Shown: positions 1-57,407 of the stretch, one piece after another | How the letters are laid out: every line of letters starts with the position of its first letter | Position numbering within the stretch: position 1 is the stretch's first letter | Source: Candidatus Aegiribacteria sp. MLS_C | GTDB lineage: Bacteria; Fermentibacterota; Fermentibacteria; Fermentibacterales; JCC-6 | DNA: 57,407 nucleotides | Reading direction: 5' to 3' | Assembly: GCA_002030045.1 (NCBI GenBank) | Contig: LQBI01000006.1 | Span: forward strand, 1-57,407 | The notes under the pieces: generated by a model | Told to the model about the DNA's origin: nothing | What the model saw: only the letters and a program-made list of their open reading frames with translations | The model's database searches: none | Program-made: the position numbers and the translations under genes

Positions 1-2
1 TT

Positions 3-398
<396 letters not shown>

Positions 399-455
399 TC
401 TGCAGGTACGCATTATAGGAAAGATGCGCCTCCTGTCAAGGGTGGGGCTATCCGG

Positions 456-1919
456 TCAGTCCCTTCTCAGGGTCTCGATCACCTCCCCGGAGCTGTCGTG
501 AACGTTGACTATCAGAGGCATGGAGCCGGGCAGGGAATGGGTGGCGCAACCGAAGCAGGGATCGTACGCCCTGAAGCCCATCTCCACCAGGTTGAGGATT
601 CCCTGGCCTATGTTCCCGTCCTTTATCACCGTCTGGGCAGCCTTCTTGAGAGACATGCAGATGGCGGCATTGTTGTTGGTGGTCCCCACTATCAGGTTCA
701 CCTTCCTGACTATGCCCTTCTCATCGGTGATGTAGTGGTGGAACAGAGTTCCCCTGGGCGCTTCCACCTCTCCTACGCCCTCCGACGGTATACCGGTGGG
801 TACGGTCCTGTAGTCGTCGGAGGTTATCTCCGGGTCGGTTGCCAGCTCCAGCATGCGCTCGGCTGCGTACAGAAGTTCCACCAGCCTGGCCCAGTGTGTG
901 GCAAGGGTTGCGTTGACCGGCTTGCCTCCCAGGGTGTCGTACATCTTCTGGTACTGCTCCTGGGCCAGCGGCGTTGCCATGCCGTCGGCGGCGTTGCACC
1001 TTGAAAGCGGGGTGGCCTTGTAGACGCCGCTGTCCTTGCCGTCCACGAAACCCTTCCATCCCACCTTCTTCAGGTAGGGGAACTTCAGGTAGGACCAGGA
1101 CTCGACCCTCTCGGCGATGTGGTCCAGGTAGTCCTTCGGGTGGAACCTGGCGAACTCGTTGCCGTCCTGGTCGGTGACCCTTACGATTCCGTCGTAGAAG
1201 TTGATGTGGTTGTTCACGTCGACGGTGCCCATGTTGTAGGTGTCGTGCCTGTAGCCGTCGTGCATGATCATGTCCACGTAGGTCTTGTTGGAGAGGACGA
1301 TGTCCTCGAAGGCCTTCAGGCTGAACTTGCCGAACTCGACAGCGTCACGGGCCGTGGCCTCTATCTCCCGCCTGTCCTCCTCCTTGAGACCGGTGGAGAC
1401 TCCGCCGGGGATCGAGGATATGGGATGGATGGTCTTGCCTCCAAGGGTCTTTATGACCTGGTGGCAGCGGTGGCGGGTGTTGATGACCTGGAGGCCGACC
1501 TCCCTGCCCACCTTGCCGATGACGCCGAGGATGTTCCGGACTCTGGGGTCCGAATCAGGACCCACAATGAAGTCCGGTCCGCCAAGGATGTAGAAGTGGG
1601 TTGCGTGGTCGGTGACGTAGAAGGCGCTGTAGAGGAGTTCCCTCAGTTTCTTGGCGGTGGGCGGCGGATCCACTCCGTAGACAGCGTCGGCGGCCTTCGC
1701 CGAAGCCAAGTGATGCGCTTCGGGGCAGACACCGCATATCCTGGTGGTGATACGGGCCAGCTCCTCCACCGGGTGTCCCTCGCAGAAGGTCTCGAAGCCG
1801 CGGAGCTCGGGTACCTGGAAGTATACGTTGTCCACGTTTCCCGTGTCGTCGAGGAAAATCTCGATCTTCCCGTGACCCTCCAGCCTGGTGACCGGATCTA
1901 TGCTAATCTTTGTAGTCAT
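456..1919 (-). CDS. mvhA: F420-non-reducing-type NiFe hydrogenase large subunit (MvhA-like, group 3c)
   Basis: 487 residues, cytoplasmic catalytic subunit for reversible H2 cleavage. The NiFe centre is bound by the N-terminal motif RICGVC (about residues 60-65) and the C-terminal DPCFGCATH. After that His come 26 more residues, the tail that a maturation endopeptidase removes; such a protease is encoded at 9113-9637, the first gene of the operon. The start overlaps the end of the small-subunit gene by 17 bases. No signal peptide or twin-arginine motif, so the enzyme is soluble. Its neighbours mvhG, mvhD and hdrABC define the electron-bifurcating hydrogenase/heterodisulfide-reductase type. It is the last gene of the operon. 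Confidence 0.93.
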   Translation of the reverse strand: MTTKISIDPVTRLEGHGKIEIFLDDTGNVDNVYFQVPELRGFETFCEGHPVEELARITTRICGVCPEAHHLASAKAADAVYGVDPPPTAKKLRELLYSAFYVTDHATHFYILGGPDFIVGPDSDPRVRNILGVIGKVGREVGLQVINTRHRCHQVIKTLGGKTIHPISSIPGGVSTGLKEEDRREIEATARDAVEFGKFSLKAFEDIVLSNKTYVDMIMHDGYRHDTYNMGTVDVNNHINFYDGIVRVTDQDGNEFARFHPKDYLDHIAERVESWSYLKFPYLKKVGWKGFVDGKDSGVYKATPLSRCNAADGMATPLAQEQYQKMYDTLGGKPVNATLATHWARLVELLYAAERMLELATDPEITSDDYRTVPTGIPSEGVGEVEAPRGTLFHHYITDEKGIVRKVNLIVGTTNNNAAICMSLKKAAQTVIKDGNIGQGILNLVEMGFRAYDPCFGCATHSLPGSMPLIVNVHDSSGEVIETLRRD

Positions 1920-2874
1920 CTGTGGTCTTCCTCCGGAGTATCGAATGGGGCAGGCTGAACCTGTAGAAGAGCCCCACGGGACAGGGTATCTGGGCCATGA
2001 TCCTCTCGACCTCCTCCGGGTCCTGCGAGTCGATGACCGAGCCCAGGGCGCTGACTATCTTGGCGCCCTGGTCCAGCACCCCGGGTGGCGGACCGTAGCA
2101 GCCCCTGCACGGCATGCCCACGGAGGGGCACAGTGCCCCGCAGCCGGTCCTGGTGCCTATTCCGGCGCAGTAGATCCCCTGTTCGAGCAGGCACCGGCCG
2201 GGTTCCGGCACGATCTCGTGGGGCCTGACGAACCCGGAGATCCTGGTCTCCTTCTTCTCCAGGGGACAGTCGTCGCAGACGATCTTCGTGCCCGCTCCCA
2301 CTACACTGCCCTTTTCCGGGAGGTTCCCCTCCAGGACCGCCTCCAGGACCGCCCAGGTCTGATCGGCCACCGGAGGACAGCCCGGGACGTAATAGTCGAC
2401 CTCTACGACCTGGTCCAGCGTGAGGACCGTGTCGTAGAGTTCCGGCAGCTCCAGCTCGCCCTCGGGGACTACGGTCCTGGTACGGGGCATCGTCCCGTCC
2501 GGGTTGTCCAGGGAGGGTATCTCGATGTAGTTCCGGTGGAGTATCTCCCGCCTCGTCTTGAGGTTGGCAAGGCCAGGTATGCACCCCTCGTGGGCGCATG
2601 AACCGTAGGCCACGAGGATCTTCGACTTCCGACGGAGAAGCTTCGCCATCTCCTCGTTCTCCGAGTTGCGGATGGCGCCGTTGAAGAGGCAGAGGTCGAT
2701 CTCACCGTCCCGCATGGCCCGAACTTCGTCGTACTTGACGTCGATTGCGCAGGGCCAGAATACTATCTCCACAGCTTCGGAGAGTGGCAGAATCCTTTCG
2801 CCTATGTCCAGTACCGCGATCTCGCACCCTCCGCAGCTGGCGGCCCAGTAGAAGGCTACCTTGGGCTTGCTCAT
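1903..2874 (-). CDS. mvhG: NiFe hydrogenase small subunit (MvhG-like)
   Basis: 323 residues. The N-terminus (VAFYWAASCGGCEIAVLD) carries the CxxC of the proximal [4Fe-4S] cluster, and further cysteines appear at YGSCAHEGC, VPGCPP and in the C-terminal half (CPLEKKE, RCLLEQGIYCAG, GCGALCPS, MPCRGC). These pass electrons from the NiFe site towards MvhD. No Tat signal, consistent with a cytoplasmic group 3 enzyme. It lies 16 bases downstream of the flavoprotein gene and overlaps mvhA, so translation of the two hydrogenase subunits is probably coupled. Confidence 0.92.
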   Translation of the reverse strand: MSKPKVAFYWAASCGGCEIAVLDIGERILPLSEAVEIVFWPCAIDVKYDEVRAMRDGEIDLCLFNGAIRNSENEEMAKLLRRKSKILVAYGSCAHEGCIPGLANLKTRREILHRNYIEIPSLDNPDGTMPRTRTVVPEGELELPELYDTVLTLDQVVEVDYYVPGCPPVADQTWAVLEAVLEGNLPEKGSVVGAGTKIVCDDCPLEKKETRISGFVRPHEIVPEPGRCLLEQGIYCAGIGTRTGCGALCPSVGMPCRGCYGPPPGVLDQGAKIVSALGSVIDSQDPEEVERIMAQIPCPVGLFYRFSLPHSILRRKTTDDYKD

Positions 2875-2890
2875 GGAGCCTCCTCTCCCG

Positions 2891-4573
2891 TTACCCGGAA
2901 AGCGTCCCGAAGTAGTCCCTGGTAAGCTGTCTCTCCCGAACCTCCGGATTGCTGTAATCGGGAAGTATCATGGGGGCTATCCTCTGCCCCTCTATGCCGG
3001 CCTCCTCCACCTCGCGGTTGTAGCGCCTGACGTGTTCCAGGCTTGGTTTGCCGGTCTCGCCGACTGTCCTGGAGTACTCCGCGGCAGCGGTCCCGGCGAT
3101 ACGGCCGAAGACGATAACGTCCAGGAGCGAGTTGCCCATGAGCCTGTTCTCGCCGTGAACACCTCCAGCGACTTCACCCGCTGCGTAAAGGCCGGGGATG
3201 CGTGTTTCACAGCTAGCGTTTATCTTCAGGCCGCCGTTCTGGTAGTGCAGGGTCGGGTGTATCAGCATCGGTTCCCTGGATATGTCGATGCCGAAGCGCC
3301 TGAAGAGGATGTGCTTGCCGGGGAATTCCTTCCTGACGGTACCTTCTCCCCTGAGGAGGTCAATCATCGGGGAGTCGAGCCACACTCCGAACTTGCCGGT
3401 TGGCGTCGGAACTCCGTTGCCCCTGCCCTTCGGGCTGCACTCCCTGATTATGCATGCTGCCTCCACGTCCCTGGGTTCCCTCTCGTAGACGAACTGCTCG
3501 CCGTGGACGTTGAGGACGTTGGCTCCAGCTCCGCGGAACTTCTCGGTTATGAGGATCCCCTCCGCCTGCTCGGGGAAAACCACTCCGGTGGGGTGGTACT
3601 GCACCGTGTGCAGGAACGAGATCGGGACTCCGGCCCTGTAGGCCATGACTATGCCGTCGGCGGTGGCCCCGTAGTGGTTGGTGGTCATAAAGCCCTGTAT
3701 GTGGAGCCTTCCGCTTCCGCCGGTGGCGATTACCACGGCCTTGGCGCTCACGTAGTGGTACTCGGCTGTCTCCAGGTTGTAGAGCACCGCGCCGATGCAG
3801 CGGCCCTGGTCGTCCAGGACCAGGTCAACGGCGGGGCAGAACTCAACCACGTCTATCATGTCCTTGTGGTTCCTGGCCTCGTCCCGGATGGTCTTCATTA
3901 TCTCGGCGCCGGTGATGTCGGCGGCGTAGTGCATCCTCTTACGGCAGGTGCCGCCTCCGTGCATGGTCCTCATGGTGCCGTCCTCGAACTTGGAGAACGA
4001 GGTGCCGAGACCCTCCAGCCATCTTATGGCGTCGGGAGCGTTGGTCACCATGGTGTAGACGAGTTCGGGATCGTTCACGAAGTGGCCGCCGCCCAGGATG
4101 TCCAGGTAGTGCCAGTAGGGCGAGTCCTTCCCCACCTTGTCCGCCGCCTGTATGCCGCCCTCTGCCATCATGGTGTTGGCGTCCCCGTGGCGGAGCTTGG
4201 TGGCTATCAGGACCCTGGCGCCGTTCTCGGCCGCCAGTATTGCTGCCGCGGTACCGGCGCCGCCGGCCCCGATGACCAGCACGTCGGTCTCGTAGTCCGG
4301 ATTCGAAAGGTCCACCGAATCCGGGTCCATCCTGCTCTTCGCCTCAAGCAGGTCCACGATCTCGTTGCTTATGCTGTAGCCCCTGCTGGGCCCGACCCTT
4401 ATCTCCCGGCGGGTGCCCTGTATGAAGTCCGGGTGGAAAGCCTTGAGGACGGGGTCCCGCTCCTCCAGCTTAAGGGCAGGGAATTCCTCCCCCTTCTTCT
4501 TCCGTTCCACCCTGGCGGGGCGTGTGGCCTCCACCTTCTCAATGAGTTTCTTCAGCGACTCAGGATAAGCCAT
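2891..4573 (-). CDS. Fumarate reductase/succinate dehydrogenase-type flavoprotein subunit, embedded in the mvh-hdr operon
   Basis: 560 residues. After a ~95-residue N-terminal extension comes the FAD dinucleotide motif VLVIGAGGAGTAAAI. Family active-site blocks are present: HPTG, TEKFRG, HYQNGG and HGENRLMGNSLLD, so substrate-binding His and Arg residues seem retained. The residue that in SdhA/FrdA carries covalent FAD is Asn here (ANTMMAEGG instead of SHTVAAQGG), so FAD is probably bound non-covalently, as in soluble fumarate reductases and L-aspartate oxidase. Paired with the Fe-S subunit upstream. No haem or membrane-anchor subunit is nearby, so the pair is likely a soluble fumarate (or similar) reductase fed by Mvh/Hdr, comparable to methanogen thiol:fumarate reductase. 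The substrate is inferred. Confidence 0.8.
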   Translation of the reverse strand: MAYPESLKKLIEKVEATRPARVERKKKGEEFPALKLEERDPVLKAFHPDFIQGTRREIRVGPSRGYSISNEIVDLLEAKSRMDPDSVDLSNPDYETDVLVIGAGGAGTAAAILAAENGARVLIATKLRHGDANTMMAEGGIQAADKVGKDSPYWHYLDILGGGHFVNDPELVYTMVTNAPDAIRWLEGLGTSFSKFEDGTMRTMHGGGTCRKRMHYAADITGAEIMKTIRDEARNHKDMIDVVEFCPAVDLVLDDQGRCIGAVLYNLETAEYHYVSAKAVVIATGGSGRLHIQGFMTTNHYGATADGIVMAYRAGVPISFLHTVQYHPTGVVFPEQAEGILITEKFRGAGANVLNVHGEQFVYEREPRDVEAACIIRECSPKGRGNGVPTPTGKFGVWLDSPMIDLLRGEGTVRKEFPGKHILFRRFGIDISREPMLIHPTLHYQNGGLKINASCETRIPGLYAAGEVAGGVHGENRLMGNSLLDVIVFGRIAGTAAAEYSRTVGETGKPSLEHVRRYNREVEEAGIEGQRIAPMILPDYSNPEVRERQLTRDYFGTLSG

Positions 4574-4603
4574 TGCCCACCTCCAGTCCGGATGTCTTTC
4601 CCA

Positions 4604-5347
4604 TCAGACGTACCTCGCATCCTGAGGAGTCCAGTCATCCTCCGCCATCTGCGGCTCCGTCTCCCTGGAGCTGTACATCTTCTTCAGCTCCTCGGTGGAC
4701 TTCCCCATGAGGTCCCTCAGAGGTTCCTCGAAGAGACCTTCCCTGACCTGTTCCACCCTCTTCCTCAGGTGTTCCGCCCGGGGGACCCTGTACCTTGCGT
4801 TGAGCCTCCTGGCCAGTATCGCTACGTTGAACTGGACCTCCTCGGCGGGGCAGCGCGATGCGCACAGCCCGCACATGATGCAGTCGAAGGAGGTCTCCGC
4901 CACCCCCTTCACGTCTCCCCTTATGGCCTGCGCCATGTAGTGCATCACGTCGATGTCCATGGGGCATCCCATGGTGCATGCGTTGCATCCTATGCACTTG
5001 AATATCTCCGGGTAGAGTTCGGCCAGCTCTCCTCCGGTACCCCTCATCTCCTCGATGTTGAAGACGGCCCTGTTGCTGGGATAGTACGGGAGTATCATGA
5101 GGTGCATCCCGGGCTGGACCACGGTCTGGCATGCCAGTCCCACCTGGAGCTTGTAGCTGTCGGGGGTCCTGTACACCGTTCCGCATGCACCGCACACTCC
5201 ACCCCTGCAGCCGCAGCCCCTTATGTGCTGGTACCCGGCGTACTCCAGGGCTTTCTGTATCGTAAGGCTCGCCGGGACCTCGTACCGCTTCCCCATGAAG
5301 AAGATGGGGACCATTTCGTCCATCGGCTTCTCGGACGGTTTCGTCAT
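4604..5347 (-). CDS. Fumarate reductase-type iron-sulfur subunit (2Fe-2S plus two 4Fe-4S motifs)
   Basis: 247 residues, starting at the ATG that overlaps the mvhD stop (ATGA). The N-terminal ferredoxin-like domain has GCGCRGGVCGACG with a later Cys (LACQT), the plant-type [2Fe-2S] pattern. The C-terminal half has CIGCNACTMGCP and CIMCGLCASRCP, two four-cysteine clusters. Unlike methanogen TfrB it has no CCG (HdrB-like) domain; in this operon that domain is a separate HdrB. It probably wires HdrA or MvhD to the flavoprotein encoded next. A longer in-frame reading upstream to 5950 exists but lies inside mvhD and hdrA and is rejected. Confidence 0.82.
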   Translation of the reverse strand: MTKPSEKPMDEMVPIFFMGKRYEVPASLTIQKALEYAGYQHIRGCGCRGGVCGACGTVYRTPDSYKLQVGLACQTVVQPGMHLMILPYYPSNRAVFNIEEMRGTGGELAELYPEIFKCIGCNACTMGCPMDIDVMHYMAQAIRGDVKGVAETSFDCIMCGLCASRCPAEEVQFNVAILARRLNARYRVPRAEHLRKRVEQVREGLFEEPLRDLMGKSTEELKKMYSSRETEPQMAEDDWTPQDARYV

Positions 5348-5766
5348 TCTGCCATCTCCCTTGCCGCTAGTTTGATCGGTCCCAAGGAACGCAGTTCCTC
5401 GGTGAACTCGTTCATGACCCGGGCGAATTTGGTCCCCTCCGCCGCGGATATCCATTCCAGTCTGAGTCTCTCCCTGTCTATGCCGAAATCGTCCAGCAGC
5501 CTGTGGAGCAGTGCGACCCTTGCATGGGTCCTGTAGTTGCCGTCCTGGTAGTGGCAGTCTCCGGGATGGCATCCTCCGATGAGGACACCGTCCGCGCCCT
5601 CCCTGAAGGCCCAGAGGACATGTTCGGGATCCACCCTGCTTGAGCACATGAACCTTATGTTGACACCGCTGGGCGTGTACTGCAGCCGGGAGGTGCCGGC
5701 CAGGTCGGCTCCCGCGCTGGTGCACCAGGTGCACAGAAAACAGACTATCCTGGGTTCGTGCATCAC
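5344..5766 (-). CDS. mvhD: MvhD: [2Fe-2S] linker between hydrogenase and heterodisulfide reductase
   Basis: 140 residues, the usual size for the delta subunit. Conserved cysteines are in CFLCTWCTSAGADLAG, FMCSSRVDP and GGCHPGDCHY, the MvhD/FrhD pattern. It passes electrons from MvhG to HdrA. The start overlaps the hdrA stop (ATGA) and its stop overlaps the next start, so it sits in the tight core of the operon. It is split from mvhG/mvhA by the two fumarate-reductase-like genes, an unusual order. Confidence 0.9.
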   Translation of the reverse strand: MMHEPRIVCFLCTWCTSAGADLAGTSRLQYTPSGVNIRFMCSSRVDPEHVLWAFREGADGVLIGGCHPGDCHYQDGNYRTHARVALLHRLLDDFGIDRERLRLEWISAAEGTKFARVMNEFTEELRSLGPIKLAAREMAE

Positions 5767-7718
5767 TCACCTCCCAGACTCGCCGTGACCATCCTCCTGA
5801 TCTGTGAATCTGAGAGGTTGCGCTGCTGCGTGGCTCCGCAGGCACATGCGGCCACGCAGGAGCCGCAGCCCTCGCAGAGGGCCTCGTTGACCGTGGCAAT
5901 GCCCCGCTCCTCGTCGAACTCACGGGCGTCGTACGGGCAGACTGATACACAGATCCTGCAGCCTCCGCAGAGTTCCTCGTCGACCCATGCTATGGCTGGG
6001 TCCTGCTCGAGGTGGTCCCTGGAGAACAGGGATATCACCTTGCAGGCGGCACCGCTGGCCTGAGCGACGGTCTCCGGGATGTCCTTGGGACCCTGGGCGG
6101 CGCCGGCGATGAAGAAGCCGCTGTTTATGCTCTCCACCGGTCTGAGCTTGGGATGGGCCTCGGAAAGGAAGCCGTTGGGACCCGTCTGTATCCTGAGCTT
6201 CTTGACCAGCTCCCCGGTACTGTCCCTTGATACCACGGCCGTTGCAAGTACCACCAGGTCCGCCTCTATCTCCACGTTCCTGCCGGAAAGGGTGTCCGTA
6301 CCCCATACGACAGTCTTGTCGCCGTCCTGGAAGATCTTGGCGACCTTGCCCCTGAGGTAGATTATTCCCTCTTCCTGCTCAGCCCTGTGGTAGAATTCCT
6401 CGTAACCCTTACCACCGGTCCTTATGTCTATGTAGAAGATGTAGGGCTGCCCGTCGTGGACACGGTGCTTGTACAGCAGGGCGTGTTTCGTGGTGTACAT
6501 GCAGCATATCTTCGAGCAGTACGGCTTGTAACGCTCAGGATCTCGGGAACCCGCGCACTGTACGAACACAACTTCCTTCGGTACCTTGCCGTCGGAGGGT
6601 CTTCTCACCTCGCCGCCTGTGGGTCCCGAGGCGGAGAGGAGGCGCTCGAAGGCCAGGCCGTCGATCACGTCCGGGACTTCGCCACTGCCGTACTCCTTAA
6701 GTTCCGTCACAGGCAGTGTATCGTATCCGGGTGCTGCAACGATCGCCCCGACCTCTTCCTCTATGATCTCGTCCTCCTGCTCGAACCTTATCGCTCCTAT
6801 CTCACAGACCTTCTCGCAGAGCCTGCACTTCCCCGTGCGGAAGTAGATGCAGCTGTCCCTGTCGATCACCGGCTTGTTGGGCACCGCCTGGGGGAAGGGT
6901 ACGTAGATTGCCCCGTGAGTAGAAAGCCCCCTGTCGAATTCCGATGGAACCTTTGCCGGGCACTTCTCCATGCACAGTCCGCACCCGGTGCATACTGACC
7001 AGTCGACGAAGGGCGCCTTCCTGCGGATGCGCACATTGAAGTTGCCGACGTAGCCGGATACCTCCTCAACTTCGGAATAGGTCATAAGACGAATGTTCCT
7101 GTGCTTCCCCGCCGCCACCATCTTAGGCGTAAGGATGCACTGGGAACAGTCCAGGGTCGGGAAGGTCTCCGAGAGCTGCGCCATGTGGCCGCCTATGGAT
7201 GAATCCTTCTCCACCAGGATCACCTCGTGGCCGGAATCGGCAATGTCCAGCGCAGCCTGTATGCCCGCTATACCGCCTCCGATCACCAGCGCTCTTTTGG
7301 TTATCCGTACGGGTATGGGTGAAAGTGATTCGTTCAGCAGGGTCTTCTCAACCATGGTGCTGACTATGCGGATAGCCTTGTCTGTCGCCTTCTTCCTGTC
7401 GGTGTGGACCCAGCTGCACTGCTCCCGAATGTTGGCTATCTCAACCTGCCAGGGATTCAGCCCCACCTCCTGAGCCGCCGCTCTGAAGGTGGACTCGTGA
7501 AGGCTGGGTGAGCAGGCGGCAATGATGACCCCGTCCAGCTTCTCCTGACTTATCGTCTCCCTGACCAGTGCCTGGCCGGGATCGGAACACATGTAGATGT
7601 AGTCCCGGGCGAAGACCACTCCCGGCATACGGGAGGCTTCCTCGGCCACACGTTTAACGTCTACCGTATCCGCGATGTTGATCCCGCAGTGGCAGACGAA
7701 GACTCCGATCCTCTTCAT
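5763..7718 (-). CDS. hdrA: HdrA: FAD-containing, electron-bifurcating subunit of heterodisulfide reductase
   Basis: 651 residues, full length for HdrA. Order: N-terminal domain with CHCG and MCS cysteines; FAD-binding motif ALVIGGGIAGIQAALD near residue 145; LDCSQCI; a [4Fe-4S] motif CTGCGLCMEKCP; a CRLCEKVC motif; and two C-terminal clusters, CGGCRICVSVCP and CEGCGSCVAACACG. The FAD is where HdrA splits the hydride pair between a high-potential acceptor (through HdrBC) and ferredoxin. ATGA overlaps tie it to hdrB and mvhD. Confidence 0.93.
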   Translation of the reverse strand: MKRIGVFVCHCGINIADTVDVKRVAEEASRMPGVVFARDYIYMCSDPGQALVRETISQEKLDGVIIAACSPSLHESTFRAAAQEVGLNPWQVEIANIREQCSWVHTDRKKATDKAIRIVSTMVEKTLLNESLSPIPVRITKRALVIGGGIAGIQAALDIADSGHEVILVEKDSSIGGHMAQLSETFPTLDCSQCILTPKMVAAGKHRNIRLMTYSEVEEVSGYVGNFNVRIRRKAPFVDWSVCTGCGLCMEKCPAKVPSEFDRGLSTHGAIYVPFPQAVPNKPVIDRDSCIYFRTGKCRLCEKVCEIGAIRFEQEDEIIEEEVGAIVAAPGYDTLPVTELKEYGSGEVPDVIDGLAFERLLSASGPTGGEVRRPSDGKVPKEVVFVQCAGSRDPERYKPYCSKICCMYTTKHALLYKHRVHDGQPYIFYIDIRTGGKGYEEFYHRAEQEEGIIYLRGKVAKIFQDGDKTVVWGTDTLSGRNVEIEADLVVLATAVVSRDSTGELVKKLRIQTGPNGFLSEAHPKLRPVESINSGFFIAGAAQGPKDIPETVAQASGAACKVISLFSRDHLEQDPAIAWVDEELCGGCRICVSVCPYDAREFDEERGIATVNEALCEGCGSCVAACACGATQQRNLSDSQIRRMVTASLGGE

Positions 7719-8659
7719 TCCGTGTCCACCCTTCCCGACCCGTCCCGAATCATTTCTAGGACCGGGGTGACATCCACGTAGTGCTTCTCGAAGCCCTGGT
7801 CCTCGACACCTACTCCCAGGGCCAGGGAAAGCAGTTGTGAAAAGTAGAACACCGGTATGGGGCGGAAGTCCGGATACGCTTCCGATATGGCCTTCTGCCT
7901 CGTATCCAGGTTATGGAAGCAGAGAGGACAGCTCATGACCATGGCCTGTGCACCGTGCTGCTGGGCGGATGTCAGTATCCTGTAGCATAGCCTGGTCGAG
8001 GTGTCCGGGCTCGAGACCGAGAGATAGGAACCGCAGCACTCCGTCCTGTACGGATACCTGACCACCTCCGCTCCCAGGGCTTCAACGAAACCCTCGATTA
8101 TGGAGGGGTTCTCGGGGTTGTCAAGCTGTATCTCCTTATGCGGACGAAGCATCACGCACCCGTAATAGGGAGCGATCCTGACACCCTTGAAAGACCTGAC
8201 GACCCCCTTCGCTATACCGTCGTAGCCGACGACGTCCCTGAGGTACTCCATGAGATGCAGTACGCGGACCTCCCCCAGGTAGTCGTTCCAGGGGGAGTCA
8301 TCCTTCTCTATGTAGTCCCTCTGCGGTGCCTCCTCGGCAAGGTAGGAGTTGACCCTCCTCCTTGCGACCTCGTCGTTCCTTATCCTGTAGTTCACCCTCT
8401 TCAGGGTATTGTAGCAGAAGTCGCATATGGTCACCAGCGTGTCCCTGCCGGAATCCCTGACGCTTTTCAGTATCCTGGAGGAGGCTATCAGGTTCATCAC
8501 CCTCTCCTCCGAGACCGGAGGGACTGCGCCGCAGCAGGTCCAGGTTTCAAGCTCGTCCAGCTCGAACCCGAGCCTGACCGCCGCATCACGGGCCGACCTG
8601 TCAAGGTGGGAGGACCTGTCCTTCAGGGCGCATCCCGGATAGTAAGCGACCTTGGCCAT
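7715..8659 (-). CDS. hdrB: HdrB: CCG-domain catalytic subunit of heterodisulfide reductase
   Basis: 314 residues with two cysteine-rich CCG domains: TCCGAVPP with ICDFCYN, and ECCGSYLS with SCPLCFHN. In methanogens these bind the noncubane [4Fe-4S] clusters that reduce CoM-S-S-CoB. A bacterium has no known CoM/CoB heterodisulfide, so the real acceptor is unknown; the fumarate-reductase-like pair in the operon is the obvious suspect. Stop overlaps the hdrA start; 13 bases separate it from hdrC. Confidence 0.9.
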   Translation of the reverse strand: MAKVAYYPGCALKDRSSHLDRSARDAAVRLGFELDELETWTCCGAVPPVSEERVMNLIASSRILKSVRDSGRDTLVTICDFCYNTLKRVNYRIRNDEVARRRVNSYLAEEAPQRDYIEKDDSPWNDYLGEVRVLHLMEYLRDVVGYDGIAKGVVRSFKGVRIAPYYGCVMLRPHKEIQLDNPENPSIIEGFVEALGAEVVRYPYRTECCGSYLSVSSPDTSTRLCYRILTSAQQHGAQAMVMSCPLCFHNLDTRQKAISEAYPDFRPIPVFYFSQLLSLALGVGVEDQGFEKHYVDVTPVLEMIRDGSGRVDTE

Positions 8660-8672
8660 GTTGCCTCCAGTT

Positions 8673-9116
8673 CTAGGTTGACAGCTTCCTGTAGACCCCC
8701 ACCAGGCCCGGCTGCGGCACCGTGGCCGCCTGCTCGGGGTCTATCTGGTCGGGACCGAAGTGGTCCACTCCCTCTTCCATGGCGATCTGCCTGAGGGTGT
8801 CCATGACCCCCTGGATATCGATGCCCCTTGGACACCTGACGGTGCACTGGAAGCAGCTGGCGCATATCCAGATGGTTGCGGAATGGATCAGCTCGTCCTT
8901 CAGGCCGAGCTGGGCCAGCCTCATCACCCTGTTGGGCAGGATGTCCATCTCCTGGGCCAGAGGGCATCCTGAAGAACAGTTGCCGCACTGGTAGCATGAA
9001 TCGAGGTTCTCGCCGCTGAGTTCGTTCACGCGTTTCTTGAATCCGGCGCTGACCGTATTCCGGTTCAGCCGGACCGGAGGGCTCTTTGGAGGAGCCAGAC
9101 CCGGTTTATCGCTCAT
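8673..9116 (-). CDS. hdrC: HdrC: two-cluster ferredoxin-like subunit of heterodisulfide reductase
   Basis: 147 residues. Two [4Fe-4S] motifs, CYQCGNCSSGCPL (about residues 41-53) and CASCFQCTVRCPRGI (about 86-100), the HdrC layout. It relays electrons from HdrA to HdrB. The start overlaps the protease stop by four bases (ATGA). Confidence 0.9.
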   Translation of the reverse strand: MSDKPGLAPPKSPPVRLNRNTVSAGFKKRVNELSGENLDSCYQCGNCSSGCPLAQEMDILPNRVMRLAQLGLKDELIHSATIWICASCFQCTVRCPRGIDIQGVMDTLRQIAMEEGVDHFGPDQIDPEQAATVPQPGLVGVYRKLST

Positions 9117-9637
9117 ACAGCCAGTTCTCCTCTCGGTGTTCCATTGGAATGCTCGTCCTTCATGTAATTGAACTCCAGGTCGACCAGCTCCATTGCGATC
9201 GAGGGCACCATGGATCCGATCTCCGCAGAAAGCCTGTCCGTGTAGCAGCCCGGTGGTTCGATCTCTATGCCGTAGACCCTGATTGTTTCGGGGCAGGGGA
9301 GCCCCAGCGCATTTGCGATCTCCGGTATTAGACCGATGGAGAAGTGATGTACGGAAGCCGGATGGAGGGATTCCCGCACGAAGTCCATCTCCATGAGGGT
9401 TCCCGGGGGATGTTCGCCGGTGGTGACGGAGTCCACGACTATAAGGCGCTCGAACCCGGTCACGATGTCCACCAGCCTCACGGGAGACACCGATGCGGTC
9501 ATGACCGTCAGCCCCTCCGTCCTCTCAAGGATCCTGCCGGCCAGTTCCGCCACCGCGCAGCCCACGCCGTCGTCGCCCAGGATCGGGTTTCCCAGGCCCA
9601 GCAGGAGTGTATCGCCATTGACAGTGATCTGGGTCAC
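9113..9637 (-). CDS. Hydrogenase maturation endopeptidase (HycI/HyaD family)
   Basis: 174 residues with the family opening LLLGLGNPILGDDGVGCAV (Glu/Asp nickel ligands in GNPILGDD) and the second metal-ligand region VDSVTTGEHPPG. These proteases sense nickel in the immature large subunit and cut after the His of DPCxxCxxH; the MvhA of this operon has exactly that tail. The start is a GTG with no clear ribosome-binding site. First gene of the nine-gene set; the 37 bases before it show no convincing promoter, so it may be read through from 14235. Confidence 0.88.
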   Translation of the reverse strand: MTQITVNGDTLLLGLGNPILGDDGVGCAVAELAGRILERTEGLTVMTASVSPVRLVDIVTGFERLIVVDSVTTGEHPPGTLMEMDFVRESLHPASVHHFSIGLIPEIANALGLPCPETIRVYGIEIEPPGCYTDRLSAEIGSMVPSIAMELVDLEFNYMKDEHSNGTPRGELAV

Positions 9638-9674
9638 TTACGTTCACGGTCCTGTCAGACCGGCCGGCCTCCCT

Positions 9675-10022
9675 TCATGGTCCCCTGACGGAACCGGTCT
9701 CGATTGCATGATCGAAATAATACCAGAAGAAACGGACCATCTCCTCTTCGGTGAAAGTATCTATAAGCTCGGCGTGAGCGATGGAATCAAGCCTGGCGGA
9801 CAGTTCCGGGGAAGATCCCCTTGCTCTCCAGAGCATTTCCCCGACCTCCCGGCAGTCCGATTCACCGGAGATGGAATCGAAGGCGGTCCGAACGCTGTCG
9901 GGAAGAGCCGCCCGGAAAGTCTCCAGCCTGTCCCTTCTGCCCTCCTCCCTCGTCTCCCCGCCGCAGGCGCCGGCAAGGAGGAGGAAAGATACGAACAGTG
10001 CCCGGGGAGCGGCCAGGTTCAC
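9675..10022 (-). CDS. Small lipoprotein of unknown function
   Basis: 115 residues when started at the GTG overlapping the stop of the PorV-like gene (GTGA). That start gives a signal peptide ending in the lipobox LLAGAC, then a charged stretch (GGETREEGRRDRLE) and a helical mature domain with FTEEEMVRFFWYYF. A longer reading to 10106 would begin inside the neighbour and lose the signal peptide. No family recognised. The overlap suggests it is co-produced with the outer-membrane protein. Confidence 0.6.
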   Translation of the reverse strand: MNLAAPRALFVSFLLLAGACGGETREEGRRDRLETFRAALPDSVRTAFDSISGESDCREVGEMLWRARGSSPELSARLDSIAHAELIDTFTEEEMVRFFWYYFDHAIETGSVRGP

Positions 10023-10927
10023 AGAGCTATGCCGACACTGAACCTGTGGATGTTCCCCAGATCGGCCAGGGGCTTGAAGGCGTAATCGAGGGTGAACCTG
10101 TTCCATCCGGTACCCGCCCCGAAGGCCAGCGCGTCAAGGAATCCGCCACCGGCGTTGTCCGCCGCGTCAAGGTCCCTCAGATTGCCTCCCGCTCTGACGG
10201 CCAGCATCTCCATGGGTTTGTACTCGAGGCCGACGGCGGCGTTGAAATCCCCCTGGAAGGGATAGCTGCCGTCCAGGGCAACAAGCAGCCTGTCGCCCAG
10301 GAAACATGCCGAAGCTCCGGCAGCGATCTCCGTGGGCATCGGGTCGTTCTCACGGTAGAAGGCCTTGGTCTGAATACCCGCGTTCCTGACCACCAGCCCG
10401 AGGGAGATATCCGAAGGCCTGTACCATGCGCCCAGGTCCACGAGGAATGCGGTGCCGTTGTAGGTGTCTATGCTCGAATAGACGAACTTGGCGGTGGTTC
10501 CCGCAGAGAGGTCGGGGCCGAAGCTGTGGACATAGGTTCCCCCGAGGGCAACGCTGTTGGTGCTGAATTCCTCACCGGTGCCCGTGGGTTCGGTCATGGT
10601 GGTCCTTGTGAAGCTGCCGCCGTAGAAGTAGTTGACCGATACTCCGACTATGTCCCCGCCTGAGGGGTTCGCCCAGCCGGCGAAACCTGCCTGCATATCC
10701 ATGAGGTATCCGGTGTAGGTGGAGGTGAACATCTGACCCTGAAGCCCGGCAAGTGTGGCCGGGTTCCAGTACAGGCCCATGGGATCACCCGGTACTGCGG
10801 TGAATGCTCCCCCCATCGCAACCGCCCTGGCTCCCGCAGGGACCTGAAGGAATGCAAAACCGGCTGTCCCGGCCAGCAAGGGTGCGGCGGAAAGAAAGAG
10901 CAGCCCCGCTGCCAAAGTGATTCTCAT
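10019..10927 (-). CDS. PorV/PorQ-like outer-membrane beta-barrel
   Basis: 302 residues with a signal peptide (LLFLSAAPLLAGTAG) followed by GFAFLQVPAGARAVAMGGAF and then MGLYWNPATLAG, the N-terminal signature of the PorV/PorQ family. The rest is alternating amphipathic strands ending in VGIAL, typical of a barrel. In type IX secretion PorV shuttles cargo to the attachment complex; other members are general porin-like proteins. Cargo-type sorting domains do occur in this window (21619-23898, 53759-55999), which supports the assignment to that pathway, but which PorV/Q paralogue this is cannot be told. Confidence 0.7.
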   Translation of the reverse strand: MRITLAAGLLFLSAAPLLAGTAGFAFLQVPAGARAVAMGGAFTAVPGDPMGLYWNPATLAGLQGQMFTSTYTGYLMDMQAGFAGWANPSGGDIVGVSVNYFYGGSFTRTTMTEPTGTGEEFSTNSVALGGTYVHSFGPDLSAGTTAKFVYSSIDTYNGTAFLVDLGAWYRPSDISLGLVVRNAGIQTKAFYRENDPMPTEIAAGASACFLGDRLLVALDGSYPFQGDFNAAVGLEYKPMEMLAVRAGGNLRDLDAADNAGGGFLDALAFGAGTGWNRFTLDYAFKPLADLGNIHRFSVGIAL

Positions 10928-10976
10928 TGCTGATCTCCGTTTCGGTATTCTCGACTATACATATAGACTATTTCCT

Positions 10977-11411
10977 TCAGAAGTTCCGGTCAACCGGCGC
11001 GTATGCCCATACCACCACAGCGCTGTCAGCGGTGGCGCCCCTTATCATGTCCATGGCGCACACTATCAGACGCCGGCCTTCGGCCAGTGCGGTCGAATCC
11101 ACCCTGAGTACAGGCACGTCGTCGGGGAAGGTGTCCTCGAGGAACCAGCCCTCGCCCTCCAGTCTTAGATACAGATCAAGGATATTGTTCCCGCCGAGAC
11201 CCGCGTAGTATCCTCCGGAGCATGTCCCCTCCGGCGGGAAGAGAAGGAGGGTGCAGGGCTCCATAAGCCCAAGTTCCAGCTCGAGCATGGCCGCCATGCT
11301 GTAACCTCTCGACGACAGCCTATCCAGAAAGGCCTCGGACTCGGAGCGGAGGTCCGCCGCCGCGGCTGATGACGCCAGCAGCAGGAGCAGGGCAGAGGAA
11401 AGCCGGCCCAC
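10977..11411 (-). CDS. Small exported protein, function unknown
   Basis: 144 residues. Signal peptide MGRLSSALLLLLASSAAAA, then a compact domain with two cysteines (MEPCTLLLF, GTCSGGYY) and a motif GGNNILDLYLRLEGEG. No family recognised. It starts one base after the second permease gene ends and is followed 49 bases later by the PorV-like gene, so it is in the same transcription unit. The domain could be periplasmic. Confidence 0.55.
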   Translation of the reverse strand: MGRLSSALLLLLASSAAAADLRSESEAFLDRLSSRGYSMAAMLELELGLMEPCTLLLFPPEGTCSGGYYAGLGGNNILDLYLRLEGEGWFLEDTFPDDVPVLRVDSTALAEGRRLIVCAMDMIRGATADSAVVVWAYAPVDRNF

Positions 11412-11412
11412 G

Positions 11413-12201
11413 CTAGTCCTTGATGCCGGACCGGCTGTAGCTTGCCACGATCCGTTTCTGCGCCGCGAGGAAGAGAAGTATGAGCGGGATTGTGGAGAAG
11501 GTGGAGGCTGCCATAAGGAGCTGGTAGTTGCTGGACTGCTCCTGGTTGAAGTAGGAGAGTCCCACCTGAAGCACTCTCAGTTCCTCCGAATGGGTGACCA
11601 CAAGGGGCCACATGAAGCTGTTCCATGAACCTATGATGTTGAAGAGCATCACGGTCACCAGCACAGACTTCGACAGCGGCAGGACCACCTTCCAGAGGTA
11701 TCTCAGCCTTCCGCAACCGTCGAGGATCGCTGCTTCGTAGAGGGTCTTCGGAATGGTCCTGAAATGCTGCCTCAGCAGGAATACGGTGAACACGTTGGCC
11801 GTCCAGGGGACTATGAGGGCCATGTAGGTGTTTATCCAGCCCAGCTTGGAAAGTATCACGTATGAGGGTGCCAGATAGACAGGCTGGGGCACCATCATCG
11901 TGGAGAGGAAAAGGAGGAAGAGGGCGCTCCTTCCCGGGAACTCCATGGTGGCGAAGGCGTAGGCGGCAAGGGAGGACGTTACAAGAACGCCGGCAAGTGT
12001 CAGCACGGTGACTATCAGGGTGTTCAGGAAGTACCGGCCGAAGGGGACCCTGGTCCATGCTTCAATGTAGTTGTCGAAACCGCCCTGCTGCAGGGAGGTG
12101 CTGACCATCCAGAGGAAGGGGAGGAGCATGATGGCTCCACCCAGTATCAGCATGAGGTGCTTCCCGGCGTTGAGAGCGAGGGTCCTTCCATCCAGCGCCA
12201 T
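11413..12201 (-). CDS. Sugar-type ABC transporter permease, MalG/UgpE family
   Basis: 262 residues, about six membrane helices. The start ATG shares one base with the stop of the partner permease (TGATG). The EAA loop that docks on the ATPase is EAAILDGCGRLRYLWKVVLPL, about 90 residues from the C-terminus. Members import sugars, glycerol phosphate or oligosaccharides together with a binding protein and an MsmX-type ATPase. Neither is encoded nearby, so they must be elsewhere or shared. Confidence 0.85.
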   Translation of the reverse strand: MALDGRTLALNAGKHLMLILGGAIMLLPFLWMVSTSLQQGGFDNYIEAWTRVPFGRYFLNTLIVTVLTLAGVLVTSSLAAYAFATMEFPGRSALFLLFLSTMMVPQPVYLAPSYVILSKLGWINTYMALIVPWTANVFTVFLLRQHFRTIPKTLYEAAILDGCGRLRYLWKVVLPLSKSVLVTVMLFNIIGSWNSFMWPLVVTHSEELRVLQVGLSYFNQEQSSNYQLLMAASTFSTIPLILLFLAAQKRIVASYSRSGIKD

Positions 12202-13157
12202 CAGGAGTAATGCACCCTTCCTCCCGCCACCCTCCTCTGAATGATGGTCAGGGTGAGCAGGATGAGGAAAAGGAACACGGATATGGCGCTGGCGTACCCT
12301 ATGTCGAACCTGTCGAAGGCCTTCTGGAACAGGTAGAAGACGATCACGTTGGTGGTCCCCAGGGGACCTCCGCCGGGAGGCGGGGTCATCACATAGACCA
12401 GGGCGAAGGTCTGGAAGGAAACGATGGTGCTCATGATGAGCACGTAGTAGGTGGTGGGGGACAGAAGGGGCCAGGTTATGTGCCTGAAAGTTCCCCACCT
12501 CCCGGCTCCGTCAAGGTTCGCCGCCTCGTAGTAGGTGTCCGGTATGTTCTCCAGTCCGGCAAGGAAGAGAACCGTGTTGTAGCCGGTGCTCTTCCATACG
12601 CTGACTATCATCAGCGATACCAGGGCCAGGCTTGGCCCGGCCAGAATGCCCCTCGGGCGGATGCCCAGGGGGGACAGCATCATCTCGAATATGCCGCGGG
12701 GTTCCCGGAGCCACTGAAGCGGCTCTCCGCCCAGCGCGGTTATGACCTGGTTGACCGGCCCCGCCTCGGGGTTGAAGAGCCATGTCCATACAACTGATAT
12801 TGCCACCGCCGAGGTGACGACGGGAAGGAAGTACAGGGTCCTGTAGAAGCTCCTTCCCGCAAGCTTCCGCCTGAGGAGCATCGCCAGGAAGAGCGGGATG
12901 ATCATGCTGGCGGGGACTACACCGAGGACGAAGTATACCGTGTTCAGGACGCTCTGCCAGAACCTGGCGTCTGACAGCATCCTGCCGTAATTGGCCATTC
13001 CCACGAACCCGTGGAAACCTCCGATGTCGTAATCGGTGAAGGAAGCGGTGAAGGAGCTGAGGATCGGCAGGGTCCTGAACACCAGCACCACCAGCAGTGC
13101 CGGGAGCAGGTACAGGTAGGGAGCGATCCTGTTTCTAATGCTCAAAGCCGTCCCCAT
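12201..13157 (-). CDS. Sugar-type ABC transporter permease, MalF/UgpA family
   Basis: 318 residues from the ATG at 13157; this start puts the cytoplasmic N-terminus right before the first helix (APYLYLLPALLVVLVF). About six to seven membrane helices and the EAA loop EAANLDGAGRWGTFRHITWPLL. A longer reading to 13232 is possible but overlaps the upstream gene more. It forms a heterodimer with the next permease. The 5' end overlaps the HhH/metallo-beta-lactamase gene by 23 bases. Confidence 0.85.
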   Translation of the reverse strand: MGTALSIRNRIAPYLYLLPALLVVLVFRTLPILSSFTASFTDYDIGGFHGFVGMANYGRMLSDARFWQSVLNTVYFVLGVVPASMIIPLFLAMLLRRKLAGRSFYRTLYFLPVVTSAVAISVVWTWLFNPEAGPVNQVITALGGEPLQWLREPRGIFEMMLSPLGIRPRGILAGPSLALVSLMIVSVWKSTGYNTVLFLAGLENIPDTYYEAANLDGAGRWGTFRHITWPLLSPTTYYVLIMSTIVSFQTFALVYVMTPPPGGGPLGTTNVIVFYLFQKAFDRFDIGYASAISVFLFLILLTLTIIQRRVAGGRVHYS

Positions 13158-14235
13158 GTCGATATAACGCCGGTATGGCCGACGAACTGAAAGCCTCACC
13201 GTCAGACTGGACAACAATAGTTCCCTGGACATCAGTCCGCAAGATTCCGCATCCCATCCCGGAGTAGGCTTCTATCGCCGCCGGACTGGGGTGTCCGAAG
13301 GGATTGCCCCGACCGGCGGAGAAGACCGCCAGCTGCGGCGACAGCCTCCTGAGATAGGGTGGGAACAGGGAGGAGGAGCTGCCGTGGTGAGGGACCTTGA
13401 GAACTGTGACCGGTACCGCCGAAGGTGTGAGGACCATCTCCGTGCCGGCCTCGATGTCTCCGGTCAGGAGCACGGAAAACCGCCCGCATTCGATCGTAAG
13501 AAGGGCGGAGTTCTCATTCAGGTCGAGGTTGCTCCCCCGCAGGTCCGAGCCTCCAACCGTCACCAGGACCTCCGGCGAAAGCCTGAAACTGCTTTCCTCC
13601 CTGAGCAGGCCGTAGTCGCAGTCGCACTCCAGGACCGTCTCCAGCAGGTCCTCGTACACCGGCGACGGGAAGGTCATGCCCGGGTCGAGCACCTGGAGCA
13701 CAGTGAAGTTCTCCAGCACCGAGTGGAGACCTCCTATGTGGTCCGCATGGGGATGGGAGAAGGCAAGAACATGGATGGTGTCCACCCCCAGCTCCCTCAG
13801 CCTGAACACAACTGGAGGCTCCAGGGGACCTCCGCCGTCGGGACCTCCGTCGAACAGGAGGGTCATACCTTCAGCGGCACGGACGAGGATGGCGTCGCCC
13901 TGCCCGACATCCAAAAAGAAGACTTCTATCGACGGTGACAGCGCATCCACCTCCGGGAGCCAGTGAGACCTGTCCGGAGCGGGGACCGAGGAGCTGTCTA
14001 TGTAAACGTGCATGGAAAGTGCCTCTATCGTGGAAGGGCCGATGCCGCTTACGAACTCCAGCTCCTCCATATCCATGAAGGGGCCGTATGCGGTACGGTG
14101 GTCGACGATTGCCTCGGCGGTGGCCCGTCCTATCCCGGGGACGGTCTCCAGCAGCCTGGCGTCCGCTGTGTTGAGATCGAAGAGCCTGCTTGAAATAAAA
14201 GAAAACGAAAGTAAAATAGCAAAGAGGCCGTGCAT
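13135..14235 (-). CDS. Exported helix-hairpin-helix plus metallo-beta-lactamase protein (ComEA/ComEC-like fusion)
   Basis: 366 residues. A short hydrophobic N-terminus (LFAILLSFSFISS) is followed by a ComEA-type HhH domain: FDLNTADARLLETVPGIGRATAEAIV and a second hairpin FVSGIGPSTIEAL. From about residue 105 comes a metallo-beta-lactamase domain like the C-terminal part of ComEC: FLDVGQGDA, FSHPHADHIGG (the zinc-binding HxHxDH), LLTGDIE, KVPHHGS. There is no ComEC channel domain, so this looks like a DNA-binding module joined to a nuclease-like module outside the membrane. Role in DNA uptake or nutrient scavenging is inferred. First gene of the block running to 9675. Confidence 0.75.
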   Translation of the reverse strand: MHGLFAILLSFSFISSRLFDLNTADARLLETVPGIGRATAEAIVDHRTAYGPFMDMEELEFVSGIGPSTIEALSMHVYIDSSSVPAPDRSHWLPEVDALSPSIEVFFLDVGQGDAILVRAAEGMTLLFDGGPDGGGPLEPPVVFRLRELGVDTIHVLAFSHPHADHIGGLHSVLENFTVLQVLDPGMTFPSPVYEDLLETVLECDCDYGLLREESSFRLSPEVLVTVGGSDLRGSNLDLNENSALLTIECGRFSVLLTGDIEAGTEMVLTPSAVPVTVLKVPHHGSSSSLFPPYLRRLSPQLAVFSAGRGNPFGHPSPAAIEAYSGMGCGILRTDVQGTIVVQSDGEAFSSSAIPALYRHGDGFEH

Positions 14236-14292
14236 TACTTGACATTCCCCTGTTCGAGGTTAAGCGTAGTCATAACCTGAAAGGGGGTTCTG

Positions 14293-14736
14293 ATGAGGAA
14301 CCTACTTGCGACATCCACATTGGTGCTTCTCCTGTTCGCCGCCTCCGTGGCCGGTGACATCAGGCTCGAGGACAGCAGTTTCTCCACGGTTGGTTACATA
14401 AGGGATAACGGACAGATAGAAAATGCCTCCTTCAAGACGATCGGCTTCATTCGTGAGGACGGCAGGATAGAGGACGATTCCTTCCATACCCTCGGATACA
14501 TCGACGAGGAAGGAAACATCGAGAATGCGGAATACGAGGACATCTACTCCGTGAACGGGAGCGGAAGGCTTACCGACGCCGATTTCAGGAAGGTGGCTGA
14601 GATACAGAGCGACGGGACCGTTGAGAACGCCCGTTTCCAGATCATTCTGTACGCTGACGGGACCCATGACGATATGGTGGAGAGGATAGCTGTCTTCCTG
14701 GCTTTCTTCAGCGATATACTGCGATCCAGCGACTGA
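14293..14736 (+). CDS. Exported protein of five ~20-residue beta repeats
   Basis: 147 residues. Signal peptide (LLATSTLVLLLFAASVAG), then about five repeats of the form xSFxTxGYIxxxGxIENA: SFSTVGYIRDNGQIENA, SFKTIGFIREDGRIEDD, SFHTLGYIDEEGNIENA, YEDIYSVNGSGRLTDA, FRKVAEIQSDGTVENA. The spacing fits a small five-bladed all-beta fold; a '5-fold beta-flower' family described from Bacteroidetes has this look, recalled from memory and not searched. Divergent from the gene at 13135-14235, with a TTGACA at 14239-14244 and a GGGGG ribosome site before the ATG. Confidence 0.6.
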   Translation: MRNLLATSTLVLLLFAASVAGDIRLEDSSFSTVGYIRDNGQIENASFKTIGFIREDGRIEDDSFHTLGYIDEEGNIENAEYEDIYSVNGSGRLTDADFRKVAEIQSDGTVENARFQIILYADGTHDDMVERIAVFLAFFSDILRSSD

Positions 14737-14820
14737 GGAGACTGAGCAGGGGGTTCACTTCAGCAGGGAGCATGCGGCTGCAGCCGGGTGTCATTCGGGC
14801 GGCCCTTCTTCGTTAAGGAC

Positions 14821-16251
14821 CTAGCGCTCCTTGAACTGTTCTCCCTTGCCGCCCAGTCCCCTTACCACCCTGAGGGCCTTCCTTGCGGCGGTCCCCGGAT
14901 GCCGCACCATCTCCGAGGCCCAGTCCCTGATGTTCTCGTAGCTGGTCATCTTCCTCCAGCTCCTGTATCTCTCGATCTTCCTCTTCCAGCTGACTACATC
15001 TTCCAGCGACAGGAAGGGGAGACGCATGTTCATAACCTCGCATGCCCTGTTACGGGCCGGGTCCAGCAGTTCGGGATTGGTGTCGTTGGCCAGGTAGCCG
15101 TTCTCCTTGGCCCAGTCATGGATGTACCTTCCCGGGATCGCGGTGGACAGATAGACGATTATATCGTCGGGCCTGATCTTCTTAAGGTGGTCGTAAGTGG
15201 CTCTCAGGTCGTCCTCGTTCTCCATGGGGAAGCCTATCATGAGGTTCGCCGTGGCCTCCACGCCGAACTCGTGGCACCAGCTGAAGGCTCTCTCCGCCTG
15301 TTCCGGAGTTGTTCCCTTCTGGTAGAAGTCCAGTATCTTCTGGCTGCCGCTCTCCACGCCGAAGGATATGCAGCGGCATCCGCTCTCCGCCATTATTCTG
15401 ACCTTGTCCCTGGTGACGGTGTCTACCCTGCTGTTGCAGTGCCATTCCATTCGCAGACCGTGTTCCCTCAGCAGGTCCCTGAATTCCTCGAACCACCTGG
15501 TCGGATGCATTGTGATTGTATCGTCCTTGAAGTAGACCGGAAGGCAGTCCAGGGACCTGAGCCTGGCGATGCCGACGGCTTCCTCCACCACGTTGCCGGC
15601 GCTCCTGTACCTGATGTTGCCGCCGAAGATCAGGTCGGTGCTGGGTTTGCAGTATATGCACTTGAAGGGACAGCCCCTTGTGGTCACCATGCCGTATTCC
15701 TCCATACCTTCCCTGAGGTACGTGTCGTAGTCGACCACGTCCCTTGCAGGGAAGGGGAGGGAATCGAGGTCGGGGGGGACAGGTCTCCTGGGGTTCTCCT
15801 TTATACTGTCACCGTCCCTGTAGACCAGATTCCGGATCCCGGTGAAATCCCCGCCGGATCCCACCGCGTCGGCCAGCTCCACGATGGACTCCTCCGCCTC
15901 TCCAGTCAGGGCAACGTCGAAGGGGATCTCCTCCAGCGTCCCGGCCGGGAAGATGCTCGGGTAGGCGCCTCCCGCAACGAAGACGGCGTCGGGGAGCAGA
16001 CGCTTCAGATGTTCCGTCACCACGGCGGCGCGATTCATCTTCGCCGCCGCCGATATGGCGACTCCAACCAGCCCTGACCCGGCCGCCCTACCGTCCAGCT
16101 GGTCCAGGCTGCTGCAGAAGGAGTAGTCAAGGTACTCGACCTGGTGCCCCGCGTCCCGCAGAGCGGTTACAAGCTGGAGAAGTCCGATCGGCTCCGCAAG
16201 ACCGTTGTATTCGATCCAGTCCCATCTGGGGTATACGAGGGAGACTTTCAA
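14821..16251 (-). CDS. Radical SAM enzyme with N-terminal cobalamin-binding domain
   Basis: 476 residues. Residues 1-140 form a Rossmann-like B12-binding domain (MKVSLVYPRWDW, VAGGAYPS, TGEAEES). The radical SAM core begins with the cluster motif TRGCPFKCIYC and continues with FKDDTIT, CISFGVESGSQ and NLMIGFPMENEDD. This is the large class of methyltransferases/cyclases acting on lipids, cofactors or cell-wall precursors. The C-terminal ~100 residues are basic and specific. A second enzyme of the same build is at 41104-42519. Substrate unknown. Confidence 0.85.
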   Translation of the reverse strand: MKVSLVYPRWDWIEYNGLAEPIGLLQLVTALRDAGHQVEYLDYSFCSSLDQLDGRAAGSGLVGVAISAAAKMNRAAVVTEHLKRLLPDAVFVAGGAYPSIFPAGTLEEIPFDVALTGEAEESIVELADAVGSGGDFTGIRNLVYRDGDSIKENPRRPVPPDLDSLPFPARDVVDYDTYLREGMEEYGMVTTRGCPFKCIYCKPSTDLIFGGNIRYRSAGNVVEEAVGIARLRSLDCLPVYFKDDTITMHPTRWFEEFRDLLREHGLRMEWHCNSRVDTVTRDKVRIMAESGCRCISFGVESGSQKILDFYQKGTTPEQAERAFSWCHEFGVEATANLMIGFPMENEDDLRATYDHLKKIRPDDIIVYLSTAIPGRYIHDWAKENGYLANDTNPELLDPARNRACEVMNMRLPFLSLEDVVSWKRKIERYRSWRKMTSYENIRDWASEMVRHPGTAARKALRVVRGLGGKGEQFKER

Positions 16252-16367
16252 GGAGGCTTCCTTTCTCGAGTTGCTGCCCCCGGCCCCGGGCCGGTGATGT
16301 CAGGATCATCCGGTAATATAAGAATAAGGCGGTGGGCAGGTTCCCCTGCCGGACACGAGGGGTCCTC

Positions 16368-17432
16368 TCATCCCGAGGTGAGCTTCTTACTTATCGCTTC
16401 GACGGAGCGTCCGGTAGTCCCGTCCCATGACGGGAAGGAGGCGGCGCTTTTCAGGGCTTCCGACGCCAGCCTCATGCGCAGACCACCGTCGGTCAGCATT
16501 CTTCGGACACCCTCTGCTGCGGCTCGCCAGTCGCCGGGCTCCACCAGGATACCGTTCCTCCCGTCCTGAACAAGCCATGGTATGGCTCCCGCCCTGGTTG
16601 TTATAACGGGAAGACCGGATGCCATTGCCTCCGCGATGGCCATTCCGTAGCCCTCCCAGTTCGAGAGGAGCATGAAGGCGTCGGCTTTGCTGTACTCCTC
16701 CATGAGGTCTTCCCTGGAGAGCCTTCCGGCTATGAAGACCCTTGATCCCATTCCGAGTTCCGAGATCAGCCGCTCCACCTCTGCAGAGTAGACTGAGCCC
16801 CTCCTGGGATCGCCCGCTATGGTGAGGGTGGCCGCAGGGATTCCCGATCCGTGCAGGGCCCTCACCATCTCGAGGACCCCCTTCCTGGGTTCGATGCTGC
16901 ATACGCTGAGGATACGGGATGGTGATTCCCTGAACACCGGTTCCAAAACAGGGGTCACGCTCAGCCCCGGAGGGGCAAGGACTATGTCCTCGCGGTTCCT
17001 GCCCATGCTCTCGAGGAAGCCGACGGTATGAGGGCTGTTCGCTATCAGGATACCGGCGCAGGCCACAACCTTCCTCTCGGAATACCGGTACATAAGCCGC
17101 CGCAGCAAAGAGGGCTCCAGGCCGGACCTGAAATGATGGCAGATCAACACGGTGAGCCTGCCCTCTCTGGAGGCCCTTTCCTGGAAGCCCATGGTCAGAG
17201 CGCTGTTCCCAAGGTCCGTCAGCAGCACGTCGAAACTCCCGGCTATCTTTCGGAGCCTGGAGGTTACCGGGAACTTCAGGAGCTTGGCGTGCCTCGGAAG
17301 CGTGTCCAGGTCGAAGCACTCTACCTCGAATCCTTCCGTGCGGAGCCTGAGGGCAAGTCTGTGGTCGTAGAGAACGCCGCCGGTCAGGCTTCGGAGCTCC
17401 CGCTCCCTGTCCAGATGCACGTAACCGGGCAT
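16368..17432 (-). CDS. Glycosyltransferase, GT4 family (GT-B fold)
   Basis: 354 residues from the ATG at 17432, which begins MPGYVHLDRERELRSLTGG. The C-terminal donor-binding domain is clear: ILSVCSIEPRKGV, LTIAGDPRRG, VFIAGRLSREDLMEEYSKADAFMLLS, then the EGYGMAIAEAMASGLPVI nucleotide-sugar motif with Glu. It probably adds a sugar to a cell-surface glycan. The start is uncertain: the frame stays open to 17561, and a residue or two before the chosen ATG (RVF) would fit the first beta strand, so the true start may be slightly upstream. Divergent from lexA. Confidence 0.8.
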   Translation of the reverse strand: MPGYVHLDRERELRSLTGGVLYDHRLALRLRTEGFEVECFDLDTLPRHAKLLKFPVTSRLRKIAGSFDVLLTDLGNSALTMGFQERASREGRLTVLICHHFRSGLEPSLLRRLMYRYSERKVVACAGILIANSPHTVGFLESMGRNREDIVLAPPGLSVTPVLEPVFRESPSRILSVCSIEPRKGVLEMVRALHGSGIPAATLTIAGDPRRGSVYSAEVERLISELGMGSRVFIAGRLSREDLMEEYSKADAFMLLSNWEGYGMAIAEAMASGLPVITTRAGAIPWLVQDGRNGILVEPGDWRAAAEGVRRMLTDGGLRMRLASEALKSAASFPSWDGTTGRSVEAISKKLTSG

Positions 17433-17538
17433 GAATACCCTGTGTTCCAGCCTGTAGTCGATGGGACCCTCCCGGAAAAACGGACGCGGACGGACTTTCC
17501 GCTGCAATATAGTCCATGGTCTGGAACAGGGTAGAGCC

Positions 17539-17587
17539 TTGACATGCCGTCCGGTAAACATATGTATAGAACATCGGGAGGTGTACA
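17539..17587 (+). promoter_or_regulatory. lexA promoter and ribosome-binding site
   Basis: TTGACA at 17539-17544, followed by AT-rich TATGTATAGA at 17561-17570 serving as -10 (spacing is not ideal, 16 or 20 bases depending on the hexamer chosen). An 8-bp palindrome ACATATGT lies at the -10 and could be an operator. A strong ribosome site GGGAGGTG at 17576-17583 fixes the GTG start of lexA. No classic CTGT-N8-ACAG or GAAC-N4-GTTC box was found. Confidence 0.45.
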
Positions 17588-18211
17588 GTGAAGGAACTGA
17601 CGGACCGGCAGAGACAATTCCTGGATTTCATAAGGTATTACATCGCAGGCCACTCCTTTCCGCCCAGCATAAGGGAGATACAGGCCCATTTCGGCCTCAG
17701 GAGCACCAAGGGCGTGAAGGACCACATCGACCGCCTGGTCGAGTACGGCTACCTAAGGCGCATGGACGGCGCCGCAAGGGCCCTGGAACTGGTCGGAGAG
17801 GACCCGCTGACAGGCACACCCATGAAGGACGTGGTGCCCCTGGTGGGCACGGTGGCAGCCGGTATGCCCCTTCTGGCCGAGGAGAACATAGAGGACTACC
17901 TGCCCGTTCCCTCCGGCCTTACTCGCACCGAAGGCATGTTCTACCTGAGAGTATCCGGCGACAGCATGACCGGCGCCGCCATACTCGAGGGAGACCTGGT
18001 GCTGGTCCGGCCGCAGCCCTTCGTCGAGCAGGGAGAGATAGCCGTGGTGAGAATAGGGGACGAGGCCACGGTGAAGAGGTTCTTCAGGCACGAAGACAGG
18101 GTCGAGCTGCATTCCGAGAACCCCCGGTACCGGCCCATCGTCTGCCGTGACGGCTCGGAGGAGACAAGGGTCGTAGGCAAAGTGGTGGCGGTCTACCGGG
18201 AGCTGGAGTAG
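17588..18211 (+). CDS. lexA: LexA repressor of the SOS response
   Basis: 207 residues from a GTG start. N-terminal winged helix (LTDRQRQFLDFIRYYI, SIREIQAHFGLRSTKGVKDHI) binds operators. The C-terminal S24 peptidase domain has the self-cleavage bond in VAAGMP, the nucleophile Ser in SGDSMTG and the general-base Lys in ATVKRF. RecA filaments on damaged DNA trigger self-cleavage and derepression. Single gene; the HAD phosphatase gene on the other strand ends two bases away. Confidence 0.95.
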   Translation: MKELTDRQRQFLDFIRYYIAGHSFPPSIREIQAHFGLRSTKGVKDHIDRLVEYGYLRRMDGAARALELVGEDPLTGTPMKDVVPLVGTVAAGMPLLAEENIEDYLPVPSGLTRTEGMFYLRVSGDSMTGAAILEGDLVLVRPQPFVEQGEIAVVRIGDEATVKRFFRHEDRVELHSENPRYRPIVCRDGSEETRVVGKVVAVYRELE

Positions 18212-18213
18212 CC

Positions 18214-18867
18214 TCAGGTCTTACTGTCCTGTCCCATCAGTTCCCTCACTGCGGGAGGTATGCCGGACGGGCTGTCCACCCTGATGTCGGCCGGAGCCAT
18301 CTCCCTTTCACCCCCGTACCCGTAGAGGCATCCTATCGAGGGTATGTCGTTGTCCTTCGCAGCCTGCACGTCGTGGTAGCGGTCCCCTACCATGACAGCG
18401 GGAACTCCGCCGAAGGCCTCAAGTATTCCGGCCACTCGGTCAGACTTGGATGTCTGCCCGTCTTTTCCCACCATCATGGAGAAGTAACCGGCCATTCCAA
18501 GTGTGCCGGTGACCAGCCTTATGTAGTCCATTCCCGCGTTGGAGCAGACGGCCATGCGCATGCCCATTCCGGCAAGCTCCTGAAGCATCGCAACGGTGCC
18601 GGGATACAGGGACCCGCTCTCGGCCAGGGTTACGAGCTGGTGCTTCCTTATACCCTCCATGAATGCCAGGTGCAGCCTGCCGCCCGGGCCCAGCAGCTCC
18701 CGGCTGAAGACTTCCAGGGGCTCTCCGTAGAGTGCGTTTATGGCTTCGGGTGCGGCCGCCGCGTAGCCCAGGTCCTCCATGGCCCTCTGTATGGCGGGGA
18801 CCAGTGCGGTCTCCGTACGGTGCAGGGTCCCGTCCAGATCGAAGATGACGGTTCCTGAATAAGCCAA
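18214..18867 (-). CDS. HAD-family phosphatase (phosphoglycolate phosphatase-like)
   Basis: 217 residues from a TTG at 18867 preceded by GGAAGGGAG; this start places the catalytic motif near the N-terminus. Motifs: FDLDGTL (nucleophile and acid Asp), VCSNAG (motif II), KSDRVAGIL (motif III Lys) and GDRYHDVQAAKD (motif IV). An alpha-helical cap lies between motif I and II. Gph, phosphonatase-like or pyrophosphatase activity are all possible. Longer readings to 18993 run into the divergent gene's promoter. Confidence 0.8.
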   Translation of the reverse strand: MAYSGTVIFDLDGTLHRTETALVPAIQRAMEDLGYAAAAPEAINALYGEPLEVFSRELLGPGGRLHLAFMEGIRKHQLVTLAESGSLYPGTVAMLQELAGMGMRMAVCSNAGMDYIRLVTGTLGMAGYFSMMVGKDGQTSKSDRVAGILEAFGGVPAVMVGDRYHDVQAAKDNDIPSIGCLYGYGGEREMAPADIRVDSPSGIPPAVRELMGQDSKT

Positions 18868-18903
18868 GGCCGCTCCCTTCCAGGGTGGACCGGGAATATA
18901 CGA

Positions 18904-18926
18904 AAACTGCTGATGGAGCGCAGTTT
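18904..18926. promoter_or_regulatory. Palindromic operator candidate between divergent genes
   Basis: Perfect inverted repeat AAACTGC-N9-GCAGTTT in the 116-base gap between the HAD gene (minus) and the DUF89 gene (plus). TATATT on the minus strand at 18895-18900 is a possible -10 for the HAD gene, so a factor bound here could control it. No matching regulator is known. Confidence 0.35.
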
Positions 18927-18983
18927 GATTATTATTCACCTGTAGGGGAAAGGCCCTCGGGATTCTTTCATGGGAAGGGAATG

Positions 18984-19853
18984 ATGCTTGCACAGCTGGA
19001 ATGTCTGCCCTGTCTGGTGCGCCAGGCCGTGGAGATGGCGCGGATGTCGGAGATCGGACCCGAAGTGCAGCTCCAGCTGCTGCGGGAGGTAATGGCCCTC
19101 ATGTCACGGACGGACCTGTACAGGTCGCCGCCGGAGATCATGGGGGAGATAGGCATGCTCTTCCACAGGGTCACGGGGGTAAGGGATCCCTACGCCCGGG
19201 TCAAGCGGGACCATACCGAGACCGCACTCGGCATGATCGAGGAAATGGACTCGATGATCCGCAGCTCGGATGATCCATTCGTCACGGGTCTCAAGCTGGC
19301 GGCGGCGGGGAACATCATCGACCTGGGTGCCCGGAGCAGGGTGGACCAGGGTGAGATAGCCGCCGTTCTCAGGGAGGCGGCGGAGCTGCCGATCTCGGGG
19401 ATTCATCCGCATATACTGAAGATAAGGGCGGAGAATGCCCGAAGGATACTGTACCTGGCGGACAATGCGGGGGAGACCGTCTTCGACAGGAAGTTCATAG
19501 AACTGCTTCCGCCGGGCAGGACCACGGTGGCGGTCAGGGGAGGACCCGCGCTGAACGATGCCACCATGGAGGACGCTGTGCATGCCGGGCTGGACCTGGT
19601 GGCAGAGCTGGTGGAGAACGGTTCCAATGCTCCCGCAACGGTACTGGACGACTGTTCCGCGGAATTCATCCGGCTCTTCGAGGAGGCGGACCTGATAATA
19701 GCCAAGGGTCAGGGAAACTACGAATCCCTCTCCGGGAGAACTTCCCGAGTGCATTTCCTGTTCAGGGTCAAGTGCGGACTGGTCGCCGACCATTCAGGGT
19801 ATTCGATGGGCAGCCTGGTCCTGGACGGTCCTCCGGAGGAAGCCATTCGATGA
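18984..19853 (+). CDS. DUF89/ARMT1-family metal-dependent phosphatase
   Basis: 289 residues from the second of two adjacent ATGs, chosen because the ribosome site GGGAAGGGA directly abuts the first. Family signatures: ECLPCLVRQA at the N-terminus, YLADNAGETVFDRKF, VRGGPALNDATMEDA and LIIAKGQGNYESL. The family comprises damage-control phosphatases that hydrolyse harmful sugar-phosphate side products or similar metabolites. It overlaps the next gene (ATGA), another phosphatase, suggesting a joint metabolite-repair job. Exact substrate unknown. Confidence 0.8.
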   Translation: MLAQLECLPCLVRQAVEMARMSEIGPEVQLQLLREVMALMSRTDLYRSPPEIMGEIGMLFHRVTGVRDPYARVKRDHTETALGMIEEMDSMIRSSDDPFVTGLKLAAAGNIIDLGARSRVDQGEIAAVLREAAELPISGIHPHILKIRAENARRILYLADNAGETVFDRKFIELLPPGRTTVAVRGGPALNDATMEDAVHAGLDLVAELVENGSNAPATVLDDCSAEFIRLFEEADLIIAKGQGNYESLSGRTSRVHFLFRVKCGLVADHSGYSMGSLVLDGPPEEAIR

Positions 19854-20740
19854 AGGCCGGGGCTGCGGCTCCGCCGGGACTCTTCGCCACCGACATGGAC
19901 GGGACCATGCTGCTTCCGGGAATGGATTTCCACGAGCTCGACCTCCTCGCTCTGGAGGAGCTGGGAAGGATGGGTTTCATCAGGGTGGTGGCCACCGGCC
20001 GGTCGCCCTTCTCCTTCATGCGGATGCTGGACGGCAGACGGCTGCCGGTTGACTTCCTGGTGCTGTCCAGCGGGGCCTGTATCATCGACAGCTCCACCGG
20101 GGAGTACCTCAGGACCTCCTCCATGGACGGCGATTCCACGTCCAGACTGGTGGACCTGCTCATGGAAGAGGGCTACGACTTCTGCGTACAGGACACCATT
20201 CCATCGAACCACGTCTTCAGGTACTGCTACCAGTCCGGCTCCAATCCGGATCTCGAGCGGCGGCTAAGGCTCTACGACGGGTACTGCAGGCCACTGACGG
20301 AGCGGGAGGAGGGGAAGCCCTGCAGCCAGCTGGTGGTGGTGGTCCCTCCCGGGAGGGACGAGGCAAGCCTCGTGGCCGGTTTCTCGAGGATCCTCGGGGA
20401 CAGCTGCAGCGTTGTGAGGTCCACTTCTCCGCTGGACGGCGAATCACTGTGGATCGAGCTGTTCCCTCCAGAGGTGTCCAAGAGCAGGGGTGTCATGTGG
20501 GTGGCCGAGAGGCACGGGATATCCAGGGAGAACGTCGCCGCCGTTGGCAACGACTACAACGACCACGACCTCCTGGAGTGGGCCGGTTCCGCCTACGTGG
20601 TGGAGGACTCGCCGGAGCACCTGAGGACCAGCTTCACCGAGGTGACCTCGGTTTACCGGGGAGCGGTGGCACATGCCGCCAGGCTCTGGCTCACGGAAAG
20701 GGGCCAGCTTGCACCCGGTGCCCGCTGGCCCGCTTCCTAG
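19850..20740 (+). CDS. Cof-type HAD phosphatase
   Basis: 296 residues from the ATG that overlaps the upstream stop. N-terminal LFATDMDGTMLLPG is motif I, VVATGRSPFS motif II, and GNDYNDHDLLEWAG motif IV; the long insert between II and III is the Cof-type cap. Members dephosphorylate sugar phosphates, phosphoinositol or flavin precursors. Ends in a 220-base gap to a convergent gene, in which no gene is seen apart from a 12-bp palindrome AGAACCGGTTCT at 20929-20940. Confidence 0.8.
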   Translation: MKAGAAAPPGLFATDMDGTMLLPGMDFHELDLLALEELGRMGFIRVVATGRSPFSFMRMLDGRRLPVDFLVLSSGACIIDSSTGEYLRTSSMDGDSTSRLVDLLMEEGYDFCVQDTIPSNHVFRYCYQSGSNPDLERRLRLYDGYCRPLTEREEGKPCSQLVVVVPPGRDEASLVAGFSRILGDSCSVVRSTSPLDGESLWIELFPPEVSKSRGVMWVAERHGISRENVAAVGNDYNDHDLLEWAGSAYVVEDSPEHLRTSFTEVTSVYRGAVAHAARLWLTERGQLAPGARWPAS

Positions 20741-20960
20741 CGCAGGCTCGCATTCATGCGCTACTGGAGGTAATAAGGGTACTCGGAAGTCCCCTTCGTA
20801 CCACCATGCAGTCATGCAAGAATCGTTCCAATCCACCGGAAGCAGCATTTATATCGGAAAGACGTGCATATACAGCTGGACCTTCCGGAACGTCATGCAG
20901 AATGCCGGGCGGTCCCGGCGGAAAAGCCAGAACCGGTTCTTCGGATGCCCGGACGGATGG

Positions 20961-21455
20961 TCATTCTCCCTGAGTCGAGGCAGACTCCCGGTCCATTTCA
21001 TCGACAGTATCTGCATCTTCCGGAGCGCTTTCTGTAGTTGAGCGATAGGGTTCCATCGCGCGCTCCGAGTACACTCTGAGAGGCTGCACCATGTGCACTC
21101 CCGGGAAGACCGGTTCGTCCGGCACGCACCCGCCGCGCCGTACAACAGCGGTCCGCCCGCGGCAGAAGACCACCTCGCCCACCGCCGAGGCCGACACGGT
21201 GTCATCGGGTACCCTGAGGTGCACGAGACTGTAGTCCTCCAGGTCCACGGGTCCGCTGTCCAGGAGCTGACAGGACTCTCCGAAACCTTCGGGATCCCCC
21301 ACCGCCAGGAACCAGTCGTTCGAGATGTGGAGGACATACAGTCCCTCCGGCAGCGGCTGTCCGGCGAGTTCCCTGATGTCCGTGCGGACGACAAGAAGGC
21401 CGCCGTCCATGCATGAGACCGTGCACAGGAAAAGAAGCAGGCAACTCATTCTCAT
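20961..21455 (-). CDS. Small secreted or lipid-anchored protein, unknown
   Basis: 164 residues from the ATG at 21455 (a second ATG at 21449 is as plausible; ribosome site GGGGAAAGGTG precedes both). N-terminus MRMSCLLLFLCTVSCMDGG is a signal peptide that could be cut before Cys as a lipoprotein. The body is beta-rich with DWFLAVGD and VPDDTVSASAVGEVVF; the tail is acidic and Ser/Thr-rich. No family recognised. Confidence 0.5.
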   Translation of the reverse strand: MRMSCLLLFLCTVSCMDGGLLVVRTDIRELAGQPLPEGLYVLHISNDWFLAVGDPEGFGESCQLLDSGPVDLEDYSLVHLRVPDDTVSASAVGEVVFCRGRTAVVRRGGCVPDEPVFPGVHMVQPLRVYSERAMEPYRSTTESAPEDADTVDEMDRESASTQGE

Positions 21456-21571
21456 CACCTTTCCCCGCTGTACCGTGTCCTCGCTCGGTAAGGAACATAA
21501 CACATGCGGGCCGGCGTGTTGCGCCGGCGGAGCTTTCCGCTGCTCCTGCCTGCTCAGGAAGTGGATGGAGA

Positions 21572-21600
21572 AAGGGCCGGCAGGAAGACTGCCGGCCCTT
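21572..21600 (-). terminator. Rho-independent terminator of the C25 protease gene
   Basis: Perfect 12-bp stem AAGGGCCGGCAG / CTGCCGGCCCTT with loop of five, 18 bases after the protease stop and followed on the minus strand by TTTCTCC. Strong GC stem and T-rich exit. Confidence 0.8.
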
Positions 21601-21618
21601 CATTGACGATGTCCGGGT

Positions 21619-23898
21619 CTAGCGGACCACGGCGAGCATTCTGGTCACGCTGCCTGCGGAAGGCACCGTGAGCCTCAGCATGTAGATGCCGTTGGGCACG
21701 GGCACTCCGTCGAAGGAGTTCCCGTCCCATGTGACAGAATGGGTTCCGGGACCAAGTTCCCCGGGACCAATGGATGAAACGATCCTGCCGGTGAGGTCGT
21801 AGACGGAGATCTCCGCGCAGGTTGCAAATGGAAGACCGAAGCCGATGGAGGCGGTGGAGGTGACCGGGTTCGGTACGGGATTGTCAATGAACAGCGTGGG
21901 GAAGGTCATGATGGAACCGCCACCGGTCCCAACGGCCGGATCGGCGTAAGTGACCGCCGGGACCTTGCTGTAAGCCGTTGAGGTAATGGTGACCTGGGCC
22001 GCTCCGGGAATGGAAGCTATGGAGAGCGACGCGATGCCGGAGGAGTTCGTGTAGTCTGAATCGAGCAGCTCGCCGGTATCGGCGTAGTAGGCGGCAACCA
22101 TGGCCCCCTCCACCGGGGCCTTGCCGTCGTCGGTGACCGTGACCGGGAAGCTGCCGACCCCTATGGTGGCGGCATGGGAGTTGCTCAGGACCGGGATCGG
22201 CGATGTGTCGTTGTAGATGGCGGTCTCAGGGTCCCCGAAGAGGTGCGCCATCATTATCATGTCACTGCCGCCGCTTCCGAAGTACTCGTTGCACTTGAGC
22301 TTGCCCCATGTGTGGGCGGCTCCCAGGTGGTGGAGTTCCTCGGTGAAGTAACCCCTGAAGGTATGCACCTGCAGGGTGTCCCCGGGACCCACGGGGGTGT
22401 AGGTGGAGGATCCCATGACGGTTATAGCCCCTCTGGGGGTCGAGGTGGAACCCTCCGAGAGGAAGGCTTCGCAGAAGCAGTAGTAGTCGTCGAACTGACC
22501 GTTCTGGCAGCCTATGGTGTAGACCCAGGGCATCCTCCTGCCGTTGGTCAGGGAGGCGATGTTGGAGTTGCTGAAGCCCGTGGTCACCCAGGAGGTGGCA
22601 TCGCCGTGGCCGATGTAGGAGATCACCGACCTGCCCTCGTTAATGTCGGCCACTATCTGGGAGAGCGAGGGTGTGGTGCCGCCGAGAGCGGAGCAGTAGA
22701 AATCCGATTCGATGGCGTGAGCCTGGAAGAGCTGGTGTATCCTGAGAGCTTCCTCAGGCGCCTCGAAATCTGTGCACGCCATGCTGAAGCCCTTCATGAA
22801 CCAGTTCTCGCCGGCGGGCTGATAGGGATCGGTCTCGTGCTGTACCAGCTTCCAGGAGATGTAGGCCAGGTCGTCGGTGTCGTTGCCGCAGATCCTGCCT
22901 ATGTTCATCGAGGGCAGCGCTCCGCTGCCCACCACCGCGTACTCGTTGTCCGCGGCATGGGTGTAGGAGCCCGAGTACTGGGGAGTGGGGACCACATTGT
23001 GCCCTCCAACCAGTAGTACGTACTCGGGAGGATTGGGCCAGGTGTTGAAGGCGTCCTCCAGCCAGGCGTCGATCGCCGAGGTGGTGCCGCCGATCTCGGA
23101 CAGGAGGCCGATCTCGACCTGGTAGCCTTTCTGGGCCTTCCAGTCTATGAGGTCCTGGGCGAGGGCGATTGACTCCTCGGAGCCTATGAAGACGTAGCTC
23201 CCGTCCACCAGGTCGGTCTCGGGAACCGGTTCCATACCGAGCACATGCTCGTAGATGGGCATGAAGCTCCTGGTATAGCCTTGGGGGTTCCTCAGGAGCT
23301 CGTTCTCACCGACGCCCCCGGCACTTCCAACGCTAACGGTGACTGAAGTGGTGATGTATGTCTCCCCTGACACCGGGTCGACGGAAACCGGGCTGTACCT
23401 GATCCAGGCCACCCTGATGTCGCGAAGGATGGTCACCGACTCTATCTCCACGGGAGAAGCCGGGAACATCCGCGAAGTGCCGTAGACCGAACCGTCGATG
23501 CGGTAGGCCGGCGTGTCCTCGGACCAGGTTGGCGGCTCCTGGTAGGGCGCCACCGAGTAGGACCCGAGGTACTGCACCTCCTGTTCCAGTATCTCCAGCT
23601 GGATGTCGCCGGTATTGGGGACCAGTACCATTCTGCGGAGAACCGGGAGGTCCGGGGAGCCCACCATGGCCAGGTATCCCCCGTCCTCGGGGATCCTGAA
23701 CACCGTTCCCGGTCCGAACTCCTGCAGGTTGGCATCCACCGCCTCCAGGGCCTGAAGGTTGAACTGGACTACTCTGCCGTCGGCGGTGGATCCCAGGAGG
23801 GAAGATTCCTCGACTGGTCCCGGCGCCCGGTACACGGTGTCCCCATGGGCCACCTGTACAAGCAGCAGCATGGTCAGAAGAAAGAAAGTGACTTTCAT
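21619..23898 (-). CDS. Secreted gingipain-type cysteine protease (peptidase family C25) with type IX sorting domain
   Basis: 759 residues. Signal peptide (FFLLTMLLLVQVAHG), a propeptide to about residue 230, then the C25 caspase-like domain: the catalytic pair is probably His431 in ISYIGHGDATSW and Cys464 in TIGCQNGQF. A beta-sandwich domain follows (~570-665), then the last ~85 residues, NPVPNPVTSTASIGF to VTRMLAVVR, which form a type-A sorting domain with DLTGRIV and NGIYMLRL. Such domains direct export through the outer membrane and are usually cleaved. It probably degrades protein for fermentation. Ribosome site GGGAG before the ATG; own promoter and terminator, so it is a single-gene unit. 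Confidence 0.88.
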   Translation of the reverse strand: MKVTFFLLTMLLLVQVAHGDTVYRAPGPVEESSLLGSTADGRVVQFNLQALEAVDANLQEFGPGTVFRIPEDGGYLAMVGSPDLPVLRRMVLVPNTGDIQLEILEQEVQYLGSYSVAPYQEPPTWSEDTPAYRIDGSVYGTSRMFPASPVEIESVTILRDIRVAWIRYSPVSVDPVSGETYITTSVTVSVGSAGGVGENELLRNPQGYTRSFMPIYEHVLGMEPVPETDLVDGSYVFIGSEESIALAQDLIDWKAQKGYQVEIGLLSEIGGTTSAIDAWLEDAFNTWPNPPEYVLLVGGHNVVPTPQYSGSYTHAADNEYAVVGSGALPSMNIGRICGNDTDDLAYISWKLVQHETDPYQPAGENWFMKGFSMACTDFEAPEEALRIHQLFQAHAIESDFYCSALGGTTPSLSQIVADINEGRSVISYIGHGDATSWVTTGFSNSNIASLTNGRRMPWVYTIGCQNGQFDDYYCFCEAFLSEGSTSTPRGAITVMGSSTYTPVGPGDTLQVHTFRGYFTEELHHLGAAHTWGKLKCNEYFGSGGSDMIMMAHLFGDPETAIYNDTSPIPVLSNSHAATIGVGSFPVTVTDDGKAPVEGAMVAAYYADTGELLDSDYTNSSGIASLSIASIPGAAQVTITSTAYSKVPAVTYADPAVGTGGGSIMTFPTLFIDNPVPNPVTSTASIGFGLPFATCAEISVYDLTGRIVSSIGPGELGPGTHSVTWDGNSFDGVPVPNGIYMLRLTVPSAGSVTRMLAVVR

Positions 23899-23954
23899 AT
23901 CTACTCCCTGGTTGGCAGGTTTACATGATACTTGGGTGAGCGTACATCGGAACT

Positions 23955-23983
23955 ACTATCCGAACCGGGGCAATCCAAGTCAA
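23955..23983 (-). promoter_or_regulatory. Sigma-70-like promoter of the C25 protease gene
   Basis: On the minus strand TTGACT (23978-23983), 17 bases, GATAGT (23955-23960), giving a leader of about 50 bases to the ATG at 23898. Spacing is ideal. Confidence 0.55.
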
Positions 23984-24141
23984 TGGATAACCTCAAGCTG
24001 TTCCACGGTTAACGTTCACCAGCTGATGGCACTACGATAGGGGTAGGATGGGCAAGCATAGTATTTTGGTCATTATAGCTTCCTCCCTTATCCTGAGAGC
24101 TGTGTTATGGATCGGCGCTATGCGGTCGACACGCCCCCAAC

Positions 24142-25356
24142 TCAATCGGGCATCAAGGAAAAGAACACAAGTTCACAGCCGTCAAAGGTACAATATCCGT
24201 TTCCCTCTATGAGCAGTGAACTGCTGAAACCGAACTCGGGAATAGTGGAGTGTGACGTGATCCAGCCTGATGCTGAAATGCAATCGAAACCCGATGAGTA
24301 TAGGATCAATCTATAGAACCCTGGCCTGTTGGAAAACAACCATAAGCTATTACCATTGTCTGCAACGGCCAGAGGTCTATGAGTCCATAAACCCCAGGAA
24401 CGATCATATGAATATGAGATCGAGCTCGTTTTGATATCTCCGGATTGTCCAAGGACAAGAAGTTCACAGGTTTCAGGGACCAGATCAGAGTCCATTTCAG
24501 GGTCAATTGAATTGTAAATAGCGAGCATGCTGTTCGGGCTGAAATAGATATGCCGATAAAGAGCACCATCAAGGTAAATAGTCTCTTGAACTCTACCAGT
24601 TGCATTATCCAATAGAAGGATCTGGCTCTTGTCACTGACACACGCAAGAGTCCAGCGGCCGTCGGGAGTGACATAAACCCGACCCCATAAGTTATGACTT
24701 GGGATTACTCTTGCAGGAATCGACCAGGCAAGGCCATCTTCATCGTAGGCATCGATGTGGTCACCGTTGGTCAAGCAGAAGAAGTCACCATGCTGAGAAT
24801 AACTGACAGAAGGATTCATTGGAAATTGGTCATTGCTCTCGGCTATCAGGTGAAGTTCCGCATCGAGTATTCTAAGTTCCCTATCGCTCAGGAACAGCAT
24901 GGAACCGCAGTCGGAAATCCTTGCCATCATCGGCCGGGTTCCGGTGGGATGTCGTTCATCGTAGGGCCTGAACAGAACCATGTCGCCGGTACTGAGATCG
25001 ATCCTGGCGCATTCCTCCCTCTGACGGTTCACAAGAAGACAGTACGCGGCATTAGGTGAGAAACGGATCTCGTCGCAGTTGAAACCATGATGATAGCTGA
25101 CCACTTCGCCGGTAAGTTGAGAAACAATCCTGATCTCTTGCTGATCTACCAGGTAGAGTTGCCAGTACGAGGTCTCATCGCCTTCAATATACACCGCTTT
25201 GCCCCGAGACAACTCATCACAATCGATGTAATCCTGCGGATTCACTCGCCACTCTTCATGAGTGAAATATCCCTCCATATCGTAAATACCTTCGCCGCTG
25301 CGAACAGCTTCCGGTACGATAGATAGAAAGGAGAAGATGATAAGTATGGGAACCAT
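24142..25356 (-). CDS. Secreted propeller-like protein, low GC, unknown function
   Basis: 404 residues from the ATG at 25356, which gives a signal peptide (MVPILIIFSFLSIVPEA) and a ribosome site GAAGGG; longer readings upstream lack a signal and run into the divergent gene. The body has repeated segments such as DEIRFSPNAAYCLLVNR, GRVYVTPDGRWTLACVSD and RHIYFSPNSMLAIYN, which look like WD40/TolB-type propeller blades (SPN/PDG turns). No sorting domain at the end. The base composition is clearly lower in GC than the protease gene or the phosphoesterase gene next door, so it may be a late arrival. Confidence 0.55.
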   Translation of the reverse strand: MVPILIIFSFLSIVPEAVRSGEGIYDMEGYFTHEEWRVNPQDYIDCDELSRGKAVYIEGDETSYWQLYLVDQQEIRIVSQLTGEVVSYHHGFNCDEIRFSPNAAYCLLVNRQREECARIDLSTGDMVLFRPYDERHPTGTRPMMARISDCGSMLFLSDRELRILDAELHLIAESNDQFPMNPSVSYSQHGDFFCLTNGDHIDAYDEDGLAWSIPARVIPSHNLWGRVYVTPDGRWTLACVSDKSQILLLDNATGRVQETIYLDGALYRHIYFSPNSMLAIYNSIDPEMDSDLVPETCELLVLGQSGDIKTSSISYSYDRSWGLWTHRPLAVADNGNSLWLFSNRPGFYRLILYSSGFDCISASGWITSHSTIPEFGFSSSLLIEGNGYCTFDGCELVFFSLMPD

Positions 25357-25497
25357 AATTCCCTTCTCGTTATGAGTAGTGCAAACCCCTATAAGTGCCA
25401 ACTCGGTTATATTCGGCGCATCAGAGATATACGTCAAGTTTACGATTGTACTCATAGTGACAGAGTGATACAGGTAAACCACAGATAAGGCGTTCAA

Positions 25498-26202
25498 ATG
25501 CTTCTGTTCGCGATCGGTGACCTGCACCTGTCCCTGAGTTCCGACAAGCCCATGGACGTCTTCGGTGACCACTGGAAGGACCATCATATCGTCCTGGAGA
25601 GGAACTGGAGGGAGGTGGTGGGCACCAGTGACACCGTGCTGGTCCCCGGAGACATATCCTGGGCCATGGACATGAACGGGGCCATGGCCGACCTGCAGTG
25701 GCTGGACGGGCTGCCGGGCAGGAAGGTGATAGTGAAGGGGAACCACGACTACTGGTGGAGTTCCATATCCAGGATGAGGGAGATACTGCCTGAGAGCATA
25801 GTCCCTCTGCAGAACGATGCTCTGGATGCGGGTCCCGCAGTGGTGACCGGCACCCGGGGCTGGCTGACCCCCGTTTCGGAGGGGTACTCCGGGGATGACG
25901 ACGGCAGGGTGTACCGCAGGGAGCTGCTGAGGCTGGGAATGGCGCTGGATGCTGCCGGGAAGCTCATGGACGGGAAGAAGAGGCTGGTGGCGATGATGCA
26001 TTACCCGCCGGTGGTCGGCGGAAGGCCCACGGAGTTCTCGAGGATGCTCTCCGAGAGGGGGGTGGACCTCTGCCTCTACGGGCACATCCACATGGCCCCG
26101 GGCACGTGGCCCGACGGCCTGGATTGCGAGCTTGACGGGGTGGAGTACAGGCTGGTCTCCGCTGACCGGCTGGACTTCCGTCCCCTGGAACTGGAAGTGT
26201 AA
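25498..26202 (+). CDS. Calcineurin-like metallophosphoesterase
   Basis: 234 residues, starting MLLFAIGDLHLSLSSDK. Metal-binding motifs in order: GDLH, VPGDISW, KGNHDYWW, MMHYPP and YGHIHMAP, all intact. Related proteins have been described as phosphohydrolases with varied substrates; none can be chosen here. Three bases separate it from the ABC-F gene, so both are probably co-transcribed. Confidence 0.82.
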   Translation: MLLFAIGDLHLSLSSDKPMDVFGDHWKDHHIVLERNWREVVGTSDTVLVPGDISWAMDMNGAMADLQWLDGLPGRKVIVKGNHDYWWSSISRMREILPESIVPLQNDALDAGPAVVTGTRGWLTPVSEGYSGDDDGRVYRRELLRLGMALDAAGKLMDGKKRLVAMMHYPPVVGGRPTEFSRMLSERGVDLCLYGHIHMAPGTWPDGLDCELDGVEYRLVSADRLDFRPLELEV

Positions 26203-26204
26203 CG

Positions 26205-28136
26205 ATGCTGGTGAACGGGTCCTCCCTTGGGATGAGGTTCGGGGCGGAGGAGATATTCGACGACGTGAGCTTCTCCATCAGCCGGGGCGACAGGGCCGCA
26301 CTCGTCGGGGTCAACGGAGCCGGCAAGACCACCCTCATAAGGATGATCAGCGGAGAGATCGAACCCACCTCGGGGGAGCTTCACGTGTCGGCCGGGACCA
26401 GGATCGCCTACCTGCCACAGCAGATGGGCAGCTTCCCCAGGGGTCCGCTGCAGGAAGCGGTGTGCAGGGAGGCCGGGGAGGCCGAACGGGCACTGAGCCG
26501 CATGAGGAGGATACACTCGGACCTGGAGGACGCCGGCGACGGCGAGAGCGTGAGGGGACTGCTGGAGGAACTCTCGGAGGCCCACGACCTGGCCGATTCC
26601 ACCGACGCCTTCAGGCTGAGGTCCAACTCGGAGAAGGTCCTCTTCGGACTGGGATTCACCGCTTCGGACATGGAGAAGCCCCTGGAGGATTTCTCCGGAG
26701 GATGGAGGATGAGGGCCCAGCTGGCTTCCCTGCTTCTATCGAACCCGGACCTGCTCCTGCTGGACGAACCAACCAACCACCTTGACCTGGACGCCAGGCT
26801 GTGGCTGGAGGAGTACCTAACCCGCTTCGGCGGCGCCGTATGGATCATCTCCCACGATCCCGGCTTCCTGGACAGGATAGTGAACAGGGTGCACGAGCTG
26901 GAGTTCGGCAGCCTGGAGACCTACTCCGGCAACTACTCCTTCTACGAGCGCACCAAGCAGGAGGAGATATCCAGGAGGGAGAAGCAGGCCAGGCACCAGG
27001 CGGAACAGATAGACAGGATACAGAAGTTCATCAAGAGGTTCAAGGCCACCGAGAGCAAGCGTTTCCAGGTGCGCAGCCGTGAGAAGATGCTGGAGAGGAT
27101 GGAGGTCATCCAGACCCACAGGGACCCGAGGCACATGAGGCTGCGATTCCCCGACCCGCCCAGGAGCGGGGAGATAGTCGCCAGGCTGGAGGGAGTCTCC
27201 AAGGAGTACGACAGGACCGTCTTCAGCGGGGTGGACCTCTTCATCAACCGGGGCGAGAGGATAGGTATCGTGGGCAGGAACGGCCAGGGCAAGTCCACGC
27301 TCTCCAGGATACTGGCCGGGACGGAGAGGGCATCCTCCGGGGAGGTCAGGCCGGGTTCAGGGGTCGAGGTGGGTTTCTACACCCAGGAGGTGGACCAGGA
27401 GCTGGACCCGGGACTGACCCTGCTGGAGCAGCTCGCCGCGGTCAGTCCGAACAGCTCCGAGACCCAGCTGAGGTCCATACTCGGCAGCTTCCTGTTCACC
27501 GGGGACGACGTGTTCAAGTCCACCGGCGTACTCTCCGGCGGGGAGAAGAGCAGGCTCGCCCTTGCCCGGATACTGATGAGCCCGGTTAACTTCCTGATAC
27601 TGGACGAGCCCACCAACCATCTGGACCTGTTCTCAAGGAAGGTCCTGTGCGAGGCCCTTGAGAGCTACTCAGGAACACTGGTCCTGATAAGCCATGACGA
27701 GCAGCTGCTCTCGGCCCTGGTGGACAAGGTATACGAGGTCGAGGGTGGAAGGGTGAGGCTCTTCGACGGCAGCTTCGAGTATTACCTGGAGAAGAGGCAG
27801 GAGCTGGCGCGGAGGGAGTTCGAGACTTCGGAGAGGAAGGAAGGCGGCAGGTCCCCCAGGGAGCTGGAGAGGGAGAGGAAGCGCAGGGAGGCGGAGGAGA
27901 GGAAGGACCGCTACGCAAGGCAGAAGGAGGTCCGCAGGAGCATAGAACGGATAGAGAGGAAGCTGCTTCATCTGGAGGAGAAGAGGGAGGAGCTGGAGGG
28001 AATGCTCCAGGACCCGGTGGTCATTGCCGACTCCCGCAGGCTGGTGGAGCTGCAGAAGGAGCACGCGTATATTTCACACGAGATCCAGGAGCACCAGAAG
28101 GAGTGGGACCGCCTTGCCGGGGAACTGGAGGGCTAG
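26205..28136 (+). CDS. ABC-F family ATPase (Uup/EttA-like, ribosome-associated)
   Basis: 643 residues with two ATPase domains and no membrane helices. Domain 1: Walker A GVNGAGKTT (about 35-43), signature FSGGWRMRAQLA, Walker B DLLLLDEPTNHLD. A charged linker (~245-320) is the ABC-F 'P-site tRNA' linker. Domain 2: GRNGQGKST, LSGGEKSRLALARI, FLILDEPTNHLD. The ~110-residue C-terminal coiled coil (RSIERIERKLLHLEEKREEL) resembles Uup. It acts on ribosomes, either relieving stalls or protecting from antibiotics. Confidence 0.9.
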   Translation: MLVNGSSLGMRFGAEEIFDDVSFSISRGDRAALVGVNGAGKTTLIRMISGEIEPTSGELHVSAGTRIAYLPQQMGSFPRGPLQEAVCREAGEAERALSRMRRIHSDLEDAGDGESVRGLLEELSEAHDLADSTDAFRLRSNSEKVLFGLGFTASDMEKPLEDFSGGWRMRAQLASLLLSNPDLLLLDEPTNHLDLDARLWLEEYLTRFGGAVWIISHDPGFLDRIVNRVHELEFGSLETYSGNYSFYERTKQEEISRREKQARHQAEQIDRIQKFIKRFKATESKRFQVRSREKMLERMEVIQTHRDPRHMRLRFPDPPRSGEIVARLEGVSKEYDRTVFSGVDLFINRGERIGIVGRNGQGKSTLSRILAGTERASSGEVRPGSGVEVGFYTQEVDQELDPGLTLLEQLAAVSPNSSETQLRSILGSFLFTGDDVFKSTGVLSGGEKSRLALARILMSPVNFLILDEPTNHLDLFSRKVLCEALESYSGTLVLISHDEQLLSALVDKVYEVEGGRVRLFDGSFEYYLEKRQELARREFETSERKEGGRSPRELERERKRREAEERKDRYARQKEVRRSIERIERKLLHLEEKREELEGMLQDPVVIADSRRLVELQKEHAYISHEIQEHQKEWDRLAGELEG

Positions 28137-28305
28137 ACCGGACCTTCCTCGCCAGACCGGCTGACCGTGGTGCGATCGCGCACGGTGCCGGAAGCCTGTT
28201 ATATTCACCCCTGTGTTCCGCTTCCGGACCGGCGTGTCCCGGTCCCCACCCGAACCTGAAGAGCGTTACCGAGTGAGACCGGCCCCGGCATCCAGGAACG
28301 TTGAC

Positions 28306-29694
28306 ATGACCTCCGGCTCGGTTACGGGCAAGCTGCTCCTTCTAGCCTGGCCTGTGATGCTCTCGCATCTTCTTCAGACCCTGTACAACCTGGCCGACGC
28401 CTTCTGGCTGGGCAAGCTGGGCAGGCAGGCACTGACAGCACCAACGATAACCATGCACGTGGTCTTCATCGGTTTCGCACTGGCCATGGGCCTGGGTGCC
28501 GCGGGGACCACGCTTGTCAGCCAGTACACCGGTGCAGGCAGGAAGGACCTGGCAGCTGGTGTGGCGGGACAGCTTCTGACGCTGCTGACCGGAATAGGTC
28601 TGCTCCTGGGCATTGCCGGTTTCCTGCTCACTCCCCACATCCTCAGGCTCCTCCAGACGCCTCCCGACGCATGGAGCATGACCTACGACTACATGCGCTG
28701 GATATGGGCCGGAATACCGATGCTTTTTGCCTTCACCGTATACCAGGGGGTCAGTACGGGACTGGGAGATACGGTCGGACCCATGCAGGTGAACCTCGTC
28801 TCCGTGATACTGAACGTGATACTGGATCCCATACTGATCTTCGGCCTGGGCCCGGTGCCGCCCATGGGAGTGACCGGGGCTGCCGTGGCGACGGTGTTCT
28901 GCAGGGGCATAGCCTCGGTGATAGGCGTTGCGAGATTGTTCAGGGGCAGCCGGAGCCTGGACATAAGGCTCTCCCACCTGCGTCCCGACGCTCCCACCGT
29001 AGGCCGAATCCTGAAGATCGGCCTGCCGGTGGGAATGGGCCAGATGGGTACAAGCATGGGATTCACTGTGATGATCGGCATAGTCAACTCGTTCGGGAGC
29101 GCGGTTACCGCCGCCTTCGGGGTGGGGAACAGAATAATCCACATGGCCATGGTGCCAGCCATGGGACTCAGCCAGGCCAACGCCACCGCCGTGGGGCAGA
29201 ACCTGGGAGCCGGCAGCGAGGCACGGGCCCAGGGTTCTGTGCACAGCTCCATGTTCCTTATAGGCATTATACTTCTGCCCATAACGGTACTTATGTTCTT
29301 CTTCGGGGGCGACATCTCCAGGGCATTCGTTGACGATCCGACCGTCATCGCCCTGGGCAGGACCATGTTCAGAATAACTACCCCTTCGGTGTTCGTCTTC
29401 GGGTTCCTGCAGGTCATTCTGGGCAGTTTCCAGGGTTCAGGTCACACGATGCCGGTCATGGTTCTGAACATGTCCCGCCTATGGCTGCTCAGGATACCCG
29501 GCGCCTATCTCCTTGCCCTGACCGCGGGAATGGGGACCATGGGAATCTGGTGGGCCATGTTCATGTCCAACACGATCACGGCGGTCACGGGTTGGATATG
29601 GTTCCGAACCGGAAGCTGGAAGAGGAGGGGCAGGCACCTGGTCCGTGACGTGATGGAGGCCGAAGTCCTCCAGACATCCACTGATCTGGACTGA
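28306..29694 (+). CDS. MATE family multidrug/cation antiporter
   Basis: 462 residues from ATG 28306 (ribosome site AGGAACG); an alternative GTG at 28213 would add 31 polar residues. Twelve membrane helices in two similar halves, beginning GSVTGKLLLLAWPVMLSHLLQTLYN and ADAFWLGKLG, the MATE hallmark; second half begins GRILKIGLPVGMGQ. It would expel drugs or metabolites in exchange for Na+ or H+. Converges on the propeller gene 22 bases away. Confidence 0.85.
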   Translation: MTSGSVTGKLLLLAWPVMLSHLLQTLYNLADAFWLGKLGRQALTAPTITMHVVFIGFALAMGLGAAGTTLVSQYTGAGRKDLAAGVAGQLLTLLTGIGLLLGIAGFLLTPHILRLLQTPPDAWSMTYDYMRWIWAGIPMLFAFTVYQGVSTGLGDTVGPMQVNLVSVILNVILDPILIFGLGPVPPMGVTGAAVATVFCRGIASVIGVARLFRGSRSLDIRLSHLRPDAPTVGRILKIGLPVGMGQMGTSMGFTVMIGIVNSFGSAVTAAFGVGNRIIHMAMVPAMGLSQANATAVGQNLGAGSEARAQGSVHSSMFLIGIILLPITVLMFFFGGDISRAFVDDPTVIALGRTMFRITTPSVFVFGFLQVILGSFQGSGHTMPVMVLNMSRLWLLRIPGAYLLALTAGMGTMGIWWAMFMSNTITAVTGWIWFRTGSWKRRGRHLVRDVMEAEVLQTSTDLD

Positions 29695-29715
29695 TGGCAT
29701 TCGGCCCTCAGAGTA

Positions 29716-30873
29716 TCACTGTAGATCCTCCAGGGTCTCCCTCAGGTCGTACTGCACCACTGTCTCTTCGTAGGTGATGCCGTACAGCTGGTAGTCGTCG
29801 GAGATGCAGATGTCGTACAGGGTCCTCCCGGGATCCAGCGTCGCCAGGTAAGTGCCGTCGTTGCCGAAGACCAGCAGGTCGCCGAAGTCGCTGACCCATA
29901 CCCGGCCCATCGGGTCAGTGCAGAAACCCACGGGGGATGTGAACTGGCCCGGCCTGTCCCCGCTGCTTCCGAACCTGTCCAGGAAACGGCCGTTGGGACT
30001 GAACTTGAAGAAGCTGCCGTTGAAGGAGCCGTATACGAAGATGTTTCCCCCGCCATCGACGATGACGCTGGGATCCATCTCCCATTCACCTCCCTGGGTG
30101 CTCACTGCTTCCCTCAGGACGAAGTCCAGGCTGCCGTCCGGGTGGAACCTGAGAATGTCGTCGCTGTTGCAGTACCATGCAGCCACCACGCTGCCGTCGT
30201 CGCAGACTGCAACGTCGTCGAATCCCCATCCGTCGGGGTGCTGCAGCTGGCCCAGCAGCACTCCAGTGCTCGCATCGTGCACGTAGAGTTCGCTGTCGTA
30301 GACCAGGTAGAGCTTCCCGTCCCGGGAGATGTCCATTCCGTACAGGTAGACGGCATCGGACTTTGCTATGTCCCACTGTCCCTGATAGCTGCCGTCGGAG
30401 GAGAATATCTGGACCTTGCCCGATTCGTACTCACCGACGAAGATGCGGCCCTCCTGATCGACGCAGATATGCTGAGCATCCTGGAAGAAGCCGGCCCTCA
30501 TGCCCTCACCGCCGAACTCCATCGCCACCGGGAGGGAAGATCCGCCCGCCAGAGCTGACAGGGAGCCGTCTATGGCCTGCTTCACCTCGTTCGATCTTAT
30601 TATCCAGAAGAAGATCGCCGCTCCGAGTCCCAGGAGGAATACCGCCATCGAGACTGCCGCGGTGGAGCAGGTGCGGCGGGCGGCCGAGGTGTCCACAGTG
30701 ATCGTGGGAACCACAGTAGGCGGTGTCTCCTTCGACGCGTACCGGTCGCCGCCGGAGATCGAGTCCGGGACTATGACCGTGCTTTCGCAGTAGGGACAGG
30801 TCAGTGTCTTTTTTCCCTCCTCTATCTTCAGCGAGGCTCCGCAGGATGGACAGGCGAAATCCCTGATCTTCAT
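29716..30873 (-). CDS. Membrane protein: zinc ribbon, one helix, NHL-type beta-propeller
   Basis: 385 residues. N-terminal zinc ribbon FACPSCGASLKIEEGKKTLTCPYC (residues 7-30) is cytoplasmic; a linker leads to one transmembrane helix (AAVSMAVFLLGLGAAIFFWII, about 72-92); the remaining ~260 residues are propeller blades (ICVDQEGRIFVGEYES, DISRDGKLYLVYD, PNGRFLDRFGSSGDRPGQF, CTDPMGRVWVSDF). Such blades bind protein or glycan partners outside the membrane. The two ends face opposite compartments, so a sensing or tethering role is possible but not shown. Last gene of the hydF transcription unit. Confidence 0.6.
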   Translation of the reverse strand: MKIRDFACPSCGASLKIEEGKKTLTCPYCESTVIVPDSISGGDRYASKETPPTVVPTITVDTSAARRTCSTAAVSMAVFLLGLGAAIFFWIIRSNEVKQAIDGSLSALAGGSSLPVAMEFGGEGMRAGFFQDAQHICVDQEGRIFVGEYESGKVQIFSSDGSYQGQWDIAKSDAVYLYGMDISRDGKLYLVYDSELYVHDASTGVLLGQLQHPDGWGFDDVAVCDDGSVVAAWYCNSDDILRFHPDGSLDFVLREAVSTQGGEWEMDPSVIVDGGGNIFVYGSFNGSFFKFSPNGRFLDRFGSSGDRPGQFTSPVGFCTDPMGRVWVSDFGDLLVFGNDGTYLATLDPGRTLYDICISDDYQLYGITYEETVVQYDLRETLEDLQ

Positions 30874-30901
30874 TTAAAACCCCTCGATTCCGTTAGGTAG
30901 T

Positions 30902-32170
30902 TCACTCTTCAGGGTAGAGGATGTTCATGAGTTCCATGGAGACTTCCCTGACACCCACGGAATCCACAATCCTGCCCTCCATGAAGGACGCCCTGATCAC
31001 CGAGTTGCCGATGAGGGTCCTTCCCGGGGGTACCAGCAGAGAGTTACGCAGGACATCCTGAAGAATGTCCAGCTGGTTCGCAGCCGGATTCATACCGCCA
31101 CCGGCCACCAGCCATACCGCCACCGTGCCTCCGGCCTCGAACTCCACGTCGAAAAGCAGCTCCTGGCCTGAACCGGCGTGCAGGTCCCTGGCTATCATCC
31201 TCTCCAGGACAGCCTCCAGCACAGGGGCCATGGAGTGCCTTTCCAGAACTCCCGGGAGTTCCAGCCTCTCGGCGTTGGGAATGACTGAACCGCCCAGGCC
31301 CAGCAGGGGATGCGGACCTGAAGGTACACACGGCATGACAACCCCGTAGGAGGCGGAGGGGGGGGGCGTAGGTGAAGGCGCCGTCCTCCAGGGTCTTCCG
31401 AATCCCTCGCCCCTTATCCAGAGCAGGTGTTCGCTGTCGTCGACTTCCGGGTACAGGCCTGCGATAAGACTGTCCACGGCGGCGAAGGCCGCGCCCCAGG
31501 TCTCCATGTACACTTCGTCCATGGGATGAGGGTCCAACACGATTCCCAGCAGGTTGGATGGTACGCTGCCGTGGACACAGGAGAACGAAAGTTCCACCGA
31601 GCCCTCACCCGAAGGCAGCATCTCCGTTCCCGTGCCGCGCCAGGCCGCCCCGGCCAGGGGTGCATCATCGGGATGTCCCGTCCAGAAGAAGGCGTTGCCC
31701 TCCTCCGGCGACTGTATCATCAGCGTGTCGGGCTCACGCTCCAGCCAGAGGCTTCTCCTCAGGGGCAGAGTCCCGGGGCAGGGCGCTGAACCATCACCGC
31801 TGAACAGAAGAACTACAGAGGAGCATTCCGACGCAGGCACAAGCTCCAGCCCCGCGCACAACGAGGAACCGTCCGGAACACCATCCGCAGCCGCCAGCGT
31901 ACCGGCGGTCTCCAGGAGATGCCGTCCGGTGCCTGCAGGACAGATAATGACGTAGCCCGACCAGGCAGCCCTCTGCACCATCATGCCGCTGCAGGCCAGC
32001 GTCCAGAATTCCTCCCTCTGGTAGGAACTCAGGCCCTCCCACGGTTCCTCCGGCAGCAGGCCGTCCTCCATCATCACTACGATCATGTCGGCGGTCCCGC
32101 CGAGGGAGGGGAGATGGCAGACGGATACTCCTGCCACTGCCGCCAGGGCCGCCGCCGCCAGGAGCCCCAA
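30902..32170 (-). CDS. Exported protein of unknown function
   Basis: 422 residues from a TTG that directly follows the stop of the lipoprotein gene, with ribosome site GGAGGG inside that gene. Signal peptide (LLAAAALAAVAGVSVC) and two soluble halves separated by a Pro/Ser stretch APSPTPPPSASYG; the Pro codons contain a run of nine C on the coding strand (G9 at 31358-31366). The C-terminal half has a conserved-looking block QELLFDVEFEAGGTVAVWLVAGGG. No family recognised. Probably periplasmic. Confidence 0.5.
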   Translation of the reverse strand: MGLLAAAALAAVAGVSVCHLPSLGGTADMIVVMMEDGLLPEEPWEGLSSYQREEFWTLACSGMMVQRAAWSGYVIICPAGTGRHLLETAGTLAAADGVPDGSSLCAGLELVPASECSSVVLLFSGDGSAPCPGTLPLRRSLWLEREPDTLMIQSPEEGNAFFWTGHPDDAPLAGAAWRGTGTEMLPSGEGSVELSFSCVHGSVPSNLLGIVLDPHPMDEVYMETWGAAFAAVDSLIAGLYPEVDDSEHLLWIRGEGFGRPWRTAPSPTPPPSASYGVVMPCVPSGPHPLLGLGGSVIPNAERLELPGVLERHSMAPVLEAVLERMIARDLHAGSGQELLFDVEFEAGGTVAVWLVAGGGMNPAANQLDILQDVLRNSLLVPPGRTLIGNSVIRASFMEGRIVDSVGVREVSMELMNILYPEE

Positions 32171-32464
32171 CTACATGCCCTCCATCATCCGCTGAAGCTC
32201 CTCCGTGCGCTGGTTGGCCTGGTCGGTCGCGGACTGCGCCTCGTGCACCAGGGCCGCGGCGCCAGATGGAGGTTGCCGGGGAGTTAGTATCTCCTGGGCG
32301 GCATCCCTGAGGGTGGACTCGTCCTGTGATGAGTCACCTTCGGCCGTAACTTCCGAAGATGCCCCGTCTTCAGGAGCTTCGGCCTCCTCACCGCTGCCCG
32401 ACCCGCAGCCGGCGGCACCTGAAGCAATGAAAGCCAGTACCGCCAGGATAAGCACGATCTTCAT
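32171..32464 (-). CDS. Small lipoprotein of unknown function
   Basis: 97 residues starting at the ATG that overlaps the hydF stop (ATGA). Signal peptide ending ASGAAGC gives a lipobox; the mature part is acidic (SGSGEEAEAPEDGASSEV) and then helical (DAAQEIL, HEAQSATDQANQRTEELQRMMEGM). A longer reading to 32611 lies in hydF and is rejected. Overlap suggests coupled translation with hydF. Confidence 0.6.
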   Translation of the reverse strand: MKIVLILAVLAFIASGAAGCGSGSGEEAEAPEDGASSEVTAEGDSSQDESTLRDAAQEILTPRQPPSGAAALVHEAQSATDQANQRTEELQRMMEGM

Positions 32465-33777
32465 GACTGCTCCTTCCAGGGTCTCAGGACCCTCTCCAGG
32501 ACATCGGGGCCCTCCAGCCAGGAGAGGACGATGCCGTAATTTGTCACCGGGACTCCGGCCTCGGCAAGCCTTGCCACCCTGGCCGACAGTTTCTGCGGGC
32601 TTATCATGCACCCGCCGCAGTGAATGACAAGGCTGTATTCAGCCAGCTCCTCGGGGGAGGGGAACTCGCGACCGAAGGCGTGCTCGATCCCTATTCCGGG
32701 CACGGCTTCGGACAGCTTTCGGGGGATCTGCACCGTCCCTATGTCCTCCGCGACGCGGTCGTGGTTGCAGGCCTCGGTTATCAGGACCCTGTCCCCAGGT
32801 CCGAGATGGTCAAGGGCCGCCGCTCCTTCGGCGAACAGCGGGAGGTTCCCGCCGGAGGTGCTGTTTATCATCATGATGGAGAAGGTGGTCAGCGGGATCT
32901 CCTCGGGCACCCATCTGGACATCACGTCCACCGCCTGGGAATCGGTGAGAACCAGCTGAACTCCGTGTGAACCGCCTATGGAACCCAGGAACGACTGGAA
33001 CCTTTCCCTCTCGCCGGAGGAGATCCTCTTCGAGCTGCTCCTGGCGAGCATCAGGTCGGTCCGGTAGATACCGATGGGCACACCGAGCCCGAGGAGGTAC
33101 TCCATGGCCATCTCCTGGGGTCTGAGAAGGCGGCCGCCGGGTGATTCCTCGTCCAGCGGAATGTTAAGGAGCACCGGAAGACCCCCGGCAACGAAGGGCA
33201 GAAGCTCTGGTTGCCGCCCCTGCCGGGGTCCGGCCTGCCTGATGAGTTCAACGAGGCCCGTTACGTTCTCTCCCCTGCAGAGGTCCAGCCTGGCCTGCGG
33301 GGTGCCCGACCTGTCCACCAGGGCGGAGCGGCAGAAATCCACCGCCTCGTCAAGCGTAGCACCGCTGCCGGAGAGCTTCTCCCGGGCGTCGGCGTGCATG
33401 TTGAAGACCGCGCAGAGGTTCCTGCCGGACCTTCTCGCCATTGCCGAGACGGAGGTCTCCACGTCCAGGTTCCCGGAAAGGAACGCCTGTACCGGATCGA
33501 TAACCAGGATGGCCAGGTCCACTTCCTCCAGGGCGGACAGGGTCTTGCGCCTCTTCTTCTCTCCCAGTTGACAGCCCTCGTCCAGTCCCGCGGTGTCCAG
33601 TATCCGGACGGGTCCCAGGCCGTGTATCTCCATCAGTGAACTCTTTATGTCGGCGGTGGTGCCAGGGTCGGGGTCGACTATGGAGGTCTCCTGCTGGGTG
33701 AGCAGGTTCATGAGGGTGCTCTTGCCGGCGTTTATCCTTCCGAAGATTCCAAGTACCAGCCGGTCTACTCGGGGCAA
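32461..33777 (-). CDS. hydF: HydF: [FeFe]-hydrogenase maturation GTPase and H-cluster scaffold
   Basis: 438 residues from a TTG preceded by a perfect AGGAGGT. GTPase motifs: FGRINAGKST (P-loop), DPGTTAD, DTAGLDEG. The C-terminal domain holds the HydF cluster signature: CNH in TEACNHDRV and HCGGC in LVIHCGGC, about 45 residues apart, binding the [4Fe-4S] that docks the diiron precursor. HydE and HydG, and the hydrogenase itself, are not in this window. It shows the organism makes an [FeFe] hydrogenase as well as the Mvh-type NiFe enzyme. Confidence 0.9.
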   Translation of the reverse strand: MPRVDRLVLGIFGRINAGKSTLMNLLTQQETSIVDPDPGTTADIKSSLMEIHGLGPVRILDTAGLDEGCQLGEKKRRKTLSALEEVDLAILVIDPVQAFLSGNLDVETSVSAMARRSGRNLCAVFNMHADAREKLSGSGATLDEAVDFCRSALVDRSGTPQARLDLCRGENVTGLVELIRQAGPRQGRQPELLPFVAGGLPVLLNIPLDEESPGGRLLRPQEMAMEYLLGLGVPIGIYRTDLMLARSSSKRISSGERERFQSFLGSIGGSHGVQLVLTDSQAVDVMSRWVPEEIPLTTFSIMMINSTSGGNLPLFAEGAAALDHLGPGDRVLITEACNHDRVAEDIGTVQIPRKLSEAVPGIGIEHAFGREFPSPEELAEYSLVIHCGGCMISPQKLSARVARLAEAGVPVTNYGIVLSWLEGPDVLERVLRPWKEQS

Positions 33778-33851
33778 CGGGACCTCCTTGCTGCAGGTAT
33801 TCGACCAACCCGGTATTTATAGTGGATCGGGCACCTAACGGGGAATGTGCC

Positions 33852-33880
33852 TTGACCGGAACCACATACTTTACGATAAT
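33852..33880 (+). promoter_or_regulatory. Promoter of tRNA-Ser
   Basis: TTGACC (33852-33857), exactly 17 bases, GATAAT (33875-33880), 16 bases before the mature tRNA 5' end. A near-consensus sigma-70 promoter. Confidence 0.75.
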
Positions 33881-33896
33881 TGCGTCCCGTCGACGC

Positions 33897-33990
33897 GGAG
33901 AGGTGGCCGAGCTGGCTTAAGGCGTACGCCTGCTAAGCGTATGAGGGGCGTTGAGCCTCTCCGAGGGTTCAAATCCCTCCCTCTCCGCCA
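33897..33990 (+). tRNA. tRNA-Ser (GCT anticodon)
   Basis: 94-nt class II tRNA with a long variable arm. Acceptor GGAGAGG pairs with CCTCTCC, anticodon loop CTGCTAA gives GCT, variable arm ATGAGGGGCGTTGAGCCTCT, T-arm GAGGGTTCAAATCCCTC, G73 and encoded CCA. Serine tRNA genes are common insertion points; the low-GC island starts right after it. Confidence 0.96.
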
Positions 33991-34930
33991 GCCGCTCCGC
34001 TCCGGTACTGTCGGCCACCACGCACATCACCCGGACTTCCGACTCATGGAGTTCAGCGTGCGGCGCCCTCCGACTGCTCCGTCCCTGGACACTTTCCAGC
34101 GACTCCGCAGGAGTTGTGACTGGTAATACTCTATCGGTAATTGTCAGGAGCTCTTCTCCAGCATACCCTTCAAGAAGTATCTGCTCAGGAACCTCCGGAA
34201 ACACTCCATAACCCTGGTTCAGCAGCACTTCCAGTGTGCTGCCGACAAGACTAACTGGATCATTCGATAAGGCCACATCACGCCAGCCATCACCATCGAA
34301 GTCAGCGCAGGCGGCATAGTGCTTCATAAGAGAAGTATTGACAAAATAGACATCGGGGTCACCGAATAAACCATCCCCCAGTCCGGGCAGAATCGAAAAC
34401 GACGAATAGGGAACGATGTATGAAGTTCCAGGCAGAACGGCATCGGGCACTTCATCACCCGTAACGTCGCTGAAGGAAACGGAATAAACGTCATCAATTC
34501 CCGCAGGGAAAGTATATGGTTCGGAAAAGGTGCAATCCCCCAGGCCAAGCCTTACCCTCAGCGAGTAATTGCAGCATCCTGCAATATCAAGATACTCGTC
34601 ATCGTTCACAGGCCAGATAGTGTAGAATAGAAATGCTTCATCAGGGTATACGATGGCTTCAGTGAATGAACCATCCCCGTTGCCCAGCATCACTCCGTAG
34701 CAGCTGTCAATGCACCCGAAAGCCAGGTCGATGTTGCCGTCACCGTTGAAGTCACCATGGTCTATGTCATGCGGCTTGACGGATAAAGGATATGCAACAG
34801 GATCGGAAAACACCGGCCATGCCGCTGCTCTGCCTCCTGAAAACAGGATGCATGCCAGAACAACAACTGGAAAAACAAGCTTCTTTACGGAAAATACCTT
34901 CCGTGAGGCACTAATTGAGGACGTGTACAT
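33917..34930 (-). pseudogene. Truncated secreted FG-GAP/VCBS repeat protein
   Basis: The start at 34930 gives MYTSSISASRKVFSVKK and then a signal peptide (VFPVVVLACILFSGGRAAA). The body has FG-GAP calcium-binding repeats: DHGDFNGDGNIDLAFG, LGNGDGSFTE, FSDVTGDEVPDAVL, CADFDGDGWRDVALS. Around residue 275 the protein ends in sense and the frame runs through the 111-bp repeat and then antisense through tRNA-Ser (REGFEPSERL), stopping at 33917. The final ~65 residues are therefore not native. The usual C-terminal sorting domain is absent. Best read as a gene cut by the repeat/junction. No ribosome site seen; a TTG at 34978 is an alternative start. Confidence 0.6.
34013..34123 (+). repeat. Left copy of a 111-bp inverted repeat bounding the island
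   Basis: Aligns without gaps to the reverse complement of 40775-40885, 97 of 111 positions identical by hand count. Begins 22 bases after the tRNA-Ser 3' end. Contains short self-complementary parts (GGACTTCC-type hairpins). Frames through the two copies are not both open and substitutions do not favour third codon positions, so it is probably non-coding. Confidence 0.75.
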
Positions 34931-35027
34931 TTGATAGATTTCTATTCTATATTCTGGATGGGAAAGACACTTCGACAAGTACGGAGCTGCTGCGTAATAA
35001 AGGAGCAGAATCCAGTTCGGAGGATAT

Positions 35028-35780
35028 GTGCCCGTTAAAAATGCTAAAATGTTCCTGCGTGATAAAGCAATTCCCGCATTGCGGCATCGCAGTTTCTACT
35101 TCGATGTAACCAGTATCAGACAGCTGCTCCGTGAAGAGGATATTCGAATTGAGCATAAAACACTGACTCGTTATTTGCATACGCTCATGGAAGATTCTTG
35201 TATATACAACGCGGGTCGTGGATGGTACTCAAGTATTGAAAAGAAATTCCAACTCGGTACTGAATCGGTAAAAGAGATTATTTCGGTTATTGATACGAAG
35301 TTTCCTCTTCTTGAGTATTCCTGCTGGTCAACCCAGCAGATCAACCGGTTCATGCATCACCTTCTGGCGAAATACGTTCGGTATGTTTACACTGATAAAG
35401 ATGCTATGCCCTCTCTCTTTAATTATCTCGGTGATTCAGGTTATGATGTGTATCTCAATCCCACCAGGCGTGAAGTGGATAAAAGCTTCAGTATAGAGAA
35501 GGATGTCGTTGTGATTCGTCCTACTATCTCAAAGTCACCAGTGCGACGTGATCATAACGCTCCAATTGAGAAAATACTGGTGGATCTTTGTGTTGAACTG
35601 GAATCAGTTCCAATTATGGATCGCTCTGAATTTCAGAGAATGGCTCAGAACCTGGTGATGTCTGAGCGTATTGATATGGCAAAGCTCTTAAGTTATGCAC
35701 GGCGTCGAAAAATAGAGTCAGGAGACCTCTTTGAGGAACCGCAATCAATCATCTCCACTTTCGCGCGAAAGTGGAGATAG
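35028..35780 (+). CDS. Winged-helix protein, AbiEi-like partner of the AbiEii toxin
   Basis: 250 residues from a GTG with strong ribosome site GGAGG five bases before. N-terminal ~65 residues look like a winged helix-turn-helix (DVTSIRQLLREEDIRIEHKTLTRYLHTLMED), followed by a domain with WSTQQINRFMHHLL, YVYTDKDAMPSLFNYL and DVVVIRPTISKSP, and an all-helical C-terminus. This layout (wHTH plus a second domain, directly upstream of an AbiEii gene) matches AbiEi-type antitoxins, which repress their operon and neutralise the toxin; from memory it is closest to the DUF6577 group, not searched. First gene of a four-gene operon; ~43-45% GC. Confidence 0.55.
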   Translation: MPVKNAKMFLRDKAIPALRHRSFYFDVTSIRQLLREEDIRIEHKTLTRYLHTLMEDSCIYNAGRGWYSSIEKKFQLGTESVKEIISVIDTKFPLLEYSCWSTQQINRFMHHLLAKYVRYVYTDKDAMPSLFNYLGDSGYDVYLNPTRREVDKSFSIEKDVVVIRPTISKSPVRRDHNAPIEKILVDLCVELESVPIMDRSEFQRMAQNLVMSERIDMAKLLSYARRRKIESGDLFEEPQSIISTFARKWR

Positions 35781-35805
35781 TTGATTTCGGAACGTATAGG
35801 ATTGC

Positions 35806-36882
35806 ATGATATCTCGAAAGTGTTTTGATCAGGAATGGATTGACAGCAAGCGGAGTGAGCTGCGAGTCCGGAATCCTGTCCTTCTTGAAAAATGCATCCA
35901 TGCTTTGCAGTTGCTTGGCCACCTCTCAGAAAAGAGCGGCTTCGACTTTGTGTTCAAAGGCGGGACAAGCCTTGTTCTTTTGTTGGAGGATATTCGCCGG
36001 CTGTCAATTGATATCGATATAGTAAGTTCTGTCGAGCAAGACGTCTATATGCCCATGCTTGAAGACATAGGCAATTCCTATCCCTTCTTGAGGCAGGAAG
36101 AAGATCAGCGAGGTGATGGTCGGCTGCCAAGGCGAAGACATTTCAAATTCTTCTATAATTCTACCTACTCGCAAAGGGAAGATTATGTTCTTCTCGATAT
36201 CCTTGAGGAAGAGAACCATTTTCCTGAGACACAGCTGCTTCCTGTTCGAACACCATTTGTAGAGGTTGACCGAGAGGTTATGGTTCGGGTTCCCACCATA
36301 GATTGCCTCACAGGCGATAAACTTACTGCGTTCGCACCCGGTACGGTGGGAGTTCCTCTCAAAATAGAATCTAGCATGCAGGTTGCAAAGCAGCTTTTTG
36401 ATGTTGGCGAACTCTTCAATGTCATCGAAAACCTTGAAATGGTGAAGAGAGCATACAACGATATCTTTACTGCTGAAAACGGTTACAGAGGGAACCGATT
36501 TTCTTTGATGGATGCTCTTGATGATACGATTGATACTTCAGCCCTGATATGTCAGTTGAATCTTAAGGGCGGGATTGCAAATGATCACACAAGACTGATT
36601 TCGAATGGCATTTCACGTATACAAAATCATCTCATAGGTCCCCCGTACAGAATTGATGACGCAAAGGTATCTGCAGCCAGGGTTGCGTATCTGGCAGGCT
36701 TACTGAAACAGGATGCGATTCCATCAGATATTGCAGGTGCCCGGTTCAATCGGGATAAAGCTGATGAACTGCGCGATAAGCGAATCGAGAAATGGCATGT
36801 TCTTGACAGATTGAAAGCGGTTAATATTGAGGCGTTCCATTACTGGCTAAAGCTGGAAAACCTTGACCGACAGGAGAAGTGA
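35806..36882 (+). CDS. AbiEii-family nucleotidyltransferase toxin
   Basis: 358 residues. Nucleotidyltransferase motif 1 is FVFKGGTSLVLLLEDIRRLSIDIDI: GGTS at 52-55, metal Asp69 and Asp71; third Asp probably Asp131 (YVLLDIL), and the conserved Lys in GDKLTAF (Lys172). Known AbiEii proteins (type IV toxins) add nucleotides to tRNA acceptor ends or bind GTP and cause abortive infection. Starts 25 bases after its AbiEi-like partner with AGGA ribosome site, and is followed 18 bases later by the nuclease gene. All catalytic residues seem intact, so it is probably active. Confidence 0.8.
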   Translation: MISRKCFDQEWIDSKRSELRVRNPVLLEKCIHALQLLGHLSEKSGFDFVFKGGTSLVLLLEDIRRLSIDIDIVSSVEQDVYMPMLEDIGNSYPFLRQEEDQRGDGRLPRRRHFKFFYNSTYSQREDYVLLDILEEENHFPETQLLPVRTPFVEVDREVMVRVPTIDCLTGDKLTAFAPGTVGVPLKIESSMQVAKQLFDVGELFNVIENLEMVKRAYNDIFTAENGYRGNRFSLMDALDDTIDTSALICQLNLKGGIANDHTRLISNGISRIQNHLIGPPYRIDDAKVSAARVAYLAGLLKQDAIPSDIAGARFNRDKADELRDKRIEKWHVLDRLKAVNIEAFHYWLKLENLDRQEK

Positions 36883-36900
36883 AATGGTAAGGGCATACCT

Positions 36901-38031
36901 GTGATCCGCTTCCTGCATACTGGAGACTGGCAGCTGGGTATGACCAGGCACTTCTTCTCCGAAGGGGTTGGGGAAAGGTATACCCAATCCCGGGTCGATG
37001 CCATCCGTGAGCTTGGCAGAGTTGCCGAGGAGGAAGAGTGCAGCTTCATGCTAGTCTGCGGGGATGTATTTGACTCGAATTACGTTGACAGAAAAACAGT
37101 TTCCCGGGCTGTTGAAGCTCTCAAGAATTTGCCTGTTCCCGTATATCTGCTTCCCGGTAATCATGATCCGCTGGATGCGGCTTCTGTCTATAGCAGCAGC
37201 GCTTTCCTGGATAGAAAGCCAGCTCATGTACATGTGATCGATTCCTCAGATCCCATTACAGTCGAGGAAGGCCTTGAGATCGTTGGTGTGCCGTGGTTTT
37301 CGAAGCGTCCCATGAGAGATCTTGTTACTCCGGTACTGGACGGTCTAGAACAGTCTGCCAGTACTGTTCGCATCTGTGCTGCTCACGGTATTGTGGATTC
37401 CTTAGCTCCCGACCCCGATAGTCCCGAGCTCATTTCACTTGGGGCTGCTGATAAAGCCATTTCCCGGGGTAAGATTCATTACCTGGCTCTTGGAGACAGG
37501 CATTCAGTTACCGATGTTGGTGATACCGGGCACATCTGGTATTCGGGTACTCCCGAATCTACCGATTTCAAAGAGGTAAAATCCGGATTCGCACTGGTTG
37601 CCCGGGTCAGCGAAGAAGACGTTTCCGTACAGGAAGTGAAGATCGGAAAGTGGTCCTTCATAGAACGAGCTGGAATCGACATGAACACAGAGGAGGATCT
37701 GGAGGCTTTGCGGGAGTGGTTCGAGGGGCTGGAGAACAAAGAACGCCTGGTTCTGAAGCTGCGTTTTGTTGGGTCTGTTTCATTGTCCCTTCATCGTGAT
37801 TTGATGGAGTTTGTCGATCGAGCAAAGGAAATAGCCGGTGCCGTTGAGACACGTTACAAAGATTTGACTGTTATTCCGGAGGACTCGGACTTCAGCGAGC
37901 TGGGGCTGTCCGGTTTTGCCCAGAAGACCGTTGAGCGTCTTCGGGAATTGGATGCCAACTCGGACTCTTCTTCCAGCGGTGCCCGGGATGCACTTGCTCT
38001 TCTTGTAAGACTCGCCGGAGGGGATTCATGA
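36901..38031 (+). CDS. Mre11/SbcD-like DNA nuclease subunit
   Basis: 376 residues from a GTG. Calcineurin-type phosphoesterase motifs: HTGDWQLG (Asp9, Gln11), CGDVFDS (Asp55), PGNHDP (Asn87, His88), AAHG (His162), LGDRHS (Asp199, His201). Two positions deviate from canonical SbcD, which has DxH and GHxH; both look like features of a known divergent branch with YSGTPE after the last motif, recalled from memory. A C-terminal capping/dimerisation domain follows (~250-376). The stop overlaps the next start by four bases, so the subunits are made together. Confidence 0.75.
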   Translation: MIRFLHTGDWQLGMTRHFFSEGVGERYTQSRVDAIRELGRVAEEEECSFMLVCGDVFDSNYVDRKTVSRAVEALKNLPVPVYLLPGNHDPLDAASVYSSSAFLDRKPAHVHVIDSSDPITVEEGLEIVGVPWFSKRPMRDLVTPVLDGLEQSASTVRICAAHGIVDSLAPDPDSPELISLGAADKAISRGKIHYLALGDRHSVTDVGDTGHIWYSGTPESTDFKEVKSGFALVARVSEEDVSVQEVKIGKWSFIERAGIDMNTEEDLEALREWFEGLENKERLVLKLRFVGSVSLSLHRDLMEFVDRAKEIAGAVETRYKDLTVIPEDSDFSELGLSGFAQKTVERLRELDANSDSSSSGARDALALLVRLAGGDS

Positions 38032-40658
38032 AACTGATCCGGCTTCGCTTACGCAATTACCGGGGTATTGCTGATTCTGAGGTGAAATTCGGCTCGAATG
38101 GTATAACAGTAGTTGAAGGGCCTAATGAAGCAGGGAAAACAAGCCTTGGAGAAGCCATCAGACTGCTTTTCAAATATCCTGCTTCCGGCAGGAGCAGTGC
38201 TGTTAAAGCCATCAAGCCTGTATTGAGGGACGTGGGGTCCGAGATAGAGCTTGAAATGGAGACCGGTCAATATCATTTCACATACACCAAAACGTATAAC
38301 AGAAATACGGAGACCGTCCTGAAAGTAACAGAACCCGGTGTTGAGAACCACACAGGGCGAGAGGCTCATGATCGAGCAGCTGAAATACTCCAGGAGACCA
38401 TCGATGTCGATCTCTGGGAAGCCCTGAACATTGAACAGGGTGAAGCTGTGGAGCAGGCCGACCTTTCCGGCCAGGCATCATTGTCTGCGGCACTTGATGA
38501 TGCAGCCGGTGGCGGCCGGGCAGATCCGACCGGTGATAATGTGTTTGAGAAGGTAAGTAATGAGTACGAACGCTACTATACGAAAACAGGCAGGGAGAGG
38601 AAGGAACTTCAGGATTCGAATAATGCGCTGGAGGAGGCGGAGTCGAAGGTGGAATCGCTGAAGACTCGAATTCGCGAGTTGGAAGATGATGTCGATCGAG
38701 CTGCAGAACTGGAGAATAAACTTGAGAATCTCAATTCGCGTGAAACAGAGTTAAGGGATCAGGTAAAGGAGTATAAGCAGTCCCTCAGCGATATTGAGCA
38801 GCTGGAGAACGAACTTGCCTCCGCAAAACTCAAACTGGAATCGGAACAGAAATCAAAGCTGACGGCGGAGCGAGACCTGCAGGAGCGCCGGGAGCTTTGC
38901 GAGAGGATTGCCGCAGCCCAGAAGGAGCTGTCTGAACTCAGGGGATCCAGTTCTGCATCCATCGAATCGCTGCAGGGTGCCGAGGACTCACTGAAGAAGG
39001 CAAAAGCCGATGCGGCCGAAGCTGAAAATACATTCAAAGAAGCCAGAGAGTATCGCGATCTCTGCCAGGCTGACTGTGACTATTTCAACGACAGATTGCA
39101 TCTGGTGCAGATGCTGGAACGCAAGGCCAGGGTCGATAAGGCCAGAGAGGCTGCGGCCATGGCTGAAGAACTCCTTGAACAGAATCGCGTAGATGAGAAA
39201 GCACTGAAGGATATTCAGAAAGCCGAACGCAGAGTTTTGGAGTCAAAGGCGAAGCTTGATACGGGAGCTCCCAGCGTGAAACTGAGAGGTCTGAATGATC
39301 TCGAGTATCAGATCGATGGCAGGTCAGCACACATTTCGCTGGATGAAGTGGAAACCTTCCCTGTTTCCGATCGACTCAGTGTTACAATTCCCGGATCCCT
39401 GCAGATAGAGGTCGAGGCTGGCTCGAGTGCGTCACAGCTTTTGGATGACGTGGAAAAGGCGGAGAGAAAACTTTCAGGGCTGTGCGAGGACGCCGGGGTG
39501 AGCAGTGCGGATGAGGCCAGACAGTCCTACAATGCAAGAATAGAAGCACAGAAAACACTTGATAAAGAGGAAGAAATCAAGACGGACAACCTTCGCGATC
39601 TGTCTTACGATGATCTCGAGAGAAGAATCATTACCCTTGAGAAGGGAGTGCCCGCTTATTTGGAGAATCGCTCTTCAGACTGCGAACTTCCGGATGACCT
39701 GGATTCCGCTAAAGAGAAACTGCGTAAGGCAGAGATAACTCTGGACGAAACCTCCAGTGCATGGGAAGAGGCAAGGTCCAATCAGGAATACTCGCGCAAG
39801 GTTCGGGACGAATTGAGAGAACAGCATCAGGAATTGAGAATAAAGCTTGATCTAAAGGAAGAAGAGCTAAAACGAGACGAAGAGAAACTCGCTCTTCAAA
39901 GGGAGAAATCTTCTGATGATGATCTTGAGAAGGAGTACTCTAAACTCTCAGAACGCGCAGATGAGCAGAAGAAGAGAGTTAATGCTGCTGATGAAGCTCT
40001 GCAGGATCTTAATCCTGTTAAGGTTCGAGCCCTTTTGGAGACGGCAGAAGGTTCTTTGGTGACCGTATCGAAGGAACTGGAAGATCTGAAGGAAGAACAT
40101 ATCCAGGTTCGAACTCGCTTGAAATTTCATGGAGAAGAGGGCTTGCATGAAAAACTCAACAATGCTCAGGCGCACCTTGATCATGTGAAACGCGAAAACG
40201 AAGCGACGATTCGCAGAGCCGATGCTGCAGAATTACTCTATACCGTCATGAAAGAGGAACGGGATAAGGCGCGGCTTGCCTATGTAGCTCCCCTCAAAGC
40301 TAAGATCGAAAGACTCGGCCGACTTGTGTTCAACAGTACATTCGAGGTTGAAATAGATGAGGACCTGACTGTTGCAAGCCGGGTGCTCGATGGTCGCCAG
40401 GTGCCTTTCGAATCGCTTAGCGGAGGGACTAAGGAGCAGATATCACTGATATCCCGTTTGGCCTGCGCTATGACAGTTTCCGAGAGTGGTGGCGCGCCTC
40501 TCATACTTGATGATGCACTGGGTAACACGGACCCGGAGCGGCTTAAGCTGATGGGGGCGGTACTTGCCAGGGCAGGCAAGGAGTGCCAGATCATAATTCT
40601 TACATGTGTACCGGAGCGATACAGCAATGTAGGAGAAGCGACCGTAGTTCACTTGTGA
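38028..40658 (+). CDS. Rad50/SbcC-like AAA ATPase with long coiled coil
   Basis: 876 residues. N-terminal Walker A VEGPNEAGKTSLGEAI (35-43), C-terminal signature FESLSGGTKEQISLISRLA and Walker B APLILDDALGNTDPERL; between them lie two long charged coiled coils (about 170-390 and 500-740). There is no CxxC zinc hook at the apex; instead a beta-rich insert (VKLRGLNDLEYQIDGRSAHI to VTIPGSLQIEVEAG) sits between the coils. With the Mre11-like partner it should form an ATP-gated nuclease acting on DNA ends or hairpins. Closest in style to SbcC and YhaN-type proteins. Last gene of the operon. Confidence 0.8.
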   Translation: MKLIRLRLRNYRGIADSEVKFGSNGITVVEGPNEAGKTSLGEAIRLLFKYPASGRSSAVKAIKPVLRDVGSEIELEMETGQYHFTYTKTYNRNTETVLKVTEPGVENHTGREAHDRAAEILQETIDVDLWEALNIEQGEAVEQADLSGQASLSAALDDAAGGGRADPTGDNVFEKVSNEYERYYTKTGRERKELQDSNNALEEAESKVESLKTRIRELEDDVDRAAELENKLENLNSRETELRDQVKEYKQSLSDIEQLENELASAKLKLESEQKSKLTAERDLQERRELCERIAAAQKELSELRGSSSASIESLQGAEDSLKKAKADAAEAENTFKEAREYRDLCQADCDYFNDRLHLVQMLERKARVDKAREAAAMAEELLEQNRVDEKALKDIQKAERRVLESKAKLDTGAPSVKLRGLNDLEYQIDGRSAHISLDEVETFPVSDRLSVTIPGSLQIEVEAGSSASQLLDDVEKAERKLSGLCEDAGVSSADEARQSYNARIEAQKTLDKEEEIKTDNLRDLSYDDLERRIITLEKGVPAYLENRSSDCELPDDLDSAKEKLRKAEITLDETSSAWEEARSNQEYSRKVRDELREQHQELRIKLDLKEEELKRDEEKLALQREKSSDDDLEKEYSKLSERADEQKKRVNAADEALQDLNPVKVRALLETAEGSLVTVSKELEDLKEEHIQVRTRLKFHGEEGLHEKLNNAQAHLDHVKRENEATIRRADAAELLYTVMKEERDKARLAYVAPLKAKIERLGRLVFNSTFEVEIDEDLTVASRVLDGRQVPFESLSGGTKEQISLISRLACAMTVSESGGAPLILDDALGNTDPERLKLMGAVLARAGKECQIIILTCVPERYSNVGEATVVHL

Positions 40659-41103
40659 GGCTCACAATGGAAAACTGCAAAGCTGCAGTTAGCTTGAATA
40701 ATCCATGATGCGACAGAAAAGAATCAGAAACTAAAGAGCTGTATTCACCAACAGGAACATCGAATATGTGACCACCGGTCACAACTCCTGCGTAGTCGCC
40801 GGACAGTGTCCTGTGAAGGAGCAGCGGGAGGGCGCCGCGCGCTGAACTCCATGAGCCGGGAGTCCGGGTGATGTGCGCGGTGGTCAAGGTTTCCCGCCTG
40901 AATCTTAAAGAAATTCAATCATCTTCCGTATATTCCGGCAGAAAGAAGGTTATCACCAGCTTCAAAATTCTCCGCCATTGCTTTTTCGATAACCTCGCCA
41001 TTTTCCATCCGTGCTGTCCCTGATCTCGAGGGAGGGTGTTCCCCGGCGTGGACCAGGAGTGCATATTACATGTCCGGTTCCGGGTCCCTGAAGGGAAGGC
41101 ACA
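40659..41103. other. 445-base gap after the island operon
   Basis: Holds a weak 7-bp hairpin AACTGCA/TGCAGTT at 40673-40690 (no T-tract), the right 111-bp repeat at 40775-40885, and AT-rich sequence to about 41010 that still looks like the island. A 29-codon frame on the minus strand (40919-41008, MENGEVIEKAMAENFEAG...) with a possible ribosome site may be a remnant; not called as a gene. From about 41010 composition returns to that of the flanks, with GGGAAGG before the next start. Confidence 0.4.
40775..40885 (-). repeat. Right copy of the 111-bp inverted repeat bounding the island
   Basis: Inverted relative to 34013-34123, 14 mismatches in 111 ungapped positions. In this copy the outer ends are self-complementary (TGACCACCG / CGGTGGTCA), an extra 9-bp terminal pairing that is degraded in the left copy. 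Stop codons interrupt it in the frame that is open in the left copy. Confidence 0.75.
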
Positions 41104-42519
41104 ATGAGGGTGACGCTGGTCTATCCGAACTACGGTTCGGGGAAGAGGTCGAAGTACTTCCCCTTCGGACTGGCCTACGTCGCCGCGTCCCTGTCCCGGG
41201 CGGGGGTGGCGGTGTCCGTTGTGGACATGGAAGGGGATGACCTCTCCGTGGAGGATGCCGTCCGGAGGATCCTGGACAGCGATCCCGACATCGTTGGCTT
41301 CGGAGGCATGGTCACCAGGTACAGGATAGTCAGGGAACTTGGCAGAAGGGTGCGTTCCCTCCTGCCGGACGTCTTCATGGTGGCCGGCAACAGCGGCGCC
41401 TCGACACTTCCGGGGCTCTACCTGGAAAAATGCCGCCTGAATGCTGTTGTGCTTGGGGAGGGGGAGGCCACTTCCCTCGAGCTTGTCTCGGCCCTGGACT
41501 CAGGTTCGGAATGGAGGGAAGTCCCCGGAATAGCTTTCCAGGACGGCGACAGGACCGTCCATTCCCCTCCGAGGCCCCTGCTGCCGGACCTTGATTCGCT
41601 GCCTTATCCCGCCTGGGACCTCTTCCCGGTGGAGAGCTACATAAGGAGCATGGACCACCGCCTTAAGACGCAGCCCCACATGGAGGTGGTGGCAAGCAGG
41701 GGATGCCCCTACAGCTGCGTGTACTGCTACCACATCTACGGCAGGAGGGTCCGCAGGAGGTCTCCCTGTTCCGTGGTCGCTGAGATCGAGGAGCTGGTGG
41801 ACAGGTACGGAATCGAGTACACGGGTTTTCCCGACGACCTCTTCACCAGCGACAGGGAGTTCGTAATGGAGGTCTGCGGGCTTCTGCGGCAGAGACTGCC
41901 GAATATAAGGTGGAGCTGCATCGGCCGCGTGAACATGGTGGACCCCGAGATGCTGTCCGCCATGAGGGAGGCAGGCTGCGACTGGATCTCCTACGGAATA
42001 GAGTCCGGTAGCGACAGGATGCTGGACCGCATGAAGAGGATGGTCACCGCCGAGGACTGTCTCCGGGGTATCCGCATGACCCGGGAGGCGGGCATACACG
42101 CTGAGGGTTCCTTCATGATAGGCATGTTCGGCGAGACGGAGGAGACGGTGAGGGATACGGTGGAGTTCTGCCGCAGGGCGGACATCACGGCTCCGATGCT
42201 CTTCGTCACCCCCTATCCCGGTACCGAGATCTTCGGTGAAGCTTTGGAGAAGGGCCTGATTGACGACATCGAGGACTTTCTTGAGAGAATGAACGCGGCG
42301 GACCATCTGCTCGTGAACCTGACCGACATGCCGGACCATGAACTCCACCGCCTGAAGGAATGGGCCCAGGGCAGGATAGGCAGGGGGTATCTTCTCAGGA
42401 AACCGCTCACAAGGGTCCCCAGGCTCCTATGGAAGCACATCAGGCTCAGCGGCGGAGGCGGACTCGTCCGGGACGCGAGGGAACTGGCCAGAAGCTTCCT
42501 GGGGAGAGATCCATCCTGA
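41104..42519 (+). CDS. Radical SAM enzyme with N-terminal cobalamin-binding domain
   Basis: 471 residues. B12-binding domain: MRVTLVYPNYGSGKRSKYFPFGLAYVAAS, VGFGGMVTRY, VVLGEGE. The radical SAM core has SRGCPYSCVYCYH (CxxxCxxC), DDLFTSDREF, WISYGIESGSDRML and SFMIGMFGETEET. Same architecture as the protein at 14821-16251 but clearly a different subgroup. Alone between the island and a convergent serpin gene, so context says nothing about its substrate. Confidence 0.85.
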   Translation: MRVTLVYPNYGSGKRSKYFPFGLAYVAASLSRAGVAVSVVDMEGDDLSVEDAVRRILDSDPDIVGFGGMVTRYRIVRELGRRVRSLLPDVFMVAGNSGASTLPGLYLEKCRLNAVVLGEGEATSLELVSALDSGSEWREVPGIAFQDGDRTVHSPPRPLLPDLDSLPYPAWDLFPVESYIRSMDHRLKTQPHMEVVASRGCPYSCVYCYHIYGRRVRRRSPCSVVAEIEELVDRYGIEYTGFPDDLFTSDREFVMEVCGLLRQRLPNIRWSCIGRVNMVDPEMLSAMREAGCDWISYGIESGSDRMLDRMKRMVTAEDCLRGIRMTREAGIHAEGSFMIGMFGETEETVRDTVEFCRRADITAPMLFVTPYPGTEIFGEALEKGLIDDIEDFLERMNAADHLLVNLTDMPDHELHRLKEWAQGRIGRGYLLRKPLTRVPRLLWKHIRLSGGGGLVRDARELARSFLGRDPS

Positions 42520-42649
42520 ACTTCCAGGCGTAACCTTCTTAAGGAGGAGTCCAGCACGGGATACTGACCGGGAGTCTCCTCGAATGGAGTTTAGCACTCG
42601 TCCCATTCTCCTTACAGGGTCGTCCGGAAGTCCGGCTGAAGGGTACCGG

Positions 42650-43876
42650 CTATTCCCGGGGGTCCAGCATCCTTCCCATGAAAAGGAGGGAGCCGGTGCC
42701 GCCGTGGATGATCAGATGGATGAACGGCCTGTCGACGCTGAAATATGTGACCGACTCGCCGTTGAGCTTGACCATGACCACCGCGGTGGCGGCGGATGCC
42801 TCCGTCCCCTGCTCGTCCACGGTTATGGTCGCCTGGTGGACGACGCTGGAGATGTAGAGCCATCCTGCCCCGTCCATGCCGGAGAAATCTGCCCCCGGAC
42901 CGAAGGCGTCGGTCATTCCCATGGATTCCAGCGTTTCCTCCAGCATCAGGGCGGATGTGGTCTGGAAACCGGGCATCCTCAGCATGAGGTTCTCGTCCCT
43001 GAGACACCCCCTGACCTCCTCGATGAAGCCGGTGCTCATGCGGGCCTCGATCTCGCCGAACCTTCCGCTGTCGGGTACGATGACCAGCATGAAGGCGGTT
43101 TCGCCGCTGTAGGGCAGTTCCACTGCCTTCCACCCGTCCCCGGCCGCCGTACGGAAATGCTCTGACGCGGTCATGGTGGGTACCTCCACCCTGGACCCGT
43201 CAAGGAGCGTGAAACCCCTCGGTGCTGTTGCCATGGGGTCGAACTGGACCTTCCAGTCGGACATGAAATAGATGGCGTTGGAGAGGACCAACCTGGTGGC
43301 AGTTGTTATCACTCCACAGGGGATCAGCTCGGGGATCCTGCCCCCCGTGTTCTCACTGACGAATTCGTTTATTCGGTCCCTGTACTCCTCGGGCTCCGAG
43401 GAGAAGTCCGCCTGCCGTATGCCGGCACCGTAGTACGACTGAAGGAGGTCCGAGTATTCCTGAAGGAACGGATACCCCTCCTGGCCCCAGAGAGCGCTCA
43501 CCGAGCGCAGGATGAGACCGGTCCCGGTGTGGCTGTCCCATTCGATCTCAAGCTCCAGGCTGGCGAAAGCGGAATGAAGCATGCTGTCTTCAAGATTGAA
43601 ATGGAGGACATCGGACATCTGTTCCCGCGTGTCGCCCCTCGCCCCGGCGTAGGTCATCGCAAGGGCGGATGAGATGCTGTAGGGGGAGAAGAACAGGTTG
43701 CCGTCCTCCTCTTCCGAAAGCCTGAGGTATAGGTCCGCGGCGAAACCGGTGTTGCCCCGGGCCAGATTTTCTGGAGCGGAATCGGTCACGAAATCGGGAC
43801 CCCCCGCCGGAGACGTCCCTGCTGCGCAGAGGATCATCGGTATGCATATGTACTCGAACGGGAAGAGCCGTGCCAT
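42650..43876 (-). CDS. Serpin-family protease inhibitor
   Basis: 408 residues, near the standard serpin length. Signature blocks: NLFFSPYSISSALAMTYAGARGDTREQM, LVLSNAIYFMSDWKVQFDP, the reactive-centre hinge TVDEQGTEASAATAVVM and the C-terminal VDRPFIHLIIHGGTGSLLFMGRMLDP. Small Ala/Thr hinge residues favour an inhibitory serpin. The N-terminus (FPFEYICIPMILCAAGTSPAGG) looks exported, perhaps as a lipoprotein. Could guard cells against secreted proteases, their own or foreign; classical gingipains are cysteine proteases, so the target is open. Ribosome site GGAAAGGAAGG. Confidence 0.88.
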   Translation of the reverse strand: MARLFPFEYICIPMILCAAGTSPAGGPDFVTDSAPENLARGNTGFAADLYLRLSEEEDGNLFFSPYSISSALAMTYAGARGDTREQMSDVLHFNLEDSMLHSAFASLELEIEWDSHTGTGLILRSVSALWGQEGYPFLQEYSDLLQSYYGAGIRQADFSSEPEEYRDRINEFVSENTGGRIPELIPCGVITTATRLVLSNAIYFMSDWKVQFDPMATAPRGFTLLDGSRVEVPTMTASEHFRTAAGDGWKAVELPYSGETAFMLVIVPDSGRFGEIEARMSTGFIEEVRGCLRDENLMLRMPGFQTTSALMLEETLESMGMTDAFGPGADFSGMDGAGWLYISSVVHQATITVDEQGTEASAATAVVMVKLNGESVTYFSVDRPFIHLIIHGGTGSLLFMGRMLDPRE

Positions 43877-43936
43877 CGTGTGCCTTCCTTTCTCCGTAGC
43901 GGTTCTCCATGTGATAATAGCCCCGCGAACCGGTCA

Positions 43937-44001
43937 GCGCAACTTAGACAGGGGGTTGACGGCTAAGTTTGCGCTCATATATTCGTAATAATTCCTATTA
44001 C
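43937..44001 (+). promoter_or_regulatory. Promoter with two palindromic operators, for the Fur/oxygen-detoxification operon
   Basis: Promoter TTGACG (43956-43961), 16 bases, TATATT (43978-43983). Palindrome 1, AACTTAG (43941-43947) and CTAAGTT (43963-43969), brackets the -35 box; with flanking GCGC on both sides it extends to about 11 bp per arm with one bulged base. Palindrome 2, GTAATA-N5-TATTAC (43985-44001), lies just past the -10 and resembles a PerR/Fur box (7-1-7 pattern, TAATAAT-T-CCTATTA). Binding at either site would block RNA polymerase, so autoregulation by the Fur protein encoded at once downstream is likely. Confidence 0.6.
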
Positions 44002-44015
44002 TATTTAGGAGAACG

Positions 44016-44435
44016 ATGGACGGATCGACAGGCAGAAGGAACACCAGGCAGAGAAAGCTCATACTGAAGGCGGTGGAAGAACTGGGATGCCATCCCACGG
44101 CAGATCAGATATTCGACCGCGTCAGGCGGGAACTGCCCAGGACGAGTCTAAGTACCGTTTACAGGAACCTGGGCATCCTGGCCGACCAGGGAATCCTGGG
44201 TACGGTGACCGGAGCGGGCAAGGAGGTGCATTACGATCACAACAACAGTGATCACTGCCATATACGGTGTTCGGTCTGCGGCAGGATTTGCGATGTTGAT
44301 GTGCATCCCTTAGATAAGGACAGGCTGTCCCCGGAGGAACTCTCGGGCTTCGTGCTGCAGGAGATCAGCGTCAACCTCGTGGGGATATGTCCAGAATGCG
44401 CGGAGGCGGAAAAGGAAAGGAACGGGATCAGATGA
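44016..44435 (+). CDS. Fur-family regulator, probably PerR-like
   Basis: 139 residues. Winged helix: RQRKLILKAVEELGCHPTADQIFDRVRRELPRTSLSTVYRNLGIL. The C-terminal dimer domain has HYDHNNSDHCHIRCSVCGRICDVD and, near the end, CPECAEAE, giving the structural Zn(Cys)4 site and His-rich regulatory metal site. The operon it leads consists of peroxide, superoxide and oxygen reductases plus ferritins, which argues for PerR rather than iron-sensing Fur. Ribosome site TTTAGGAG before the ATG. Confidence 0.82.
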   Translation: MDGSTGRRNTRQRKLILKAVEELGCHPTADQIFDRVRRELPRTSLSTVYRNLGILADQGILGTVTGAGKEVHYDHNNSDHCHIRCSVCGRICDVDVHPLDKDRLSPEELSGFVLQEISVNLVGICPECAEAEKERNGIR

Positions 44436-45004
44436 GCCTGAAGGGCACGAAGACCGAGAAGAACATACTCAGGGCCTTTGCCGGGGAGTCCCAGGCACGG
44501 AACAGGTACACCTACTTCGCATCCCAGGCGAAAAAGGAGGGTTACGTACAGATCTCCAGGATATTCGAGGAGACCGCGGACCAGGAGAAGGAGCACGCCA
44601 AGCGTTTGTTCAAGCTCCTGGAGGGCGGCATGGTGGAGATAACCGACAGCTATTCCGCCGGGATCATCGGGACCACCGCCGAGAACCTCGAGGCGGCGGC
44701 TGCCGGGGAGAACCACGAGCATTCCGAGATGTACCCGGGGTTCGCTAAGATCGCCAGGGAAGAGGGTTTCAACGCGGTGGCGGCAGTTTTCGAGGCCATA
44801 GCCGTGGCCGAGAAGCAGCACGAGAAGAGGTACCTGGGTCTGCTGAGGAACATAAACGAGGGCAAGGTATTCAGGAAGGACGGCGTGGTCATCTGGCGAT
44901 GCCGGAACTGCGGCTATATCCACGAGGGCAGGGAGGCTCCAAACCTCTGTCCGGCATGCGCCCATCCGCAGGCCCATTTCGAACTCCTTGCCGAGAACTG
45001 GTAG
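44432..45004 (+). CDS. rbr: Rubrerythrin
   Basis: 190 residues from the ATG overlapping the fur stop. N-terminal four-helix diiron domain with [44 protein letters not shown] and [13 protein letters not shown] (the E/ExxH ligands), then a rubredoxin-like Fe(Cys)4 domain, [12 protein letters not shown] and LCPACAHPQ. It reduces H2O2 to water with electrons from rubredoxin. Full length with both domains. Confidence 0.93.
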
Positions 45005-45012
45005 GAGGAGCG

Positions 45013-45468
45013 ATGAAGCGGTTCAGCTCGACGGAGGAGATCCTGGATTTTGCCATAGGCGAGGAGCAGTCGGCGTCGGACTTCTATACCGCCCTTGCAG
45101 CCCAGGTGAAAAGCCCCTCGGTACGCAGGATGTTCATGGAGTTCAGCGAGGAGGAGCTTCAGCACAGGAACAAGCTGGAGAACATCAAGCTGGGCAGCGT
45201 CGAGTACCTGCCCCGGGACCGTGTCATGGACCTCGGCCTGGAGGAGGTACTGGTGGACGTGGCGCCTACGGACCACATGGACTACCAGGACGCCCTGATA
45301 CTCGCCATGAAGAAGGAAAAGGCCGCATACATGATGTACATGCGGCTGGCCGAGGCGGCATCGGACCCGAACCTCAGGGAACTGCTGAAGGGTCTCGCCA
45401 GCCAGGAGGCGAACCACAGGCTGAGATTCGAGATAGAGTACGACGAGCACGTCCTCACCGAGGACTAG
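45013..45468 (+). CDS. Ferritin-like diiron protein without rubredoxin domain (rubrerythrin-like)
   Basis: 151 residues; ATG nine bases after rbr with GGAGGAG ribosome site. Helices carry [44 protein letters not shown] and [19 protein letters not shown], the ligand pattern of ferritin-like diiron proteins. No C-terminal Fe(Cys)4 domain. Probably a peroxide-reducing or iron-handling protein receiving electrons from a separate rubredoxin. Confidence 0.75.
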
Positions 45469-45482
45469 GAAGGGGCAACGGA

Positions 45483-45860
45483 ATGACCGAACGGATGGAG
45501 ATATACAAGTGCGAGGTCTGCGGGAACATCGTCGAGATGACCCACGGCGGGGAGGGGCAGCTGGTGTGCTGCGGCCAGCCGATGCAGAGGATGGAGGAGC
45601 AGACGGCGGAGATGGCCACCGAGAAGCACGTACCGGTGATCGAGAGGATCGATGGAGGTTACAGGGTCACCGTGGGCAGCACCCTTCACCCCATGATCGA
45701 CAAGCACTACATCGAGTGGATCGAGCTGATCTCGGGTGACAGTATCCACCGGCAGTACCTGAAGCCCGGAATGGACCCGGTGGCGGAGTTCATCACCGGT
45801 GATCTGGGCGACGTATGGGCCAGGGAGTACTGCAACATCCACCATCTCTGGAAGGGGTAG
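45483..45860 (+). CDS. dfx: Desulfoferrodoxin (superoxide reductase, two-iron type)
   Basis: 125 residues. Desulforedoxin domain: [11 protein letters not shown] and VCCGQPM form the Fe(Cys)4 centre I. Centre II, the superoxide-reducing Fe(His)4Cys site, has [20 protein letters not shown] and CNIHHLW. It reduces superoxide to peroxide without making O2, and the rubrerythrins encoded beside it would remove that peroxide. Confidence 0.94.
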
Positions 45861-45863
45861 GAG

Positions 45864-46379
45864 ATGCTCAGTGACAGGATGCGGAAGGCCATCAACGACC
45901 AGATCAACGCCGAACTGTATTCCTCCTACCTGTACGCCGCCATGTCCATGTACCTCGAGTCCGCGGACATGAGCGGAGCTGCGGCCTGGATGAAGGCCCA
46001 GGCCCGGGAGGAGCTCGTCCACGCAGGGAAGTTCATGGACTACGTGAACGAAAGGGGAGGCAGGGTCGTACTGAAAGCCATCGAGGAACCCCCCTCGGAG
46101 TGGGATTCGGTTCTGGACGTCTTCCAGACCGCGCTGGGACACGAGGAGAAGGTCTCCTCCATGATCAACGGCCTCGTTACTCTGGCCAGGGAGGAAAAGG
46201 ACCACATGACCGACAACTTCCTCCAGTGGTTCGTAGCTGAACAGGTGGAGGAGGAGGCTTCCGCCGCGGAAGTGGTCAGGAAGCTGAAGCTCGCGGGCAG
46301 TTCCGGTGGCGGTATGTTCATGATAGACAACGAGCTGGGGCGCAGGGGAACGGATCCTGCGACGGAGAGCGGAGAGTAG
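45864..46379 (+). CDS. ftnA: Non-haem ferritin (FtnA-like)
   Basis: 171 residues. Ferroxidase ligands: NAELYSSYLYAAMSMYLE (Glu), AREELVHAGKFMDY (ExxH), EEKVSSMINGL, and DHMTDNFLQWFVAEQVEEE. Helix E with a Gly/Ser-rich junction AGSSGGGMFMIDNELG then TDP, and a short polar tail. Stores iron and prevents Fenton chemistry; starts three bases after dfx. Confidence 0.9.
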   Translation: MLSDRMRKAINDQINAELYSSYLYAAMSMYLESADMSGAAAWMKAQAREELVHAGKFMDYVNERGGRVVLKAIEEPPSEWDSVLDVFQTALGHEEKVSSMINGLVTLAREEKDHMTDNFLQWFVAEQVEEEASAAEVVRKLKLAGSSGGGMFMIDNELGRRGTDPATESGE

Positions 46380-46386
46380 GTGGGAA

Positions 46387-46884
46387 ATGGCTGACCAGTT
46401 CAACGCGCTGGAAGTCCTGACCATGGCCATCCAGATCGAGCAGAACGGGCAGGAGTTCTACAGGGAGGCTTCGGCGGCGGTTGACGACGCCCAGGTCTCC
46501 ACTCTCCTGGCCGACCTGGCTAAATGGGAACACGGCCACGAATCCCTCTTCGCGGCCATGAAGGACGAACTGTCCGAGGAGGAGGCTTCCGGTACGGCCA
46601 TAGATCCCTACGGGGAATCCGGCATGTACCTGAGTGTCATGGCCGACGACCACGTCTTCAGACAGAAGACCGGCGGCACACCTTCAGAGATGGTCAGGGG
46701 GAAGAGCACCGACGAGATCATCGACCTGGCGATCAGGTTCGAGAAGGACTCGCTGCTGTTCTTCCTCGGGCTTGAGCGTCTCGTGACGCCGAGACTGGGG
46801 AAGGAAAGGGTCTACACGGTAATAGACGAGGAGATCGGCCATATCTCATACCTGGAGAGACAGAGGAACAGGCTGAGGGGCTGA
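46387..46884 (+). CDS. Ferritin-like diiron-domain protein (rubrerythrin family)
   Basis: 165 residues, seven bases after ftnA. Helical bundle with MAIQIEQNGQEFYREASAA, WEHGHESLFAAMKDEL, LAIRFEKDSLLFFLGLE and VIDEEIGHISYLERQ, giving the E/ExxH ligand sets. No rubredoxin domain. Third diiron ferritin-like protein of this operon; it probably shares peroxide reduction with the others, but its specific job is unknown. Confidence 0.75.
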   Translation: MADQFNALEVLTMAIQIEQNGQEFYREASAAVDDAQVSTLLADLAKWEHGHESLFAAMKDELSEEEASGTAIDPYGESGMYLSVMADDHVFRQKTGGTPSEMVRGKSTDEIIDLAIRFEKDSLLFFLGLERLVTPRLGKERVYTVIDEEIGHISYLERQRNRLRG

Positions 46885-46927
46885 AGGTCCGCGAAACCCG
46901 GCACGGGCAGACGCAGAAGGAGTCAGG

Positions 46928-48142
46928 ATGAGTGTATTCCAGGCCGAGAGGCTGACTGACCGGATCTACTGGGTGGGGGCCGTGGACTGGGCGGTCAGGG
47001 ATTTCCACGGCTACAGCACCGGCCACGGCTCGACCTACAACGCCTACCTGGTGATGGCCGACAGGATAACCCTGATAGATACGGTCAAGCGTCCGTTCCT
47101 CAGTCAGATGATGGACAGGATCGCATCGGTATGCGACCCCTCGGACATAGACATCATAGTCAGCAACCACTCGGAGATGGACCATTCCGGGGCGCTTCCC
47201 GAGACCATCGGAAGGATCGGCCCCTCAGCTGTCTACGCCTCCAGAATGGGGGCAAAGGCCCTCGAGGCTCACTTCCACTGGCAAGAGGACACGGTGAGGA
47301 CCGTGGGGACCGGCGATACACTGGACCTGGGAGGAGCCACCCTCGAGTTCAGGGAGACCCGTATGCTCCACTGGCCCGACAGCATGGTATCCTACATGCC
47401 CGAGGAGAAGGTCCTCTTCAGCCAGGACGGGTTCGGAATGCACCTGGCCACCAGCGAGAGGTACGGTGACCAGGTTCCCAGGACCCTGCTGGAGACCGAG
47501 GCCAGGAAATACTACGCAAACATACTGATGCCCTACTCGCAGCTGGTCAGGGGGCTCCTGGCCGACATACGGAGATCGGGACTGGAGATCGAACTGCTTT
47601 GCCCGGACCACGGTCCCGTGTGGCGCAGCGATATCGGATGGATAACCGGCATGTGGGATAGATGGGCGGAGAAGCCTCCCTCCAGGAAGGCCGTGGTGGT
47701 TTACGACACCATGTGGGGCAGTACCGCCTCCATGGCACATGCAGTCTCCGAGGGACTGGGGTCCGGCGGGGCTTCGGTAAGGCTGCTGCCCCTTCGGGCT
47801 ACCCATATAAGCGACGTGGCGGCGGAAGTCCTGGAGGCTTCAGCGCTCCTCGTCGGGAGTCCTACCCTGAACGGCAGGATCTTCCCATCGGTGGCGGAGT
47901 GCCTCAACTACCTGGGCGGGCTCAAGCCAGCCGGCCTCGTGGGGGCCGCCTTCGGTTCCTACGGCTGGAGCGGCGAAGCCGTACGCGAACTGAACGGCAT
48001 TCTCGAAGGAATGAAGGTCAGGCTGCTCGGTGAGGGACTGAGGACGCTCTACGTTCCGGGTCCCGAAATCCTCGATCGGTGCTTTGATCTCGGGGCCGGA
48101 GTGGCGGAAGAACTAGAGGCAATGACACGGGGGAACGAATGA
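46928..48142 (+). CDS. fprA: Flavodiiron protein (O2/NO reductase)
   Basis: 404 residues. Metallo-beta-lactamase-like diiron domain: [10 protein letters not shown] (HxExDH), [26 protein letters not shown]. The C-terminal ~145 residues are a flavodoxin domain with the FMN loop [15 protein letters not shown] and AFGSYGWSG. Reduces O2 to water or NO to N2O. Electrons should come from rubredoxin, and the gene that overlaps its stop encodes a rubredoxin-fused flavin protein. Confidence 0.93.
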
Positions 48143-48849
48143 TGGACGTCGCACCTCTGCTCGCGGTTACCTACGGCCTCTACGTCGTAGGTTCGAGAAA
48201 GGGAGACAAGCTCAACGGTCAGATAGCCAACACCGTCTTCCAGATAACCTCCGAACCGATCAGGGTTGCGGTCTCGATCAACAAGACGGAACTCACGCAT
48301 GAGATCATCAGCGAAACCGGAAAGTGCTGTATCGGGATACTGGGCCAGGATGCGGACATGCCCTTCATAGGGAATTTCGGCTTCAGGAGCGGCAGGGACA
48401 TCGACAAGTACGCAAGGATCCCGCACATTCTCACTCCGTCGGGTTGTCCGCTGCCCGAGGAACACATACTGGCCTACATCGACCTGAAGGTAACCGGTAC
48501 CGTGGACGTGCACACCCATACGGTCTTCATCGGCGAGGTTACCGACTGCGGAATAACGGGGGAGGGAACTCCCATGTCCTACAGCTACTATCGGGAGGTG
48601 CTGTGCGGAAAGACCCCGCCAACGGCTCCTTCTCACCTGGCGGCCTCCTGTGACGTGGAAAGCACACCCGAGAGAAAGGAAGGGACCCCAATGAAGAAGT
48701 ACGTCTGCAATATCTGCGGATACGTCTACGACCCCGCCGTCGGTGACCCCGACGGCGGGATAGAACCGGGAACAGCTTTCGAGGACATCCCCGACGACTG
48801 GGTATGCCCGGTCTGCGGGGTCAGCAAGGACCAGTTCTCCCCGGAGTAG
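48139..48849 (+). CDS. hrb: Flavin reductase-rubredoxin fusion (high-molecular-weight rubredoxin, Hrb-like)
   Basis: 236 residues; start ATG overlaps the flavodiiron stop. Residues 1-165 are a flavin reductase-like (FMN) domain: [41 protein letters not shown]. After a short linker the C-terminal 52 residues are a rubredoxin: [17 protein letters not shown] and [15 protein letters not shown], Fe(Cys)4 intact. In Moorella Hrb uses NADH and passes electrons to the flavodiiron protein, and the gene overlap here supports the same pairing. Last gene of the operon. Confidence 0.9.
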
Positions 48850-48858
48850 AAGGGGACC

Positions 48859-48917
48859 GGGTCCCGCACCGGACGGTAACATCCTACACCCCTCCAGGAT
48901 GGTCCGGTGCGGGTCCC
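48859..48917. repeat. Long two-tier hairpin downstream of hrb
   Basis: Outer arms of 16 bp (GGGTCCCGCACCGGAC / GTCCGGTGCGGGTCCC, one mismatch) enclose an inner 6-bp stem CATCCT/AGGATG. It sits between the operon's last stop and the next gene, so it could end transcription or protect the mRNA 3' end; no T-tract follows, so it is not a textbook terminator. Confidence 0.6.
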
Positions 48918-48945
48918 ACCTGTATACACTCCTTGTTAAAGGCGT

Positions 48946-49452
48946 ATGGCCACTGTCTGGAAACCGACCGGGAACGCATGGTGGATCTGGCTGATCCCCA
49001 TAGCGACCATCATAGCAGTGGGGACCGGCATAGTCCTCCTGGCACTGGAGATGCCGACGGCGGCCGGTCCCGGTGCACTCGGGCTCAGCCGCAGGAGCGA
49101 ACTGCTGCAGACCGGCGCATTCTTCCTGGTGTCCTCGGTCTTCTCGCTGCTGGTGTTCCTGAACCTCAGGAAGCGGGCCCGCAGGGCCGACAGGCTGGAA
49201 ACGGAGGGCATACCGGCGGTTGCCAGGATACTGTCGGTGGAGGAGACCGGAACCACCGTCAACAATCTGCCGGAGTGCAGGTTCAGGCTTGAGGTGACCT
49301 GCGGGGTCCGCCGACCGGTGGAGGTGGAGATGGTATCATGCGTCAGTCTGCTTCATCTGGGGAACATCGTCGCCGGCAGGCGGTTCAGGGCAAGCGTGGA
49401 TCCTTCGGACGAAAGCAGCATGGCGGTGGATTTCGGGCATCCCATCCCTTGA
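48946..49452 (+). CDS. Small membrane protein, unknown
   Basis: 168 residues with two transmembrane helices (about 13-35, IWLIPIATIIAVGTGIVLLAL, and 55-72, AFFLVSSVFSLLVFLNL), then a soluble beta-rich domain of ~90 residues (IPAVARILSVEETGTTVNN, CRFRLEVTC). This resembles the DUF3592-type layout of membrane proteins, a weak resemblance. Possibly separated from the operon by the hairpin. Its last codons already belong to the tandem repeat. Confidence 0.55.
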   Translation: MATVWKPTGNAWWIWLIPIATIIAVGTGIVLLALEMPTAAGPGALGLSRRSELLQTGAFFLVSSVFSLLVFLNLRKRARRADRLETEGIPAVARILSVEETGTTVNNLPECRFRLEVTCGVRRPVEVEMVSCVSLLHLGNIVAGRRFRASVDPSDESSMAVDFGHPIP

Positions 49453-49597
49453 GCGAAGCGGTCAGGACCGGGTCCCGGACCTGATCCCGGGGATCCCATC
49501 CCTTGAGTGAAGCGGTCAGGACCGGGTCCCGGACCTGATCCCGGGGATCCCATCCCTTGAGTGAAGCGGTCAGGACCGGGTTCCGGACCTGATCCCT
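49441..49597. repeat. Three tandem copies of a 54-bp hairpin unit
   Basis: Units 49441-49494, 49495-49548 and 49549-49597 (last one incomplete). The first two differ at one base; the third has one more change (GGTTCC for GGTCCC) and lacks the last bases. Each unit contains the near-perfect palindrome TCAGG-A-CCGGG-T-CCCGG-A-CCTGA. The array spans the end of the membrane-protein gene and the end of xdhC, the junction of two convergent genes, so it may act as a two-way terminator or mRNA end-stabiliser. Confidence 0.85.
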
Positions 49598-50517
49598 ACG
49601 AGTTCAGCCGCGATGCTGACCGCTATTTCGCACGGGGTCCTGCTGCCGATCGGCAGACCGATGGGACAGTGTATGCCCCGGAGGAATTCTTCGCTGACAC
49701 CCTCTTCAATCAACCTCGAATAGATCTCCTCCTTCGTGGACCTTCCGGCCATCAGGCCCAGATATCTCAGTTCCATGCCGAACAGGCTCCGCAGGACTCC
49801 CGCGTCGTGATCGTGTCCCGGCGTCATGACGGCAACCCAGCTGCGTTCTCCGGGAGGAACGTGCTCGTATGCGTTCAGCCATTCGGATACTATCCACCTG
49901 CAGGGCGGAGGGTCGCCCAGGTAGTCCCTGTCCCGGGGATCCAGTATCACCGGCACGAAGGGAAGGCCATCAAGCAGTCTGGCCAGCGCACCGCCCACAT
50001 GGCCGCCGCCGATGATGTAGACTGTGTCCGGTATTCCGAACGGACCCGAATACTCCCATTCGTCACCGTTCAAGGTGAAACTGTGACCGGCGGGGGGATC
50101 CCCCTCGGCGACTGAAATGCCGCTTTCGGTGACGCGCAACCGGCCGGTGGAGCCGGACCGGATGATCCGGACGGCTTTGTCGGCGGCTGCAGCCACCCCG
50201 GCGGTGACCGGCAGCAGGAGGGTGATCTGGGACCCTGAGCATACCATGCCGGACGAGGTCTCCAGTCCGGGGGAATGATGGTGTGTTGCCGCCTCCGGGG
50301 CGGAGCCCCCCAGGATCAGTTTCATGCGTGCCCTGCGAACAAGGTCCTCCTCCATGGGACCTCCGCCGACGGTACCGAAGGAACCTGTCCCGGACACGGC
50401 CATCATAGATCCCGCGGTTCCCGGCCCGCTTCCCTCGGTGACGGCTGCCAGCAGGAGACAGCAGGGAATTCCCCGCTCCCTCCATTCCAGGACCTTCTCA
50501 AGGGGATGGGGCATCAT
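49570..50517 (-). CDS. XdhC/CoxI-family molybdoenzyme maturation factor
   Basis: 315 residues. N-terminal XdhC domain with VTEGSGPGTAGSMMAV and GTVGGGPMEEDLVRRA; the C-terminal Rossmann domain starts VYIIGGGHVGGALARLL and includes VMTPGHDHDAGVL and YLGLMAGRSTKEE, then GLPIGSRTPCEIAVSIAAEL. The family inserts or sulfurates the molybdenum cofactor of xanthine-dehydrogenase-type enzymes. None is in the window, but the upstream gene is a purine deaminase, so purine breakdown may link them. Overlaps that gene's stop (ATGA). Confidence 0.85.
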   Translation of the reverse strand: MMPHPLEKVLEWRERGIPCCLLLAAVTEGSGPGTAGSMMAVSGTGSFGTVGGGPMEEDLVRRARMKLILGGSAPEAATHHHSPGLETSSGMVCSGSQITLLLPVTAGVAAAADKAVRIIRSGSTGRLRVTESGISVAEGDPPAGHSFTLNGDEWEYSGPFGIPDTVYIIGGGHVGGALARLLDGLPFVPVILDPRDRDYLGDPPPCRWIVSEWLNAYEHVPPGERSWVAVMTPGHDHDAGVLRSLFGMELRYLGLMAGRSTKEEIYSRLIEEGVSEEFLRGIHCPIGLPIGSRTPCEIAVSIAAELVGIRSGTRS

Positions 50518-51743
50518 TCCTCGAAGGATGGCGCATCATTCCCGAAGTACTCGTTCTCGATCTTCTCGAAGTATTCCATGCATTGCCTCACGTAGCGTCT
50601 CTTCTCGTCGTACCTGCCGGGGAAGAAGCTCCTCTTGAAGCCGTAGACTATGATGTTCCTCAGCTCGTAGTTGCTGAGGCCGAAGGTTGTGACGGCCTTG
50701 TGCAGCTCGTCGGTCACCGTGGTGTTGGAGACGGTGCGGTTGTCGGTGCAGATGGTTACCGACAGTTTCCTCTGCATCATCTTGCCGAAGGGATGGTTCT
50801 CCAGCCTTCTGAAGGCGGGATTGGTCTGCTGGTTGGAGGTGAGGCACACCTCCACCGTTATGCGCCTGTCGGCGATGTAACCCGCCAGTGAGTCAACGTA
50901 CTTCCGGGGGTCCCTGATGTACTCGGATTTCACCGAACCCGGGTCCAGCAGGGTGAGACCATGGCCTATCCTGTCTGCGTACAGTTCGGTTATTGCCTGG
51001 TAGATGCTCTCGGGGCCGTAGGCCTCCCCGGCGTGGACCGTTTTCTTGAGGAAGTGTCTCTGTGCCCTTCTGAATGCCTCCAGGTGGTTTATCGCCGGCC
51101 AGCCGTCCTCGGAACCGGCCAGATCTATTCCCACCACCGGAAGGCCCTCGTCCCACCTGGCCCTGGCCACCGCCGATTCAAGCTCCAGTGAGGCAAGGGC
51201 GAAGACCATCTCCTGGTTTGTGTAGCTGTGCATTGCGCAGAACCGCCGGTACCAGTCCGAGAATGAGGGGGTGAAGAACCTCATGGCGCAGGCGATAATG
51301 CCGTAGTGGAATGGCGGCTCCTCCCCGCCGGCGACCTCGGGCCTGGAATTGAATTCCCGCTGTGCTCTCCCGAGCCCGTCGTCAACGGCCCTGATGGAGT
51401 CGATGATGTCCATCTCCTCGCTGGCGTGGAGCTGCGGCGCGAACCTCACCTCGATGTACCTGACCCCCTCCAGCTGGTTGTCCACGGCGACCTCGTAGGC
51501 TATCCTCTCCAGCTGCTCCCTGGTCTTCATGACCTCGTTCGTATAGGCGAAACCCCTGAGGTACTCGTTCAGGCTGTCGTAGCTGTCCTTGAAGACCGTC
51601 TCCCGCAGTCCTTCCTCGGTGTAGGACGGCAGTTCGATGCCCGATTCCCTGGCCAGCTCTATGAGCGTGGACGGCCTTACGCAGCCGTCGAGATGAACGT
51701 GAAGGTCGGTCTTCGGCAGTTTCTCAAGGAATGACCGGTCCAT
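50514..51743 (-). CDS. add: Adenosine deaminase family protein
   Basis: 409 residues, longer than the ~335 of E. coli Add. Zinc and catalytic motifs: KTDLHVHLDG (HxH), VGIDLAGSE, HAGEAYGPESI (His and catalytic Glu), RIGHG, EVCLTSNQQT and ICTDNRTVSNT (metal Asp). The TDNR version of the last motif, instead of TDDP, is seen in one branch of the family. Converts adenosine to inosine or a related aminopurine. Leads the two-gene unit with XdhC. Confidence 0.85.
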   Translation of the reverse strand: MDRSFLEKLPKTDLHVHLDGCVRPSTLIELARESGIELPSYTEEGLRETVFKDSYDSLNEYLRGFAYTNEVMKTREQLERIAYEVAVDNQLEGVRYIEVRFAPQLHASEEMDIIDSIRAVDDGLGRAQREFNSRPEVAGGEEPPFHYGIIACAMRFFTPSFSDWYRRFCAMHSYTNQEMVFALASLELESAVARARWDEGLPVVGIDLAGSEDGWPAINHLEAFRRAQRHFLKKTVHAGEAYGPESIYQAITELYADRIGHGLTLLDPGSVKSEYIRDPRKYVDSLAGYIADRRITVEVCLTSNQQTNPAFRRLENHPFGKMMQRKLSVTICTDNRTVSNTTVTDELHKAVTTFGLSNYELRNIIVYGFKRSFFPGRYDEKRRYVRQCMEYFEKIENEYFGNDAPSFEE

Positions 51744-51766
51744 TGCGCCCCTTCCTCCTCCCTGTT

Positions 51767-52807
51767 TCAGAAAAGTTCACCCAGGCCCATCTGAATGCCC
51801 AGGCCCTCCGGTGAAAGGGCGAAGTCCGCCCTTAGAGCACCTCCCTCGGGAAGGGACATCCTGAACCCCATCCCGCCGTCCATATGGAATCGGTCCCAGC
51901 CCATCCCGCCAAGGTTGTCGGCAACCTGGCCCGCATCCCCGAACAGCACGACGGAGAACTCCAGACTGCCGGCCTCCTCGAGACGAATGCAGAAGAGCCT
52001 CTGCCTGAGTTCCAGGTTGGCCAGGAGCGTCCAGTCACCCGTGAACCTTCCATCGCCGTAGCCTCGAAGGCCTGAGGAGCCTCCGAGGGACGGAAGGAAG
52101 GAGAAGGGCGTGGACCCGCTGCCGGTGTGCCGGCCGAGCCTTATCCTGAGACCGGTGACCGTGGAGGGTCCGATCGGGACGAAGACCGCGGAGGAAACTT
52201 CGGTATCGGTGTATACATCTTCCCCGTCGGTCTGGACCCCGGCCTCTCCGGCCATGTAGCACGCCGGGGGTCCGGGTATCGATACCCTTGCCATGAGGAA
52301 GGGGCCCGCCGTCCATGCGGAGCCGTACCTCCGGGATGGAGCCTGTGCCCAGAGGTCCTCTCCGGTCCTGTCGTAGACGGTGCTGTGTCTGCATGAGGCC
52401 CCGAGGGAGAGGAGAAAACACTCCAGTGGTCTGAAACTGTATGAGCCCGTGGCCTCTGCGGTCTCGGCGGAATACTCCCCGTAGGTCTCGTCGGAGCCGG
52501 CGTTCCCCCACCCGTAGAACCTGTTCTTCCTGTCGGCCAGGTAGTTCAGGCCTGCGTGGAACACGCCGTTGCCCGAGGGAATGAGCATTTGCGGCCCGGC
52601 CGACACGCTGCCGTCGGTATAGACGTAGGCCATGGTGCTGAAGGCGAAGGGGCTGAAGGGCGGTACCATGTTGTGGTTGACCACGCCGCCCAGCAGGACT
52701 CCCGAGCTGGTGCTGTAGCTCAGCAGAGGGACAACCTTCCATCCGCCTGCGGGACCTGCCAGTAAAAGCGCGGCGGCTGCTGCAGCCAGGGTGCTTCCGA
52801 TCTTCAT
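51767..52807 (-). CDS. Omp85/BamA-like outer-membrane beta-barrel (surface antigen D15 C-terminal type)
   Basis: 346 residues from ATG 52807 (ribosome site AGGT), giving signal peptide MKIGSTLAAAAAALLLAGPAGG. The rest is barrel strands, with the family signature SSGLRGYGDGRFTGDWTLLANLELRQRLF near residue 235 and a final strand GLGIQMGLGELF ending in aromatic Phe. No POTRA domains, so it is a stand-alone barrel like the patatin-type or TamA C-terminal forms. A reading to 53050 would lose the signal peptide. Confidence 0.75.
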   Translation of the reverse strand: MKIGSTLAAAAAALLLAGPAGGWKVVPLLSYSTSSGVLLGGVVNHNMVPPFSPFAFSTMAYVYTDGSVSAGPQMLIPSGNGVFHAGLNYLADRKNRFYGWGNAGSDETYGEYSAETAEATGSYSFRPLECFLLSLGASCRHSTVYDRTGEDLWAQAPSRRYGSAWTAGPFLMARVSIPGPPACYMAGEAGVQTDGEDVYTDTEVSSAVFVPIGPSTVTGLRIRLGRHTGSGSTPFSFLPSLGGSSGLRGYGDGRFTGDWTLLANLELRQRLFCIRLEEAGSLEFSVVLFGDAGQVADNLGGMGWDRFHMDGGMGFRMSLPEGGALRADFALSPEGLGIQMGLGELF

Positions 52808-53037
52808 ATTACCTGCCTGAAAGTTCAAATCCCTTGTTTCGTCGGTCTTGAGCAACAAGTATAGCACACCGGGAACGGTACCGGTGCCCCCGTCGGCCAG
52901 GCGGGCGGAAACCCGGACGCATGAACGGACTATCTTATTATGTTCGCCGGTGGCGGCTTCCCGATGCCCGCTCCAGGTGTACCGCCCAGTTGGCCACATG
53001 TATATTAAATCGAGACCAAGCGGAAGGCGGAGGTCCC

Positions 53038-53745
53038 TTGAAAAAGCCACTGATAGTGATCCCCACCTACAACGAGGTGGAGAACGTAAGGAAGCTGCTG
53101 CCAGTCCTCCTGGACCTGTCCCTGAAAGCTGATATCCTCGTGGTGGACGACAACAGTCCCGATGGCACCGGTGACGCCGTGCTCTCCTTTGGTGACACCG
53201 GAAGGGTGCACCTCCTCGGCCGTCCCCGGAAATCCGGGCTGGGACAGGCCTACATCGCCGGTTTCGGCTGGGCCCTGGAGAGGGAGGAATACGATCCCAT
53301 AATCCAGATGGACGCCGATTTCTCGCACAATCCCGAGAAGGTTTCGGAACTGGTGTCCGCCCTGAAGGACCATGACGTGACCATCGGGTCCCGATACTGC
53401 AGCGGGGTCAACGTCGTGAACTGGCCCCTGTCGCGCCTTCTCCTGTCCTGGTTCGCGAACAGGTACACGAAGCTGATAACAGGGCTTCCGGTGGAGGACG
53501 CCACCGGAGGCTTCAAGGCCTTCCGGCGGGAGGCCCTTTCGAAGCTGGACCTCGCCGATATCAAGTCCGACGGATACTCGTTCCAGATCGAGGTCACCTA
53601 CAAGCTCCACAAGGCGGGATGCTCAATAGGTGAAGTTCCCATCGTCTTCGTGGACAGACACGCCGGGACGTCCAAGATGACGAAAAGCATCGTATGGGAA
53701 GCCGTATGGATGGTTTGGCACCTTCGCTTCCCCTGGCTCTTCTGA
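53038..53745 (+). CDS. Polyprenol-phosphate mannosyltransferase-like GT2 enzyme (Dpm1 family)
   Basis: 235 residues from a TTG preceded by GGAGGT. GT-A motifs: IVIPTYNEVENV, ILVVDDNSPDGTGD, the QMDADFSHNP metal-binding DxD region, GSRYCSGVNVVNWP and DATGGFKAFRREAL, all Dpm1/DPMS hallmarks. No C-terminal membrane helices, so it resembles the soluble type. It makes a lipid-linked sugar for protein or envelope glycosylation; the partial membrane protein at the window end (PMT/GT39-like) could be a user of such a donor. Confidence 0.85.
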   Translation: MKKPLIVIPTYNEVENVRKLLPVLLDLSLKADILVVDDNSPDGTGDAVLSFGDTGRVHLLGRPRKSGLGQAYIAGFGWALEREEYDPIIQMDADFSHNPEKVSELVSALKDHDVTIGSRYCSGVNVVNWPLSRLLLSWFANRYTKLITGLPVEDATGGFKAFRREALSKLDLADIKSDGYSFQIEVTYKLHKAGCSIGEVPIVFVDRHAGTSKMTKSIVWEAVWMVWHLRFPWLF

Positions 53746-53758
53746 GGGTGGCGCCACC

Positions 53759-55999
53759 TTGACGGCCGTAATGCTGGCCGCATTCGTATTCGCAGCCCCT
53801 TCCTACCAGTGGGGCTTCCAGACATCCCAGTCCCACGTGAACGCCATAGTCGAAGGAGGTGACGGCACAATGTGGTGCGCCACCTCGGGCGGGATGGTCC
53901 GCTACGACCCCTCCGCCGGCTGGCTGGAATCACTCGCATATCCCGACGGACTTCCGTGGACCGGCGCCCTGGACCTGATACTGCAGGATTCTCTGTTCTG
54001 GGTGGCCACCGACGGCGGGGGCCTGGCGCTGGGGGACGGGACGGACTGGCAGGTGTTCACATCCTACGAGGGCGTTCCCGGCGGTGGCACGGTGTACGCA
54101 GTGCATTACGCCGGAGGGTACATATGGGCCGGGGCCGACGGAGGCCTCGCCCGAGGAGGTGACGGGGGCTTCATAGTCATAGACTCTGAGGTGACGGGAG
54201 GCGCTTTCGACGCCGGCGAGGTAACGGGTATGGACCACCTGGACGATACCATGTACCTGGCTACGGACGCGGGAGTCTACTCTCTCGATCTTTCAGGCAG
54301 CGTCTTCGACCCCTCGTCCTGGACCCTCTATCCGTCAACCGTCTCTCTGGGCATCCGCGGTATTCTGGCCCACTCCCCCGATTCGGTGTTCGGCTACGGT
54401 CCCGGCGGGGTCTCGCTCATGACCCCCTCAGGCTGGACAAGGCTGCTGGACTATTCGATGAGCCAGGATTCCGTGGTCACCGGCCTGCTGTTCACCGGGG
54501 ACGGTCTGCTTGCCTCGGCCAGGGTCGTGATCCGCTACACCGGCACAGGCTGGGAGCACTACGGTTCAGGTTATCCGGTGGAGAGCTACGGATCGTGCCT
54601 GCACGAGGCCCTTGGGCGCATCTGGTGCGGTTACGGGGTGATCGACGCCTCCTCCTCCAACGCCGGAAGAGGCCTCGGCTATCTCGAGGGCGGAGAATGG
54701 AAGGAACTGCCCGTTCCCGGAATGGGAGGGGCAAGCTGCTACCAGATGGCGGTGGAGGAAGGCAGGACCTACCTGGGCAGTCATCTGGTAGGGCTCATGG
54801 CGTACTATCCGGAGTACGGATGGACCCAGTTCAACAGGATGACGGCGGACATGCCCCGGGGTCTCCGCTGCTATTCGGCTGCCGTGACCGAGGCTTCCGG
54901 CGTCTGGACCGGCAGCTACCACTGGGGACTGACCTGGATAGGTGACGGGGGGACCTTTTCCACCGATGACGACACTGTTGTAACCTTCGTCTCCGATTCC
55001 CTTCCGGACCTGCCCCCGGAAGTGGTCCAGGTGCTCTCTCCGCTGCTGAACAACCAGGTCGTCATGCTGGCCGTTCAGGAGGGCGACCTATGGGTCGCCC
55101 AGGAGGCCTTCTGGCAGACCCCCGACGAGCCGAGCGGAATAGTCGCGGTCTCCGGGGACCCGGAGCAGGGCGGCCTCCAGTGGACGACCAGGACCGAGGC
55201 GGACGGACTTGCGGGAAAGAACGTCCGGAGGGTTTTCCCATGCGGTGGCGACAGCCTCTGGATAGCTTTCGCCTCAGGCGGGGGATGCCAGCTGCTGGTG
55301 CATGGAGGCGATCCGCTGGACAAGTCCGGGGACAGCTGGTACCCGGCGCCGGGGCAGGCCTACGACACTTCCTGGGGTCTCCCTTCGGGTGAGGTGTTCT
55401 GCTTCGCACGCGATGCGGAGGGTTCCGTACTCCTCGGGACCGGTAACGGTGTATGCGCATGGAACGGCAGCGTCTTCGTCGGGTCGGGGAACGTTCCGGG
55501 CTCGGTCAGGTCCATCGGAGTGGACGGGAGCGGCGCCGTCTGGTGCACGACAGGGGAAGCCATGTACCGTATGGACGATTCCGGTACCGCCGTCTACAAC
55601 GAGTCCAACTCCATCTACATACCCACCAGCAGGACGGAGAACGAGTTCAGCTTCCTCGACGGCGAGACCGGTACGCTGTACTTCTCCTCCCTGGTCGGTC
55701 TCTGGTCCGTCACACCCGGGAGCGTGTCCCATCAGGGACCGTCTCCCATCTTCTATCCCCAGCCCTATCTGCCTTCCGGCGGGGACCTCAGGATGTCCTG
55801 GTCGGGCTCGAGGGGTACAGTGAGGACAAGGTTCTTCACCGTTGCCGGAGACTATCTTGGAGAGAAGGAGGCATCCTCCTGGGATGTCTGGAGCTGGGAC
55901 GGTTCGCTGAATGGGGATGCGGTGGCTTCGGGAGTATATTTCGTGATCGTTGAGACGGACGATGGGACAACCACAGACAAGATTGCGCTGGTGAGATGA
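53759..55999 (+). CDS. Secreted beta-propeller protein with type IX sorting domain (PorZ-like)
   Basis: 746 residues from a TTG (GAGGGTGG upstream); an ATG at 53771 is an alternative. Short signal region (VMLAAFVFAAPS), then repeated propeller blades such as VNAIVEGGDGTMWCATSGGMVRYD, LFWVATDGGGLALGDG, YIWAGADGGLARG, FCFARDAEGSVLLGTGNG, typical of two-component-regulator-type propellers as in PorZ. The last ~80 residues (GGDLRMSWSGSRG to TTDKIALVR, with NGDAVASGVYFVIVET) form the sorting domain. PorZ works in cargo maturation in type IX systems, but generic cargo is possible. Confidence 0.65.
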   Translation: MTAVMLAAFVFAAPSYQWGFQTSQSHVNAIVEGGDGTMWCATSGGMVRYDPSAGWLESLAYPDGLPWTGALDLILQDSLFWVATDGGGLALGDGTDWQVFTSYEGVPGGGTVYAVHYAGGYIWAGADGGLARGGDGGFIVIDSEVTGGAFDAGEVTGMDHLDDTMYLATDAGVYSLDLSGSVFDPSSWTLYPSTVSLGIRGILAHSPDSVFGYGPGGVSLMTPSGWTRLLDYSMSQDSVVTGLLFTGDGLLASARVVIRYTGTGWEHYGSGYPVESYGSCLHEALGRIWCGYGVIDASSSNAGRGLGYLEGGEWKELPVPGMGGASCYQMAVEEGRTYLGSHLVGLMAYYPEYGWTQFNRMTADMPRGLRCYSAAVTEASGVWTGSYHWGLTWIGDGGTFSTDDDTVVTFVSDSLPDLPPEVVQVLSPLLNNQVVMLAVQEGDLWVAQEAFWQTPDEPSGIVAVSGDPEQGGLQWTTRTEADGLAGKNVRRVFPCGGDSLWIAFASGGGCQLLVHGGDPLDKSGDSWYPAPGQAYDTSWGLPSGEVFCFARDAEGSVLLGTGNGVCAWNGSVFVGSGNVPGSVRSIGVDGSGAVWCTTGEAMYRMDDSGTAVYNESNSIYIPTSRTENEFSFLDGETGTLYFSSLVGLWSVTPGSVSHQGPSPIFYPQPYLPSGGDLRMSWSGSRGTVRTRFFTVAGDYLGEKEASSWDVWSWDGSLNGDAVASGVYFVIVETDDGTTTDKIALVR

Positions 56000-56964
56000 T
56001 GCAGCTCAGGCAGGCGACCGAGGCCGACAGGGGTATCTGGACGGATTTCGTGCAGAGGTCGAACAACGGCACGATCTTCCACCTGCCGGATTTCCTCGAT
56101 TACCATCCCCTCGGCCGTTTCGAGAACCATCACCTGATCGCCGAGGACGGCGGCGGACCGGTCTCCGTGATACCCGGTGCCCTTTCCCGCAGGGATGACG
56201 GGATATGGTACAGGTCATACCCGGGCGCCTCCTACGGAGGCCCTGTCATCACCGACACCACCGGCCTGAAGAGCATCGAGAGGCTGCTGGACGCCCTCCT
56301 CGCCTACTGCAGGAAGCGCGGATGGAAGGGCGTCGAGATGACACCGCCCCCCATCGTGTACTACAGGAGACCCCACAACTACCTCGAGTTCGCCCTGCTC
56401 CAGAGGGGGTTCGGCTACAGGAAGAGGGAGCTTACGGCGGTGATAGACCTCAGCCGCCTCGGCGAGGAACTGAACCTGGGTTTCCGCTCCTCCGCCCTCA
56501 GGGGTGTCCGCAAGGCCCGCAAGAGCGGTGTGGAGGTAGTCGAGGAGCAGGATTTCAGGCTCTTCTACCCCGTGCTGGAGTCGAACCTCCAGCAGCGTCA
56601 CGGGGTCCGGCCCACCCATTCCCTGGAGGAACTCGAAAGGCTCCGGGACCTGGTCGGAGGGGACAGGATAAGACAGTTCGTCGCCGTACACGACGGCCGT
56701 GTGATGGCGGGTATGGTGATGTTCCACTGCAATCCCAGGGTCACACTCGCCTTCTACATATCCCACGACCGGGAGCACCAGGCGCTCAGGCCGGTGAACC
56801 TGGTCTACATGGAGGTGATAAGCTGGGCCAAGCAGATGGGGTATCACTACATGGACCTTGGCACCTTCACCCTTGACATGGAGGTCAACTACGGCCTCTG
56901 CAGGTTCAAGGAGTCCTTCTCCGCCAGGGGCATATTCAGGAACACCCTCTTCGGAACCGTTTAG
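55996..56964 (+). CDS. FemAB-like/GNAT-fold aminoacyl or acyl transferase
   Basis: 322 residues overlapping the previous stop (ATGATG). FemAB-type features: LRQATEADRGIWTDFVQRSNNGTIFHLPDFLDYH at the N-terminus; GYRKRELTAVIDLS and RKARKSGVEV in the middle; and AVHDGRVMAGMVMFHC, MDLGTFTLDMEVNYGLCRFKESFSA, the acceptor/carbonyl region of double-GNAT proteins. Members attach amino acids to lipid II or acyl/amino groups to glycans. Its place between a propeller protein and a membrane glycosyltransferase-like gene favours a role in envelope or exopolysaccharide modification. Confidence 0.65.
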   Translation: MMQLRQATEADRGIWTDFVQRSNNGTIFHLPDFLDYHPLGRFENHHLIAEDGGGPVSVIPGALSRRDDGIWYRSYPGASYGGPVITDTTGLKSIERLLDALLAYCRKRGWKGVEMTPPPIVYYRRPHNYLEFALLQRGFGYRKRELTAVIDLSRLGEELNLGFRSSALRGVRKARKSGVEVVEEQDFRLFYPVLESNLQQRHGVRPTHSLEELERLRDLVGGDRIRQFVAVHDGRVMAGMVMFHCNPRVTLAFYISHDREHQALRPVNLVYMEVISWAKQMGYHYMDLGTFTLDMEVNYGLCRFKESFSARGIFRNTLFGTV

Positions 56965-57407
56965 TGGAAAGGACCCCGGGAAGGACACGGAAGGCTGTCC
57001 TGCTGATATGGGCGGGACTCCTGGCGATGACCTTCAGCGGACGCATGTACTCCACGGACATACTCGCCCAGTACGAGGTGGCAGGCTCCCTCGCCGGCCT
57101 GCGCCCGTTCATGACGGTTTCCGGGGACCACGGATGGATCGTCGAAGGCAGGAGGCCGGGCCATTTCGTCCCGCATGCGCCGGGCTACTCCGTGCTGCTG
57201 GTCCCGGCGGCGCTGGCGGGAGAGGCCATGGGGCTCGAGGCGGGCAAGGTCGCTGCCGGTCTGGTGAACTGCTCCCTGAGCCTGGCACTGGTGGGTTTCT
57301 GGTACGGCGCCGCCAGGCGGAGGTACGGTGAGGTGCCCGTTCCCAGGTTCATCCTGGTGGCCGCGGGCAGCATGGCCCTGGTCTACGGAAGGATGAACTT
57401 CGACGTG
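56964..57407 (+). CDS. N-terminal part of a polytopic membrane protein, possible PMT/ArnT-like glycosyltransferase
   Basis: 148 residues from a GTG that shares a base with the upstream stop; cut by the window edge. First helix KAVLLIWAGLLAMTFSG, then a loop with TDILAQYEVAGSLAG, WIVEGRRPGHFVPHAPGYSVLLVPAALAG, and further helices (AAGLVNCSLSLALVGFWYGA, FILVAAGSMALVYG). The acidic residue after helix 1 and the long external loop resemble GT39/GT83-type transferases using polyprenol-phosphate sugars, which suits the Dpm1-like gene upstream. Tentative without the rest. Confidence 0.5.
   Translation, partial: MERTPGRTRKAVLLIWAGLLAMTFSGRMYSTDILAQYEVAGSLAGLRPFMTVSGDHGWIVEGRRPGHFVPHAPGYSVLLVPAALAGEAMGLEAGKVAAGLVNCSLSLALVGFWYGAARRRYGEVPVPRFILVAAGSMALVYGRMNFDV

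Follow-up and report, generated by a model that had tools for sequence, protein, structure and literature searches.

An AbiE-type toxin–antitoxin pair beside Mre11/Rad50-like genes on a low-G+C island of Candidatus Aegiribacteria sp. MLS_C

Gene layout and the inserted island

The window, which comprises the whole 57,407-nucleotide stretch analyzed from Candidatus Aegiribacteria sp. MLS_C, contains four successive intact open reading frames (ORFs) on one strand, with AbiEi-like, AbiEii, SbcD-like, and SbcC-like products. These genes and the features around them are as follows.

33897-33990, forward: tRNA-Ser(gct), the insertion landmark; the island begins directly past its 3' end
33991-40905, no strand: inserted low-G+C island, approximate limits, drawn from composition, the empty site in genome G013, and the G023 sequence
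33917-34978, reverse: divergent FG-GAP-repeat ORF at the left end of the island (ORF and profile reading)
34015-34124, no strand: left arm of an inverted repeat, 110 bases, 88% match to the right arm
34924-34953, forward: candidate sigma-70-like operon promoter, weak (9/12, a consensus match only)
35028-35780, forward: DUF6577/AbiEi-like antitoxin, GTG start, 250 aa, assigned by profiles
35739-35790, forward: hairpin with 26-base arms, spanning the antitoxin stop codon and preceding the toxin start, z = -4.9
35806-36882, forward: AbiEii-type nucleotidyltransferase toxin, 358 aa, with FKGGTS..RRLSIDID, GDKLTAF, and KQLFDVG
36901-38031, forward: SbcD/Mre11-like nuclease, GTG start, 376 aa, GDRH replacing GHxH
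38028-40658, forward: SbcC/Rad50-like coiled-coil ATPase, 876 aa, CxxC zinc hook absent
40774-40883, no strand: right arm of the inverted repeat, 110 bases, 88% match to the left arm

The intergenic distances within the operon are 25 and then 18 bases, and the SbcD-like and SbcC-like genes overlap at ATGA. The gene order, single strand, and spacing described in the first-pass annotation are reproduced exactly by the ORF coordinates, and the residues named there as catalytic (D69/D71 in AbiEii and D55 in the SbcD-like protein) are correct. The four genes likely share one transcript. In a consensus scan, which returned fewer promoter-like sites than shuffled sequence, the match at 34924-34953 was the only forward one near the operon start, and none was found between the AbiEii and SbcD-like genes. 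Within an incomplete coverage of the literature, no account was found of AbiE paired with SbcCD, nor of DUF6577; papers sought on AbiEii with hsdS and hsdM likewise gave no account of the pairing.

The G+C content falls to 44-52% across 34-41 kb, compared with about 60% in the surroundings. In the same-genus genome G013 the island is absent: the orthologue of the window gene starting at 41104 lies 190 bp beyond tRNA-Ser, and the gene upstream of tRNA-Ser is the same as in the window. In G023, a sequence resembling window positions 40910-40971 lies about 15 bases from tRNA-Ser. The earlier proposal of an island of foreign composition is borne out by the drop in G+C and the empty site in G013, and the placement of defence-type genes on it is likewise supported.

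The right arm of the inverted repeat itself terminates in TGACCACC / GGTGGTCA (about 40769-40886). The 110-base repeat, whose two arms frame the island, is present in just two copies in its own genome, and diverged copies occur in 8 further genomes of the genus. The FG-GAP-repeat ORF is probably truncated, since its 3' end enters the repeat and the tRNA. In G008, the decayed 3' end of an SbcC gene is followed about 110 bases further by the same repeat, which indicates that SbcC and the repeat have been kept together elsewhere in the genus; another SbcC remnant is found in G022. Inspection by eye of the right end of the island revealed no duplicated tRNA attachment site, and integrase-type insertion is consequently unsupported.

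The two protein pairs

The antitoxin matches the Pfam family DUF6577 (E 1.6e-42) and the PADLOC AbiEi model PDLC02235 (E 1.5e-45). Its AlphaFold model is of low confidence (pLDDT 50). The toxin matches Pfam AbiEii (PF08843) with E 1e-15 and 58.8 bits, where the cut-off is 22.5, and PADLOC PDLC02299 with E 4.6e-104. It carries the AbiEii/DUF1814 pattern, consisting of hG[G/S]x15DhD, the Lys of motif III, and the Asp of motif IV: DID follows FKGGTS after a 15-residue spacing, and GDKLTAF and KQLFDVG are also present. Residues G52, G53, D69, D71, K172, and D199 are invariant in six relatives. Mutation of motifs that the window AbiEii shares abolishes AbiEii toxicity (PMC3985639).

The pair resembles the type IV AbiE systems, such as AbiEi-AbiEii of Streptococcus agalactiae and MenAT of Mycobacterium tuberculosis, in the antitoxin-then-toxin gene order, in the DUF1814 nucleotidyltransferase motifs I-IV of the toxin, and in an antitoxin that matches AbiEi profiles. 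It differs from them in that the antitoxin, in AbiE systems a wHTH protein of COG5340 or COG4861, here bears the Pfam name DUF6577 and is a putative AbiEi matched by PADLOC profiles only, and in that motif III of the toxin reads KLTAF without a following Arg. In addition, a strong hairpin precedes the window toxin, and SbcDC genes lie downstream.

The SbcD-like protein matches Pfam Metallophos (E 3.9e-11), and the SbcC-like protein matches AAA_15/23/27 (E 1e-11 to 2.5e-9) and PDB Rad50 (E 3.6e-7). Both fall below the NCBIfam cut-offs for the canonical families, with 54.6 of 77.65 bits for sbcd (TIGR00619) and 23.5 of 478.5 bits for sbcc. The SbcD-like protein keeps GDW, GDVF, GNHD, and AAHG, and its motif V is GDRH; the canonical SbcD/Mre11 set of motifs I-V, which includes GHxH, is therefore incomplete. 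Motif V reads GDxH rather than GHxH in all ten readable relatives. In the SbcC-like protein, Walker A (GPNEAGKT), the signature (LSGGTKEQ), and Walker B (LILDDALG) are all intact. Its AlphaFold model is of low confidence, and only the positions of helices and strands were drawn on, with caution: helices at 173-412 and 468-768, which together with the motifs give a Rad50-type ATPase and coiled coil, and a beta-rich stretch at 416-463 near the middle or apex of the coiled coil. The zinc-hook CxxC is absent from all eight SbcC relatives examined.

Because of the sub-cut-off NCBIfam scores, the GDxH motif, and the missing CxxC, the pair is classed by its architecture as Mre11/Rad50-like and is kept apart from canonical SbcCD. 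Features in common with SbcCD and Mre11-Rad50 are the adjacent nuclease and ATPase genes, the calcineurin-type motifs, and a long coiled-coil protein that carries both Walker motifs and an LSGG signature. The window pair is set apart by GDxH, a Walker B with DD, the lack of a CxxC hook, and the beta-rich stretch near the apex. The SbcCD of E. coli attacks the unprotected hairpin telomeres of phage N15 (PMC12624138).

A further comparison can be made with Lamassu (LmuB/DdmC with LmuA), for which a defensive Rad50-like ATPase that senses hairpins or DNA ends has been proposed (PMC10586767). The window nuclease, in contrast, is of Mre11 type and not an LmuA effector, and the match to the LmuB models is weak (E 1e-8). 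Neither LmuA nor LmuC is among the four operon genes, which leaves the Lamassu gene set incomplete.

Recurrence and other partners

When an AbiEii peptide pattern was run against about 85,000 species genomes, a single relative emerged, in a Deltaproteobacteria metagenome-assembled genome (G042). Its contig, picked up via AbiEii alone and not via SbcCD, carries SbcD-SbcC-GajA-GajB-AbiEi-AbiEii on one strand, with identities to the window proteins of 65% for SbcD, 58% for SbcC, 59% for AbiEi, and 70% for AbiEii (all four within 57-70%). The order of the two pairs is reversed relative to the window, with the Gabija genes between them; GajA (OLD/TOPRIM) and GajB (UvrD) are absent from the window operon, which does not qualify as Gabija. 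The G042 locus sits in a restriction-rich defence island; the genes upstream of it encode a PLD-SNF2 helicase, a type IIG enzyme, and a DUF262-like protein.

A close SbcD relative occurs in 2 of the 395 genomes of the G042 phylum and AbiEii-clade genes in 6 of them; in the phylum to which the window belongs, a full SbcD copy was found in 2 of the 42 genomes, to the extent that these were searched. Since both families are rare, random placement is very unlikely to have brought them within a few genes of each other. The linkage between this AbiEii clade and this SbcCD branch is real and recurs in another phylum, and the earlier caveat that SbcC/SbcD homologues might never lie near AbiE elsewhere is removed by G042. 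Clustering in defence islands would also suffice to explain the pairing.

AbiEii-clade loci were tallied from unselected genome searches together with the window and G042, giving 12 loci, with three plasmids kept apart. Six of them are found among or next to restriction genes, two are with SbcCD, and four have no clear partner; a DNA-attacking partner is thus present at 8/12. The ten loci other than the window and G042 are arranged as follows.

G353: hsdM-AbiE-hsdS-hsdR
G467: AbiE-hsdS
G505: AIPR-hsdM-AbiE
G139: type I hsdS and hsdR upstream of AbiE
G128: DGQHR protein, IIG enzyme, AbiE, PLD-SNF2 helicase
G212: AbiE-PLD-SNF2
G271, G561, G497, G496: AbiE without a clear partner; the G496 contig is short and carries a helicase on the opposite strand

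The three plasmid relatives of AbiEii are all from Bacteroidota and lie without a partner, away from SbcCD. One partial match fell in an unannotated phage record, and viral contigs scanned with SbcD and AbiEii alignments yielded no relatives. Four further loci carry the SbcCD branch with no AbiE in the region viewed.

G018: SbcCD branch with a type IIG enzyme upstream
G224: SbcCD branch alone, among housekeeping genes
G499: frameshifted SbcCD-branch copy with zeta-toxin-like and ParE-like genes downstream (sequence reading)
Tsukamurella plasmid: SbcCD branch with an SNF2-type helicase and a PIN gene upstream

A distant cousin of the SbcCD pair stands in a DUF4297-HerA context, between integrases. 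The context counts leave out the SbcC relatives from Rhizobium and Sphingomonas plasmids, which at about 27-30% identity are too distant. As each module is found with other partners or with none, neither depends on the other, and the suggested four-gene system is better described as two portable modules combined. A dedicated single system is not supported by the comparison: the order differs in G042, where Gabija intervenes, the AbiE clade sits more commonly within or next to type I, IIG, or PLD-SNF2 restriction genes, and no AbiE is in view at the four SbcCD-branch loci listed above.

The hairpin at the antitoxin–toxin junction tracks AbiE rather than SbcCD. Strong hairpins occupy the equivalent position in G042 (z = -6.5), G128, and G212, the fold z values ranging from -4.5 to -6.5, and the hairpin sequences of G128 and G212 are unrelated to that of the window. 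The hairpin is imperfect in G139, G497, and G467, and little or none is seen at the other loci. It may lower expression of the toxin relative to the antitoxin, or it may act as an operator for the antitoxin; AbiEi is known to bind inverted repeats within its own promoter (PMC3985639). A role as SbcCD substrate was dropped as the main reading, the hairpin being also present without SbcCD in G128 and G212. A plain terminator is a weak candidate, with a short T tail.

Interpretation of the locus

The favored explanation, to which about an even chance is given, is that the locus is a mosaic, horizontally acquired defence cassette with two layers. In the first layer, the SbcDC-like complex would recognize abnormal ends or hairpins on invading DNA and cleave them, as E. 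coli SbcCD does with N15 telomeres and as has been proposed for Rad50-like Lamassu. In the second, the DUF6577-AbiEii pair, whose clade repeatedly settles in DNA-attacking operons, would serve as a guard or fallback. Loss of the operon, or disturbance of its expression, for example by a phage, would deplete the antitoxin and allow the nucleotidyltransferase to halt growth, presumably by acting on tRNA. The AbiE layer would thereby stabilize the cassette and provide an abortive fallback. Proximity does not prove cooperation, because defence genes gather in islands for many reasons. Counting against the two-layer reading, AbiE and SbcCD are united at two loci only, with unlike gene orders, 4/12 AbiE loci lack a recognized defence partner, and the three plasmid pairs are solitary.

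It is somewhat unlikely that the AbiE and SbcCD pairs are independent cargo, sharing a promoter by chance, uncoupled, and with no preference of AbiE for restriction operons. Such an explanation would fit the dissimilar order and spacing in the window and G042, the SbcCD branch standing alone in G224 and beside other toxins in G499, and the solitary AbiE of G271, G561, and the three plasmids. It fits poorly with the tight spacing and stop-start overlap in the window, with the meeting of a rare AbiEii clade and a rare SbcCD branch in two phyla, and with AbiE lying between hsdM and hsdS (G353) or at the edge of hsdM or hsdS (G505, G467), which is closer than island clustering needs. An integrated system, in which sensing or cutting of invader DNA by the SbcCD-like complex would directly release AbiEii to shut down translation, develops the proposal of the first-pass annotation and is regarded as improbable. 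The single operon, recurrence of the linkage in G042, and the hairpin sensing proposed for Rad50-like proteins of Lamassu (PMC10586767) speak for it, but each module also stands with other partners or by itself, Gabija genes intervene in G042, and neither a fused protein nor a shared accessory gene was seen. The comparisons lend no support to a conserved machine running from sensor to toxin, which keeps a low probability. Similarly improbable is the reading of AbiE as a pure addiction module of the island and of the SbcCD-like pair as an enzyme that repairs DNA or maintains the element, with no anti-phage role for either. The inverted-repeat island and the decayed SbcC genes of G008 and G022 show gain and loss, AbiE is known to stabilize mobile elements, namely plasmids and ICEs (PMC3985639, PMC11062541), and the window genome has no second match to the SbcD-like protein, so that a repair role is possible; against this, both modules repeatedly neighbor restriction and Gabija genes.

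A broader version of the two-layer reading, considered unlikely at present, would make the hookless GDxH subfamily of Mre11/Rad50 a dedicated anti-invader nuclease and DUF6577-AbiEii a general restriction-associated guard that monitors this nuclease and other DNA-attacking systems, its release gated by the junction hairpin. If true, nucleotidyltransferase toxins would, as a general rule, be coupled to DNA restriction. If the observed pattern itself holds, one AbiE clade would be a mobile partner for defences that rely on nucleases (type I and IIG restriction, SbcCD), and attention would turn to an uncharacterized Mre11/Rad50 branch that probably acts against invaders. The link already known between RNA-directed toxins and restriction operons would also extend to nucleotidyltransferases. 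Coupling of toxin genes to restriction operons is well established (PMC3710099). In PrrC/RloC, and with HEPN and other toxins in hsd operons, a growth-stopping RNA-directed toxin is lodged in the same way as the AbiE clade in G353, G467, and G505. Unlike these toxins, the AbiE toxin is a nucleotidyltransferase paired with an antitoxin of its own, and its partner in the window is SbcCD.

SbcC remnants and the cassette in the genus

Window 34015-34124 and 40774-40883: 110-base repeat, an inverted pair flanking the island
L009 321-739 (genome G008) and L008 4571-4942 (G022): decayed SbcC C-terminal remnants in same-genus genomes

The cassette has been repeatedly gained and lost within the genus: decayed SbcC remnants occur in G008 and G022, and the G008 remnant is followed by the same 110-base repeat as in the window. 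Thirteen more copies of this repeat, all diverged, are distributed across eight genomes of the genus, and none was adjacent to a tRNA gene in the seven loci tested. It may be a small mobile repeat with ends TGACCACC.

Island flanks

Window 33917-34978, divergent from the operon: FG-GAP-repeat gene, probably truncated
Window 40910-40971: short sequence on the island's right-hand side

The FG-GAP-repeat frame continues across the 110-base repeat into the tRNA gene. The short right-hand sequence is also present in G008, G009, and G023, in the last about 15 bases after tRNA-Ser; it is another element of the genus, dispersed or ancestral.

Junction hairpin and defence neighbourhoods

Window 35739-35790; L002 about 7928-7971; L026 and L027, immediately before the AbiEii start: strong hairpin where AbiEi stops and AbiEii starts
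L029 5059-13447 (G353): DUF6577-AbiEii pair inserted into a type I restriction operon, with hsdM on one side and hsdS on the other
L012 1140-19901 (G042, another phylum), all genes on one strand: dense defence island
L036 8001-14843: distant SbcDC cousins, Burkholderia plasmid

The hairpin is conserved in its position and differs in sequence between lineages; it is weak or absent in the type I restriction sub-clade. Partial contigs of G467 and G505 show an arrangement resembling the G353 insertion. The G042 island comprises a PLD-SNF2 helicase, a type IIG enzyme, a DUF262-like protein, SbcDC, Gabija GajA/GajB, and an AbiE pair. On the Burkholderia plasmid, anti-phage DUF4297-HerA lies directly downstream of the SbcDC cousins, with one integrase gene on either side.
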